Source of the DNA: Symbiotaphrina buchneri
Taxonomy: Eukaryota > Ascomycota > Symbiotaphrinales > Symbiotaphrinaceae
NCBI GenBank assembly: GCA_001599915.1
Contig: BCIG01000039.1
Coordinates: forward strand, 1-64,000
Reading direction: 5' to 3'
DNA length: 64,000 nt
Made by a program: the position numbers and the translations under genes. Shown here one piece after another: positions 1-64,000 of this stretch. Numbering within the stretch: the stretch's first letter is position 1; every line of letters starts with the position of its first letter. A model generated the notes under the pieces. The model was not told where the DNA came from, ran no database searches, and was given only the letters and a program-made list of their open reading frames with translations.

Positions 1-954
1 TTTTTTTTTAGACAAAACTAGATATGGTTAGAACATTTTAGGAAGAAAAGGAATTGAACCTTTGACAGCTTTTAGCTACTGAGCACATATGTCTGGCGAA
101 GAAGGCCAGACATATGTGGAAGGTGTCCGGAGGTATGGTGTTATGGATGCAGTCCAGATCGGATTACCCCGCAAGTCTTGTGAAGCGGTGGCTGAGAGCC
201 GGATGCATTTGCTGCGCCCATCTTTCAAGAGGTAAAGATCATGCAGATAGTTGTCGTCTTCAATTTACTGATATTGTATCTCGTGAGCGATATGATCGAC
301 GAGAGACAAGCCAGGATACGCTTCAAGAGGTACACACACCCATAAAAAAAGCAAATCCTCCCCTCCGAGTCGCAATTCGTCAAAGTCGATAGCGGACGGA
401 TCAACGAGGTCTCCACACTTTAATGAATTGAATGTATTGAAGAAGAGCACCATCCCTAAGATTTGAATCATGTCACTTATTTTCAAGCCAAGGAAAGATC
501 TGAAGAAGTTGAGCGAGACCTGTCAGGGGTACGCACGCTCAAAGATCTCGAACCTCAAATTAGCCCAAGGAGCCCATAGGTCTGGCCGAGATCTTGATCG
601 ACTGCTCATTCGCAAAAGCTTGAGACAAGGTCCGTCCCGGACGAGACGTAAGGAAGAAGATGCAGTATGAGCCTCGGCCGGTCGACGTCCCCGTCTTTCT
701 GTTAAGCAAAGTATTCGAGAACGTCTGTCGGAAGGTCTAAAGTAAAGACGAACAACCAGGGCACGATTATCAAAAGCCCTGAGATCTGCATGAGATGATA
801 GAATCAAAAGGGACAGGATTCATCGTACACTTCAGCAACACGAGAGTATTCTCGAGCCAGTAGACTCTCCTCCCCTCCTTCCGTTTCTGGCGCAAAACAA
901 CGAGAGCTGGGACAGTAGTCAGTTTATGGTTAACCAACAGAAGAGCATTAAGGA
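1..954. other. Left-edge stretch without a supported gene
   Basis: No reading frame here looks coding. The window begins with a T run. Positions 47-63 form a 5-bp stem with a 7-nt loop whose minus strand reads GGTTCAATTCC, an exact match to a tRNA B box. No matching 5' half (A box, acceptor strand) lies upstream on the minus strand, so no tRNA is called. The 3' end of the proline-rich gene lies just to the right. Confidence 0.5.
84..118. repeat. Perfect 14-bp inverted repeat (hairpin)
   Basis: The left arm at 84-97 (CACATATGTCTGGC) is the exact reverse complement of the right arm at 105-118, with a 7-nt purine loop (GAAGAAG). No gene can be supported around it. It could form a strong hairpin in RNA from either strand or be a footprint of an old insertion. 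Its function is unknown. Confidence 0.85.
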
Positions 955-2289
955 TTACCCAGGAGCAGAAGAATTGGGGAATAAGGAGACAGGATAGTTC
1001 CCATCGAAGACTGCAATTGCCCAATGTGCTGGGACGCCGCCGCCACTTCCAGAAGACATGGATGAGAAATTCGTTGCAGCTGGCGAGATGGGTACTTCTG
1101 GCACTACCGGCGGTGGTGGTCCTGCTGGAGGATATGAAGGATATGAAGGGTATGGCGCGGTAGGTGGGAAACCATAATCAGGGGGAGGATAAGTGGGGGT
1201 TCGAGGAGGACGAGGGTCATAAGGAGGAGGGCGCTCATAGGGAGATGCATAGGGATTTGCTGGAGGATATTGTGGAGGTGGCTGCGGCCGCGGAGGAGGA
1301 GCAGGTGGCGGAGGCGGAGGCGGAGGGGGTGCGTTCGTATACCCCATATGATATGCTCCTGGAGGAGGTCGTGGTTCTTCAAGAATACTCTATGAGCTGA
1401 GAATGGTCAGCGGAGATCGGGTCATAACTTTCATACCTGCAGGCCCTCCAAGGGATAAATTCGACATTGGGATATCGAGTGGCTCCTGTAGTTCTAGTAG
1501 GCTCCTCACTTGTTCTCTGTGTAGTTGGATATTTCTTGGATCGATTGGTTTCCTAAGCTCGAGCATCAGTCTGGGTCAGGCTATGACCTCATTGACAACT
1601 CAGCCTCCTCCTCTTGGGCACGACTCCCATGGCGAGAGCCCTGCAGATGATGTGCTAGGGTGACTGGTATATAAATACGGAAAATTCTATGCTGACCCAA
1701 TTAAAGTGTTGGTAATATCCGTAAGAAAGCGATCGTACAACTCGAGCCTGCTGTAAAGGGGTTCTCCATCTTCAGCATAGAAATGCTCGCAGATCCTGTT
1801 CCAGACATTCCTGAAAGAAACAATAGCCGTAGCGCTGCGAGGATTCTGAGCCACATAGCCGTGTGCGTCTACCAGAGTCAACTTCAGACTCTCGCGCAGC
1901 AATTCTAAATCGCTAGTGACAATACATGCCCTTCGGGCGTAGACCGGGCTATCGATCGTTCCTTGTATGACGTGTATAGCAGAGCTGATTCCGTAGAGCT
2001 TGCTGATGACGTTAGTGATATTGGCATACTCCTCTGGAACGGCCGCAAGAAACTGATTCAGGGCGGCCGCGACATCCCGGGCAATGTCTGCCTCCACCAG
2101 TAGCTTCTCCATGGCAAGTAACGCAACATCAAGGTTGAACAAGACTGAAGAGATAAGTACGTGTGACAAGGGAAGACGGCCAAGAAGCAACAGTGTGAGA
2201 TCAACCACAATCTTTTGTGGCGGTGGGGCAGATGAGGCTCTGAGATCTTGGGAGCCCGGATCTAGAGGGTCTGAAAGGCCTTTGACGTG
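955..2289 (-). CDS. Conserved fungal protein with helical N-terminus and proline-rich tail (model incomplete)
   Basis: Two exons in different frames are clear. The first is open from 2289 down to 1687. It encodes a helical segment of about 190 residues with the stretch LLLLGRLPLSH and an ending YSRLELYDRFL. The second runs from about 1390 to 955 and encodes a run of prolines (more than 35% Pro), then a short ending containing HWAIAVFDG. A plausible acceptor for the second exon is ATAG just before 1390; the donor of the first and anything between 1390 and 1687 are unresolved. No ATG precedes the first exon in frame before a stop at 2290-2292, so a short 5' exon is missing from this model. From memory, fungi have an uncharacterised family with this architecture (helical block, then poly-proline linker, then a WxxxxFDG motif). 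The function is unknown. Confidence 0.6.
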
Positions 2290-3453
2290 TCAACGCATCT
2301 TGGTGCTGCAGCCAAAGTAGATGGATCCTTTGCCGATAGGTCTGGTTCCGATGCCTTGCATGCCTCGTGCATCGCACCATCCACTAGGCAGATATCACGA
2401 GATTAGTTTGTAATCATCAGTGTCCCCCATCATCGTGTGAAAATCAGGGAATGAAGCAATGAAATAAAAGTTGAAGCAATTTGACCTGATCATGAATTGA
2501 CTTTGCATGGATGATGCGCAGACAAGCCTCCAAAGCATGGAGATATGTTCATATCATGCAAGTCTTCAGCACGGTAAGCAAAGTGCTGCAGCCGAACAAG
2601 GCGGGACGACCGATTGCTGTATGAAGTACTCCGTACTCCGTAACCAGCCAGTCGATGAGCGCGCAACCATCAAAACAACAGCAAGCCGTGAGGGAAATTA
2701 TGTTATGCCGATAACAATAATAGGCCATGCAATCCTGCTCCAGCAGCAGATGTTAACAAGCATATCATAATAAAGAGTCAAGAGAGGGGTCGAGGATTTT
2801 AAATCCCCAATACAATCCCATCCTCCGCCTTGCAGAAGCCATAGGCTATCCAAATGCAGGGCGGTCGATGTTTGTTTATCACCGCCTCGCCTCATTTTCT
2901 CGCGTCTGGCGATGTGGTGGTCAAAGCGAAAAGCCATCCCTCCAACTCCACTGACCGGGCCTTTCGGAGACTCGCCAACCAACTTCTGTTATTCCGTTCC
3001 ACGGTCTCAATTGGATAATAGAAATAGCTTGATGCTACCGTATGACCTATTCTTTACAGGACAACTACTCCAGTGCTTTACTCTCAAACAATACTACACA
3101 CACTACGTCACAGGAACCACAGGGTCAGTCAAGATATTAGAGATCAACTTGCATTGAGCGATAGACGAGCAGTAGCGGACAAGGTACTCCGCAAACCCCC
3201 GGACTAGCTAGCTGATCTAACAATGACAAAAAAGCAAAAGCAACGAGATACCACAACGAGACCCCACTATCCGATACCGAGAAACGCGCGACCCGACCGA
3301 AGACTGATAAAGCAAGAGAGCCAAAGATGAGAAAATCCGCCCAGCGCAGTTGAGCGCCAATCCCAGGGGGGTCACGGCAGTCCTAGCCACTGATGACAAT
3401 TGGATATCTTGAAAGGGCGAAGTTGTGAAAAGGTTCCAAAGCCGAAGAATCCT
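2290..3453. other. Intergenic, shared upstream/3' region
   Basis: About 1.2 kb lies between two minus-strand genes. It must hold the missing 5' exon and promoter of the proline-rich gene. It also contains a perfect tandem 7-mer (TACTCCG twice, then TA) at 2627-2642, a motif that recurs in other intergenic parts of the window. No coding frame is supported. Confidence 0.5.
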
Positions 3454-3925
3454 TTAAGCGGACTCATCATCATCGGCAGCCTAGGAGAGCTTGAACATTA
3501 GTGTGGGCATACTGAACCACAAGTGAAGCCACTTACATTGTAGTTTGCCTTCTCATTCTCGTAGCGCTTCTTGTCTTCAGCGGCCTTGGCCTCATAGGGA
3601 GCACGTTGCTTCTCGCTCAGAGCCTTCCACCTTTCACCGAGGACCTTTCCGACCTGGCCTGTAACGAATGGCGATCAGTTGAGGATACTGGGAAGACTGC
3701 GGGAGCATTGGCTTACCAAAAGTGATGTTGGGGTTCTCAGCCCTCACGTTCTCACGTTGCTCGTTGGCGAAGAACATGTATGCGGAAAGACCACGCTTGG
3801 GCGCATTGGGATCTGCACAACGCGTCAATGTGTCGGACGAGTATAATCGCGACGGGATACATACCCTTCTTCTTCTTCTCGGCGCGGCCCTTGGTAGCGC
3901 GCTTCTTGGTGGCTTCCTTAGGCAT
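3454..3925 (-). CDS. NHP6: Non-histone chromosomal protein 6 (HMG-box)
   Basis: The model has four exons: complement(join(3454..3480,3537..3658,3717..3812,3865..3925)), 101 aa. All introns have canonical GT/AG ends. The product starts [20 protein letters not shown] (basic tail). A single HMG box follows at about residues 21-92, with the hallmark [15 protein letters not shown], the NPNITFGQVGK turn and the [16 protein letters not shown] helix. It ends in a short acidic DDDESA tail. Length and architecture match yeast Nhp6A/B and fungal orthologues. These proteins bend DNA without strong sequence specificity and assist nucleosome remodelling (FACT) and Pol II/III transcription in the nucleus. 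The ATG at 3925 is the only one consistent with the basic tail. Gene body and splice sites look intact. Confidence 0.95.
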
Positions 3926-5807
3926 TGTGGATGCGGTTGTTATGAAGTATGAAGATAAAAATCGCTGGAGCTGAGATTTTCGCGTCAGCAAGGTAGTTCA
4001 AGCTTTCAACAGGTTGCGCGACCAAAAAGACTCAAACGCTGTCGCATGGTGGGGTGTGTAGAGGTGTAAACACGGTCGCGGTGAGCTCTCCATACAGTTG
4101 GTGGTGCTTGTATGGAGCGTCCCCCGGTCGCGACAACAACACGATTGTTGGCGATGAAGGCGGCGCGAAGGTGTCCAAAATCGCGTAAAGGAAAATCAAA
4201 CTCACCTCAGCGATATAAACGAGTCAGATAGAGCTGTAGCGGTCGTTGGGAGGACTATATCGTTGCGTCGGACGCGTCAGTGGATGAACCAAACAAACGA
4301 CGCCGCAAGGACGATTGAGTGAAGCAACGACGAGAATCAAGCAGGAATTGGTCGAATCAGAGCGGTGCAAGAAGGGGGAACGCGTTTTGGCTGGAGGCAA
4401 AGCGACTGCGAAGCCGGTGCCTCCAGGCGCAGGTCAAGCGAACTCACCAAAAATGGATTATTGGGCCTTTTGGTTGAACAGTGACTGCGGTCGCTGCACT
4501 GCGAAATTGTATGGGCGAAGAGGCTGGGTGTGTAGAAGTAGTAGCAGTAAGAGTGGTAGGTAGAGGGCAAAGGCAGGCGGTGGTCGTAATATGGGCGGGC
4601 GGCACTCCTCAGCAGGGCAGGCACACAAAGAGCTGGGGCCTGCCTTACTACCCGTCTTACCTGCTCGCCCAGTGCTAGCAAGTCCACCACCACCACACAC
4701 ACAAGCACACCAAGCCCAAAGCATCCGCCCGCAGCCCTTTGCTCGCTAAGGTATGAAGGTACGGGACACCGTAGTCGCCCACTCGCCCTACCGAACCAAC
4801 TGTGTGCCTACTAACAAGCAGACTATGAGGTACCTTTCCGCTGTACCTTGCCTGTAAGGGTACTTTCCATAACTTTCGTCCCTTGCCTGGCGTACTCCTA
4901 AGCTGGGTGATGGGGTCCTTCGTTCGCTCTATCTGTTTGCCGACGCGCCATTTGCCCCTCTTATTGGCTCTTTCACGCAAAAAGGCGAGATCACCGACCA
5001 TGGCTGTCCGCCCATTCCTTCCCTTTTAACACCGTACGCTCCCGTTTGCGCGTCATAGGAGAGAGAATGCAATAATGATTTACGGTTCGGTATAGTGTAG
5101 GTGTACACACGTACTTTGCCCACCGGGAGGGCCGCTCTCCTGTAATTGGCCCATAATGATCAACAACCAGAGCCATGCCCAAACATGCTGCGCTGCGTAC
5201 ACCCAGTAATTGGCTACTCTGTGCGGTACCTTACGATAAGGCGCGATTGTATGTACCAACGTACTCTTACTGCTCCGCTCATCATCTGTTGACATTCCTG
5301 CTTCGCGGTGCTCTCTTTTCCTCTACAACTGGCTTGGTCCTCATGTAAGGAAGATGATCAACTACTCGCTATAGAGAACAGCATATTGAATTACTGATAA
5401 CGGGTTTAAGCTCAACAGCCCAGCGTACAGCATTTCAAGACAGTCTAGAGGTAAGTGCCGTGCTTTGGTAACCGCCATCCAAACCCACTAGAGGCTATCC
5501 CGAGATGCATGGAGCCGTTCCAACATCGCGGTGAGCAGAGCACATCGGACATCATAGCCATTGCCAACAGCGTAGAAAGAATTTATCGTGCCTGTAGTCT
5601 GTCTTTGAGCTTTATTAAATGTTCACGTGAAGAGACTCCTGCTACATCCGTCGTCCCTCGAAAGCATGTGAAGGGCGTTCTGGCCGTTCGCCTAACTCCG
5701 CGTCTTTGTTTACTTCCTTTCCCTCTATCACGATCACGACGTTGCAGGTGAAGAGAGCACAGGACACATCTTAAGTCAACTCGGGAGCCTTGTGGGCCGC
5801 TTTCGAC
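3926..5807. other. Long intergenic region between divergent genes
   Basis: About 1.9 kb separates the NHP6 start (minus) from the start of the 418-aa gene (plus), so it holds both promoters. It contains CT/GA-rich tracts and several GGTACC/GGTAC-centred short motifs between about 4750 and 5240. Open frames of 60-120 codons occur on both strands, but they overlap each other and show no domain or splice logic. No gene is supported. Confidence 0.5.
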
Positions 5808-7160
5808 ATGGCCACCGAGAGCAAAGGTTCGTTCCAGGCGGAGCTCCTCAAGACCACCCGAGTTCCCCTGGTAGTCCACCCGATGCACTGGTCAACCGCG
5901 CACCTCAAGCTCCTCCGAGTCGTCAACGTCGACACCTATTCTACGTTAGAGAAAGTGATAGGAAAGGACCTCGGAAGTTATTTGAGTGATGAAGAGCTCG
6001 ACAAACCTCTTACCTGGATCGATCCAAAGGGTGCCGAAGAGGATATCCCTGACGAGCATTACTCGCAATACTGCCAGTGGAAGATGATTCGGCATACCAA
6101 GACTTGGTTGGACGAGAAAGGCCAGTTACGAGCGCGTGAGCGTGGAGTGCTGAACCTTTGCAACGTGTGGGCTGAGCAAATCTACCTGAAGATTCGTGGC
6201 CTTCCTGCACCTGAACGTCCTCCGTAAGGCACACCATTAATTTGTCAAGGAGATTGCTAATGTAACCAGTGGAAGCTCCATCGCTGACGACAACTACCTT
6301 ACTTTTCACTTTTCGAAATACCAGGTCAACTTGAGGACACAACTCACACTGCGAGCATGGCCAAAGCCCAGGGACTGGCATTCCAGCTATCCGATCCTCA
6401 CAATCTCTGCTCGAAATCACGATCTCTACGAACGTCTTTGGGATCATTACAAGAATTCGACCTTCAATAAGGAGCATTGGCGCCGTATCCGCCTTAGGAC
6501 ATCAAAATTGGCTGAGGAGGTTGGAACGCTCATTGCTATGGCTCAACAACAGGCGGAGCTGCTTAGCAAAAACAAATTCTTTGTGGGCGACCACGGTGAT
6601 TCTGGGCTGAATGTATTTCGTGTGAGTGCCCCTTAATGCCTTCGAACTTTGGTGTGCTGATATCAAAACAGCCAATCCTTATCTCGGCTGACGGTAGTAC
6701 TGTCCGCTTCATTCGAGCTCACATATCACTGGACTATTTGCAGACGCTTGCCGACCCATCACGCCCGCTCTCGGAAGACCTCGTGCTTGACCAAACAGCT
6801 GCAATCGACCTCCTAGAGCCAGACGCTGCGTCACAGGTGTTTCTTGCTATAACGGCTATCATCGATGAATATTCCTCCTTGATCAAACCGTTACTCGCGA
6901 AACGCTTTCCTGAACCACGGGCACGCACCGTCAGCTTTCCAGCAAGTTTCGACGGCGCAGCCTCTCCTCTTCGGGAGGTCGACAAGAATCGCAAGGCTAG
7001 AGCTCACGAGCGAGGCTCATCCGAGAAACACCAGGAACATGGCATCGCCGGAAAGTCTAGCAAACGACAATTTCATGCCGAAGATCGTCCTGGATCTCCC
7101 AAGAGGAGTGCCGTCGATCGTCCGGAAATCGGCAGGAAGAAATCTGGGCTCTCTTCTTGA
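5808..7160 (+). CDS. Hypothetical protein, 418 aa
   Basis: The model has three exons: join(5808..6223,6270..6621,6672..7160). The introns are short (46 and 50 nt). The first has a textbook TGCTAAT branch point, and both give uninterrupted frames when removed. The start MATESKGSFQ was chosen because the upstream in-frame codon lies in a poor context. The N-terminal 310 residues look folded (mixed helix/strand, no TM, no signal peptide). The last ~90 residues are basic and low-complexity (KKSGLSS end), suggesting a nuclear or disordered tail. I do not recognise a family, and no catalytic motif is evident. It is divergently transcribed from NHP6. Confidence 0.75.
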
Positions 7161-7900
7161 CCCCCAATGACGATGCTTATGACCATGGTGTTCTCATGTT
7201 GCTTCAAGGTCCACTGGTTGGTTTTGTAGTATTTGATGCGTTTGAAAGCTATCATGAACTGGCGCTCTGATTTTGAAACGACAAAATTCACGACGAGCAT
7301 AGCATGCATTTGACGAAGAATGGAGTTCCAGCGCGAATAAGATGGGCATGGCGGTCGGAAATATCAAAAGAAAATGATGGACCTTTCTCGGCGTTGCAAC
7401 TTTCGAGATAGCGGGAAAGCATGGGATGGTGTTGATACGCAGGCGTATTGGTAGACCTCTTAGAAATTCGCTTCTCACTAGAAACTTCAATAAATGAATT
7501 GTCACGTTGCGTGTCTCGCTCGACTTGAATGTGACCCTTGATGCTTGGCCATGCCCATTCGTCGGAGGTTCGGCGCGGCGGTGCCGCTCCGGTAACCGTA
7601 GTCCGCTCGACTCCTTTACCCCTATTATTGCATCCAATAAGTCGGTAAAAAGGCGGGAAAGACAGGATTGTTGTTACGTCCAGAAAATCCCTCTCATTCA
7701 TATACTCCCTCTGGAAACCAATCTCTCCTCGGAAAATCCGGGTTATTCTCCGTCGCGATTTCGAGGCGATACTGCGGCGCCACACCTGCCTGCATATTCC
7801 GCGCCGAGTAGATGAATTTGCCCGCGCGCTGTGCAGCGATCTTACGGCCTGAAGCGAAAGAGGGGAGACTGGATGCATCGTTTAGATGCGCTGCGTCTTG
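7161..7900. other. Convergent intergenic region with one doubtful ORF
   Basis: This interval lies between the 3' ends of a plus-strand and a minus-strand gene. A minus-strand ATG frame of 196 codons (7878..7288) is open here. It begins only 22 nt after the neighbour's stop, is Ser/Arg-rich without a recognisable domain, and overlaps the likely 3' UTR. I do not call it a gene, though expression data could change that. Confidence 0.4.
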
Positions 7901-9895
7901 TTAATTGTTTCGTTCTAGGGACGCCGGAACGGGGACGGAGCAGCATATGGACGTACGCTTAAGCAGCCTGGCAACAGCAAGCTGGCTCTCATCTTGTAGG
8001 ACGACTTGATTCGCGATAAGGGTCGCTACAAGGAAGATGATGAGATGCCCGGCACCGATACAGGCGAGGACAATGCCACAGTGGATCCAGTTGACGCTTA
8101 GCTGAACCCCTTCGAATGGGCGTTGACCGTGCTGAACGGTTTGCTTGATGTTGAGCTCGCCTACCGCAGCTACGACGCCAATGGCAAAGTTTGCAGTCAG
8201 TGATTGCATCCCGTTTACGTCGTTGCTCGGAGGAGAACCGAAATAAGAGCTATCAAACTGTTAATGAGACACAAATGGATTGATGCTGGTAAACGTACTC
8301 AGAAATGTATCGGTTACTTTCGACCTGTTCGCTAGCATTTACGTGGGAATTGGCGTAGCCTGATATACCAATCGCGGCAGATGCCATCTCCTTTACTAAA
8401 GGCGAGATCTGATGTGCTGGATCGTATGTGTTAGAGACGTTGGTCAAGCTTGTATTGCACCAGTAGAAGTGGTATGAGTTGTCCGCCCCAGTTGGACATT
8501 GCAAGACCCAGGTGGCTGAGCAGCCGGATCCGCACCAGTTGATGGCTGTTTGGCCCGGAAGAGCATAGATGATGGAATTCGCCCCTCCTAACCCAAGGTT
8601 TTCATTCCAGTGCCTCCCTTGGTAGTCAAAGCTGACATTATTGCCACCAGGATAATCCACAGTGAGTTCATCACAGCTGCTGGTTGCGTTAATCGTCCTG
8701 TTCGTGAGAACGAACTTGTTTGGATTTCCGGGCATCACATCTCTGAATCTGTATGTGAAAGTCTGACTGTCATCGCTCATGAAATACAAAGCGTTTGTGT
8801 CCGACCAAGATTCATTGATGCGATTGGAGGCATAGCTGGTTGAGATATCTCCATACAGATGGGAGAGAAATTGATTGCTGCCCTGGGGAGAGCTTCGGGA
8901 ATATCCATTGCTCGGGGAGAAGTAGGTCATATTGGGCACGGAAACATTTCCGTCTTCCCAGGCCAGGAAGCTATCATAATTGTCAAGTGAGTATGTAAGA
9001 CCGAGGAGTGCTACACCAATTTGTGACCCCTGTACATGTTAAGTCGGGTTTGTTTTAGTTGACAGACCAGTGAACATACAATATTCAAGAGAACCTAAGA
9101 AAGGGACCAAATTAGCATCTGAGACATGGACGATCGCTGAAAGGGTAAAGGTGGAGGAGTACATGCCCATAATATCAGCATCAGTTTCAGAAAGAGAGAA
9201 GTGCTAGAGGACCACGACAAGCAGATCTTGACAGTCCTCCAAAGACTATCGATGCCCAGTATATGGTCTACGTCACGGAGTGTATGTGGATGTGCGGTGA
9301 GGATTTTCCATCTTAGCTGTATTATCAGCGCCTTGAATGCCGAGGCAATATTCAAACTCATCATGATCGCAAGTCCAGTTATAATAGTATTGAAGATTCG
9401 CTTTGATCTTTGGCCTAGCACCTCAGGGAGACTGTATTCGTACAATGCAAAGGCAGCTCCAGAAACCAGGGTGACTGTTATTAGCCATCTAAAGAAACCA
9501 ATAATGAAGGTTTCCCTGAATTGAGTGGTCCTCCTGAATTCGGAGGTCAAGTGTGGTTTCTGAAACCGCGTATACCCAGTCGACGGCGTTTGATAAACTG
9601 GAGGGGATGATGAGGGAAATTGGGATGCGGTATATCCTGTATATGCGGTACCTGGAGCTGTGCTTTCTCAACATCGCAGCTCCGGTTTCTATCAGATGAG
9701 TTAATACTTACTGGCTTGTGGAGGGCTCAACAGAGTATAACCAGGAGATGTAGGTCCTGCGCCTGACAGACCAAGGCCAAAGTAGCTACTCGCAGACGGC
9801 ATACTGGGTGGAGGGTCCGGTCGGCCGTATTGAGCATGACTCAACGGTATACCAGCAGCAGGCAAGAGAGGTTCTTCGTCCTGCACAGTCGCCAT
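7901..9895 (-). CDS. Multi-pass membrane glycoprotein, uncharacterised fungal family
   Basis: The model has five exons: complement(join(7901..8249,8299..9029,9080..9094,9167..9657,9712..9895)), 589 aa. The N-terminal ~125 residues are Pro/Ser/Tyr-rich and cytosolic-looking. Two TM segments follow at about residues 131-152 (FFRWLITVTLVSGAAFALYE) and 162-185. A third hydrophobic stretch spans the microexon (LILW-VLLNI-GSQIGVALLGL). Next comes an extracellular loop of about 250 residues with many N-x-S/T sites and paired cysteines (CGSGC). A last TM near residue 550 reads HCGIVLACIGAGHLIIFLVA. Many ascomycetes have proteins of this general architecture with no known function. Two model details are inference: a GC-AG intron (9095..9166) and a 15-nt microexon (9080..9094). 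They are the simplest way to restore the conserved hydrophobic helix in frame. Confidence 0.75.
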
Positions 9896-10865
9896 AGCTT
9901 GCGAGCAATAGAAGCCTGATATATGATATGAAGATTCAATAGATGATAAGCAAGTTAGGTTCAGGACCGCAATTGACTGATGATATGTGTTCGACAGTAG
10001 CACTTTCGAATTAACAGAGAAGATTGAGGAAGGCTGGGACTTGAAAGAGGAGGAGAGAGAGGTCAAGGCCCACATGCAACTCGGCATCCAATCCTGTCGC
10101 ATGAGCAAGACTATATATCAACTGAGAGAGGAAGGGTGGTAAGCAGGGCGCCACCGTGGGACAATAAAAAGTACTTCAACCATGGCGACGCCAGTGTTGG
10201 ATTATGTGGTTTGAACGAGGCTGAGAGTTGGTTCGGTATCGCCAGCAGCATTGGGCTCAGCTGTCATGCAGCCAAGACGGCCCCCAACCTTATCTTTGTC
10301 AAAAAGGAGTTAGCAACAGATTGATGGGCAGTTCGAATCTTCTCATGCCGATGGTACTCGTGCAAAGGCGTCTTTCGGTCACACAGCCTTGGTTTTAGCA
10401 AGAAGGTTCGGATCGTGGCGCAATCCATGTTCAGGGATACGAGACGCCCAGAATCGACGGATACCAATGCTTTGAGTGACGAACGTGCTCGTCAAGTCCT
10501 ATCTCTTCGAGGCTGTATGAAGTACATCGTACATTTCTTTCTCTTGCATCATTTGCTCGCCGTCTCATCCTCTCGTCTTATCTCGTCAAGGTCGTCTCCT
10601 CCAAACAACAAACGGGAATTGTTCTCGACTCGAGCTCGGCAAATCGGCATCATTCTTGTGCGACGCTAACCGCTTCAAGAGATACGCCATTTATCTCTCC
10701 GCCGTTAATAATCGGGATATCGGGCAGTTGCGGGGGAAATAAATGATGACCTTGCTTCACTAAATTCTTCTCTGTTATTTACCGAGACATTGTCCGAGTC
10801 ATGAAGATGCTTGAGTGCAATTGCTCCTCTTTCTATATACTCATGTCTTCGAGATTATAGCATCC
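9896..10865. other. Intergenic region between divergent genes
   Basis: About 1 kb holds the promoters of the minus-strand membrane glycoprotein and the plus-strand MFS transporter. The stretch just before the MFS start is pyrimidine-rich with a TATATA-like run near 10836. No coding frame is supported. Confidence 0.45.
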
Positions 10866-12777
10866 ATGGCGGATGTGGAGAAAGACAAGGCGGGGGCCAC
10901 AGTCCCCACGGCCAACCCTGCCCAGGATGAAGAGAAACATCAGAGGCCGATAGAAGAAGCAGGGGTCTCCAATGTTGCTCTGCAGGGAACAAATGCAGAA
11001 GATATCCCAAGATGGCGCAGAATATACGACACGATCACATGGATGCCTCCATGGTGCAGATACGATCCGGAAAAGCCATTTCAGTTCTCCATGCCACTGA
11101 ACTTCTTATTCGCATTTGCAGGAACATTTACAGTGAGCGGGTTTTCCTGATCGTTGTAAGGTCTTCAGCTAATGGTCCAACTCTAGGTTGCGAACCTATA
11201 CTATAACCATCCTATCTTGAACATTTTGGCTGAGGATTTCAAAATATCCTATGAGACCGTATCCGTTATTCCTACCGTCATGCAGGCCGGTTATGCCGCT
11301 GGACTACTGTTCCTATGTCCACTGGGAGACCTCTTTCGGCGGAGAGGCTTTGTGCTCCTGCTAGTGTGGATCACCGCAACACTGTGGCTTGGCCTCTGTA
11401 TTACCAAAAGCTTCAACACGTTTGCTGCCATCAGTTTCATCACTGCATGTACGACTGTGACACCTGTACGTGTACATGCAGCATCCACTCCACATTGTGA
11501 TCAGTGTGACTGACATTGATTCAGCAATTGATGCTGCCATTGGTGGGAGAGTAAGTCTTCCCCCTATACGTGTGGTGATATCGGCTGATTGTTGGCCCAG
11601 ATTAGCACCTGCCCATCGACGAGCTACAGCCCTAGCAATTGTAGTCTCCGGATTGCTACTGGGGTAAGTCTGATCCAAAGTTGAGATGCCAGAGCTGACG
11701 GAATGAAGAATGCTCATAGCCCGTGTACTCTCCGGTGTCCTGACCCAGTTCACAAGCTGGCGCAACATTTACTGGCTATCGTTCGCCCTGCAATACTTCA
11801 TATTAGTCCTTCTCTGGCTCTTCATGCCAGACTATCCACGGACCAATGCTCATCTCAACTATTTCAAGATGCTCTTCTCCATCCTTCAGATAGTTGCTCG
11901 CAATCCGGTTCTCGTACAAGCTTGCCTTGTGGGCTTCTTCACATCTTCAACATTCACGTCTTTTTGGACCACTCTAACCTTCCTTCTTGCCGGAGCGCCG
12001 TATAACTATGATCCGTTGGTCATCGGGCTTTTTGCTTTGATCGGTATTGGAGCCATGACTCTTGGACCACTTTATTCGAGGGCCATCATTGATCGCTTTG
12101 TACCTTTGTTCTCAGTCATCATGGGAGAATTGTTTTGCATGATCGGCGTATGCTTAGGCACATATATCGGGACCTTTACCGTTGCCGGCCCGGTCATTCA
12201 GGCCTTTGCTATCGATATTGGACTACAGACATCTCAGATCGCCAACCGATCTGCAATCTATGCCATTGAACCAAAAGCAAGGAATCGCGTCAACACGGCG
12301 TACATGGTAGCGGTATTCTGCGGACAGCTCATGGGAACGGCTGCAGGAAACCATCTATATGCGCACGGCGGCTGGATTTCAAGTGGAAGTGCAAGCGTAG
12401 GGTTCATAGGCGCGGCATTGCTCATTTGCATCGCCCGCGGGCCTTGGGAGACCGGCTGGGTCGGTTGGAGGGGTGGCTGGAGCATCGCCCGAAGAGATCT
12501 GGAGCCAAAGGTGCCTCAGGGTAATGGTGGAGATATCGAGAACCAAGCAGCTCAAACCGGTGAAGCAGGGCATCATGAAACTGCTATAGAAGAGACACTG
12601 GATGAGCTTTCAGCGGATGTCACACCGGATGAGAGCGGCTCTTCCAAGAAGCAGCTTGGTGGTATCGATGATCGGTTAGAAAACCAGAACGAAGGCGCTC
12701 AGCAGGGTCAGTCGAGCATGCCAGATCCCAGGGTAGTCGAAGCTGCCATAGCCTCTGCTTCAAAGGAGCAGTCATAG
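10866..12777 (+). CDS. Major facilitator superfamily transporter
   Basis: The model has five exons: join(10866..11132,11187..11465,11525..11550,11601..11663,11709..12777), 567 aa. All introns are canonical and phases agree. A hydrophilic N-terminus of about 75 residues precedes a run of about 12 TM segments. The MFS loop 2-3 signature GDLFRRRG is at residues 136-143. A motif-C-like RVLSGVLTQFTSWRNIYW follows in TM5/loop. The tail after the last TM is about 110 residues, acidic and disordered. The overall type (DHA1-like H+ antiporter with short loops) is usual for drug/metabolite efflux carriers in the plasma membrane, but the substrate cannot be deduced. No biosynthetic cluster surrounds it, so a general exporter is the likeliest role. 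Confidence 0.88.
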
Positions 12778-12878
12778 AGTCATAGACGGAAATGGAAAGT
12801 ATTGCAGCATTCTCCGTCAGCTGTTGATGCAGACCGATTTCGAGGTTTCGCGAGGGGTATCATATTGTAAATTGTGAA

Positions 12879-14000
12879 CTACTCGTCCTCAGCAGGTCGA
12901 GCTGATTCACCACCGGTCAGATCACCAATTCCACCCAGTTCTGCCAAGAACCTGTCTGCCTCTTTCTTCCCCCTCCGCTCCCTGATGGCCTTTCTCCTCT
13001 CTTCAACCTCCTTTCTCCTGTCCTCTTTCCTCTTCTCTCTTTCAAGCCTGCTCTTCTCCGTCTCCAATCTCTCTCTTTCTAGAGCCTCCATCTCTTTCTC
13101 CCTGACCACCTTGTCCTTCGAAAAGGCATAGAAGCCTACACCCTTTGTCCTAACCTCCCGACTCGCATCATAATGCTGTTCCTCCGGTGGTGTAGGACTC
13201 TTGTCACGTTTTCTGGCAAGCTCCTCCATCTCATCCGCTGGTCTAAACGCCTCCGCTTGTATGGTATCTCCAAATATCAGCTTCTCGGGCGCATTCGGTC
13301 GCGCACTGTCGTCATCATCCCGTAATCTCTGCTGCATCTGCCTCCTGCGAGCTTCGCGCTCAGCCTCAGCTCTTGTGCCAGTCCGCGTCCGGCCCAGCTC
13401 ATCTTCGTATTCGACCAACTCCTGGGGTCCGTCATCCTCATCGTCAGAGGACCCCGTATCTCCCCTATCCTCTTCACCACGTGCTCGCTTCTCCTCCTGC
13501 TCCGCCCACTTGCGATCAAAATCCACCAGCGCATTCTCATCTTCCGGAGCTAAATAATCTCCACGTTTCATAGCAGCGTATTTTCGCGCCTTCTCCTCCA
13601 TAATCAGCTTGGCTGAATGCCACGCCGCCGGGTCCACCGCCTCGGCACTCTTCCGCCGCTTGACCACATAGCCGTCGTCTTCGAGATCTTTGGCTGCACG
13701 CTTGGCAGAGCCTTTGTTGTGTGCGGTGTACAAGTCGGATTTGCTGGATTTGCTACCCCAGCCAGATTTGGTGCGTGCGGGGCCGGAGGTACTGTTCGTC
13801 GGCTTTTGGATGAGGGAGGAGAGGGTTGATGTGAAGGCGAGAGATGTGGAAGAGGAGATGGCTTTAGCGCGGGAGGATTTCGGACGAGGTATACCGTAAA
13901 GTGAGTCGGACATCGTCTCAGCGGCCTTGAAAATTCTTTGTCCTGCTGCGTATGGTGTTGGAGAAGCTGTGTGGTCGAGGGATGGTTCGGTCGTAGACAT
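12879..14000 (-). CDS. CCDC174-family nuclear coiled-coil protein
   Basis: A single exon, 373 aa, starts at MSTTEPSLDH; codons upstream are open but lack a good ATG. The first 100 residues are Ser/Pro-rich. Then come a KRAAKDLEDDGYVVKRR basic segment, a highly charged helical block, and the family hallmarks: an EYEDELGRTRTGTR motif near residue 190 and a YDASREVRTKGVGFYAFS motif near 280. A long E/R/K coiled coil follows to the C-terminus. These two motifs define the CCDC174 family. Human CCDC174 is nuclear and associates with exon-junction/RNA-processing factors; fungal members are unstudied. It ends about 100 nt from the MFS gene, tail to tail. Confidence 0.85.
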   Translation of the reverse strand: MSTTEPSLDHTASPTPYAAGQRIFKAAETMSDSLYGIPRPKSSRAKAISSSTSLAFTSTLSSLIQKPTNSTSGPARTKSGWGSKSSKSDLYTAHNKGSAKRAAKDLEDDGYVVKRRKSAEAVDPAAWHSAKLIMEEKARKYAAMKRGDYLAPEDENALVDFDRKWAEQEEKRARGEEDRGDTGSSDDEDDGPQELVEYEDELGRTRTGTRAEAEREARRRQMQQRLRDDDDSARPNAPEKLIFGDTIQAEAFRPADEMEELARKRDKSPTPPEEQHYDASREVRTKGVGFYAFSKDKVVREKEMEALERERLETEKSRLEREKRKEDRRKEVEERRKAIRERRGKKEADRFLAELGGIGDLTGGESARPAEDE

Positions 14001-14249
14001 CTGGAGATACTGCGAAAATGGTTCGTGTGGGTTACCGGAGCGCGGGGAAGAAGTGTCACCGCCCGAGGCCAATGATGCTTCAGCATTTCTTTCTGTGTTT
14101 GGAGATCTGCGCAGACAATCGTCGTTTCCTGAGGAATACGACAGCTACATTCATTTGTAGAACTCAATCGGCAGAGTGCTGTGCATTTGCTTTCTTGATC
14201 ACCAATTGGTCGCTTCCAGAGCATATTCCCCCGTACTCAAGACAGCATC
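14001..14249. promoter_or_regulatory. Short bidirectional promoter (CCDC174 / HOM6)
   Basis: Only 249 bp separate the divergent starts of the CCDC174-family gene (minus, 14000) and homoserine dehydrogenase (plus, 14250). Both promoters must sit here. No TATA box is obvious, which suggests housekeeping-type expression. Confidence 0.5.
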
Positions 14250-15567
14250 ATGGTGGGCCCAAAGCAGGTCTACATCGCGATCATTGGTACGTTCAATTGC
14301 TTTACTTCCCTGAGTAATAAGCTGACAAGGTCATTAGGCGCCGGTGGTGTGGGCAAACACTTCATTACACAGCTCAGCAGCCTCTCCGCACGTCTCTCTC
14401 AATCCAACCCACCCACCTACCTTTCCCTGGTCTTCCTTTCCCGGAGTAAGAAGGTGCTCTTCAGCGAAGACTTCCGGCCACTCTCGCTATCGAGCTGGGA
14501 ATCAGATTTGGAAGCCTCGAAGACACCTGTCCTGTCAATCCCTGATATTGCTGCTTACCTGATTACGGCGCCGGCAAAGGTGGTCCTGGTGGACAATACA
14601 AGCAGCCAGGATGTGGCTGAGGCATATCCTCTGTTTTTAAAGAAGGGCATCAGCGTGGTAACACCGAACAAAAAGGCTTTCTCAGGAAGCTATCAGCTAT
14701 GGCAAGACATCTTTCAAGCACAGGGCCCGGATGCGCACGTGTACCACGAGAGTTCGGTTGGAGCGGGATTGCCAGTCATTTCCACACTAAAGGATCTCGT
14801 GGAGACCGGGGACCAAGTCAAGAGGATTGAGGGAGTGTTCTCGGGAACTATGAGCTTCTTGTTCAATAGCTTTGCGCCTGTTGCCGGGGGTGGAGGTAAA
14901 TTCAGCCAGGAAGTGAAGAAGGCGAAGGAGTTGGGTTACACGGTACGTCAACCTAAGCCACTATCTCATTGACCGATACATTAACAAAGCGAAAAGGAGC
15001 CTGACCCTCGCGATGACCTGAACGGTCTCGATGTTGCGCGGAAACTGACAATCCTAGCACGTCTTTCGGGCTTACCTGTGGAATCACCCACAAGCTTCCC
15101 TGTCCAATCGTTGATCCCTAAGCCACTGGAAAGTGCTAAGAGTGGCGATGAGTTCTTGTCAAAGCTTGGTGACTTTGATGACGAGATGGAAAAGGTGAAG
15201 AAAGAGGCCGAGTCGGAAGGAAAGGTAGTCAGGTTTGTTGGAAGCATCGATATACCCAAAAAGGAGGTCAAGGTTGGCCTGGAGAAGTATGCGTTCATGT
15301 TAAATCTGCTTAGATTGTGTGGACTTCTGCTAATAATGCATAGATTTGACAAGTCGCATCCCATTGCCGCCTTGAAAGGCAGCGATAACATCATCAGTTT
15401 CTACACGGAGCGTTATGGATCGAATCCCCTAATAATCCAGGGGGCAGGGTAAGCAACTCCATTGAACGCCTTCCAATTCCTTCTAACCTCGTTCTAGTGC
15501 CGGAGGGGCAGTGACGGCTATGGGTGTGACTTCGGATTTGATAAAAGTGATTCAACGGCTGCAGTGA
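14250..15567 (+). CDS. HOM6: Homoserine dehydrogenase
   Basis: The model has five exons: join(14250..14286,14338..14942,14997..15286,15344..15448,15498..15567), 368 aa, the usual fungal length. The enzyme reduces aspartate semialdehyde to homoserine with NAD(P)H, at the branch to threonine, methionine and isoleucine. The N-terminal Rossmann loop GAGGVGK is at residues 13-19, created by splicing of intron 1. Also visible are the VTPNKKAFSG segment, the substrate-site YHESSVGAGLPVI, EGVFSGTMSFLFN and the EPDPRDDLNGLDVARK motif. The C-terminal SDNIISFYTERY and the glycine-rich GAGAGGAVTA return to the nucleotide domain. The intron between exons 3 and 4 has a CTGCTAAT branch site. It is monofunctional (no aspartokinase), as in other fungi. 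Confidence 0.97.
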
Positions 15568-16115
15568 GCGGCTCAAATGTTCTGCTACGATAGAATGTAC
15601 ATATAAAAGTCTTGTCGTTAAGGCGCATCCTTGAAAAACGGTGGGTTACTCACCATGCGTGCCCAACGCTGCAAAGCGAAGATGAGCCCCTCCATTTCTC
15701 GTCCTACTTGAGGGGACCAATTGATTGATGCCTTGGCGTGACATTTCACCCACTCCGCATGGCCCCTGAGCCATGTGACCATTCACGAAGCTCTGCTCTC
15801 AAGACAAGCGCTATCGGATGGCAACGATTGGGCTTCAAGCCAGTTTCTTGCAATGCGCGGCGCAATAAGCTGCAGAGTGGCTAATTGAAATACAGCCACC
15901 CTGAGAACTTCGGCCCGCACGGCCTTGAAACAAAGCAACCATCATTTCAGGCCCCTGTCCCGTCTGTTATCTTTCGTTTGGTCATGCGCTGGTCATCCGA
16001 GCAGAACCATGTTCTTGAAAGGATAATTTCAGAAGGTGCTCTGCTTTAGCCGGCATGCCGCTCTCACGGCGTCTTCCTAGATTCCTTTGAACTGTAAGAA
16101 ATTTAATAACCGCTC
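15568..16115. other. Intergenic, between HOM6 and the SesA-like gene
   Basis: This stretch of 548 bp contains no supported coding frame. It holds the HOM6 3' end and the promoter of the next plus-strand gene. Confidence 0.5.
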
Positions 16116-17160
16116 ATGGCTGGCCTCGAAGCACTTGGTGCCCTTGCCAGCGTCTCTCAGGTTACCGTCTATACAACCTTCATCCTCCAGGCGCTCTCCA
16201 ATCTTCCAGGGACACTCAGCAGGACTCGTGGTTACGCCTCTCAGGTTCAGCATCTCCAGGCGACCACTCGACTTATTGAAGGAAATCCTGCTCTTCAAAC
16301 AAAAGATATCCTGCGTCACCTCGCCTCCACTCTCACGACTGTCGAGACTTTGTTCAATATAATCGTACAGTTACCGGTTGATTGTGAGCGCAGCAACTTG
16401 AAGAAGATCTGGTGGTGCGTCGCAGCGATATCCAAAGAGAGAGAGGTGCTCCCGTTGTTCAAAACACTTGAACAGAATAAGACGGCACTTATTTTGTCCA
16501 TCAGGGCCTCAAACACGGCTACTCTCTGCGACGTCCATGAAGTTGTCCAGGATATCAATAACAAATTTCTTGCAATGTCTCCGGAAGAGAACAGTCTGAA
16601 GCGGCAAGTAGACCAGAAAGAAGCTGCGGTAAGTCTCAACGTCGGTTGATCCCTCCCCCGTTGATAGCGAATGCTACCGCACGCTCAAACAACGTCCTTT
16701 GATATGGAATCTTTGATCGACTAACCTTGTCTCTAGCCAGTAGAAAGCGACTTCGGTCAACTGAAGGATCCTGCTCACCTACAGATCTCTGAGAGCGGAA
16801 ACGGACAAATGATCTCTCTGAAACATCAGAGGGTCGACGGTTCGTACAAACGGAGCGAGCCCAGACAGCACAGCTGACCCAAGTCGATCTCTAGCACCTA
16901 ATGCTTCGGTAGGCATGGCAGACGTCAAACAGTCATCTAGTGACAGAGCTCTTCCGAAAGTGCAGCGAGGGAAGCACCACCATTATGAAGAGCCCATAGT
17001 GGGCGACGGTTCTAGACAGCACAATGGAAATGTGGGGACAGTGGGAACGACTGTTTCTCCTGGGAATTTCTATCGCTATCCAACCACAGGAGCGAATTGC
17101 GTGCAGACAAACGGGGATATGAGTACTGATGCAGCGTTGGGACTTTTGCGACCGAGGTAG
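16116..17160 (+). CDS. SesA/HeLo-like protein with C-terminal NG repeats (3' model uncertain)
   Basis: Exon 1 (16116..16628, 171 codons) starts MAGLEALGALASVSQVT and encodes an all-helical domain. It resembles the SesA/HeLo-type N-terminal effector domains of fungal NLRs and HET-S-like proteins, by pattern only. A GTAAGT donor ends it; the next acceptor is TCTAG at 16736. A second, strongly open frame runs 16822..17160. It carries two pseudo-repeats: Y-x2-P-x2-G-x4-Q-x-NG-[ND] near 16978-17034 (with GDGSRQHNGNV) and 17065-17121 (with GANCVQTNGDM). Reading straight on from 16737 gives a stop at 16875-16877 in another frame. An extra small intron (for example 16844..16883, 40 nt) would join the two parts; otherwise there is a frame break. 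Such C-terminal repeats look like HET-s-related amyloid motifs. The role is probably cell-death or incompatibility signalling, by inference. Confidence 0.6.
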
Positions 17161-17743
17161 AAGGAAGACTATTGGTTGAAATCGGTCAACAGATATCAGA
17201 CAGAAATGGTCTCTTTCCCTGATTTGGCCCCTCTTGTCATTTCGTTAAATATGTATCCTTCACAGCTGTTTACCAACTTGGGATGTGTACAGCACCCGGT
17301 CAGATCATCTTCAATTTGTGTAGCTTGAGGGTCCAGGAGGACATGACCAGTGACCAGTGACATATCGTAGGGCAAATTGGCGCGAACTTCTGATGATCCT
17401 CATTGTCGTAATGCAAAGTCCTGCTGCTGCGGATGATCTAGTGCATTTGACAGGATGCTCCGGGCCAACAGACTGTCTGCTGCCCCTAACAGAGTCAGGG
17501 GTGCTCATGCCTGTATTACTTCCGGCATGGTCAAGGTCAACAGATGGGCTAAGTAATGGTCCACGACCCAGACAGGCTCATAGTATGGCGGGCTGTGCAT
17601 CGACCCACCAACCCCAAGGAACCGCAGCATGCACCGCCCCTGCATTGCAATAACGGGGGGGCTGGGGGGCAGGGCGGGGACAGTCTGCCGGTGCTCCAAC
17701 GCAGAGGCAGAGAATATTAATTGGCCGCGTCCCTTGCTTCTCC
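17161..17743. other. Intergenic between the two NG-repeat genes
   Basis: This stretch of 583 bp has no supported coding exon. Frames of 60-125 codons occur on both strands but carry neither repeat motif nor domain. It could hold the promoter of the downstream membrane gene, or non-coding remains if the two genes were once one. Confidence 0.4.
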
Positions 17744-18446
17744 ATGTTGCTCGCGATGGATGTACAACAAGACCTAATAGCACATAATAGTTATTTGGGA
17801 CCGAGAACTGGGGACAGGTCTCACCAGCAAAATGGAGATATTTACGATAACTCGACCAACTACTGGCCTCGCAGTAAGTCAAAGTGGCCTATCATTGGGA
17901 TGATTGCGGTTTTGGTTATTGCTTTGGTTGGTGTTCTTGCCTGGTTCTTCAGGACATATCAGAGCGAGACACCACCGTGAGTTCTCTCTCGGGGCATTAC
18001 CACATTCACGAGACTGACTCGTTCATTTGAGACGTTCGGTTACTGCTCTTTCTTCGACTGGCCTGTCCACGGCTTTCTGGACTTCCTCCCTTAGCGGTGA
18101 ATTGTTGTCGTTCACAAGAGGATCCACACCAATACAGACCATGACTGGATGGAGATTAAGCACCACATTTTCTCCGAGCCTGCCTTCAACTTTGTCGATC
18201 AGCCCATCACCATCTGGCATTCCTCCGTCATCATCGGTATCTTCATCTTCATCATCCACGGCAGCCACCACTATCACTTCCACCAGCGCTCCAGAAGTTC
18301 CGTCCAGGCAAGCTTGGCAAACTGTAACCACAAGTTCCGGCATGGCTTCAAGTTCTTCCATCACCGACGCTGCTTCTAGCACACTGTGTACATTTGGATG
18401 TCCTGACTGGAGCTGTGCATCGGATGGCGATTGCGCAGATCCATAG
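17744..18446 (+). CDS. Single-pass membrane protein with cytosolic NG repeat and Cys-rich module
   Basis: The model has two exons: join(17744..17976,18032..18446), 215 aa. The N-terminus holds one copy of the NG repeat (with GDRSHQQNGDI, about 17783-17842). A basic RSKSK stretch precedes one TM (about residues 49-69, IGMIAVLVIALVGVLAWFF). The positive-inside rule places the N-terminus in the cytosol. An extracellular Ser/Thr-rich stalk of about 100 residues follows, then a Cys module C-x2-GC-x2-WSC-x4-DC-x-DP. The frame meets TAG at 18444-18446. The same frame then continues to 18575 with a second, near-identical Cys module (CNWGCKGWSC, DCKDPYQC). The gene is therefore either truncated by a nonsense change, read through, or spliced differently. 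A receptor-like role is inference from topology and from the neighbour that shares the repeat. Confidence 0.65.
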
Positions 18447-18575
18447 CCGTACGACCAAGGCGTTTGCTGTAACTGGGGCTGTAAGGGCTGGAGCTGCAAT
18501 ACCGGTCAAGACTGCAAGGACCCATATCAATGTCTGAAAAGACAAATTTACTTGACTGGATTGGATCTTCATTAG
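18447..18575 (+). other. In-frame coding-like extension: second Cys-rich module after TAG
   Basis: Directly after the TAG at 18444-18446 the frame of the membrane gene stays open for 42 codons to a second TAG at 18573-18575. It reads PYDQGVCC, then NWGCKGWSC, then a DC-x-DP-Y-x-C ending. The Cys spacing (C-x2-GC-x2-WSC-x4-DC-x-DP) repeats that before the stop, so this stretch evolved as protein. Confidence 0.65.
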
Positions 18576-18951
18576 CATTTCCCACAGAGGAGGGTCACCA
18601 GCTTCAAAGGCCAGAGGGCCAAAGGTATCGGTCTGGTTTTGCAGGCTTTTTTGGACTGATCATTAGCCAACTGGGATTCTATTCACTTGTCTGACTCTAT
18701 CTGTACTCATAGGCGTTGCTTGAGATGTCAAGTCATGCTTTGTATAACCTGAGGTAGGTATTCTGTAGAGGTCTAGGAGGTGTAGTAGATTTACGCTTAC
18801 ACTTGGAAACACTCGAGATCTGCCGCTAGGCCCCTGCCAAGCCCAACTCTAAAGACGCAGCTTCATAAAACATCATGGGTAGCGTCATGAATCCTGCTGC
18901 ATCCCGGAAGTGAGCCGTACAGACCTCACTGTAGCGCGTCGAAGACCAGCA
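18576..18951. other. Intergenic, promoter of the 302-aa gene
   Basis: This stretch of 376 bp without a supported coding frame contains the 3' end of the membrane gene and the promoter of the next plus-strand gene. Confidence 0.45.
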
Positions 18952-19860
18952 ATGGCTTCATCTCCAGGCACATCAGCTCTTTCTCCTCCATCCTCCAGCG
19001 TGACCCCCGTCCTCCCGCTGCTCTCACCCGACACTTCACCGATCTACATCCTCCACCTCGATGCCCATCCCACAGCGCACAAGCGGCGTGTCTTCACACT
19101 CCACCTCGCCCTCTACTCTCTCCTAATCCTCCTCCTGCTCTACCGCCTCACATACGCCATCCCATACTACACCGCTCTCTTCTCCCTGCTTCTCTCGCCC
19201 TCCGCACGCGTCGCCCAGGCCGCCACATGGAAAGATACCGGCGTCCTCCTGGTCAAGCGCGTGGCAACCATGGCGTTCGACTACGCGCTTTTCATCCAGT
19301 TCGGCTCTCCGGCCATCTGGAGCTTTGTGCGTGGGCCCGGCTGGTGGCGGTGGAGGACGGGTTGGGCGCAGGGCCATATCGGACGAGAGGTCGTCGTGCG
19401 GCGGCTGTGGGGCGCGGCACTCAGGGAAGCCCGAGAGGTGCTGGGGTTGGTGGAAGACTCGGAGGAGCAGGAAAAGGATAAGAAGGTCGCGGCTGTGGAG
19501 AATCTAAAGGGCGCGGCACGGAAGAGGGCGAAGGGGCGAGCGAAGGAGGCGGCGAAGAAGCAGCAAGAGGAGTCGAAAAAGGCTGGTGAGGATGCTGGTG
19601 GGGTGATGGAGACGCCGTTCTGGATGCACAGGATACTACCTGCAGTGGATCCCGAGTGGTTGTCGAGTCGGAGTGGGTATGAAATGGTCGATCCATCGTG
19701 GACCTTGGATTACGAGGCCATGGTAGAGATATTACAGATGAGAAGGAGAAAAGAGACCAGCGTCAAGGACTTGTTCGGCGACGGATCCATCAATGCGAGG
19801 GTATTGGTTTGGACTGCCGAGAAAGAGGAGGGTCCGCAATGGAGGGAGTTCGTCCAGTAG
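18952..19860 (+). CDS. Conserved fungal membrane protein, 302 aa, function unknown
   Basis: A single exon starts at MASSPGTSALS. A GTG-initiated upstream extension is not used because the ATG at 18952 is the first. A Ser/Pro-rich N-terminus of about 45 residues precedes one or two TM segments (about 45-85: LALYSLLILLLLYRLTYAIPYY, then ALFSLLL). A cytosolic-looking region with a Trp-rich patch (GPGWWRWRTGW), a Lys/Ala/Glu coiled coil (about 165-215) and a globular acidic C-terminus follow. GC content is high. I recall similar unnamed proteins across ascomycetes but no characterised relative. The coiled coil suggests a partner-binding or membrane-tethering role; that is inference only. Confidence 0.8.
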   Translation: MASSPGTSALSPPSSSVTPVLPLLSPDTSPIYILHLDAHPTAHKRRVFTLHLALYSLLILLLLYRLTYAIPYYTALFSLLLSPSARVAQAATWKDTGVLLVKRVATMAFDYALFIQFGSPAIWSFVRGPGWWRWRTGWAQGHIGREVVVRRLWGAALREAREVLGLVEDSEEQEKDKKVAAVENLKGAARKRAKGRAKEAAKKQQEESKKAGEDAGGVMETPFWMHRILPAVDPEWLSSRSGYEMVDPSWTLDYEAMVEILQMRRRKETSVKDLFGDGSINARVLVWTAEKEEGPQWREFVQ

Positions 19861-20258
19861 ACCTGAGAGCTGGACTGCAGTGGAATCTCCATTACGGCCC
19901 GAAAGAGCCGAGTCCAGTTTTGCAATCCGGTTGTCGACAGGACTGCACAGATAGATTCTTTGGGCTGGAAGACTTATATTCCTGCCGTTGCCACACCTCC
20001 ACGATTGAAGGCAGAATGATCCACAACACGCACATATGCCGACATCATTGAAGACTATTGAGCTCGGGAAATTTTTCGATTCATGAACTCTTCGAGTGTA
20101 TCACTAGCTAGGGTAACCGGTGGGCAACTTCAGACAAAGAAAATCTCATCTTGAGAAGCCACGTTGCCAACAACAATAACATCCCTAATGGATCAAACCA
20201 AAGGAAATCCATCGATCCTCCACTTCCTCCCAGTTCCGCCGTACTTTTCCACCAGCGC
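19861..20258. other. Convergent intergenic region
   Basis: This stretch of 398 bp between the 3' ends of the 302-aa gene (plus) and the Ish1/Msc1 gene (minus) shows no coding frame with a recognisable pattern. Confidence 0.5.
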
Positions 20259-22350
20259 TTACAACTCCTCCTTGACGCGGTGAGTCGCCCGTGCCTTAGC
20301 CTCATCAGCCCTGTTGGTGGCAGTCTGAGCATACTCCTTGGCATAATCGCTAGCAACCTCCGCCTTCTTGCCGGCTTCCTTACGTCCAGCGGCAGCTCCC
20401 TTGCTGATTTGGTCCCAGAGCCAGTTGGCGGTTTCCGAGAGCTTGGCGAAGATGGTACCGGATGGGCTGTTGGTGCCGTATTTGAAGTAGTTGTATTGTC
20501 TACGTGCCATTGCCCTCAGTTCGTTGGTAGTGGTGCCCTGGTAGACTGGGATACCATAGCTGTCGAGGTAGGACTTCAGATCGGACTCGGACCAGGTGTC
20601 GAAGGTCGTATCCTTAGCAGCATCGGTCTGCTGGGCCAAGTAGGAAGTCGCAGAAGCGTACGCAGTTCCACCGGACTTGGAGGCTTTGGCGTAGTTCTGT
20701 TGGGCTTGCTTAACGAGCTCGTCACGAGTAGCATCCTTCTTCTCAGCGGCCTTCTTTGCGGCCTTGTCGCCATGGGCAGAGAGGTACTTCCTGTGTATTG
20801 TCAGTACAGCTGACGTGCAGTGTGTTGGCAGGGACACTTACTTCAGGTTGTCAAGGGTCCAGGTATCGAATGTCCAGGCGGACCAGCCAGTAGCAGCCTT
20901 GTGCTTCTGTAGTCGGACTTGAGCGAGAAGCTCGTCTCTCTTGCCATTCTGGGGGACGGGAACACCACGCGAGTCGAGGTATGCCTTCAAACGAGTTTCG
21001 CTCCAGGTCTCAATGGCTGAGTTGAAAAGATCTTCTGCTTTGAGCTTGGCATCATCAGTAGCCTTTGCAGCCGTGTTTCCGGCGTTCGAAGTAGCAGCGC
21101 CCCAGTAGCTGGAGGCGGTAGAAGCAGCCTCGTTACCAAGGCTGGAAGCAGAAGAGGCAACAGTGTCTCCAGTAAATGAAGCACGGTGCTTACGCGCGAG
21201 AGCGACAAGCTCGTTGCGCTTGGAGCCTTGAGGGACCTTGATGCCATTCTTGTCGAAGAATTCCTTCAATTGGCTATCGCTCCAGGTATCAAGAACTGCG
21301 TCGCTCAAGGTATCCGTCGCCGAAGCGCCAGCAGAACTGGCAGACGCCGAAGCTGAAGAAGCAGAGGCCATGGCCTTCAAGCTAGCCAGACGAGAGTTGC
21401 GGCGGACCTGAGCAATGAGCTTGTCACGGGTAGTGGGCTGAGGCACGGGAATGCCGCGCTCATCAAGCCACGCCTTCAGATCAGACTCGGACCAGGTTTC
21501 GTAAAGCCAGTTGCCAGGGTAGGCGGAGGTTTCACCGGCCTTCTTGGCGATCGAATCATAGTTATCACGAGCAGTAGCCAGGAGAACATCACGCTTGCGA
21601 GGTTGAGGGCACGGAATGCCATGCTTATCCAGGAATGCCTTGAGTTGAGAGTCGGTCCATCTAGTGTCAATGTCAGTCATTGCACAAATCCGTGAACATA
21701 TGGGGAGTCTTACGAGTCAAGAATCCAGTCTTTCACGTTGTGCCATGCCTCAGCAGCTTGATCCTCAGTCTCATACCACGAAGACTTGATCTTCGAGAGC
21801 AAAGAGTCCTTGTTAGCTGCAGCCGTAGCTTCAGCCTCTTGACCCTTCTCGGAGAGGTAGGCCTGCATCTGGGCGCTGTCCCATTTTGCATAAGGTGATG
21901 CCACCGCGGTCTGCCAGTTCTCTTTGACAAGGTTCTCTAGCTCTTTGCGATCCGCAGCCTTGGGATATGGGATGTCGTGGTCTGACAACCAGCGTTCTAG
22001 CTCGGTCTCATGCCACTTGTTGTATGCTGTTGTTCAAAGTCAGTAACCGTTTCTGAAGACGGTGAAGTTTTCTGAATCATAAGGCCATCTCTTGCAAGAC
22101 TGTAGTGGATCACTCGCACACAAACAAGCAAGCTCCGCGAGAGCGACTTTTGGGACGGCCTGTTGCAGCCTGACGCCAAGATGTTGCTGTGCGACGTGAC
22201 ACCCACACAAGTCATGAATGCTACGTGGGTAATGGAGATGACCGTTTGGAAGGAGAAAATTTACTTACCAGCTTTGCTGAACCAAGTGCTGGCGACTGCC
22301 GACTCAGCGGCAAGGGCCACCACAAGGGCGGAAGTGAAAGAGAACCTCAT
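20259..22350 (-). CDS. Ish1/Msc1-type stress protein with signal peptide
   Basis: The model has four exons: complement(join(20259..20790,20842..21660,21714..22026,22269..22350)), 581 aa. Exon 1 encodes a signal peptide (MRFSFTSALVVALAAESAVA). The rest carries about eight copies of a ~36-residue unit of the type DTWSESDLKAWLDERGIPVP followed by a basic helix (RDKLIAQVRR). The first two copies are divergent; the middle four are nearly canonical. This is the Ish1 domain, found in S. pombe Ish1 (nuclear-envelope/ER stress protein) and S. cerevisiae Msc1. Ala/Ser-rich linkers and a final LEA-like Ala/Lys/Glu helix follow. The protein probably sits in the ER/nuclear-envelope lumen. The first intron is unusually long (242 nt). 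The 5' leader is strongly pyrimidine-rich, as in highly expressed fungal genes. Confidence 0.9.
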
Positions 22351-22439
22351 GTTATGTCGTCAGATGAGATTCAGATTCAGGATGTCGTGTCTGATGGCGA
22401 CAAGGAAATAGTGAGCTACTTGATCAACCTTGCAAGTGG

Positions 22440-22570
22440 AGAGATTGATGTGGGCTGGACTTACTGTGATGAAGAGAAGCAAAGTTGTAGGGAGAAGAAA
22501 AGGTTGAGAGGTGGATGAAGAGGAAGAATTTGTAGGAAGGAAAGGAAGTGGTCAGTGGGTAAGGGATGAT
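22440..22570 (-). promoter_or_regulatory. Pyrimidine-rich 5' leader/core promoter of the Ish1/Msc1 gene
   Basis: On the minus strand the 100-200 bases before the ATG are long CT tracts (seen on the plus strand as AGAAGAAAAGG- and GGAAGGAAAGGAAG-type runs). CT blocks of this kind are typical of strongly transcribed genes in filamentous fungi. No TATA box is evident. Confidence 0.4.
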
Positions 22571-23513
22571 GAGCTCAGACCAGACGAAGAGCAGACCAAG
22601 TAGCAAGGATGGGCAGTGGAAGTTGCCAGGGAAGAAAGGCCAAGGGTACTTCGTAACAGCTGCAACTCTGTCCTCCGTGAGGTAGCTCTGCACGTCAATG
22701 TTGGGGTGAAGCGACAAATGACGTAGAGATGAGCCACACAAGCGACGAGCTACGGGCTGCTACAGAGAGCTGCAGAGCTACGCCGCGCGCTAAAGGGCAT
22801 TGCAATTTGCGGGGACCAGCACCTGGACACGCAGAAAGTGAAGGGCTTTCAGTTGGACAAAGCGCCACAAAATAAACGTCAGAGTTGGGCGATCTGGAAA
22901 GAAATCGGCGTCACGTCCCACATACCATCCACTCAGTGGCCACGGCTAGTCAGGATCGGTACAGAGTACCGCGATCCAATCTGCTCGTCCGGAGTAAATC
23001 AGTTTCTTGTTGGTGCACAGATGCTACCTAAATTTTACACGGTTCTGTAAACCGCAGACCGATCCGAATCTGGATCACAAACCCAGTTTTCCATAATGCA
23101 GGGACTGATGTCTCTTTTCCTATGACACTACTGTTGAAACCTCAGATGCAGGAGTCGCGCCAGTCTTGGCATCCAGTTGATACGAAGTACTCTTGATGCA
23201 AACACTCCTTCTTCATATGCCTGGGCTGTGCGAGGACTATGCCTGCAGTTCACATGCAATTGCCTTGGTTTACGCTACCTCGTATTGCTTATACGAAGTA
23301 GACTGGGATTTATCGGCCTCCCAGTCGACCAGGTGGTTATACCTAACCGCATAGAGGTCCAACTGCTAGAATCTCCAGCTATTGTGTATGAGAGCTGACT
23401 GCAGTGCTTTGGCGCAATGTGAAGTGGTAAAGGTCCATTATTGATTGCAAAACTAGCCGACTGGATTCATGCAAAGTCCCCGTGGCTTTGATCTCTCCAT
23501 GCAAGCTCCCATC
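22571..23513. other. Intergenic region
   Basis: Nearly 1 kb lies between the Ish1/Msc1 promoter and the 3' end of the next minus-strand gene. It contains a GGTACAGAGTACC near-palindrome at about 22959-22971 and other GTAC-centred motifs. No gene is supported. Confidence 0.45.
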
Positions 23514-24146
23514 TCACGGTTCCTTCTTGTCCACACCACCATGTCCTGGATCAATTGTAAGCATCATTCATGTCAAAATTAAAGCAACTGGAATAAGCGT
23601 GGGCGACATACCTGACCAGAACTTTGGGTCAACTGGCTCCTCCTTCTCTAGAAACACCATACATGTCAGCCATGCCTAATGAACGGAACATTAATAAAGA
23701 CTGGTGAAGCGAGAATCTCATGTACCTGGCATCTGTACGTGAGCGCGCCCGTACCTTCCCTCCATCTCCTTGTTGTGCTTCTTCACATCCTCATTGTCCG
23801 TATCTGTAGGCTCATCTTGAGTGTAGATCTTTGGCTCAGCTCCGCTCTTGGTCTTTCTGGCCTCTGCATTCCCCGCCTTTGTCGGACCTCCCCCAGTTCC
23901 TTGACCTTCCGCAGGTGGAGGTGGTCCTGGATGCTCCATGTCTGCTGACGGATTTGCACCTTGTTTGTTTGCTTCTTCAGCTTTTGGGTCACCTTCAGGG
24001 TCACCATATCCTTCTGTCGACTTGGCGTAGAAACGTTGTTGGAAGGCGGCGACAGGAGCGCGAGAAACGGTCCATGGCACTGGTGCACGCATAAACGGCC
24101 GGGCAACCCGTGAGGCAGACATTCTGATTGAAGTGATGGAATTCAT
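23514..24146 (-). CDS. Small mitochondrial-targeted protein, 162 aa, unknown function
   Basis: The model has three exons: complement(join(23514..23545,23612..23647,23726..24146)). Exon 2 is only 36 nt; its phase is fixed by the coherent stretch EKEEPVDPKFWSG and the ending HGGVDKKEP. The N-terminus (MNSITSIRMSASRVARPFMR, then QQRFYAKS) is Arg/Ser-rich without acids and looks like a matrix presequence cleaved near RFYA. The mature part is hydrophilic and Gly/Pro-rich (HPGPPPPAEGQGTGGG), followed by a helix with DVKKHNKEM. Related small fungal proteins exist from memory, but no function is known to me. An internal ATG (MSASRV, at 24122) is an alternative start. Confidence 0.8.
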
Positions 24147-25078
24147 GTTTATGGAGTTGCAGTACCGGTTTGAGAGCTGCAAAATGGAGTTTGAATTTGG
24201 TGGTTCGAAGAACAAATTGATGATGTCTACAGTTTTAGAGAGCTCCGAGACGCTTGGTGGACAAAGCTCCTAGCCCAGCGTCAGTCGACGTCATTGAAAG
24301 TCCAGACCGGCGAGTTCCGGTGAACACCTCAAAATAATAATATTCCGGCAAAGAACCTTAGATATTATTCAAAATCATCTATAATTCATCCCAAATAGGA
24401 GTGTCGTAGCACTTGATCTGCCTGAGCGTCTACAGGATAATAATCTCCTACTTACCTTCTTATTATTGCTACCAGCGTTCTCGCTTGATGTGTACCTTAT
24501 ACGTCGTTTTATATCGACAGCTTTGCAGACAAACCAATTCTAATCCGGGAAAATTATAAGACATTGGTCCTACGTGCAGTCGATTGCATAAGATTCCTTA
24601 GTACTCAATTGTACATGGTTACTGGGGGCATACACCCCAGTCTATGAAAGCAACAAGTAGTTTGGTTGCTACTGCGTAGTGTGAGCGAATATATTGACGA
24701 GCACAGCACGCAAGGGGAAGCAGGAAGTTGGCGATGTGTGGAGCTGACTGTAAGTAAATGAACAGGGCTACCAAACATACATTTGTACCTTCTTCAAGCG
24801 TTACTGGAGGATGCCTATGACAATTCCCACAAGGAAAAATTGCAAATATAAGAGTACAGGAATACTGCGTAGCAGATCTCCAACGCGGGGGATCTCGAGC
24901 TGTTCCCGATGGCGGTGAACATCGTGGGTCCGTGCGTTGCATTCCAACAAAACAATGGCAGATACGCGCATCGCAGCCTTCACGAGCAATCACACGGTTA
25001 TCAGAAGCGGCGCAAATAGCATGTTTATCGCGCCGAGAATGCGTTATCAAGCTTAATCTGCTCATTCACTGAAGGGCG
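24147..25078. other. Intergenic between divergent genes
   Basis: About 930 bp holds the promoters of the small mitochondrial protein (minus) and the Cut12-like gene (plus). The stretch 24330-24480 is AT-rich. A 148-codon minus-strand frame at 24619..25065 does not look like a protein and is not called. Confidence 0.45.
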
Positions 25079-28004
25079 ATGGCATCGACCGAGTTTGGCC
25101 GGAAGCATCACCGTCCATCCGAAAGACGCGAGAAACCGCCGTTCGAGCCTCAACATGCCGACCCCGCTGATCGTACAGAAACAAATGGTGTCAAAGAGGT
25201 TGGGTTTCGCGCTGCTCGAGGGGGAAGCTTAAGATCTGCATTCGAAGCTACAGCGGACTTGGAGAGACTTCATCGACGGTCACCGTCCCCACAAGACCGA
25301 AGACGCAACGATGTCTTGAAAGCCCTCCCAGCGCAGACGACAGGACGGAGACACTCGGGAAACGGAGATACTCGCAGCACTACGCCACCGCCTCTACAGC
25401 CGGGTCCAATGAGTTATGCGCCTTTCTCGTCATCGAGCCCACCGCATGGGCTAGAGGAGGCTTATCAAAGGATTGTGGACGAAGAACGGCTCGCGGCGTC
25501 TGGTAACACGGACGATGAGTCGACGGGAGAGCTTTTGGCGTACGAACAAACACGTCCAGAAAGGTCGTTGAGCCGAGATCGCGTCCGGCTGGATCGCTTG
25601 CGCAATTCAGCTTCGCCCATCGCTCTTGGAAGGTCACGCGGAACGTCACCCTTGGCTGGAAAGGAAAATATCCCGTTTGCCGCGGAGGACCACAGAGATG
25701 AGACCCAACGGTCTGGATCTGGGTCATCAATATCTGGCATATCTCTGTTGGAGAACGACGAGGAGGATTCTTTTGCGCGCAAATTGGCGAAGCATGCTCG
25801 CGATCAACAGCGGATAAAGGGCGCGCTTAATAAGGAGGGACAAGTCTTTCGGAAAGCTAGGATAGGAAAAAGAGCTGGACTGACCGCCGAGAATCTGTTA
25901 CGCAAAAACAAGGATGAGATTGGCCTCGACAGATACAACACCCGAGACGGGGATATCGATAGTGAAAAATCCGATCCACCAATCAATCTACCAAAAAGCT
26001 GGGGTAGCAGAGCTCGAATAGGCAGTAATTGGATGCGTCAAATCCATGCGCCAGCTACGGCAGCACCAGAGACTACAGAGGTCGAGAAGACTGCTACTGG
26101 GAAGCCTGCGCACACGGACAAAAAGGACAACGGGGTAGACTGGATCGCGGCGGCAAAAGACGTCGCCCTTCCATCGGTGGAAGATGGATCGTCACTAACC
26201 GGAGGGACGCCCAATGGCCCGAGTCCCGCTATCAGCAATGACAAAAGGAACACTGCCATTGATCGAATACGGGAATGGGAGCTTGACGAAGAATTTACCG
26301 CACATTCCTTGCAGATATCTAATAGCCCTCCAATAGCCGCGAGGAATACATCTCTCGATAGGATTGTGGAGCAAGAGATAGAGAGCGTTCGAAGCCGAGC
26401 GATTACTACAAATAAGCTTGAGGAGCTTCGCGAGAAGGTTGAACAAAAAAGGACGGAACCAGCTCCTGCTAAAAGACAATCGGAGTCTAAAGACAAACCT
26501 GTCAAAGATGTGGAGGGCGTTGAGCCCCGCCAAGCCCAGGCTCTTAATGAGGACGAAGGCGAAGCAATCCCGAACACGCCAATCGTTATCTACAAGGGCT
26601 CATATAATGGCTCGGCAACGGAGCAGGATTCAAAAAAGCCCCCTACTTCTACAAGGGAAGAGACACCTGGCCATGCAAGGCAAGATTCACTGGATTTCTT
26701 GAAGCAGCTAGCGCGAGCAAGTGCAACTCCCAGTCCAGGGAGGAACTCGCAGGGAGATCAAGCGACCCGAGCTGGAGAAAAGAAGCAAAGCAATGTGCCA
26801 GAACTGCGAAATGAGATCCAGACTCCGAACAATGCAAGACCGAAGAGATCGAATGCGGAGCCGAAAGACACCGGATCTACACGGGGAGAGGACGTGTCTG
26901 TCACGGAAAACTCAGATCAAGTCCCGGAATTGACATCCAGATTCGCGAAGACACCCGTGGTTACTGGTGCTTGGGTTGATACTCCCGGGCCTGCTGTAGG
27001 AGCTAGGCCACCGTCTCCACCGTCCTCGGATAAAGAGCCAGAGAAAGATGCTCCTGCTTTGGGTATAAAAGATTTTATACGCGGACCCAACGCCTCACAT
27101 CTTCACAAAAATGATGCAGGGAATACCAATAAGGAAGCACGGAAGCCAAAGAGGCCGAAATCGGGACTCTCAGAAGTGGTAACAGCTGCGAGGCAAAGTC
27201 AGAAAGACAAGGGAAAGGATGGTGGCGTTGACGAATACGGAGAATCAACCATCGACTCGCTACAAGAACTGATTGCCAACGACACTGGATTTGCTTCACT
27301 CCTGGGTGACAGTGTTTTACCAGCTGAGCAAGACCATTTAAAGGCCGCTGGTGGAGCCCCTCTCAGCCAAACGGAGCGAGATAGACAAGTTGAGATGCTT
27401 GTATATGAGCGAATGTCTGAGCGGTTGGAAACACTTCGTCGGAGCATCCGAGAGACGAAAAAGGGGATTGCAGGACTGGAGAAGGAGGTCGAAAAAGCGG
27501 GAGGCGAGTACGACCCATGCCCGAGATGTGGCTGCACAGCAAGGGTAAAAGATTGCAATGAGTGGCATATCCGAATCCCATTGCCAAAATTGCGCAAACG
27601 GACAGAAGATGGCCGGCAAAGACTGACGTGGTTCGGCTGGGTATGGCTGTTGTTATGGTTGTACGTTGTACTTGAGTATATCTTCTGGTACGAACAAACA
27701 TCTCCACTGCAGACTTTCAGCTAACTGATTCAGGTTTCTGTGGTGCCCACGAAAGTATGCATCGACGATGGTTGGGTATCGAATTGACTGGACGATACCA
27801 CGGCCGCCTTGGGCTACTTTCGTCTATACATGGCGGGTGATCCGTCGTTTCGTGAAGCCATTCCAGACGTTGTTTAACTGGTTGTTTAAAACGATTCTTG
27901 AGGAGTTCGGCGTCCCGATTTCTACTCCAGCACCTACTAAGTCTGCCTCACAGCCAATAGACTGGGAGGACTGGTCGATAGAAGCGGATGAGTTGATAGG
28001 ATAG
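25079..28004 (+). CDS. Cut12-like spindle pole body-associated protein
   Basis: The model has two exons: join(25079..27687,27734..28004), 959 aa. The intron (46 nt, GCTAAC branch) falls inside a Trp. Most of the protein is charged and disordered. Between about residues 300 and 465 lies a conserved block with INLPKSWGSRARIGSNW, VDWIAAAKDVALPSVE, a WELDEEFTAHSLQISNSPPI motif and RNTSLDRIVEQEIES. I recognise this as the Cut12 domain of spindle pole body formation proteins (S. pombe Cut12 tethers and activates Plo1/NIMA signalling at the SPB). The C-terminal part adds a coiled coil, a CPRCGCTARVKDC zinc-ribbon-like cluster and a hydrophobic helix (WLLLWLYVVLEYIFW plus the spliced FLWC). Nuclear-envelope anchoring is likely. 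Confidence 0.75.
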
Positions 28005-28036
28005 CTTTGATATGGTGCTTTGTGTTTGGCGAACAA

Positions 28037-28084
28037 GGGCTCAGGGGCTCAGGAGCTCACGCGCTCACGCGCTCACGCGCTCAC
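28037..28084. repeat. 8-bp minisatellite, six units
   Basis: Six consecutive 8-bp units share the core GCTCA: GGGCTCAG twice, GAGCTCAC once, GCGCTCAC three times. The array begins 33 nt after the Cut12-like stop codon, so it probably lies in that gene's 3' UTR. Confidence 0.9.
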
Positions 28085-28585
28085 ACGAGTGTTGTAACCG
28101 GGACTTGCTTGGATACGGTGCATTGGATTGCCAATAGAATCCAAACAGAAGATGCAAGCTAGACGTTTGCATTCTCGAAATCAAATCTGGCTTAATAGCC
28201 TGACTATAAGATCTGCAATAATTTTGATAGATAGTGGTTGGCCCAAACTGGATACTTCGGACGGACCGGGAACACCACACTTAGGCTTCGCGCGAGGATG
28301 ACGAACGTCAGGGACGGTAGGCGAAGCTCCCCTGTCAAGCCATGCAGCTACATGAAACAAAGCACCAATAAAAAGACACCAGTCCTGCCATATATTCCCA
28401 ACAATCAATGACCCTGCAATCCCTTTGACGCGTCGTGCCCCGTTCGATCCGGTCCGGCTGAAGCCGTACGATTTTATTGGCTCTACCATACGGTAGCTCA
28501 GTGCTCCCTAAGAAAGCAGCCGGGTCCGCAAACCTCCCCATTATCTTCCTGCGACGGACAATCCGTTTCCCTCCTCATCATCGCA
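28085..28585. other. Intergenic
   Basis: About 500 bp without a supported coding frame precedes the small membrane gene and holds its promoter. Confidence 0.45.
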
Positions 28586-29043
28586 ATGGGCTGGTCATTA
28601 ATTCTCCCAGAGAGCTTCTCGATAATCGAGACATGGGCGACTCGAATCTTCGTAAGTTGCTCTCCTATCCTTCCAACGCCTATCCCCAATACTCCGGGGG
28701 ACGCGCATGCACATCCCTCAGCACGCAGCATGTCCCTGTTTACTGACGCATGCGCCACCAGCTCATCCTCGGCGCCGTAACAATCGGGCCCTGGGCCTTC
28801 CTCATCATCTACGATCTCCTCCTTTATATCTGGCGCACCCTGACCTACGAATTCCCGTTCATCGGCGGCCGCGCGCGAGGCAAGCAGCGCCCGCGGGCTC
28901 CTAGCTTGACTGAGCGCTCGAATGGCCGCCCGAGGACGTTTAGTATTGGCATGGCCGGTACAGCGGCGGCGACGGGGAGTGAGGGGCCTGGGAAGGAGGA
29001 CGGGTTGATAGATCGCGGGAAGGATGTTGCTGTGGAGGACTGA
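28586..29043 (+). CDS. Small membrane protein, 115 aa, unknown function
   Basis: The model has two exons: join(28586..28651,28762..29043); the 110-nt intron has a CTGAC branch site close to its CCAG end. The start MGWSLILPES is followed by an amphipathic stretch. One or two hydrophobic segments span the splice junction (TRIF-LILGAVTIGPWAFLIIYDLL, about residues 18-45). A basic patch GGRARGKQRPRAP follows, then a Gly/Ser-rich tail. The compact hydrophobic head looks conserved and the tail free. I recognise no named family. A membrane-associated housekeeping role is possible but not shown. Confidence 0.75.
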
Positions 29044-29805
29044 TGTATGGGAGGGCGGGTCCTTGCGGGTTCATTGGATAATCGGATTGATGGTGGTTAT
29101 GGGCTTGGAGTATAGGCTGGGAGCTATATATGTTTCGGACAATGGGACAAGAGCTGTCAGGGTCGAAGGGTGCGGGTATTGAAGATTATATCCGTCTTTC
29201 AATTGTGTCTGCACCCTTATGGAAAGGCCCCTCGAGCAACAACATGCTATATCCATTCTTCGCAGGCGTATATCAAGCGGCCATCTGTGCGTATCACGAG
29301 TCAAACAATACAGAAGGAGAATGATTTCAAGATGACCCGAATGGTCCAGTGCGACGTCCAGAAGGCAGAAACCTGGGTTGCTTAACTGAGCATTTTCACG
29401 GAGACTAATTACAATTAAAGCAGTCAACGGATAACAGACGCACGGAATGCAGAGGATAAGGTACTAGTCTCTGGCGATTGACCAAAAGCTTGTGACTGCC
29501 AGAGCAGGATACATGCCGGCACATTCAAGGCGTGATTCACCATTTCTTTTGATCTTTTGCTGTGGATGTCAATCTTAATCCCATGTTCGAGCTCACCAAT
29601 TCCCTATCTGTAACTTTGCCCTGACACAGGGCCGAGTCACTTGGGCTTGTTTCCGTATTAGGCATGTACATCCCTTATCGATAGATCCGCCGGTCCGATA
29701 AGAGCAGAGGCCCCGTCCCGTCGGTGATGCGCGCCAATAGTGGCGGTTCTTGTCCCTCCGCGTCTGTTGTCGGCCCCTCCATATATGAGACAATGTTTTC
29801 CAATG
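29044..29805. other. Intergenic
   Basis: About 760 bp lies between two plus-strand genes. Several short frames overlap on both strands and none is convincing. The right end carries the promoter of the haem demethylase-like gene. Confidence 0.45.
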
Positions 29806-29815
29806 TTATATATAT
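29806..29815 (+). promoter_or_regulatory. TATA-box candidate of the DUF3445 gene
   Basis: The sequence TTATATATAT lies 58 nt before the ATG at 29873, a plausible core-promoter position for a short 5' UTR. No experimental start site is known. Confidence 0.4.
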
Positions 29816-29872
29816 TTGTTCCATTTGTGGCTTACAGTCATTACGGAGCCACTTGATCGGGAGGATCTGAAG

Positions 29873-31475
29873 ATGGGCTCTGTTGAAGCGCTTGAAGCAT
29901 GGCTTCGCGGGTCGCCTTTACTGGAGGTTCCCTATCTCCTGGCGTCGGCTTTGCTGGCGCTGTTGTTGATATCTGCTGGGAGTTGGAGGTTTCTTTTGAC
30001 GGGGATATCTTCACCAAAGGAAAAGAAGGTAATCCGATATCTTCTTTTCTCTCTTCATCTTTCCAGCCGAATCGTTGGCACATCTCATATACGTTAATAC
30101 GAATTGCTATGCTCCCTTGTCCTTCTCGAGGTCCATGTTTGCTTGATGTCCTCTTCTCGTACTTCTCTTGGTCAGTTGCTGATATTGGAAATCAACCTCA
30201 GACTCCTCCACTCCCCGCCGGAAAAGCAGATGCTGCTCCGCCAGAAACTCAATGCCTCCCTCGCATTGACCCTGTTCCTGGGGACTTCAATTGGCGTACG
30301 ACCGAGCCCCTCCAACTTCGCCCATACAAGCCAAAGTACCACTTGACAATGGGTAAGTACCAGTGGTTCATGTTTCCAACCAAGCATTCATCTGATGCCT
30401 CGTCCAGCCATCGAGAACAACCATATCAACAACCTTGTCCATATGAACAAGACCTACTTGGAAAGGATCGAAGGACGCAGACAGATCATGACCGACCACG
30501 AAGAGACGGTGCTTGGCTGTCTGCCCGGCGCTCAACCTGCCCTGAACGAGTTGTATGAATTCCTTATCGGTGACTATCTGCCGTCCCGATACCCGCAAAT
30601 TTTCCAGCTGGACAGCAAGCAAGGAGTCCTGCACAATCGCGCCACGGAAAAGCTTCTTCCACTTGTTCCACCTGCCGATCCCTTGGAGACATTGAGGACC
30701 TTGACAGTCAATGTCGATCAGGACTATCTCATCCTCTTGCCATCGGATGATGGTGACGGCTACACTCTGAAAGCCATGACCTGGTGCTACCCGGCGGGAT
30801 TCGACCCGAAAGACAAGATAGGCCAGAAGTTGCGCGACATCCACATACCCGTTCCGAAGTATAAGCAGACATTAGAGAAAAGCATGGACCGTTTTTTTGC
30901 CAAGTTAGAGGTTGGAAACTTCGTGACGAGGGCAAACGTGAGTACCAGATATCTTATGCTCAACACTTTGCGCCAGCTGCAGGGCGTCGATCATAACGAA
31001 GCCATCATACTGATATTGTAGTAGTGGAGTATGGATACGAAAGGAAATCTATATACAGTAGGCAATCATCACCTTCATGAGGAGGATACCCCCGAGCACG
31101 AGGACATTGATCTGTCGAACGTATGTTCCCTGCCTCTCTCTGACCTTTGAGTCGATGGACACACTGAATGGCTGACGTCCCAAATAAGACATATTCCCGC
31201 AGTGAATTGCAGAGTCTCTTCAGATTGCCCAAGACACGTGCGCTCGTATTCGGAGTCGAGCTTTACATGTATCCGCTGCAGCAGATTAAAGACGAGGGAT
31301 CTGGACCACAGTTGGCCGATGCAATTGATGGCCTCACGAAGGGCAATGCTCCAGAGATGAATCGATATAAGCGGTAAGAGCGTCTTTGCCCCTCCACGGT
31401 GTTATTGACAATTGCCAACAACGTGCTAGGGGGATCATTTGGGGTGACCAGGTAAAAGCTTTCCTCAGGGGTTGA
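29873..31475 (+). CDS. Haem-dependent oxidative N-demethylase-like protein (DUF3445/HODM) with TM anchor
   Basis: The model has six exons: join(29873..30028,30202..30352,30408..30937,31025..31120,31189..31373,31430..31475), 387 aa. All junctions keep phase, and splicing restores the conserved RAN-WSMDTKG. The N-terminus is a TM anchor (about residues 18-41). The rest matches the DUF3445/HODM alpha-subunit-like family. It has NKTYLERIEGRR (the ExDxxYxxR region), HEETVLGCLPGAQPALNELYEFL, YPQIF, a beta strand pair LTVNVDQDYLILLP, WCYPAGFDP, IHIPVP and the late RSELQSLFRLPKTRALVFGVELYMYPL followed by NRYKRG. Bacterial relatives oxidatively demethylate amines with haem; fungal members are uncharacterised. 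The membrane anchor suggests an ER enzyme fed by a reductase. That is inference. Confidence 0.85.
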
Positions 31476-31778
31476 TATAGACATCGCAGTTAGATGTATA
31501 GATTGTTGCATGGATGGAACTCTATCTTTCAGAGGAGCTCCTGTTATGGCGCTAGCTGCTGTTGGCCTCCTCCCTTCCCTTCCTCCCCACACCCAACAGC
31601 AGCTGGATGGGGTTTATAGGCGATTCCTTTGGACTGCCTTGCACTTGGAGCCGATTAGCCCATGTAGCAAGCGTGCCCATCAGTGCACCAGATCAGATAC
31701 GGTGCCGGTGAAGTTTGGCCAGTAGCATCGATTTCAGCTCCGCGTCCACGGTGGTGGGAGTTTAGAGTACCGCGTATT
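31476..31778. other. Convergent intergenic region
   Basis: About 300 bp separates the 3' ends of the DUF3445 gene (plus) and the CENP-H gene (minus). Nothing coding is seen. Confidence 0.5.
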
Positions 31779-32556
31779 TCAACCGCCATCAAGTCCCTCG
31801 TCCATGACGAGGGCTCTCAACTTGTCATCACGAGCCCAGTCGACGCCGCTTCCCACGATGATACCTGCGGTTACGTCTTTTAGGACCCTCCATCTCCGCT
31901 TCTTTTCCCAGACCTGCTCCTCTAGTGCCTCGATCTCAGCCTTAGCTGTTTCATCTGTGACATCCGACTTTGTATGTCCTTCCACCTCCTTTGCTAGCGT
32001 AATCACCTTCTGTGCCGTCTCTCTATTCTCTTCCATCAGACGAACATTTTCCACTTCCGCCGCCGTCAGCGCGTTACGGGCTTCAAGAAGTTCGGTGGAT
32101 AGCTTTGCGTGTTCCATAGATAGCTCATCGCGGAGAGCAACAAGAGGTTTCAGTGTCCTATAATCTTTAGTCGTCTTTGTCCCAAAGGGTCCCAGAAAGC
32201 ACAGTCCCTCACCTGATAGCGGGTGAAAGCGCATTGGCGTCGCCATAGACAGCCTTCAAGATCGGATCCGCAATAAGCACATTCGTGATGATACGGTGAC
32301 GCAGGTCATAGGCTGCTTTAGAGTCAAGGAAAGCTTTCTCCGCTGCTTCTATATCTTCTTCCGTTGGAGCGTCATTATGCACTTCAACGCTGGACTGCGC
32401 TTGCAGGAGCGAAGTTTCGAGAGCGAGCTCGTCCAACCGGTCGTACAGGGCCAAAATCTGCAATTCTTTGTCGGAGAGGACAGACGTTGGCAAATCTGAG
32501 GGTTTGGTATCTATAGTCGCCATAGCTGGCGCGTCAAGCAGTTCTATATCTGGCAT
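31779..32556 (-). CDS. Inner kinetochore protein CENP-H (Fta3/Mcm16 family)
   Basis: The model has two exons: complement(join(31779..32157,32213..32556)), 240 aa, with a 55-nt intron in an Arg codon. The protein is almost wholly helical. An N-terminal coiled coil (LSDKELQILALYDRLDELAL) is followed by a second long coiled coil (LVALRDELSMEHAKLSTELL). The family signature near the C-terminus is RWRVLKDVTAGIIVGSGVDWA followed by ddKLRALVMDE. CENP-H pairs with CENP-K in the constitutive centromere-associated network (Ctf19/Mis6-Sim4 complex in yeasts) and supports microtubule attachment. The C-terminal GSGVDWA motif is the most diagnostic feature. Transcribed divergently from ATG11. Confidence 0.88.
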
Positions 32557-32957
32557 TTTGAAGCAAAATAAACTCGACAGTTTGTGGAAAGGAGAGGCAG
32601 ACGCGCCGTCAACAACTGCGTGCCTATCTCGCGAAGTTGACGAAGCCGGCGAGACTTGGTCCGTGCGGCTTTAAGATTGGACTAGCTTACAAAAACAGTG
32701 ACAAAGGCAAAGGGAGAGTATCCCACTACGCTTATGCCCGAATATATGTCAGCTTTCACCGGTCAGGCGTCAGAGTCCCATGAACGGAGCGGCTGCTCGT
32801 GCTCTCATTGTCACTCTGCTGCACCATGGCTTGATGACTCGCAAGCCAACAAGACAGGATTTCAAAGACATAGTCATCGTATACAAGCCTGCAACTTCCA
32901 TATGATCTTCCGTTACACTGTGGGCCCCAGCATCCTAAGACTGGAGGTGCGAGAGGC
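32557..32957. promoter_or_regulatory. Bidirectional promoter of CENP-H and ATG11
   Basis: The starts of CENP-H (minus, 32556) and ATG11 (plus, 32958) are 401 bp apart, head to head, so both promoters lie here. No TATA box or clear known operator is visible. Confidence 0.5.
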
Positions 32958-35900
32958 ATGTCGATGCAAGTCTTCATAGCACATACGGGCGAAAGCCTGC
33001 GGGCTGATCCTGTGGGCTTTGCTTCGTGAGTTGCGCCTCTTGTTGGTGGACTCTCGCCTCTGATGTACTGACCTATCAAAGGTTGGAAGTGTTCCGGTCA
33101 TGGGTCACCGAAAATACCGGTGTTGGAGGACCCAACCAGATATTGATGACGGCTAGGGGCAAGCAGGTCAAGCTTCAGACATTGCTGACAGAAGTACTTC
33201 ACCGATCTCCCTTGTTTGTACGGTGTCCTAATTGTCTTTAGAAAGAGATATTTGTGTATGACCGCCAATTTATCTCACCTCCTAGCAAAGCCTCGAAACC
33301 TTCCATTCCTCGAATCGACCCACCTGTACCTCTTGCACTCAAGGATCCTCCAGATACACTCACAGACCAGAATAGTCTCAAAGCATGGCAGGACCTATTC
33401 AAAGCAAGGCGGTCGTGGGCGCTCGACCTGGCGGACAAATGTACGCCTATGGCAGACGTTGTACGGAGGTATTTCGTCGAAATGGACGTTATACGGAGAT
33501 CGGTCGGTGTTGCAGTTGAAAACCTCCAAAGTCACATTCGCAGCTTGGATCAGAAGCAACAAGAAGCTCAGAACTGGGCGAATGAAGTCGTAAAGGAGCA
33601 GGAAACTGTCATGTCCGGTTGGAAAGACACTTTTTCAAGGTTGCAACAGATACCTATCAAGCAAGAGCTGGCCCAATTTCTACGGCGTAATGATCCAAAG
33701 GCGAAGTCGCATGATAGATCTCCCGACCGGGTATCTTCTACCGACAAACCTTCGCTCGCAAGCCTGCTCAATATGGAGGATGTCAACAAGGCAGGATCTG
33801 TGAGCCAAGAAGTCGTTCAGCAGCTCCGACAGAAAGTCACAGAAATTGCAAACACGGTCGATCGCATTGTCAAGAGCAGCCAAGAGCTGATGGACGCCGT
33901 GGAAGCAAACAACCAGTCTTCCTTATTACAACAGGGTCAGGAGCCTTTGCGATTAATGGAGGATATCACAACTGTCGCCAGAAAGGTCAATTCCGATTAC
34001 GAGCATGTACTAGGTTTAACGAATGCGCCAAAGTCCATCTCACAAGCATCAAAAATGGCCCTTTTGCATACCCGCAATTATCTGCCGTCCTTGATCGAAC
34101 TTGCACGGGAGATGGACCAACTCTTACATGCCTCAATCGAGCAGAAGAATGAGTATATGCAGGAAGCCGTACAACACATGCAAACGATATCGTCAATCCA
34201 ATCGATGCTTGCAAACGTCAATCCTCAACTCTCTGAACTGGATTTGGGTAGTGAGGCCATTGCGACTTTGGATTTGTTCAACCTAATGGATCGCCTTCCG
34301 TTCGTGTACGGATCTGTCCTTGTTGAAGCAGTCCGCAGGCGGGAATGGTCTGACAGAATGAAAGGGGATTCGTCTGCTCTGGCGGAGGAACTGGCAGCTT
34401 TAGGGGAAGAGGAGGAACGACGGAGGAAGAAATGGCAGAGAAATGTTGGCGACATGATTCGGCCAGGCCTCACAGAAGGCAATATCTTGGCCGTCGAAAT
34501 GAACCTGCGGGGCGACGAACAGCCATGGCCTGCGGTAACGCGTGATGACGTGGAAATGTTTCTACAGAACCTGAGGCAGATTGACCCTGCTAACGGAATA
34601 ATCAAAGAATTGGTGCAAGCTGTCAAGGACATCGACCGACCCACACGGCATCAGGCGAAGCGGGCAAAGGCATTCAAGATGGGAAGCGTACATGAGGCAG
34701 CGCTTGGTAGGAGTTCACTCTTACTGCCAAGTGAAGAGGCACGCAATCTCCGAGAAGATAAGATGAAGCTTGAAGAGAAGTTGAAAGGATCAGAGAGCCG
34801 TGTAAGAAAACTAGAAGATCTCCTTCATCGGCACACGCACGTACAGCGAACACTCAGTGGGAATGTATTTCAACAAGGAAGTATTGGGCAACCGGGTTCC
34901 CCTGGAGCCCCAGGGGTCTCACCACGGCCCTACGACCCAGACTCGCGTCGATCGTCAATCTCATCACGACGGTTTTCGTCCAACCAGGGTGGAGAAGATA
35001 AAGCTTTGGTTCAAAGGCTGGTCTCACTAGAAGCTGAACTAATCGCAGAGAGAGAGCATGTGGCAGGCCTACAGAAAGAGGCTTCTGCACGCAAGCAGTC
35101 GGAAGAAGCGATGAAAACCCGAATGGAGGAAGCTGATCATACCAAAAGGGACTTAATGGAGAATCTCGAGGCTATGCAACGGGAATTCTCCGACGAACGC
35201 AGGGTACTGGACGACCATATCGGAAAGCTCAAGGAAAAGCTAGAAGAGGTTGAGGATGAGCTTGACCGTGTTCTGGAAAGCAGAGACAACGAAAGACAAA
35301 ACGTCGACGAAAGGGTTCGCAATCTGGAATTAGATATGGACAAGATCAAAAGGGAAGCAGATGAGGACTTGGAGAAAGCGCAAGCGCAGATTGAAACCGT
35401 GAAGAATGATTTCCACGCGCAGCGCGATGCGAGCCATGAATTCGAGAGGAAGCTAGGAGAAAGAGATGAAGAGATTTGGCAGTTGAAACGTAAACTTTCT
35501 GAGCTGGAAAGTCAGGTCCAAGAAAGGGAGAACATTAGTGTGGAGCAACAGAAAGCTCTACGAACCGCTCACAACTATCTGGCAAGCAACATAGAAGCTC
35601 CAGAGGACATTCTGCTCCTTGCCGAAGCCATAGAGGATCTTTCAGAGAAGGCTGCAAGCGAGAGAAAAGATCTTCAGACTGCGCTTTCTCTCAGCAGAGC
35701 GGATATGGAGACTCTGCGAGAGCAACAAAAAGATGCAGAAGCTCAAATGCAAGAGCTCCGTGAGAAGCTAGGCACTGAGGAGATGGAGTCTTTCACTCTC
35801 AGAGAGACCTTGGCAGAGGAGCGTGCGAAGTTCTCCTCATTGCAAGCCGAGATGGAGGACGAGCGTTTACAGCTAAGCACGCTACGTGCCAGATTAGCTG

Positions 35901-37216
35901 ATGGTGAAAATGGCTCCGAAAGTTTGAGGGAGCGCGTTGCTGCAGAGGAGAAGACAGTGCTCGAGTACTCCGAGAAGCTAGCTGCTGCTGAAGCTCGTGC
36001 TGCTGCTGTTGAGCAAGAACTAGCGAGCGTGCGCGAGAACACTGAGCAACTGCGCCAACGCTCTCAGAGAACAAATTCTCGACTGGAATCTCGCACGCTT
36101 CGGGCCAAAGATCTTACACAACGTCTTTACGCCCAGAACGACCGTCTAGGTCGCCTATTGAGGTCTTTGGGATTTACTTTCAGCCGACGAGATGGCGCCA
36201 TGGTCATAGAGAGAGTTCCTAGAACGAGCAGTTCGAGTACGACTGAGGCTGACCCAAGCTCTTCAATGCACCGTACTGTGTCGGGATCGCTTCCATCAGC
36301 AGAAGCCTTCTCTAATACGGATGAGCTTGACCTGCTGTACTGGACACAAGAACCAGATTCCGATACAGAGGTTGAGAAATACTCTGCTTATATTTCAACG
36401 CTGGGTGCCTTTGACCTGGACGCCTTCAGTGAGGCCATCACCAAGCGGGTCAAAGAGACTGAACATATGGCTCGAAAGTGGCAGAAAGAGGCACGGGCAT
36501 ATCGGGACAAGTCTCATCGTGCTCAAATGGAAGCTCATGAGAAGATTGCATTTCGATCATTCAAGGAAGGTGACCTTGCTTTATTCCTCCCCACTCGAAA
36601 TCAAGCCACTCGTCCTTGGGCAGCCTTCAACGTGGGCGCTCCGCACTATTTCTTGCGAGAACAGGAAAGCCATAAACTTCGGACTCGGGACTGGCTACTA
36701 GCACGCATTTCGAAGGTAGAGGAGCGTGTAGTGGACCTGTCCAAGTCCATGAACGGCCTTCAACAAGGTGATGAAAGGTCTATCAAGTCTACCAGTGATG
36801 GTGGTGCTTCCTTTGATGACGAGAATCCTTTCGAACTGTCCGATGGGTTGCGATGGTATCTGCTAGACGCAGCAGAGGAAAAGCCTGGAGCGCCGAGCAC
36901 ACCTGGTCTGGGAAAGAGTACAGTTGCTAGTGCAAACATTGATGCAAAAGGAAGCATCCGGATGAAGAAGCCATCAAGCGGAGGCGGCATTAGTAAGACT
37001 CTCAGTCGGAGCTTGGACAGCAGGAGAAGCAGCTCCAACTCAAAGAAGGGCGCTCCTGGTGTGTCTGGCCTCGTCTCCGGTCTTTCTGCAGCAGAAGCAT
37101 CGAATCCAGGAACGGCTGCTGCACCAGACGACGTAGGGCTAGGCATCAGCACCAGAGACCTCTCTTCAAATGATGTACAGCCCGAGGTACGCCGCGAACA
37201 GCTTCTGGGGCCTTGA
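32958..37216 (+). CDS. ATG11: Autophagy-related protein 11 (selective autophagy scaffold)
   Basis: The model has three exons: join(32958..33025,33082..33193,33242..37216), 1384 aa. The first two small exons restore the ubiquitin-like N-terminus: MQVFIAHTGESLRADP, then LEVFRSWV, QILMTARGKQVKLQTL and KEIFVYDRQ. The ATG17-like helical region follows (with WALDLADKC and YVRRYFVEMDVI-type helices). A very long coiled coil covers about residues 540-1010. The Atg11 C-terminal domain includes FKEGDLALFLPTRN, RPWAAFNVGAPHYFL, LLARISKVEERVVD and NPFELSDGLRWYLLDA. The tail is Ser/Gly-rich. Atg11 binds cargo receptors and recruits Atg1/Atg9 for pexophagy, mitophagy and Cvt-type pathways at the phagophore assembly site. 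Length is usual for filamentous fungi. A second ATG two codons in is an alternative start. Confidence 0.95.
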
Positions 37217-38261
37217 GAAGGGATATTCCTGACGAGCGTGGTAGGGACGATCGTCTAGACCTACGTCACCGAATAAAGCCAACCGCCCGTCTACTCCGCT
37301 CAAGCAGACTGTGCGAAACACATGGGATTCTTTCTGGTCTGTGGATGTGAGCTTAGAGAGCGGCCAGCGGAGGAAATGATTTGGATATATGGAGAGTGCG
37401 TGGCAGCGTGAACGTGCCGCATGCCGCGTCGATTTATGATTATTTTGGAGCTTAAGAGCGAGTAGCGTGCATTGCCCACGGTTTGCCGGTAGACAGCATC
37501 GGAGATACCCCAATGACGTGTCTTCTAGCTATATGACTTGGTTTGCTACTAGAACAGAAATCTAGCATAAATTATCAAACATAAAAGTATCTTTTGTATG
37601 CCTTGTGCTTGATGGCTATGCCCTGCCCTCTCTGGTCATGCACGTTCCAGGGGTCAGGGGGCACTTTTGGCGATCCGAAAATGCCAGCAAAGGCTCAAGC
37701 CCCAAGCTGCCAGTCGCTCCGCTTCTTGGCATCGCCCTAAGATCTGCGTGGAAACGGGATATCCATCAACACTTCGGTAATTCGTATAGAAAGCTCGCTC
37801 CTACTACTGGGAGCTTGTGCCAGCTTCATACATTAGACACTCGCCACCACGTCTTTCCTCTTGCTCAGCTCTACGATTTCTCCTGGCATAATGTTCATTA
37901 GGTCATCGGTAATGCATGGCTGACCATTAAGGTCCACATGAGCTCCTGACCCGCGTCAACAGGTCACCGCCTTCTGTTCACCTCCTGGAAGCTCCACGTT
38001 CTCCGCAGGACTCTTGCGAGGTTCGACAAAAGGAATTCACTGAAATACGTACCCTCTCGAAACTTATCCTTCTTGAGTCCCTCGACGCACATCTTCCTTC
38101 TCATCTTTACTCGCACTGTGTATCGAAACGAGGCACTTCCGTGATCTGCTCTCCCCACCAACTATCACGTCGTTCCTGCTTCTGTTCGCGACCGCCTACG
38201 AATACTCCCTCCTGCGGTCATCATAAACCTTGGCTTGTGGCACTCCTGTGGAATCAGCAGG
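37217..38261. other. Intergenic
   Basis: About 1 kb lies between ATG11 and the DUF7918-like gene. It contains a CT-rich leader near 38080-38220 that probably belongs to the next gene. No gene is supported. Confidence 0.45.
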
Positions 38262-40161
38262 ATGCCGTGCTTCAAGGGCCTAGCTGTCAGCATCCATACT
38301 CCGGACGGGCCGCTGCCAGAGTACTCGATACAAAGACAATCCAGACTGTCCCGGATCACATCATACATTCCCGTTCCTCCCGCCAAAATCCCTCCAGACT
38401 CGACGACTGGACAGCCTGAACAGTCCACGTTCGCCATATCCATCACACTACTGACACCTGGTTTGGCCGTTCCATACTCGACCCCCAAGCCCACAGAAGA
38501 TAATCCTTATCCGCGTCCCAAATATGTAGGAGGCTTACCAGGTTACGGAGGGGAAAGAGGTCGATATAGCTCTTCCATCTCACCTTACATACCTCTAACA
38601 ACGTCGCCAAACGAGACCATTGCTGCCTATATCTACTTTGATGGCCGGAAGAAAGAAGAAGTAGCTACATTACTACGCCGCGGGGAGGAGACCTGGGTCA
38701 ACTCACGCTGGGTGGCAGTTCCCGAGTCAGAAGGAGGAGGTCTGGCAGAGCGAGAATTCTTATTCAGAGAAGTTGGCCTGGAAAGATGGCTAAATTGGTT
38801 GGATCTGGAAGGCAAGGACGCTGCAGCGAAGATTGAGCGGAGAAAACAAAAGTCGGAGGATAAGCGTCGCAAGAAGAAAGAACGTGCCATCAAGCAGGAA
38901 ACAGATGCAGATATGGACATGGATGCAAATGAAGAGAAGAAGTCTGGGGAGAAGGACGTGCTCAAGTACGGCGCCAACTCCTTAGAACCAGTATCAGATG
39001 AAGGCATCTCTACAGAGTCAGATTCTGACGACGAGCCGCCCATGCCGGAAGCAGCTGGTCAGATCAAGGTTGCCTTGTTTCGTGTCTTGGCTTCCGGCGA
39101 GATCAAGAAAGGAGAATATTCTCCACAGTTCGATGCACATGACGATGACGAAGACGCCGAAGCCAAGGGCGATACGACGAATGGTGGCGCGGAGGTTGAC
39201 CACACCACGAGCTTTGCTAAACCGAAGACTTTGGATCCGAAGAGTATTAGTACACAGACGGTCACTGGAATTGATGGTCCAGACAAGCCCTATGCTGTAT
39301 TTACCTTCTTGTATCGTGGGGAACGTAAGTGGCAGATTACCTTTTCAGGCATTTTGCAGCAATTTGAAGCTGATATACTTTTAGGACAACTACAGAAGAT
39401 GAGCATCCTTCCTTCATCCAAGCCAGCGGACAAGCCGACATCAACGCCCGCGAAGCGGCGATCACTTCAAGCCGATCTGGAGAATCTAGCACCATTGAAA
39501 CCAGGAGGCACAGTTGGCTTTTCTACTTTCAGAGAATCAAATAATGACTCCACCAAAAGGCGGCATGGCAAGTCATCTAAGAAGCGAACAGATAGTGACG
39601 ACGACGATGATGACGACGACGAGGTCGTGGGGCCGATGGATGACATTGATACTAAAGATGATGTTACGAATGTGTCTACGACAGAAGATCCTGAGCAGCA
39701 ACGTGAACTTGCAGAGGGCGTAAGGAAGATTAAGGTGAGTAGTCTTGAATTCTCAACAGAATAGCGAGCTAAATACTGATTGACATTTCTTTTAGCTGAA
39801 ACGCCAGCATTCTGCTGATCTCTTGAACGGAGTCGCCAATAAAGACAAGACCTCGCCCGCGAATACCGGGGCATCTGGTTCAAATAGTCCACCGGAAAGC
39901 AAGGATAACGGGGTGACTCCGCCTACTCCTGACTTGAGAGCGACCCATAGCGCTCCTGACGAGGCTATTGTGGGTAGTCCGTTCAAGAGGCAACGAGCCA
40001 GCCTCCCGGGACTTAGCGATGAGATGCGGCATCGTATAGGAATGGGATTTGCGGAAAACATGGGTACAATCCTCGGAACTCCAGAGGCAGAGAGCTCAAA
40101 GGATGGTGCCAAGCGCAACACACCGTCTGCACCCGCTAGAGATGAGGACGAGGAACTCTGA
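38262..40161 (+). CDS. DUF7918-like nuclear protein, 592 aa
   Basis: The model has three exons: join(38262..39324,39385..39734,39796..40161). The start MPCFKGLAVSIHTPDG was chosen because the upstream frame has no ATG. The first ~120 residues form a beta-rich domain with PKYVGGLPGYGG and a strand-rich AAYIYFDGRKKEE. Residues about 175-215 are a Lys/Glu helix (EDKRRKKKERAIKQE). An acidic segment follows, then a strand block ending YAVFTFLYRGERQLQKM, formed across intron 1. The tail is Ser/Asp-rich with a run of 11 acidic residues. The ordered part resembles the fungal DUF7918 family, which commonly has an RRK-rich region after the beta domain. The function is unknown; the charged tails suggest a nuclear protein. 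Confidence 0.75.
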
Positions 40162-40860
40162 AGGCCAAGCATGATTGATGGATGATGACACGGATTTCAT
40201 TAAGATTCTTGTTGATTTGGCAACGCTTTTATTGAGCAGGCGCTACATTTCGACAAGACCGGCTTTGCCAATTGACGTTTACTTTGATTTTTACCACTGG
40301 GCACTTGACCATGCAGATAGGCGGGCATTCTCTTTCGAGTACAGAAAATGGCGCCTTCAGAAGCATCTGCATACTGTGTGTAATAGCCAAACAATTGACA
40401 TGGGCAATTGTGATACTCTGGTCATTTACAATGTGAGAAAGAAATCCGGTGACACAAAGGCATGGGAGTAGGTCACATTGACCATGCATCGGATGGAGAC
40501 GCGTGGTAACACCTTGGCTCCATCAAAGACACCGACCGCTTCATAGTATTTCCCTCCCATCCACCAGACTTTTGGTTCGACATTCTACGTGTGCATTTGC
40601 AAACCCATGATCGTATATCAAATTTCCATGATCGAGCCAGGCAGGGCACCAATATCAAGCAAGTACCAATCTCTCAGACCGAATACGCGAACTTGGTTCG
40701 CGGCTGTCGCGTTTGACGCTAAGATCTCGGGTACGTCATCTTCAGATGGAGCCGAGGTTCACTGGAGAGTTAGCATCTCCGATCTAACAGATGACGGTTA
40801 GCTGATAGATCCGGAGCACCGTACTAACTCCTTACTAGGGGTGGCAGTATCTCGATATCT
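40162..40860. other. Intergenic
   Basis: About 700 bp lies between two plus-strand genes. A 98-codon frame at 40175 has no supporting features and is not called. The right end is the promoter of the hydrolase. Confidence 0.45.
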
Positions 40861-42483
40861 ATGGCCCACAATGGATCTCCTCCATCTTCACCTTCATCCT
40901 CGCTGTCGAGCATAGCAGGTCCTATCTCGGGCAGTAGCAGCATTGTCGCAAACCTTGGCCCTGGATCCCGTCGGCGGAGAGCCCGGCGTTGGCGATATAT
41001 CATGGACGAACACACCTATGGCGTCCTTAGCATGATCTTGCCCAAGATCCCCTTCATGCTCAAGACCGCCCTGCTTCACTCATTATGGCTGTCGCCAACC
41101 TCCACGAAATGGGATCTACGCACCGAACTCACCATCAATGTCATCCGTTCATACATGACCAACCCGACTCCGCGACCACTTTCAAAGGTCCAGCGCATGA
41201 CGCTACGGGCGCCGCCAGTCAAGGGACCGATGTGGATCGCACGCACGGAGCTTCCGGCCCCTGATGTACCTGAGGAAGGAGATGCGATCCTGCGATTGCT
41301 TTGCCAGGCGATCGAAGATCTCAAGGAAGGGGATGATACTTTCACCGAGCCAGATCTCAAGGCTGTCGAAGGTGAATGGACCGGCTGGCGCAGTGATGCC
41401 AACTCAAGGACCCCTGAGCCCAATATTCCGGAAAAGGAGAAATATGAAAGACTGCTTTTGGACACCAATTCTCCTGTCATTGTCCTCTATATTCACGGTG
41501 GAGCCTTCTATATGCTCGATCCAGCTACGCACCGACCTACGACATCCACAGTTGCCCACTTCAGTGGTGGCCGTGTCTTCTCCCTCCGATACCGCCTATC
41601 TCCCCAGGCTGCATTTCCCGCCGCCCTTCTCGATTGCCTCGTGGCCTACCTAAATCTCCTCTACCCCGCGTCCGACTCGTTCCATTCCCCCATCGACCCC
41701 TCGACCATCGTGATTGCGGGCGAATCAGCCGGCGGCAACCTCGTGCTCTCACTGTTGCAACTCCTCCTCCACAGTCACCGCAAGGGACGCACCACAATCC
41801 GCTTCCGCGGCGAAGACCGCCCGCTACCCCTCCCCGCTGGCATCATTGCTCTGTCCCCATGGACAGACGTCACGCGGAGCATGCCCTCGCTGCAAGCCAA
41901 CGCGCAGTACGACTACCTGCCCCCTCTCTCTGCCTCAGCAGCCAAACACTTCCCGCCCGACGAGATCTGGCCCACCAACCCGCCGCGTGGCGACATCTAC
42001 TGCGACCTCTCGGCACTATGCCACCCACTCGTGTCGCCGCTGGCCGTCCGCGACTGGAAAGGCGCCTGCCCCGCGTACATCAACGTCGGGCAGGAGATGA
42101 TGGCAGACGAGGTGCGCATCCTAGCCGCTAAGATGGCGCGGCAGGGCGTCCCCGTGCGGTGGGACCAGTTCGAGGCCATGCCGCACGCCTTTGCGCATCT
42201 TCTGCCGCATCTACCGCAGAGCGAGCGCGCGTGGAGGGGCATTGCGGCGTGGGCGCACGAGCTGGTGGAGAAAGGTCCCGACGCGGTCAGCCAGACGAGC
42301 GGCAGGTGGATCAGGGCGCCGTATAAAGAGGGCCAGCCGGAGGAGGTCAATGAGGAGACGGTGAATGTGGAGGGCTTGTTGGGCGACTGGACGGACGAAA
42401 AGATCCTGGGGAGGATGCGTGGAGCGATGGAGAGGAGATTAAGAGGCGAGGAGGGAGAGACCAAGGTATTGCCGAAGATGTAG
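40861..42483 (+). CDS. Alpha/beta hydrolase, hormone-sensitive-lipase type
   Basis: A single exon encodes 540 aa. A Ser-rich N-terminus of about 45 residues precedes a long helical cap. The HSL-family oxyanion motif HGGAFY starts at residue 212. The nucleophile elbow GESAGG has Ser289. The acid is most likely Asp416 or Glu417 (MADEVRIL), and the catalytic His442 lies in MPHAFAH. The catalytic set is therefore complete. Substrates of such fungal esterases range from sterol esters to xenobiotics and cannot be chosen here. The coding GC is strikingly higher in the second half (41600-42450) than in neighbours. An internal ATG (MDEHTYGVL, 41002) is an alternative start giving 493 aa. Confidence 0.9.
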   Translation: MAHNGSPPSSPSSSLSSIAGPISGSSSIVANLGPGSRRRRARRWRYIMDEHTYGVLSMILPKIPFMLKTALLHSLWLSPTSTKWDLRTELTINVIRSYMTNPTPRPLSKVQRMTLRAPPVKGPMWIARTELPAPDVPEEGDAILRLLCQAIEDLKEGDDTFTEPDLKAVEGEWTGWRSDANSRTPEPNIPEKEKYERLLLDTNSPVIVLYIHGGAFYMLDPATHRPTTSTVAHFSGGRVFSLRYRLSPQAAFPAALLDCLVAYLNLLYPASDSFHSPIDPSTIVIAGESAGGNLVLSLLQLLLHSHRKGRTTIRFRGEDRPLPLPAGIIALSPWTDVTRSMPSLQANAQYDYLPPLSASAAKHFPPDEIWPTNPPRGDIYCDLSALCHPLVSPLAVRDWKGACPAYINVGQEMMADEVRILAAKMARQGVPVRWDQFEAMPHAFAHLLPHLPQSERAWRGIAAWAHELVEKGPDAVSQTSGRWIRAPYKEGQPEEVNEETVNVEGLLGDWTDEKILGRMRGAMERRLRGEEGETKVLPKM

Positions 42484-42999
42484 AACCCAACGGAGGTTAA
42501 ACCACATGGACGGCGTCGATGATAGGATTAGGGGTGAGTTTTGCATTTGGATGTACAAGTTGGATTCGATCGGAACGGAGCGGAATATAGAAAGGTCTGT
42601 CAACACCAGCATATACACGGACGGCATGGGGGAGTTATCGCTCGGGATTTTTGGAGGAGATTTGCCGACATGGTGGTTCTTCCTAACGCTTATATTGTGG
42701 CGCCAGATGGCCGTCTACGGTCTATGATATAGAAGCTATCTCAAGTATAGCCCGGAATCTTTCATAGTTCCATCGTTCCCTGCAGATGGCCTGCGCCCTT
42801 GCTCGACCGTGTTTCCCGCCCTCGAGGCTTCACCGCGCCTGGTGCACGCTTTCCGACTATTAGATATTACTAAGATTTTCGGCACCGAATATACATGGCG
42901 TGTTCCATACTCCCGCCGGCTGATTCCTACGCCTGGCACCAGCAGCATTCAAAACCCTCGTCTCGTAGCTCATATGACGTGCGCATACAGCGACGTCTC
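42484..42999. other. Convergent intergenic region
   Basis: This stretch of 516 bp between the 3' ends of the hydrolase (plus) and HMG-CoA synthase (minus) shows short overlapping frames only. Confidence 0.5.
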
Positions 43000-44588
43000 T
43001 TATGCCTTGATCTCGTACTTGCGGCGGAACATGTCGTCAATCTCGGTCAAATAGTAAGTTCCGGGAATGATGGTTTCCGGACTGCCTTGGGGCTTGTAGT
43101 TGGCCTTGAGATGAGCCTTCTCACGGAGCATGCACATCTAGTTCTGGTCAGTCTTGGATTGATGTGGAGGGGAATAGGGGGCGATTCTTACCTCGTCGTA
43201 GACCTCGGGAGGGACAACACGGCGAGCATCCAGTCTCTTGTGGAGATCCAGTTTCTCCTTCATCTCAGTCACATCGCCAACGACCTTGAAACTGAAGAAC
43301 GAGCTGGCCAGGCCACTACCGTAGCTGAAAATACCCACCCTCCGTCCCTTGAAAGCTTCCGAGGGGACGTTGCTGATTAAGCTCACCAGAGAGCCATAGA
43401 CACTTGCGCAGTACATGTTTCCGCACATGGTAGGCACCTCGATACCAGGCTGGACACGCTCAGTGAAGCGCTTCTTGGCCAAAGCCATGAAGGTCTTTTC
43501 AATTGTCTTGTCCGTAAGGGAAGCTTCATATGACATGTCGCGAAGCTCAGCGGGGACGGACGAGAAGGCAGGATGGGTAGGGTTGGAGAGGAAGTCGTTG
43601 TAAAGAAGACGAGCGTAGGACTTGGAGACCAGCTTGCAGGTAGGAGAGTGGAAAAGGATGTGGTCAAAGCGGTCCAGAGGGGTCTTTTCGGAATCCTCGG
43701 GCGCCGCGTGCACGCCGTTACCGTTCGTTGTGGCTTCGCCGTTGGTTTGGACCGACTTGGAACATTGAGATTCCCGAGTATTGTAGGCCTTGTAGCAGGC
43801 GTCCACAGCCTCTGTATAGCACCTTATGGAGAAATGACCATCCACAAGAGGGTATTCGCTCGTAAGGTCAGCCTTGTAAAAGTCGTATGCGTGCTGCATA
43901 TAGCTTCCGCGGAGACCAGGCTCAAATGCCAACGGAGCGTCAGGGCCAATCAGCATGGCCACACATCCAGCACCACCAGTAGGTCTAGCATTTCCTTTCT
44001 TGTAAAGAGCAATGTCTCCTGCCACCACGATAGCATTGCGGCCATCCCACGCAGACGACTCAAACCAATTGATGGTGTTAAAGAGGGCATTTGTCCCACC
44101 GTAACAGGCGTTCATGGTATCCACACCCTCGATGCTGGTGTTGCCACTTGGGGTGAAGAGTTGCATCAGGACGGATTTGACGGACTTGGATTTGTCCAGC
44201 AGAGTCTCGGTACCGACTTCGAGCCGTCCAATTGACGTGGGGTCGATGTTGTACTTCTTCAGCAGGTTTGAGACAGTTGTAAGGGCGAAGGAATAGATGT
44301 CTAGATCTCGTATCATCCTAGCTGCAGAACATTGAAGAGAACAGAATCTCTCTACCTTCACGGTCATCACAGAAGCTCATCTTGGTCTGCCCGAGGCCAA
44401 TGGTGTATTTGCCTTCACTGACGCCATCGAACTTCTCCAACACTTTCTGATCGACACACTGCACTTTATTCAGCAAATGCCCTATCGAGGGATATTTTTC
44501 CGAGAGCAAGGCGAGGTCGCGTGCATACCTGAGAAGGGAAGTAAATCTCAATGGCCTTGACGCCAATGTTCTGCGGTTTCGAAGACAT
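43000..44588 (-). CDS. ERG13: Hydroxymethylglutaryl-CoA synthase
   Basis: The model has four exons: complement(join(43000..43137,43192..44300,44356..44458,44529..44588)), 469 aa. The enzyme condenses acetyl-CoA with acetoacetyl-CoA to HMG-CoA, the first committed mevalonate-pathway step toward ergosterol. Diagnostic stretches are [35 protein letters not shown] (joined across intron 2), [15 protein letters not shown] with catalytic Cys about residue 120, [30 protein letters not shown], the His-bearing [14 protein letters not shown] and the [10 protein letters not shown] loop. At intron 2, the acceptor GATCTAG (44301-44303) rather than one 16 nt upstream gives the conserved sequence. No targeting peptide is seen, so it is cytosolic. 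Transcribed divergently from a membrane glycoprotein gene about 1 kb away. Confidence 0.97.
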
Positions 44589-45600
44589 GATGTTCCAGAT
44601 AAGCAATGGTAAACCTATACAGTCAGTAATGGCGAGACAGAAGGCCATATATGACTTTGTATAACGCAGTGACGAGGCGAGAGGGGGGAGTGGCGGTGTG
44701 TGACGGGAATGAAATCTGCCGACGTACGAAGGTCTAGTTGGGTAGCTGGTCAGGGGCAATCTCTCCTGAGTGACGCAATGCTGGTCGCGAGTGGAAGGAC
44801 TTCTAGATGGTGATGGATGAAGCTTTCCACTGGAATTGCTGGTCGTGTTAAAGAAAGTTCAAGTTTCTGGAGAAAGGGAAACGGTTCCTGGTCCAACGCC
44901 GGGGCCGCGAATCTTTGGAGTGGCTTAGCCCGGGACTGTTGAGAGAACGAACCTTGAGATTAATCTGTCCCTGACCTTAGCGGCTGCCAAATTGGTATTA
45001 GCTGCCAAGCGGGGTAAGATAATTCAAGGGGCTTTATCCACACAAACAAGACAACCGTGGGAAAAGACTAAGGTGGTCAATCCATTTGATAGAGGAAGAT
45101 GGCAGGGCAGGTGAATGTCATACCAATTAATAACCTTACACAAGGACTCATTGTAATATAAAAGAACTGTTAATCTGTCTACATCTGGTATCACTTATCT
45201 GTCCGTGATGCTCAACATTAAAGGCTGTTTTCGTGGAGTACAAACTAGTTACCTTCTTACCCAATAAATCTTAGTCTTCCCTCCATGTCGTATTCTGTAC
45301 TCCTAGCGTTCCTTCGTCCTCTTGGTTGTGCTTGGCCCTCGTGGCGCACCAACCAACCAACCAACCGACTCCGTCCACCCTTAGCCGCCAGGCCAAGCGA
45401 GTCACGAAACCTCCTCTGCCGTAGCGGAGTACCGCACCACAACCGGTATCTCTGACCTCAAAGGCCCTAACTCTCAATTACCCCATCCATCATCCCATCT
45501 GCAGATACCCTTCCACCACAACCGCCAACACCGCAGTGCCACTATCCATATCTACCATCATAACGCGTCGATACTCTTCTTGCTGGACGATCGTGCCGTA
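44589..45600. promoter_or_regulatory. Divergent promoter region of ERG13 and the glycoprotein gene
   Basis: About 1 kb separates the two head-to-head starts. A (CCAA)n microsatellite lies at 45348-45366, and a GCGGAGTACCGC near-palindrome lies at about 45424-45435. The final 120 bases before 45601 are C/A/T-rich, typical of a fungal 5' leader. I could not identify a sterol-response element with confidence. Confidence 0.45.
45348..45366. repeat. (CCAA)n microsatellite
   Basis: Nearly five tandem copies of the 4-mer CCAA/AACC lie in the intergenic region between ERG13 and the membrane glycoprotein gene. It is a simple repeat, probably of no coding significance. Confidence 0.85.
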
Positions 45601-47781
45601 ATGGCAGGCGAGGAAGCCAGCCGCTCGGTCCGGCCAGACCGTCAATCGTCGCTACGGTTGTCGACTACTCTTCCCGCCGACGACGACCTCTATGACGCTT
45701 CAGGTGTGTCCGATGGCTTCAACAATTATCGACCTGGTGGACACAACGACCCCTTCACATCTCGAGAGGCGACAAACGCGAGTACTCGGACATCGCAGAT
45801 CTCAAATCCCTTCGCCAGTCCCGTGGAGGAGTCTGGCGGCAACATGGAAAACACAGATAGAAAAGACCCGAATGGCCCTACCTCACTACCCTCACACCAC
45901 CCAGATCCGTCGAATGCAGCATCTCTAAAGTCGAACTTACTCTCGCATAATCACAATCCCAGCACACCAACCGGGCTTCAAAGGTCGACCAGTACGGCTT
46001 CTTCATACGCTTTTCCAAGACCTCAAAGTCCTTATCAGAACACAACCGGTCCAAGCCATCCATATGGGATGTACCCGCAAGGAATTGGACCGGCACGCAC
46101 CGCGAGCATAGCGACCACATCTTCTCCAAGGGCTGGCGAACGTGACTCCGCATTGCCAAACGCACCGGCGCACCCATACATGATGTATCCTCAGAATACC
46201 GTACCCGAATCCGAGATAGGCTCTCCGGTCATCGCTCCAGCACCGATACCTGTTGGATTTCCTGGTTTGGGCCAAGAGTATCACCGTCGGTTGGGACCCG
46301 AAGGGGAAGAAGCTCAAGATATCATTGGACCTGACGGGCATACCGAGCCGTTGCCGCCGTACACAAGATATCCTGATGGTGTGGAACCCAAGATCGCCAA
46401 TGAGGCAGAAAGGGAAGCGGTGGCTGCTGTTCCCGTTCCCGTCCCCGACAATGCCAATCCGGAGCCTGCCCAGGCCCCGAGCAGTTTGACATCTCCTCAA
46501 TCCAGAGAATCGACCAGAAGTGCAGTGTCGAGTTCCAGCGAGGCTCAACTGAATTTCACCGATCCCCCTCATCGCGACACGCCCTTCAGTGAGAAGATCA
46601 CACAGAAAGGCAACTTGCGTGTTTGCAGGGGCAAAGTACCCCTGTGGTTGGTCGTTGTGCTAATTGTCAGCTTGTGTGTTCTTGCCGGCGTACTTGGAGG
46701 TGTCATCACCAGAGTTCTCGATAGGAAGCATCACCACGCCCTTCCTAAGAATAGCACAAGTACCGCTGCCGCGGAGGCAAATGTATCGGCAACGTCCGTT
46801 GTGTAAGTGTTCCGTCTTCAGTCGGTCATGAGTGCATTTACTAATTGACTTAGACCGGCGACTGTCACAGTAACGACTACATTCGATGCATCACCAATCT
46901 CTACTCCTACAGCCAGCTTGCCGCCTATAGCGGCCGGTACCTATTCTGTGCCCATTGAAAGCTCGTCCGAGTCTTCCAACCAATGCTTGACGGATCCCGA
47001 TACGTCTAGCGCTTGGACCTGCGACATCTACAATCCGGAGCTCCTGATCAACGTTACCCAAGTTACGAATAGTGCTGCACCTTCTGTACAGCTACTCACG
47101 GCGCAGGCGAGCGACGATCCTAAGTATTATGGAACACAGCCCCCTATATTCGGCGAGCCTCGGTCAATGTCAGTTGTCATGGACATGAGTGACACGGAAC
47201 TTGGTCCTGCCTATTTCTTTTGGGTTCCGTATACGAAGGTTGTCATTGTCGCCGAGGAGAACTTCACTGCAGGCTACACCCACACTAAGCGGTCTCCGGA
47301 CGATGAAGATGACATCTTCAGCAGGGATGAGCCTGAAGAGTATGAATGGCTACTTCCGCGAGGGTCCTCCAACGGCCCTGTGGTGCAGCCTTCAGATAAG
47401 CCATGGTACTGCTTTTGGAACAACACCATCCTGGAAGGCTTCATCTACGTTACTCAAAATTGTTCTAATACTTCTTCAAGCGCATCGGGTACGAATTCTT
47501 CCACCAGTTCATATCCAAAGGTTATAAAGATTGAGGAGCGCCGTGCACCGGGCGTTGAATACATTGTGCAGCCATACTGCCAACAGATGCAAATGCTTGA
47601 CAACAACCAGCCCGGCATGCTACCGAATGTCGTCCAACTCAACGAGACTGAGCCTACATCTCAGAACCAGTACAGTAGCGGGTTCCGACGGCGACGGGCA
47701 TGGTGGCCCGACTTACTCGGTCGGGACGTTCTTGAGAAGAGAGACAGTCAAGCGTGCGAATGCACTTGGGTAATCCGATGA
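45601..47781 (+). CDS. Single-pass membrane glycoprotein (DUF7820-like)
   Basis: The model has two exons: join(45601..46802,46854..47781), 709 aa, with a 51-nt intron. The cytosolic part (1-345) is Ser/Pro-rich with repeated HPYGMYPQ/HPYMMYPQ segments and an LPPYTRY motif that could bind WW domains. One TM lies at about residues 347-372 (VPLWLVVVLIVSLCVLAGVLGG). After a Ser/Thr stalk the extracellular domain contains N-glycosylation sites and paired cysteines (CLTDPDT, WTCDIYNPEL, KPWYCFWNNT, YVTQNC, QPYCQQMQ and CECTW at the end). This Cys/Trp pattern is that of a fungal domain I recall as DUF7820; the name is from memory. Function unknown; cell-surface sensing or wall association is possible. 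Confidence 0.8.
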
Positions 47782-49208
47782 TCGTCTGGCTTTCTTCGGA
47801 CACACTGGAGTTTGTTGGAGTTGGTATCAATTGTGGGGGAAAAGCTGGGTCAGGATACATCTTTATATCGGAGTTGGGTTTTGCGGATATATAAGGGGTA
47901 GCCACGGTCTCCCCAGCGCGCGGCGTTGGGCTCCTCAATTGTGGGAGTCTTTTGACTTCTCTACGGCGTCTGTTAGCTGTCCTGATCTATTTCGGACAAA
48001 TGTCATGCGTCGACGAAATTTTCTATTCGGCGCGGGATCATGGACTTGGGGACCTTCTCTGTGCGTTTTGGGACGATAGCGTGTTTATTAATATTTCCAT
48101 CGGCTTTATGTCTTATGTAGCTTCTTCATGAAGCTGTTGGACCAGGACTCTTATCTATTCTGCCAATTGCATAGTTCAAATTTACCAGTTCTGTAAATAA
48201 CCATGAGACGATTTGATATGGAAGGTTACGGGTGCAGTCCATATATCGACACATAACATACAGGAGCTCACAGGTCACTGATGAAGCAGAGTAAACCGTC
48301 GTCCACATAAATTTGGCATCGACGAGCAAATACCAGCCGGGTAGCACAAGGCGGGCAAACTAACACTCATGACGTTGTGTTACCCCTGAATGCTTCCTCA
48401 CCCGCCGGGCGGTCCCATTTCCGACTGGAAATAAGAAAGATATCCGCGTCACCTGCATGATTTAACAATACCGAATTCTTCGTGAGCATCCATGCTGTCG
48501 CTTCGAATCGGCTTGTCTGACGCTGATCAAAAGGCGGGATGCGGGATGGGAATTGGGCCTTTGCTCCTCAATGATCCGTACGAAGCGAAAAAGGGAGCGC
48601 TCACGGCAAAGCATCCCATTCGATGACGCCCGACGATAAAGCTGGGGATGCTTTCGAAACTCATGGCACGGCTCAACCAGAATTATACCTGCAACAATGC
48701 TGCCAGGGTTATGTCTAGCCCCACTTTCTGCAGTCTAGGATCGCCCCTTAGCCTTCCTCAGACAAGCGCCTGAGGCCGTATTGACATCAAAGATCCCGGT
48801 CTCCGCATCACCATTACTGCTCCTTGACATCACCAAGCTCCAAATCGCACGACAATGCAGCCCGGCACTGACCTCACCGCTCTACAAGCGTGTTGCATGG
48901 GCGAGGCTGAAACCCCTCGTATTTTGCTAGTCGGCAGGGGAAAGGGACTCCCGTGACGGGAAAGTGAATGGAGGAGCTATGACGAGCTGGCCTGGCGTGA
49001 ATCTGCGTCAGTGTGATGGAGGTAGCTAGCTGAGAGCAAACAGTACAAGAAGACGGCCCTGGGCTTCCCGCCTGAAGCTCTTTCTCTTCTCCATTCCTCC
49101 ATCTAAATCTCTACACCTACATCACACTTAGCCAGCTCTTCATACGAACTGCTATCTACCAGCTCACATCAACTCATTCTCTTTCCATAAAACAACAACC
49201 ACATCAAG
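47782..49208. other. Long intergenic region
   Basis: About 1.4 kb contains no supported gene. The last ~120 bases (49080-49205) are C/T/A-rich without G runs and end AACAACAACCACATCAAG before the ATG, a classic leader of a highly expressed fungal gene. The remainder shows no repeat or RNA gene I can recognise. Confidence 0.5.
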
Positions 49209-49672
49209 ATGAGCGCCGACGACAAGTACGAGCAGCAGAACGATGCCACGGGCGGCGATGTCCCCTCCGGCGTCCCCAGTGACAACGACTACGTCTCCCG
49301 CACCGGGCAAGGCCACATCCCCGTCCAGAAGGACGAGGCGCCCGTTGAAGACCCCATCGACCCAGCTAAGGCTGACACTGATGCCTATCTCGGTACGTTG
49401 CTCCTCAGCTCACTCCTTATACCTTCACTATCACATGGCTCCTGTCTCAGCAGCCCTTCACTTGCTTTTATACTCACTCGTCATATGCTATTTCCTGACG
49501 GTGATGTGTACCGACACTCATTTCAGAACAAGATGAAAAAGAAGCCATCGACAAGTCCAACATCATCGGCGGCCGCACTCGTGGCGCCACCAAGCCTGGC
49601 GGCACGTACCAGGAGCCTGGCGATGAGGAGGGTCTGCCCGGCCCAGAGGATGGCACCAGCTCGACCAGATAG
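49209..49672 (+). CDS. CHZ1-like histone chaperone-motif protein, 109 aa
   Basis: The model has two exons: join(49209..49392,49527..49672), with a 134-nt intron. The N-terminal 60 residues are hydrophilic and acidic (MSADDKYEQQND, then PVEDPIDPAKAD). Splicing gives YLEQDEKEAIDKSNIIGGRTRGA. The core IDxSNIIxxRTRG matches the CHZ motif of the H2A.Z-H2B chaperone Chz1. The following GTYQEPGDEEGLPGPEDG tail differs from canonical Chz1, which has longer acidic flanks, so a related small stress-type protein is the alternative. The CT-rich leader implies strong expression. Confidence 0.6.
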
Positions 49673-50229
49673 ATGTCTGTTGTCTGATGTCTGTTTGCCT
49701 TGAAGCGTGTCTCTGCCGCGGAGGAATCGCTGGAGCAGGGCGATGGTGGATTGGGTTAGCGGAGTGATGGTCGATTTGTCTCTTGCAAGCTCACCATGGC
49801 CTTAGAGACCATTAGAAGCGTACGCGCTGTCTACAATGCAACCTACAATGCAATTGCCTCTTTGAGAGCCCATCAACTGTGAGCCTGATATTTGAGACTA
49901 CTTCTTCGAACCCTGATGCCTGCCAGTCCAAGCAATCAATTGCATTCCCGATATTCGTCACTGTCTAAAAGTACACAGCAAACATTGCATACATCTGCTC
50001 CGCTAAAGATGAGCAAATCAAGGTATAAAGTAGAGCCTCGTGCACCATGCCAGACTCCGACTCCGACTCCATTTTGAGGTCCATTACTTGTTCCGCTAAA
50101 AAAGACACATGGAGCCAGATGTGACACCACTCCAGAAGAGACACTTTTCCGCAGGGAAGCACATGCCATGTTTCGACATCACAAAGCACCGAGTAACAGA
50201 GGGGCCACACACAGTATTGCTGCGAATAT
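49673..50229. other. Convergent intergenic region
   Basis: This stretch of 557 bp lies between the 3' ends of the CHZ1-like gene (plus) and the PARP-finger gene (minus). No coding feature is supported. Confidence 0.5.
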
Positions 50230-51342
50230 TCACTCTTCTTCAACTGGAGCAGCCTTCTTCTTCCTCCCACGCTTCTTCGGTGCAGCCTCACCATCCTCAA
50301 CAGCAGCAGGAGGAGCTTTGGCCTTAGGGGCAGCTTTGGCTTTCTTCGCGGGTTTAGGCTCCTCCTCCTCAGCCTCATCGACGGGTTCGGGTTCAGCTGC
50401 CTTTTTCTTGCGAGGTGCTCTGGCTTTCTTGGCAGGCTTCTGTTCTTCTTCCTCGGGCATCTCGTCCTCATCTTCCTCTTGCTTGGTCTTCTTGCTTCGC
50501 TTGGCCGCTTTAGCCTTCTTGGGTGCGGGCTCTTCGTCTTCATCTACCTCCTTCTTCGGACGGCCGCGCTTCTTAGGCTTGGTGGGCGTGGTGGCATCAG
50601 CCCCCTCTTCGGCCTGTACATTCTGTAAGCACCGTAGGAGGACATAGTCGCATGGTGGAAAGCGATATTAAGCAGCAAACTTACGTCTGATTCCTCGTCT
50701 ACCTTCTTCTTCTTCGGCGTCCTTTTTTTCTTCGCTCCAGGGTGATTCAGTTCGGCATCCTGAAATGTCAGTAGGTCAGATATCAGAGGGGAGCTTGTCC
50801 ATCTTACTCCACGCCAATCTTCTGGGTCAACATGACCTTGTGCGAGAGCACGCTGGACTTTTTCTTGAACTTCTGGTGGGGCTTCCTCGTAACCTTCTAT
50901 CAATTCAAGCTGGCCTTCAATATATTTGTTGATATTCTCGATCACTTGTGGAGTAACACAGCCCCTAGGAGAGTCAGTCTACAACCAATGCACAGTAACA
51001 GCAATCGCACAGGAACCATGAAATCAACATACCAATGTCTGTAGGCCCAGCTGGTGTGGCCATTGATGTCGACCATGGTTCCAAATCGGATCTCTCCTTT
51101 TTGGATCTTGATGCCAGCTTTTTTGCAAGTTGTGGTCTTGCAGACAGCACGATTGTTGGGAGATAGCCCTAGTGCAATGTGAGAAAACACGCCGACAGAT
51201 AGTTGAACTTGACTGAAAATGCGGCAGATATAGAGGGACTGATACCGGGGAAGAGGTTCAGGAAACGAAGAAATAACGCTTCAAAAACAGAGATAAATTT
51301 GCTAGAGTAATCGAACATACCAACCAAGTAGCCGGTAGGCAT
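50230..51342 (-). CDS. PARP-type zinc-finger and AT-hook protein
   Basis: The model has five exons: complement(join(50230..50622,50685..50759,50808..50964,51033..51168,51321..51342)), 260 aa. Exon 1 is only 22 nt (MPTGYLV). The N-terminal ~90 residues form a PARP-type zinc finger: NRAVCKTTTCKKAGIKI (Cys pair), KGEIRFGTMVD, SWAYRHWGCVTPQVI (His and Cys ligands). A short helix follows, then a Lys/Glu/Pro/Ala-rich tail with a KKRGRPKKE AT-hook and several similar basic blocks. No ADP-ribosyl-transferase domain is present. Small fungal proteins of this layout bind nicked or damaged DNA by analogy with PARP1 finger 1. The nuclear role is inferred. Confidence 0.85.
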
Positions 51343-51772
51343 GATTGCTGACGAGAATCGACAAGCTCCTACGTGAAGATAGATATGGCCTTCCCGCCTT
51401 CGTCTGAACCTGTTGGCGCCGTGAGCTTTTAGAAAGCTTCCAAGACGAGTAGGCGAGCTAATAAAAAATAATCAAGTATAGAATACCTTCTTGAATGCAA
51501 GTCTGTATTGCCTGCAGGTAGTGATCGATCACCTAGGTGAAGAAGAAAGGAGGATGAAGGTTGTATGGCGCGATGTTGTCGTCCAAGCTTGTGCTACGAA
51601 ACACTGCGCGCTCGGATCGCTCAAGCTTGAGCTCGAGCTCGCGTGAACCGAGACGAGACGTCACTGCTCAATTTTTATTTTCAAGCTCCAGGGTCCGCGC
51701 GAACAGAAAATCAACCCCCACCACGCCTGCCCTTCGTTTCTTGCAATGGCAGCTTCGACTTAAGTGCTGGAT
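51343..51772. promoter_or_regulatory. Divergent promoter (PARP-finger gene / BCS1)
   Basis: This stretch of 430 bp between head-to-head starts holds both promoters. No TATA box or repeat stands out. Confidence 0.45.
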
Positions 51773-53390
51773 ATGGAACAGAACTCGGCAATATCTACTG
51801 TTCCAAGCAACAGTCAGGATGTCGTCGTGCCCTCGAAGAATGAGCTCTTGAAGCAGGTTGCTGCTGGCCAGCAGACCAGTGATGGAAGCTTCTTTGCTCA
51901 GCTAACGTCCAATCCTTTTTTCACTGCGGTAAGCTCCAGCTTGACGTGCTTGAATGCAAGCTTGAATGCTGAGATCAAGTCTCTAGGGCTTCGGTTTGGC
52001 AGGTCTAGGTGCAGTTATTGGGCTTGGACAGAAGGGTCTGCGACATGGCGCAGCATTTGCGCGAAGGCGGCTTCTGGTCGACCTTGAGATCAGCCGAAAC
52101 GATGAATCATACCAGTGGTTCTTAAATTGGATGTCTACATATCAGCGCGCGCAACTGTCTAATGTTGCAGTGCTACCGTCTGAACGGGCCACAGGGAGCA
52201 AGGCCGGAGAACCCGCGGCGGAAGGAGTCATGGCTGCTCTTGTTCGACGGTTTACTCCCGGCCTTCACCATCTTTCAATTCAGACATCCAAGATCAGTCG
52301 GCCGAATGGGGCATTACATACACAATTCTCTCTCATACCTGGACCCGGCAGACATATACTCCGTTACAAGGATGCTTTCATAATCGTAAACCGTGCCCGG
52401 GAGACACGGTCGATGGATTTACAGACGGGATCACCTTGGGAGACTGTTACTCTTACAACAATATATTCAAAAAGGCATATATTTGAGGATTTATTCACAG
52501 AAGCTCATCAGCTTGCTATCGAACAACAGGAGGGCAAGACAGTCGTATTCACAGCTTGGGGAACAGAATGGCGACCATTCGGTCAACCAAGGCAGAAACG
52601 TCCCCTCGAGTCAGTTATATTGGACAAAGGCATCAAGGAAAAAATAGTTGAAGACGTGAAGGACTTCCTTGGGAGCGGGAAATGGTATTTTGACAGAGGC
52701 ATACCCTACCGTCGCGGATACCTTCTGCATGGCCCACCTGGTAGTGGGAAGACTTCTTTCATCCAAGCCCTAGCCGGCAGCCTGGATTACAATATTTGTC
52801 TCCTCAACCTCAGCGAAAGAGGTCTCACTGATGACAAGCTAAATCATCTGCTCACCAATATTCCCATGCGGACAATAGTCCTCCTTGAAGACGTTGACGC
52901 CGCTTTTACAAACAGACGTGTCCAGACGGATGCTGATGGTTACCGTGGTGCTAATGTAACCTTCTCGGGCTTACTTAATGCCCTTGATGGAGTAGCCAGC
53001 GCAGAAGAACGGATTATATTCTTGACCACAAACCACGTGGAGCGTCTAGATGAAGCTTTGGTCAGACCTGGTAGGGTGGACATGACGGTCAGATTAGGGG
53101 AGCCAAGTCGATATCAAGTGGCCGAACTTTGGGATCGATTCTATGGAGAATATGACACAGACGGACAGGGCAAGAAGGAATTCTTGCAGAAGCTCGAGGG
53201 TATGGGTCTTATACCGGGCGAAGATGGGGTCATCCGCAATGACCGGGGTTTCCGAACGAGTGCAGCGGCGCTGCAGGGCCTGTTCCTTTACAATAAAGGG
53301 GATGTAAGAGGGGCTATTGAAATGGCGGAGGGACTCATACCACAGCATAATCAAGCATTTGGTCAAAGCGAGGTCCAGCAACAAAAATGA
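51773..53390 (+). CDS. BCS1: BCS1-type mitochondrial AAA ATPase
   Basis: The model has two exons: join(51773..51928,51987..53390), 519 aa. Splicing joins NPFFTA to GFGLAGLGAVIGLGQKG, the BCS1 TM/targeting region. A BCS1-specific N domain follows (SYQWFLNWMS, HHLSIQTS, GPGRHILRYKDAFI, TVTLTTIYSKRHIFEDL). The AAA module has Walker A GPPGSGKT at residues 301-308, Walker B IVLLEDVDAAF, sensor-1 FLTTNHVERLD and the arginine-finger region LVRPGRVDM. BCS1 translocates the folded Rieske iron-sulphur protein (Rip1) across the inner membrane during Complex III assembly. Length is slightly above yeast Bcs1 (456 aa) because of a longer N-terminus and tail. Fungi often have extra BCS1-like paralogues, so strict orthology is not certain. 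Confidence 0.88.
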
Positions 53391-53592
53391 GGCTATCGTC
53401 CGTTAACGACTTCCACACCATCATTTGTCTCTAATTTATACCCACACCTTAGCCATATGTATGAAGAGATCAAAATGAGAAAAGGGGAATCTCAGGAGAA
53501 AGAAATGCAGAAAAGGAACATCGGAGTTTGGAGAGGTCATGACTTCTTCGTCACACAAGCGCTTACTCCTAGAACAATGGCGCCAAGAGCCT
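53391..53592. other. Short convergent intergenic region
   Basis: About 200 bp separates the stop codons of BCS1 (plus) and the Ser/Pro-rich membrane gene (minus). The strands share it as 3' UTR. Confidence 0.45.
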
Positions 53593-55146
53593 TTACACAA
53601 TACTCAACGCCCATACAATGAATTGAAAGAAAAGATACAGGAGACCAAGAATGCCTTTTGTGGCCCTTGGCAGTTCATCCTCTTCCGGAGCGTGGTGTGT
53701 TGGCAGGCCTCCAGGGCCGCTTGTCACGACCGAAGACAAGGTAGCTGGCGCAGAAAGACGACGGTTTCGGAGTCTCCTTCCTTCAATCAGGGCAACAGTA
53801 AGGACGGCTGTCACAGCGACATCCACGATGTAGAAAGAGGGGATTTTTGTCGTTGCCACGGTATTGACCAATAGACTTGCCGTGCCCACTTCTAATGAGA
53901 CCAGCGTTTCTACGCCGTCAGCGCTCGTCAGCCTGACGGTAAGTCCGCTGCCTTCCGCATCGACGCGCAAGGGGAATCCTTGGCCTTTGCTGCCATTGAG
54001 ACTCGGATGCCATAGCTGGTATATTTGCCTAGTCGCCTCCCATACGAGATTGCAGCACTCTTTTGCGGCCGCCTTCTCGATTGTGTCTTGCTCGAACTTT
54101 TCCGGGTCTGGAGATTGAGCTTTCCTGGATGCAGCTTGATCTAGTGCCATCATCATCGCTAGCTTTGGGTAGATGGCGGTGATCAATCCGTCTTTAGGCG
54201 GCAGACGACCGAGTGAATCGTCCAGACTCAAAGTTACAACGGGCACGATGCTGGCTTTTGTTGGATGATGTCTTCGAACTGAACATTCGGAAGAATTCGA
54301 TCCCTTTTCAAATTGTTTGATGGTCTGAAAGTCATAGAATGACTTGCCGTTTGACGATTCGAAGCGATAAGACTCCTCCGGCACGAGCGGTGTCTCACTT
54401 GCGGACAGAATACGTCCATCTTCTCTAGCAGGATCATTAGCATCAGAAAAAAGGAGGGGCTGACTCGTGCCCTACTTTCTCATTCTCAAGGCAAACATCC
54501 GTCCAGTCTCCTTCGTACCTTGTCCATTCGCTGCTTCCCACAGTTCATCCATTTCGTCCTGAGAAGAATAATGTGGGCCGTTTCGCAATGGTGCTGCCGG
54601 GAAGCTGGTCATCGTGGGAGGCGCGGTCCTTGGACTGGTTGCCCGACCATAGCTTTGGGGAGAGTACACACTGGGCGAATAAGGAGACTTGCTGATGTGT
54701 TGCCGGGGGATGTTGGTTGGGGACGCTTGTGTGGGATGGTATGCCTGTTGGGAGAGGGGAAGGCTCGGGTTGTACGTGGGAAATATCGATCGCATTGGGA
54801 CTTCTGAAGCTGGTGCTGCTCCATTGGTGCCCACCAGAGTTGGAGCATCTGAAAGGATGGATCGGTTGTTCGTCGACGGCGCTGGGGAGAAAGCCCTGGA
54901 CTGTTCTGAACTAGGCGCCGCCGTACTCACTGGAGTTCTGATGACTGCAGGCTCCGGTGTCCGGATCTGGTCTCTCCTCGGCGAGCTGGTCACCTGCACG
55001 ACTATCTCTTGTTTGTCTGTTGGAGAGCCAACTCTTCCCACTGTCATGACGGGAGAAGCTGGCAAGGATCTCCGTTTCTCCTTGCGGTTGTTCTTGGCCT
55101 TTGAGGGAGGGGCCGGAAACAGATGCAACGGCGCTGCCGAGGCCAT
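53593..55146 (-). CDS. Ser/Pro-rich protein with C-terminal membrane helices, 500 aa
   Basis: The model has two exons: complement(join(53593..54424,54476..55146)), joined through a Lys codon. The intron has a GATGCTAATG branch. The start MASAAPLHLFPAPPSK was chosen; upstream frames lack ATG. Residues 1-200 are Ser/Pro/Thr-rich and disordered. Residues about 210-225 carry DEMDELWEAANGQ. A folded middle part (SYRFESSNGKSFYDF, LTVRLTSADGVETLVSLEVGTASLL) follows. It is followed by a hydrophobic helix (IVDVAVTAVLTVALIEG). The extreme C-terminus is a 20-residue hydrophobic helix (GILGLLYLFFQFIVWALSIV), suggesting a tail anchor. I recall similar unnamed fungal proteins. The function is unknown. Confidence 0.75.
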
Positions 55147-55971
55147 CTGAGGATCTGCTTGCTTGACGAGAGGGACAACAGAAAGGTATTTTTTGAATGC
55201 GGTCAAAGTGAAGCGGACCTGCGGCACAGCAACAAAATCGAGAATGTATCAAATATCTATCACCACATCTCCGGTGGATGCTTTTTCAAAAAGTACACCA
55301 ACATGCAACATGCAAAAATGCGACTGGCCTCGAGCAATCGGCCGACCGCCCATCTTTATGCTCCCTCCCATCCTTTTACTGCTCTCTCCTCTCCTTCCCG
55401 TCAGCCATAGATAGCAAAAGGACAAAGCGCTCCGTCGGGCACAGCGATTCGTCGCGATGCGGCTCCCAAAATAGCAACCGATCAGGTTCCAGGCGTGCCC
55501 TGGAGATGAAGACGGCCGGGTCAGCAGCCAGTCAGCGACGTTAGTTCTGGTCGGGCGCCTCTGGTCCCTGACCTCCTGCAGGCCCCCGGCGGGTACGGGT
55601 ACATACCTGCTGAGGGTTCAGGGGTCGCGATTGGTTGTCGTTGCTCACCGACCTCCGCCTTGCGGGGATCAGCAATTAGCGAGGCGCTTGTTGGTTTCCC
55701 GGCACTAGACGGACGGATTGACAGCGTCTCGCTCTGACGTGCACAGGGTTCATACTGCAAAAGACAGCATCAACACGACGAATGCGGAAGAAGAATGCCT
55801 GTTCCTCCATAGACTCTCATCCTTGATCTGGACTACAGTGTCCATCTCCACAACCCAATCATCATTCGTCCGTCAACCGCCAATGATCTCTATCTCTTAT
55901 CGCTAGTTCTGGCATGCTTCTTCCCCACAAAATACCCAGCCTGAAGAAATCAAGAATACCAACCCCCCATC
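55147..55971. other. Intergenic between divergent genes
   Basis: About 825 bp holds promoters for the Ser/Pro-rich gene (minus) and the HAD hydrolase (plus). No coding frame is convincing. Confidence 0.45.
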
Positions 55972-57319
55972 ATGTCCAAGTCTCCAAAAAAGAACCTCCT
56001 CCTGACCTTCGACGCCTTCGGGACGCTCTTCCATCCCCGTCAGCCCATTGCGAAACAATACGGCGATGTCGCGCGCCGGCTGGGCATGACATCCGTCCCG
56101 GACGATGAAGCTCTCGAGAGTTCATTCCGAAAAGGTGTGCAGAGACAGCTCTTTATTTGATACTTGTGCATATTCACTCTCAATTCTAAACCCTTCCTTC
56201 CTCCTCGCGGATCAAACATTTGTACATCAGGAATTATGGACGTTTACCTTATTTGGACCATCTGGGCGCTAACCGGTACAGCGTTCAAGAAGGAAGCCAA
56301 GGCACATCCGAACTTTGGCAAAGAGGCTGGCATGCGGGCGCCTGAGTGGTGGGCAAATGTGAGTTCTGATGTCCTGCATAGCTAGCATACGGCCTATTTG
56401 TATTTGGTCCATGTCCTGGACGGCGCATCTACCGCATTACTTCTGTGTGAGAGCGCTTGTATCCCTGCTCTAGTCTTTCATTCTCATTTCCCTTCTCGTC
56501 CCTCCATTTTCAGATTCAGAGCAATGGTCTCCATCTTCGAACTTTACTGTGCCATTACACCAGCAACCATGGAAACCCGTGACTGATAGCAAGGCAGATA
56601 GTCAAGGATACATTCACGCCCTTCCTGCGAAGAGGCCAGTCCCTCCCCGAAAAGCTCGTCGTACGGAAATCATTCCAACGACTTCTTGCTCGTAGAATGT
56701 ATGTGTGCCCGAGCTTCTCAACCGCTTCGCCAGCTCCGAGGGGTACCTCCTCTACCCCGACGTCGTCCCTCTCTTCCAGAGGATTCGGGAAAGCAAGACC
56801 CAGGGACCGAGCCACGCCTGGCCATGGCAGACGACCGTTGTAGGCGTTGTCACCAACTCGGACGACCGCGTGCCCAGCATCCTATCAAGTCTAGGCTTGA
56901 GCGTGGGATCAAGGGCGATTGGCAATTTCTGCCAAGAGGCTAAGGAATCCAATGTGGATGAGGACATCAGTTTCGAGGTGCTAAGCTACGACGTCGGCGC
57001 GGAGAAGCCGGATCGGCTTGTCTGGGAGAGGGCAAAGGAGTTGCTGCGAGCGACTTTGACCGAGCCAGAGGCGCGAGAGACCGAAGCAAAAGCCGTGGAC
57101 GAACAGCTAGAGGACTTCTGCTTCTTGCATGTGGGCGACGATGTCAAGAAAGACTGTTTCGGTGCCGAGGACGCTGGGTGGCGCAGTATTCTCGTCGACA
57201 GGGGTCACGAATATAAAAGCTTCTTTCTGAACGGGGAGGCTATTGTTGATGTTCCTGTGGAGGGCCGGAAGATCACTGCCGTACAAGACTTGGAAGCTCT
57301 CGCAATGCTCAGACCGTAA
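55972..57319 (+). CDS. HAD-superfamily hydrolase, HDHD3-like
   Basis: Model: join(55972..56134,56282..56358,56598..56660,56696..57319), 308 aa. Motif I is LLTFDAFGTLF (nucleophile Asp14; the usual second Asp is replaced by Phe, as in HDHD3-like proteins). A helical cap has KAHPNFGKEAGMRAPEWWAN. Motif II is VVTNSDDR; motif III/IV include GAEKPDRLVWERA and LHVGDDVKKDCFGAEDAGW. The set is complete, so phosphatase-type activity is plausible; the substrate is unknown. Exons 1-3 are joined by good introns. The last join is odd: only 35 nt (donor GTACGG, acceptor CGTAG) separate LPEKLV from the next frame. That is shorter than any other intron here. Confidence 0.82.
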
Positions 57320-57494
57320 TCTCGTCTTGGATCACTTCGGGCTGCCGCATTTACTGAGTCTACGAACCCCTTCCATCGTCAATGGCTCTTGTGCAACCAG
57401 CGAACACGAGAGGCCAGCAATGGGCGTTTGCTCACTACAACGTCCATCACTGGATGTAGGGCACGGAAACATAGTATCTTCATTGATCCATGCA
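57320..57494. other. Short convergent intergenic region
   Basis: About 175 bp separates the 3' ends of the HAD hydrolase gene and the SR140 gene. Nothing else is seen. Confidence 0.45.
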
Positions 57495-59993
57495 CTACTC
57501 TTCGTCAGACACAGCGAACATATCTTCGGCCTTTGGTCGCCTTCTCCGAGGCGGACCTTCTGACTTAGCCTTCCCATCGTCCGGCTCAGATGAAGGGGCA
57601 GCAGTGGTCTCTTCCTTGGGCGGCTGATTCTCTTCCAAGCTCTCTGGCACGGCAGGAGCAGATCTGCCATCCGTTTCGGCATTTGCTTCATCCATTGGTG
57701 ACCCGTCAATATCGCTATCATCCATGGGCTCACCATCAATGTCCTCCATTGGAACACCGTCTAGATCTTCGTCTTCATCCATAGGCTTACCGTCAAAGCT
57801 ATCTGCAGGACCCTTGTCAATGTTCTCCTTGTCGACAGGTTCTGGTCTAGGACTCTCCGATGCAGCACTAGCGTCGACAGCCTTCCATTTCGACTTCGTT
57901 GTGGCTCCCGCCAGACTGGCCGTCTTGGCCGCAGCAGCGGCGGCAGCCGCCTCCTCCTCTGCTGTCAGGGGCGGATTGGCGAACACCGACATGAAATGCT
58001 CCTGCGACGATTGAGGAAAGACGCACCAGCCTTCCCAAAGGGTGAGCAAGCTGTTGACGCTGCGTTTCCACTTATCGGCCCGCAATCTGCCCCACTGCAT
58101 GTCTCTGTCTAGTCTGCCGAGCCCTTCGAAGATCTTTCTGTTTCGGAGCGCCGATTCGAATAACTGCCGATATCTCCAAGCATGCCGGACACCGCTGGTT
58201 GAAAAAGATGATAAGATATCGGAAACAAGGTATAAGCCGATCAGTTTCGCCGAGGAGGGATCTTCCTTTCCTTTAGTCGCCGTCTCTTTTCCTCCGTCTT
58301 GGGGTTCCACGTCTGTCGTAGTATCCTCTCGAGCCTGTTTGCCCTCTGGATTCGCGCTCGTAAACACAAACGGCCGCTCAATGTTTGACACAAGCATATC
58401 GACCACTTCATCTGCCCCTTGCCCGGCATGATCTATAGCAAAAGCCGTTACCCTGGCTACGTCTCCTCTCCGAAGTCTACCGGTAGTTGTGGGTAACCGT
58501 GCGAGAAGGTGGGTGAGTTTCGCCTTGAACAGCGGATTCAGGTACGATCCTGCTTCTCCATCCTGGCCACTAACATCCCCAGGTCCTCCGCCTTGCTGCC
58601 TGCGTTGATGCTCCTCGTCATCAGAAAACCCATCTTCGGACGAGTCATATTCCGAATCGGACACGAATTCTTCTAGCTTTGTAATATACTCAAATCGCAG
58701 GCCTTTCTCCGGAGGGACCCATTCTGCGCCTCCTTCGAACACGGCCTCGTTACGATTGCCCTGTCCACCACGGGTCTGATGGGCGCCGGTCAGAATCTCC
58801 CACAGTCGCCATCGGTACCACACGCCGCCTGTACTTCTTGAATCCCAGAGCCAAGCCCACTTCTCATCTCTCTGTACCTCTGGTCTGGTCATGAGAAGCG
58901 CCTCGAATTCAGGTCCATGAGTGAGCACAGCTTCCAGCGTCATGTGTATAAGTTTCAGCTCTTTCAAATCCGAGGGCGGTTTCACGGAGACTTGTACGGT
59001 GGGCGCACCTCGTCCGTAACCCGGCCCGTATGATGAAGGAGGAGCGAATCCGCCTCTGTAGTGCGATCCAGGAGGAGGCGCGCGGTTGAGGCTGCCCACC
59101 GGGCCTGTCTGGACCGGGCGCGCACCGAAAGGCAATGAGGAAAGCAAGCTGGCCCCTGTCGACACGGGGGCGGCCGAACCAAGTGCTGCAGAGGACAGAT
59201 ATCTTGAGATCGAGAGATAGAACCCGTAACCTAGATATCTGTTCTGTAGTGAATTCACAGCAGTGTCCATATCACTGGCAGGAGTATCTTTGGCCAAAGT
59301 GACAATAGCAGAGGTTGATTTTCGTTCCGTTGTACCCGGGCCAGACGGAGGCACAAACCGGACTCCATCCACGGTCAAATTAGGAGGTAGAATGGATTTC
59401 ACGAACGCTGCCGAGCTCCCTGAGGGAAGGGACGAGAGATGTAAGGTCGGTTTGGGAACGGCGCGCTCCGCTGACATCCCGCCCTGCGCTTGTTCATCTT
59501 CATCGTCTGACACGTTGAACGCAGCTGCAGTATCTGTTGGCGGTTTGGGCGCATCCTCGAACGCAAAAAGACCATGGTTGTTGTCTCTATACGCCCCATC
59601 CGGTCCTCTCTTCCTGGGAAATGACGGAGGGGCGGGTCCTAAGCTCCCAGGGCCACTTGCACGACCACCTCTTGCACCACCCAACCCTCCCCTATTCGGA
59701 CCCGCCGGAGGCCCCGTGAAGTGCCGTCTGCCCGGGCCTCCACCCGATGCGAAGCCAGCGCTTGTAGGACCTCCCGGGCGCCTTGAGAAGCCGTCTCTGG
59801 AACTATTTCCACCGGCTTCTTCATCCTCGAATGACTTGACGAAGTCCTCGTAGACGGCTTTGGTCTCGGCTTCCTCGCGGAGACGCTTTGCTTCGGCTTC
59901 AGCCTTTTGCCGCTCGAAGAGTGATTTCTTCGGGAGCGCGTTGAGTTTGTTGGAGATGTCGGGGAATTCCTTGACGTTGGATTGTCCAGACAT
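57495..59993 (-). CDS. U2 snRNP-associated SURP protein SR140 homologue
   Basis: A single exon encodes 832 aa. Order of parts: an N-terminal coiled coil (LFERQKAEAEAKRLREEAE); a Gly/Arg/Pro-rich linker; an RRM-like domain near 185-275 (LHLSSLPSGSS, then RYLGYGFYLSISRYL); a second Gly/Pro-rich linker; a SURP motif near 345-365 (LKLIHMTLEAVLTHGPEFEALL); a CID-like helical domain near 480-660 (FKAKLTHLLARLPTTTGRLRR, then LLTLWEGWCVFPQ). The tail repeats DIDGxPM units (DLDGVPMEDIDGEPMDD), a signature of SR140/U2SURP. The protein joins the 17S U2 snRNP and helps branch-site recognition in pre-mRNA splicing. The RRM is degenerate, so RNA binding should not be assumed. Confidence 0.9.
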   Translation of the reverse strand: MSGQSNVKEFPDISNKLNALPKKSLFERQKAEAEAKRLREEAETKAVYEDFVKSFEDEEAGGNSSRDGFSRRPGGPTSAGFASGGGPGRRHFTGPPAGPNRGGLGGARGGRASGPGSLGPAPPSFPRKRGPDGAYRDNNHGLFAFEDAPKPPTDTAAAFNVSDDEDEQAQGGMSAERAVPKPTLHLSSLPSGSSAAFVKSILPPNLTVDGVRFVPPSGPGTTERKSTSAIVTLAKDTPASDMDTAVNSLQNRYLGYGFYLSISRYLSSAALGSAAPVSTGASLLSSLPFGARPVQTGPVGSLNRAPPPGSHYRGGFAPPSSYGPGYGRGAPTVQVSVKPPSDLKELKLIHMTLEAVLTHGPEFEALLMTRPEVQRDEKWAWLWDSRSTGGVWYRWRLWEILTGAHQTRGGQGNRNEAVFEGGAEWVPPEKGLRFEYITKLEEFVSDSEYDSSEDGFSDDEEHQRRQQGGGPGDVSGQDGEAGSYLNPLFKAKLTHLLARLPTTTGRLRRGDVARVTAFAIDHAGQGADEVVDMLVSNIERPFVFTSANPEGKQAREDTTTDVEPQDGGKETATKGKEDPSSAKLIGLYLVSDILSSFSTSGVRHAWRYRQLFESALRNRKIFEGLGRLDRDMQWGRLRADKWKRSVNSLLTLWEGWCVFPQSSQEHFMSVFANPPLTAEEEAAAAAAAAKTASLAGATTKSKWKAVDASAASESPRPEPVDKENIDKGPADSFDGKPMDEDEDLDGVPMEDIDGEPMDDSDIDGSPMDEANAETDGRSAPAVPESLEENQPPKEETTAAPSSEPDDGKAKSEGPPRRRRPKAEDMFAVSDEE

Positions 59994-60379
59994 TGTTGCT
60001 GGTGGTCCACTACCCGTTCGTTGGCCGTGTTCGAGCTATTGTATCCTGCCAGCGGCCTGCCCTTCGAAGGGATTGTCCTTACTGGTAGCCGTCCTTCCGT
60101 GTATATAGCATAACGGTCTGGAGTCCACTCATTCACTTCTGGATAGACGATATTCCCTTCAATCTTATGAGATCGCTCCCTGGGCTCGCATCATGTTGGA
60201 GAGCGTTTGATCCGTACGATGTGGTGTAGTGACTTCGTACATATGCCGGATATTTGGCGTCGGCATTTGCCGCCCGTTGACAGCGCTCACATGCAATACG
60301 CTTCACTCCCCGCAAACGCTCGATAATCGATGATAGAAGCTTGCAATTGGTCTCCAACTTCTTTGCAGGGACAAGCGAC
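59994..60379. promoter_or_regulatory. Divergent promoter (SR140 / 370-aa nuclear protein)
   Basis: This stretch of 386 bp separates head-to-head starts of SR140 (minus, 59993) and the next plus-strand gene (60380). No specific element is recognised. Confidence 0.45.
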
Positions 60380-61550
60380 ATGGCGAGCGCTTCGGAGCTG
60401 CAGACACTTCTGCGCTTCCTGACCCAAGATGCCAAAGTCCCTCTGGCCGTGGCTATGAGCAAGGTCAAGGAGCTACAGGCAGCTGCTCTAACTACGTAGG
60501 ATTTGAAGGTCCGGATTGCTGGACGCAACGCTGACCTTGACCCTCTTACCTAGCCCAGATGCATTGTCCAAAGCGGATAAATCAAATGTCCAAGCAATAT
60601 TTGCAGACGAGAAACAGGCAAAGCAAGTGATCAGTGCTGCAAAGCGCATGTCGAAGAAGCGGACTGCTCCGGATGGCACAACGACAACTTCAAATAAACG
60701 GAAAAGAGGCGCTACGGTTGAAGAGCCTGATACACCAGAATCTTTGGAAGCTGCTGTTGCATTGCCGGAGCCTATTATGGACGAAGCTGAAATATCAAAG
60801 ACTGTGGTTTATACCAACAGAGCACCACTTGTGGTAGCTTTCATGGTTGTTTTGCTCAAGTTTACAAGGCCTGAGCAACCTCCTTCAAGCAGGTTGAGCC
60901 TGGCTCAGGCCGTAATGGCTTACGGGGCTCGCGAAAGGGCTAGGAACCTGGGCATTGAGTCTGGAAGGACGGCGGAAGAGGAGGGCTGGGGTGTGGGGCA
61001 GCCAACAACGAGGGTCATGGGTCGGGAGATAAAGGTTATGAAGCGGATGGGCTATGAATGGTCCCGTGAGAAGGACAGTCAGCGTACCGGCACTGGGGAG
61101 GCAGGCGAAGGAGAGGCTACGGATTCTGTTCCGCAAGAAGGCGGAGAACCTGCGTTGTGGGGTATTGACCTGGAGGCATTACGCTCGTCCAAGAGCGGTC
61201 ATGGCACAGAAGAGATCTTGCCAATCTTCACGCCCCAGAACACCCGGGCTTACTTGCTGAAGGCCTTTGCTTCGCCACCATCTGAGGTCGATAACACTCC
61301 TAAAAAGGGAAAGAGGACTGCGGCAGCTTCAATTTCAGAGACCAAGGAGAGAAATCTCGCGCTGTTGTTGGGAGCCATCGAACTTCTGTATGCTTCATGG
61401 GCCCCTACCATAGGTCTGAATGAACTGGATCGGCGTGCCTGGCCTTGGTATGCACAGGTTCGCCCGGAGATAGAGCCTGGACCGGGCGGATGGGGAGGCA
61501 AGGGCCCTGTGCAGCTTTCAGACATCCTTGCCTTGAGACGAAAGCCCTAG
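60380..61550 (+). CDS. Basic, probably nuclear protein of unknown function, 370 aa
   Basis: The model has two exons: join(60380..60495,60554..61550); the 58-nt intron ends TTACCTAG and restores LTTPDALSKADK. The N-terminus is an amphipathic helix pair (LQTLLRFLTQDAKVPLAVAMSKVKELQ) and the next 30 residues form another (NVQAIFADEKQAKQVISAAKRM). A basic stretch (KKRT...NKRKRG) looks like an NLS. The globular part has NRAPLVVAFMVVLLKFTRPEQP, SSRLSLAQAVMAYGARERA and a GWGVGQPTTRVMGREIKVMKRMGY block. The C-terminal KERNLALLLGAIELLYASWA and WPWYAQVRPEIEPGPGGWGG follow. I have the impression of a conserved fungal family but cannot name it. Confidence 0.8.
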
Positions 61551-61732
61551 GTTGGGAAAGGTTGACTGGCATACTAATGAATATACCGCGACTGATGAGT
61601 TTCACGTCCGGACGTGTATTCCAACCGCTTGGTAATCGCACCACTCGTTTGCTGGTTGGAATATTGTATTGATGACAACCAGCTCCAACAGAGCGGACCT
61701 GCTCTTATTAACCGGGCGCAATCTCTTGATGG
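61551..61732. other. Short convergent intergenic region
   Basis: About 180 bp separates the 3' ends of the 370-aa gene and the Cys-rich 166-aa gene. Nothing else is supported. Confidence 0.45.
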
Positions 61733-62233
61733 CTACGTCGATCTTGATCCACGACGGCTTTCGCGCCAGGAGAATGATGGACCTAAAGGATCATGCGATT
61801 GAAGGTGTTTCCACCTCCTCTCCTGCGCACGAAACTCGACACTCTGTCTCTCGTACGAGCGACAAGCATCCTCATAATCTTCCTCCGCCAGCTCCAGCGC
61901 GAGCCTCTCACGACGACCATATCCACCATCGACATACCGCCAACTGGCGCGCTCAACGCAAGCCTCTAGCACCTCGAGCCGAGCAGACCAGTAAGCGTCA
62001 AGGTCGGCCTTGCTGCGCCAGTGGGACGAGAGGGCATACGGCGTGTGGCATGGATGATTCCCGCGCGGCTGCTCCGAAGCCCATTGGATGCGGCACCCGG
62101 GACACCATCCCTCGATCCACTGAGAGTGCTCGATGATGCGCCCCATGCACCAGGAGGTGACGCATCGCTCGCTGGCGAAGAAGTTGCCCGGGTGCTGGCA
62201 GTCGATGAAGAATTCCTGGGTTCCGTAGCACAT
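61733..62233 (-). CDS. Cys-rich N-terminus plus coiled-coil protein, 166 aa
   Basis: A single exon starts at MCYGTQEFFIDC. In the first 50 residues cysteines fall at 2, 12, 24, 29, 44 and 47, with His14: C-x9-C-x-H-x9-C-x4-C-x14-C-x2-C. The spacing suggests zinc binding (RING-like or treble-clef), with WCPGC as the last pair. Residues 70-160 are a charged helix rich in Arg/Glu (RRERLALELAEEDYEDACRSYERQ) that probably forms a coiled coil. No known family is recognised. It may be lineage-restricted. It overlaps no other supported gene. Confidence 0.65.
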   Translation of the reverse strand: MCYGTQEFFIDCQHPGNFFASERCVTSWCMGRIIEHSQWIEGWCPGCRIQWASEQPRGNHPCHTPYALSSHWRSKADLDAYWSARLEVLEACVERASWRYVDGGYGRRERLALELAEEDYEDACRSYERQSVEFRAQERRWKHLQSHDPLGPSFSWRESRRGSRST

Positions 62234-63290
62234 GGTTGAGTGGCTGTATCAACGATCTTGAGGATCTGGATATCATTCAGGAACGGAAGGGGGTCAGGAT
62301 CTTTATAGATGTTTAAAAGACTGAACTCCTATACCTGGAAGGTTGCCAGGTGTTTCTGCTCATCTGTAGAAACTCCGGAACGTCGTAGTTCCTCCGCCCT
62401 CCATCTTGCATCTGCCTTGCTATCAGATACCCTATACTCCTTCCACAACTTCAATAACCACCTCTTTTAGTTCCAGACCCTCCATCTCACCAAAGAAATG
62501 CACGTATCGAGCCGTCTTTTTACTCACCATGCCGTCGAGCCATCATGAGGCCCTCTCGCACTTATATCATGGTAGAGACGCCATTATGGGGGGGGTTCTA
62601 AATAACACACACATAAAGGCGGGAGGGCCCTCGTTTCGACGAGATGCTTCCGAGAGTGCAAGGTAAGGTATCCGGTTAGACAGTCAGTCACTCGTGCACA
62701 GGTTTGAGAAGTGAAACACCATGCTGCTCCGTTAGCAACGACGACAACAGCAACAATAAACAAGGGTCACACTGTGTGAGACCAAGTGTTGAGACCAAGG
62801 ACTGAGTTTGAGCTTGTGGTTGAGGTTTGAAGTCTGATGTGTGATGAGGTGAGACGGTTTGACAATGGGAACCCGATGTCTGAGAAGGGAGCTTTGTTTC
62901 CTGGGGCTCAAAGGCACGACTGACTTCGAGAAAAGGGGCTTCGGTAGACGATAGGAGGGAGCTGTCGGATGTTCTACCACCGTCTAGCACAGACCTACCT
63001 CAGCAGCTGGAACAATCTCATATTCAATTTACGCTAGAACTCGGGCACTGAGACGACAGGATACTCAATGTAATATACCGCGTGTCGCCATGAGACGACA
63101 CTTGCGTGGTAGCTACCTATATAGCATAGCACAACTAACTCAAGACCAAACCAAAGCCACAGCTATGTGACCGGCAAAGCGGTTATAGCATCCCAAAGTA
63201 CGCCGTAGAGAATACCACCTCTGACTTCCTTTTCTCTAACCCCCAACTTTGTCGTCCTGCTTCACGAACCACTTTGCGCTGCGGCACAGC
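62234..63290. other. Long intergenic region
   Basis: About 1.06 kb lies between two minus-strand genes. Frames of 80-114 codons on both strands lack domain or codon support. A run of eight G occurs near 62590. The left end is the promoter of the Cys-rich gene; the right end is 3' UTR. Confidence 0.45.
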
Positions 63291-64000
63291 TTACTCCTGC
63301 GGGAGAGGTTTGCTAGCAGCTTCCTCCTCGGCCACTGTGCTATCAGCCGCAGCCTCGGTCGTAGGATCTGCCGGGGGTAGAGCAGGATCGACTGGCTTCG
63401 AAGTTTCTGAGGGCTCCTCCGCGACAGGCTCTTGCGCTTCAGGAGCCAAGTACTCCTTAGCCTTCTCTAGCTCCACAGTGGTATCGTCATGCTTGTCCGC
63501 GTCCGGAGCCATTTCAACTAGCTTTTCGCGTTCCTCTTTCGCTCGAATGGCATCCTCAGTCGCGTTGGGTGGGTGCGCGGCTTGTTCGGCTCCTGGAGCT
63601 ATCTCATCCGGGGCATGAACACCATCCCCTTGTATGTTCGTTCCCAAAGTCGGTGTTCGATCGGTAGCAGCTTTTGAATCCAGAAGTTTACTCTGCGGTG
63701 TAGCCAAAGACGCCGACCTGACATCGACTGTCCCGTCGTCTGAGATTTGCCAAACCGTCCAGGCACCAGCAACTTCCAGCTTACCAAGAGGTTTCGAAGC
63801 CGGTTCTTCAGTGCCGGAAGGCGAAGCTGCAGGTTTCCGTCGAGCGGGTCCTCTAGCTCTACCCTTCCGAGCATCAGCAAGAGGGGCCTTCTCCTTTTCT
63901 TCCTCCTCCTCCGCAGGCTTTTCATGCGTTTTCTGAGGTTGAGGTCCAGCCTGAAGGCGAGATTCGAGGTCGGACATGAATCCAGCCTTTAGAGCCGCAA
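63291..64000 (-). CDS. Disordered acidic protein, 5' end beyond the window
   Basis: The last exon reads 64000..63291 on the minus strand. An ATG at 63977 (MSDLESRLQAGPQPQ) is preceded in the same frame by AALKAGF up to the window edge, so the true start is probably outside. The sequence is Glu/Ala/Pro-rich and disordered. A basic patch KGRARGPARRKPA lies about 35-50 residues in, followed by a short ordered core (KLEVAGAWTVWQISDDGTVDV) and a long acidic tail. RARGPxRRKP-like patches occur in actin-associated Aim21-type proteins, but this is a weak resemblance and I do not assign it. The domain that would identify the protein may lie upstream. Confidence 0.6.
   Translation of the reverse strand, partial: AALKAGFMSDLESRLQAGPQPQKTHEKPAEEEEEKEKAPLADARKGRARGPARRKPAASPSGTEEPASKPLGKLEVAGAWTVWQISDDGTVDVRSASLATPQSKLLDSKAATDRTPTLGTNIQGDGVHAPDEIAPGAEQAAHPPNATEDAIRAKEEREKLVEMAPDADKHDDTTVELEKAKEYLAPEAQEPVAEEPSETSKPVDPALPPADPTTEAAADSTVAEEEAASKPLPQE

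Follow-up and report, generated by a model that had tools for sequence, protein, structure and literature searches.

The window analyzed here comprises the first 64,000 bases of a 66,499-base contig (C39) from the 23.4 Mb genome of Symbiotaphrina buchneri, which is assembled in 82 contigs. The intron structure and the genes present suggest a filamentous fungus. The window contains two adjacent genes on the + strand, whose predicted products carry three in-register copies of one 21-residue motif: two are C-terminal in the left protein and one is N-terminal in the right protein. The upstream neighbour (about 14.2-15.6 kb) is a gene that appears homoserine-dehydrogenase-like, and the downstream ORF (18.9-19.9 kb) had no significant match in a Pfam scan. 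Pfam scans of 16 long ORFs other than the pair gave no match to an NLR domain. Farther downstream, at 33242-37213, lies a gene resembling the autophagy scaffold ATG11, with Pfam ATG17_like and ATG11 domains.

The left gene is predicted to have three exons. Exon 1 (16116..16628) encodes an N-terminal domain (residues 1-171) that is modelled as all-helical. It is followed by a 108 nt intron (16629..16736; GTAAGT...CTAAC...TAG), by exon 2 (16737..16839), which was placed by the splice model and codon use, by a 55 nt intron (16840..16894; GTTCGT...CTGAC...TAG) and by exon 3 (16895..17160, including the stop codon), which holds the repeat region. Joining the helical part to the repeats takes both introns, which have GT-AG ends and branch-like CTAAC and CTGAC sites, and yields a predicted protein of 293 residues. 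When intron 2 is left unspliced, the frame stops upstream of the repeats.

The right gene begins with exon 1 (17756..17976), which encodes a short, motif-bearing N-terminus and then a transmembrane helix (17891..17950; residues about 46-65) with a Kyte-Doolittle maximum of 2.87 in a 19-residue window. A 55 nt intron follows (17977..18031; GTGAGT...CTGAC...GAG); its ends were set by eye, and another in-frame acceptor (TTAG), some 60 nt downstream, could be used instead. Downstream are a Ser/Thr-rich stalk (18033..18380; residues 75-190, 49% S+T) and a Cys-rich module (18387..18446) that ends at an in-frame TAG (18444-18446). The next 43 codons (18447..18575), the last of which is a stop, are open; their translation would give a second Cys-rich module resembling the first. 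The first-pass annotation had extended the right gene to 18575, which runs it through the TAG; its order of motif, transmembrane helix, Ser/Thr-rich stalk and Cys-rich part holds, with the Cys-rich part cut short. In the absence of readthrough, translation would end with the first Cys-rich module.

The side of the membrane on which the motif lies can be predicted from the flanking residues. The stretch PRSKSK is located N-terminal to the transmembrane helix and, according to the positive-inside rule, these basic residues would place the motif on the cytosolic side. The right protein is therefore probably a type II membrane protein with a cytosolic N-terminus, a topology predicted from the translated gene. 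Weak matches to the right protein at three other loci (L007, L008 and L009) do not carry the motif.

We located the three motif copies at 16972-17034 (r1; left protein residues 232-252), 17059-17121 (r2; left protein residues 261-281) and 17780-17842 (r0; right protein residues 9-29). All share the pattern Y-x2-P-x2-G-x4-Q-x-N-G-[ND]-[VMI], which had been described at the outset as a ~19-residue pattern with two copies near 17000 and 17090 and one near 17815; each copy was found where it had been placed. In a six-frame translation of the window, [QH]xNG[ND][VMIL] occurs in the three copies only, and the looser GxxxxQxNG occurs in the three copies and at one other place. A BLOSUM62 matrix built from r1 and r2 ranked r0 first (42.5, next-best 19.5) among 173,920 stop-free 21-mers from the window and 14 loci, the pair's own copies included. 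The matrix from r0 and r1 likewise finds r2 (31.0 vs 23.0 for the next), and the matrix from r0 and r2 finds r1 (36.5 vs 22.0). The comparison of r1 alone with r2 is less striking, as four other 21-mers equal the score of r2. A local alignment between the left protein and the right N-terminus scored 50, a score reached by none of 5000 shuffles (maximum 46); the best of 1138 control ORFs also scored 46. A stretch of left exon 2 considered as a degenerate third copy scored 4.3 with the matrix and was dropped.

At the DNA level, the copies agree at 24, 35 and 30 of 63 bases, leaving 28-39 bases different, and several of the residues that they have in common use different codons. The protein sequence has thus been kept while the DNA diverged, and this base identity rules out a recent DNA duplication as the origin of the copies. 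When we applied the three-copy matrix to 57 other loci (248,560 bases, overlaps included; 251,987 21-mers), the best score was 20.0; the three true copies, each left out in turn, scored between 31.0 and 42.5. The two-repeat peptide, searched against the genome, found itself only and missed r0, about 640 bases away; consequently, that search cannot show the absence of the motif elsewhere in the genome.

The in-frame TAG bears on whether the pair functions at all. It may be a real stop, an assembly error or a matter of splicing, and the right partner may be shortened or non-working because of it. An unlikely explanation of the locus is that the two genes are a remnant of a decaying locus, or an artefact of annotation, with no working signalling. 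Besides the TAG, which falls within the Cys-rich region, the weak codon use is in keeping with this explanation: scores are 0.04 for left exon 3, -0.04 for right exon 2 and -0.43 past the TAG, compared to 0.15 to 0.30 for the seven reference ORFs. Past the TAG, both other forward frames score above the proposed one, and codon use gives no support for coding there. One frame of left intron 2, when translated, scores 0.02, close to the value for exon 3. Also in keeping with decay, no homologues were found when the whole left protein, its repeats by themselves and the N-terminal part of the right protein were compared with a large public protein set (no match, E up to 10), a result that says little because the set probably holds few fungal proteins. 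On the other side, the spliced frames are open, and the proposed frame is the top forward frame in all three left exons (+0.18 and +0.16 for exons 1 and 2, both other forward frames being negative in each of the three) and in both right exons (+0.07 for exon 1, other frames negative). One reverse frame ties the proposed frame in left exon 2 (0.16), and one reaches 0.24 in right exon 2. Retention of the motif residues despite the divergence of their DNA also argues against decay.

We next consider the class of the left N-terminal domain, which the first-pass annotation had called SesA-like. In a Pfam scan of the left protein, none of the SesA, HeLo, HeLo-like or HET-s models was among the matches listed (E up to 10, with the HMMER filters discarding most matches above E 0.1), so that this name lacks a Pfam match behind it. 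An RPW8 match (E 0.027) is at noise level, like those of three unrelated families beside it. Conversely, exon 1 is absent from the matches listed in genome searches with the profiles PF17107, PF17111 and PF14479. The structure model agrees with the suggested helical effector domain in being all-helical, at a pLDDT (52.8) too low to trust. A PDB fold comparison with this low-confidence model returned generic helical bundles, with no HeLo, MLKL or RPW8 chain among the rows listed, an absence that shows nothing given the quality of the model. PDB sequence searches with exon 1 and the repeat region gave matches only at E 0.26 and above, which were taken as chance.

The similarity that was detected is weak and confined to the last helix of the domain, which aligns in place with the HeLo-like and SesA-like N-termini of NLR-like genes from the same genome. 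The domain scored 22.2 against a profile, with maxima of 17.4 among 112 controls and 16.0 among 50 shuffles. Against a five-domain profile it scored 23.1. Three of 247 controls scored at least as high, two of these being a single HeLo gene that entered the control set in duplicate, and none of 100 shuffles did; one unrelated window frame outscores it in this test. A HeLo/SesA-like effector class is weakly supported.

NLR-like genes that start with HeLo-like (PF17111-like) or SesA-like domains lie at five loci (L047, L048, L052, L061 and L062); in the three that were Pfam-scanned, the N-terminal matches are below the cut-off. Elsewhere in the genome, HeLo-domain matches at two loci (L063 on contig C12, 107.7 bits; L064 on contig C5, 32.1 bits) adjoin ORFs that look kinase-like by eye, and a 1333-residue ORF (L046:2386-6384) combines a CHAT-like stretch, recognized by eye, with NACHT/NB-ARC matches.

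We then compared the motif to the known amyloid motif classes, whose patterns are given here as they appear in the portions of the cited papers available to us. The HRAM pattern has N/Q/H at position 3, hydrophobic residues at 5, 8, 10, 16 and 18, R/K at 15, G at 19 and a large polar residue at 20, and tolerates T at 10 and, in HRAM5/HRAM4, Q at 16 or 18 (PMC4518210). In this numbering, r1, r2 and r0 have H, N and N at position 3, Tyr at 5, V, T and T at 10, Q at 16 (an HRAM5 feature), G at 19 and N, D and D at 20. Core positions 5, 10 and 16 pass in all three copies, position 8 is Pro and position 18 is Asn in all three, and a basic residue is present at position 15 in one of the three. Repeats r1 and r2 carry opposite charges at position 6. 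By our own coding of this pattern into nine features, r1 has 7, r2 has 6 and r0 has 6, while of 11,313 background 21-mers with G at position 19, 9.8% have 6 or more and 2.1% have 7 or more.

Because Pro-8 and Asn-18 are consistent across the copies, the motif is no member of HRAM as defined, and the sequence fit to HRAM is suggestive at best. The layout corresponds to that of HRAM systems: paired ~21-residue repeats are C-terminal in the effector, and the protein encoded next door has one N-terminal copy. The Pfam profile PF11558 did not match the repeat region in the scan; it matches just 38 of 155 published repeat pairs (PMC4518210, as excerpted), and its genome search, without a match here, was equally without a match in the control genomes and hence uninformative. 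The earlier description of the repeats as amyloid-motif-like is supported in part: the two-plus-one layout, G at 19 and the polar residue at 20 agree with it, and core positions 8 and 18 do not. Three further patterns were compared by eye: the sigma units (GxGxQFNxx plus GGTQNINT, threefold; PMC3321046), the PP motif (FxGx(x)NxGLQLxGxNxGxL; PMC3321046) and the GDQN motif reported in 2025 (NxxxGxQYxxxGxGDQNxVSxxxxQxN; PMC12261475). None of them, in the forms given in those excerpts, is present in the translated repeats. Modelled alone from the single sequence, the repeat region showed no secondary structure, at low confidence. We infer from the residues and their layout that the motif may be amyloid in nature.

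The same residues accommodate a different role, in which the motif is a docking element (homotypic, heterotypic or acting via a third partner) that recruits the left protein to the membrane with no amyloid templating. The shared-motif evidence fits docking equally, and a core carrying Pro at 8 and polar Q and N at 16 and 18 is in its favour. We nevertheless regard docking as rather improbable: two-plus-one repeats next to a domain of HeLo/SesA type, weakly so here, are otherwise the arrangement of amyloid signalling pairs (PMC4518210, in the portions available).

Among the mechanisms considered, membrane-protein clustering with homotypic templating of the left protein is deemed the likeliest, on the basis of the two-plus-one layout of HET-S/NWD2 and the parallel with PGRP-LC, and we place it somewhat short of an even chance. 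According to this mechanism, the right protein would hold its one motif copy inside the cell and its Ser/Thr-rich, Cys-containing C-terminus outside. If a ligand, wall contact or damage clustered the outer parts, the cytosolic motifs would be brought together and could then nucleate an ordered, probably beta-solenoid-like assembly. This assembly would recruit and refold the paired C-terminal motif copies of the left protein, thereby freeing its helical HeLo/SesA-like domain to act, probably at the membrane. The motif copies, their layout, the adjacency of the genes and the transmembrane helix are present at the locus; the topology, the amyloid nature of the motif, the direction of signalling and the outcome are predictions. 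Counting against this mechanism are Pro-8 and Asn-18, the missing Pfam match of the left protein, the low confidence of its helical model, the unrelated frame that outscores its domain, the searches that returned no relatives, the TAG in the Cys-rich part and the codon use of right exon 2.

Signalling could also run in a different direction, with the membrane protein serving as an anchor, target or decoy that holds or titrates the left protein, and with an NLR or another protein elsewhere providing the trigger. We judge this improbable, even though HeLo-like or SesA-like N-termini are found on NLR-like genes of this genome and the motif scan covered part of the genome, so that a further carrier is possible. 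Among published effectors, 98 of 155 have an NLR next door and 57 of 155 do not (PMC4518210, in part); a distant NLR would therefore not be odd, and the missing neighbour NLR is not decisive by itself. Speaking against such a trigger, none of the 25 NACHT and 8 NB-ARC genome matches listed (E up to 1) falls on contig C39. The motif is likewise absent from nine stretches around NLR candidates (87,599 bases), which are part of the 57 loci scanned, so that no scanned NLR stretch carries it.

Returning to membrane-protein clustering, its most far-reaching form is that a new motif class allows a type II receptor at the fungal cell surface, without an NLR, to template an amyloid fold onto a two-copy HeLo-like effector, in a manner similar to PGRP-LC/IMD; we hold this form to be doubtful, if possible. 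More broadly, it is plausible that the locus is a candidate non-NLR membrane-to-effector signalling pair, new in kind. The two-component pair first suggested thus retains its shared motif, two-plus-one layout and adjacency, and its fit to HRAM is partial.

In the excerpted literature, fungal amyloid signalling is described as starting from cytosolic NLRs or from the effector's own prion form, and for nearly every system the trigger is said to be unknown (PMC7889193). We found no fungal membrane protein with an amyloid signalling motif among the titles and abstracts of the openly available papers listed, or in the passages on membranes that were seen in papers on amyloid signalling. If the proposed mechanism is true, a membrane-anchored motif carrier would be an outside-facing sensor whose ligand is accessible to experiment. 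The known motif classes would gain one that Pfam profiles overlook, and the swapping of receptors, an NLR against a membrane protein, would be suggested for fungi as PGRP-LC shows it for animals. Fungal type II membrane proteins would then be worth scanning for repeats that they have in common with the gene next door.

The closest known layout is that of HET-S/NWD2, in which one N-terminal receptor copy templates two C-terminal effector copies (PMC4518210 and PMC7889193, in part). Both systems have a ~21-residue double repeat at the C-terminus of a HeLo-like protein (here weakly so) and one N-terminal copy in the adjoining gene's product, and both have a conserved G[ND] toward the end of the motif, an HRAM trait (PMC9815663, in part). 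Unlike HET-S/NWD2, the partner here is a predicted membrane protein rather than an NLR; unlike HRAM, positions 8 and 18 are not hydrophobic and there is no HET-s profile match. The motifs of the SesA/SesB/HET-eN sigma cluster and the GDQN pair resemble the one here in their G, N, Q and aromatic residues, the sigma composition being rich in G, N/Q and aromatics (PMC3321046, in part), as the copies here are. Both systems also place a SesA-type effector beside a partner gene, as may be the case here, whereas their partner is a known or probable NLR.

The insect receptor PGRP-LC is a type II protein. Its cytosolic cryptic RHIM gathers the IMD adaptor, which has a like motif (PMC9496462, in part). 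Unlike the pair described here, PGRP-LC/IMD is an animal system with a cRHIM motif, and its adaptor leads to NF-kB and has no HeLo-like domain. The likeness claimed is one of operation and not of homology: in PGRP-LC/IMD, as would be the case for this pair, a membrane receptor with a cytosolic motif gathers a cytosolic protein that carries the same kind of motif.
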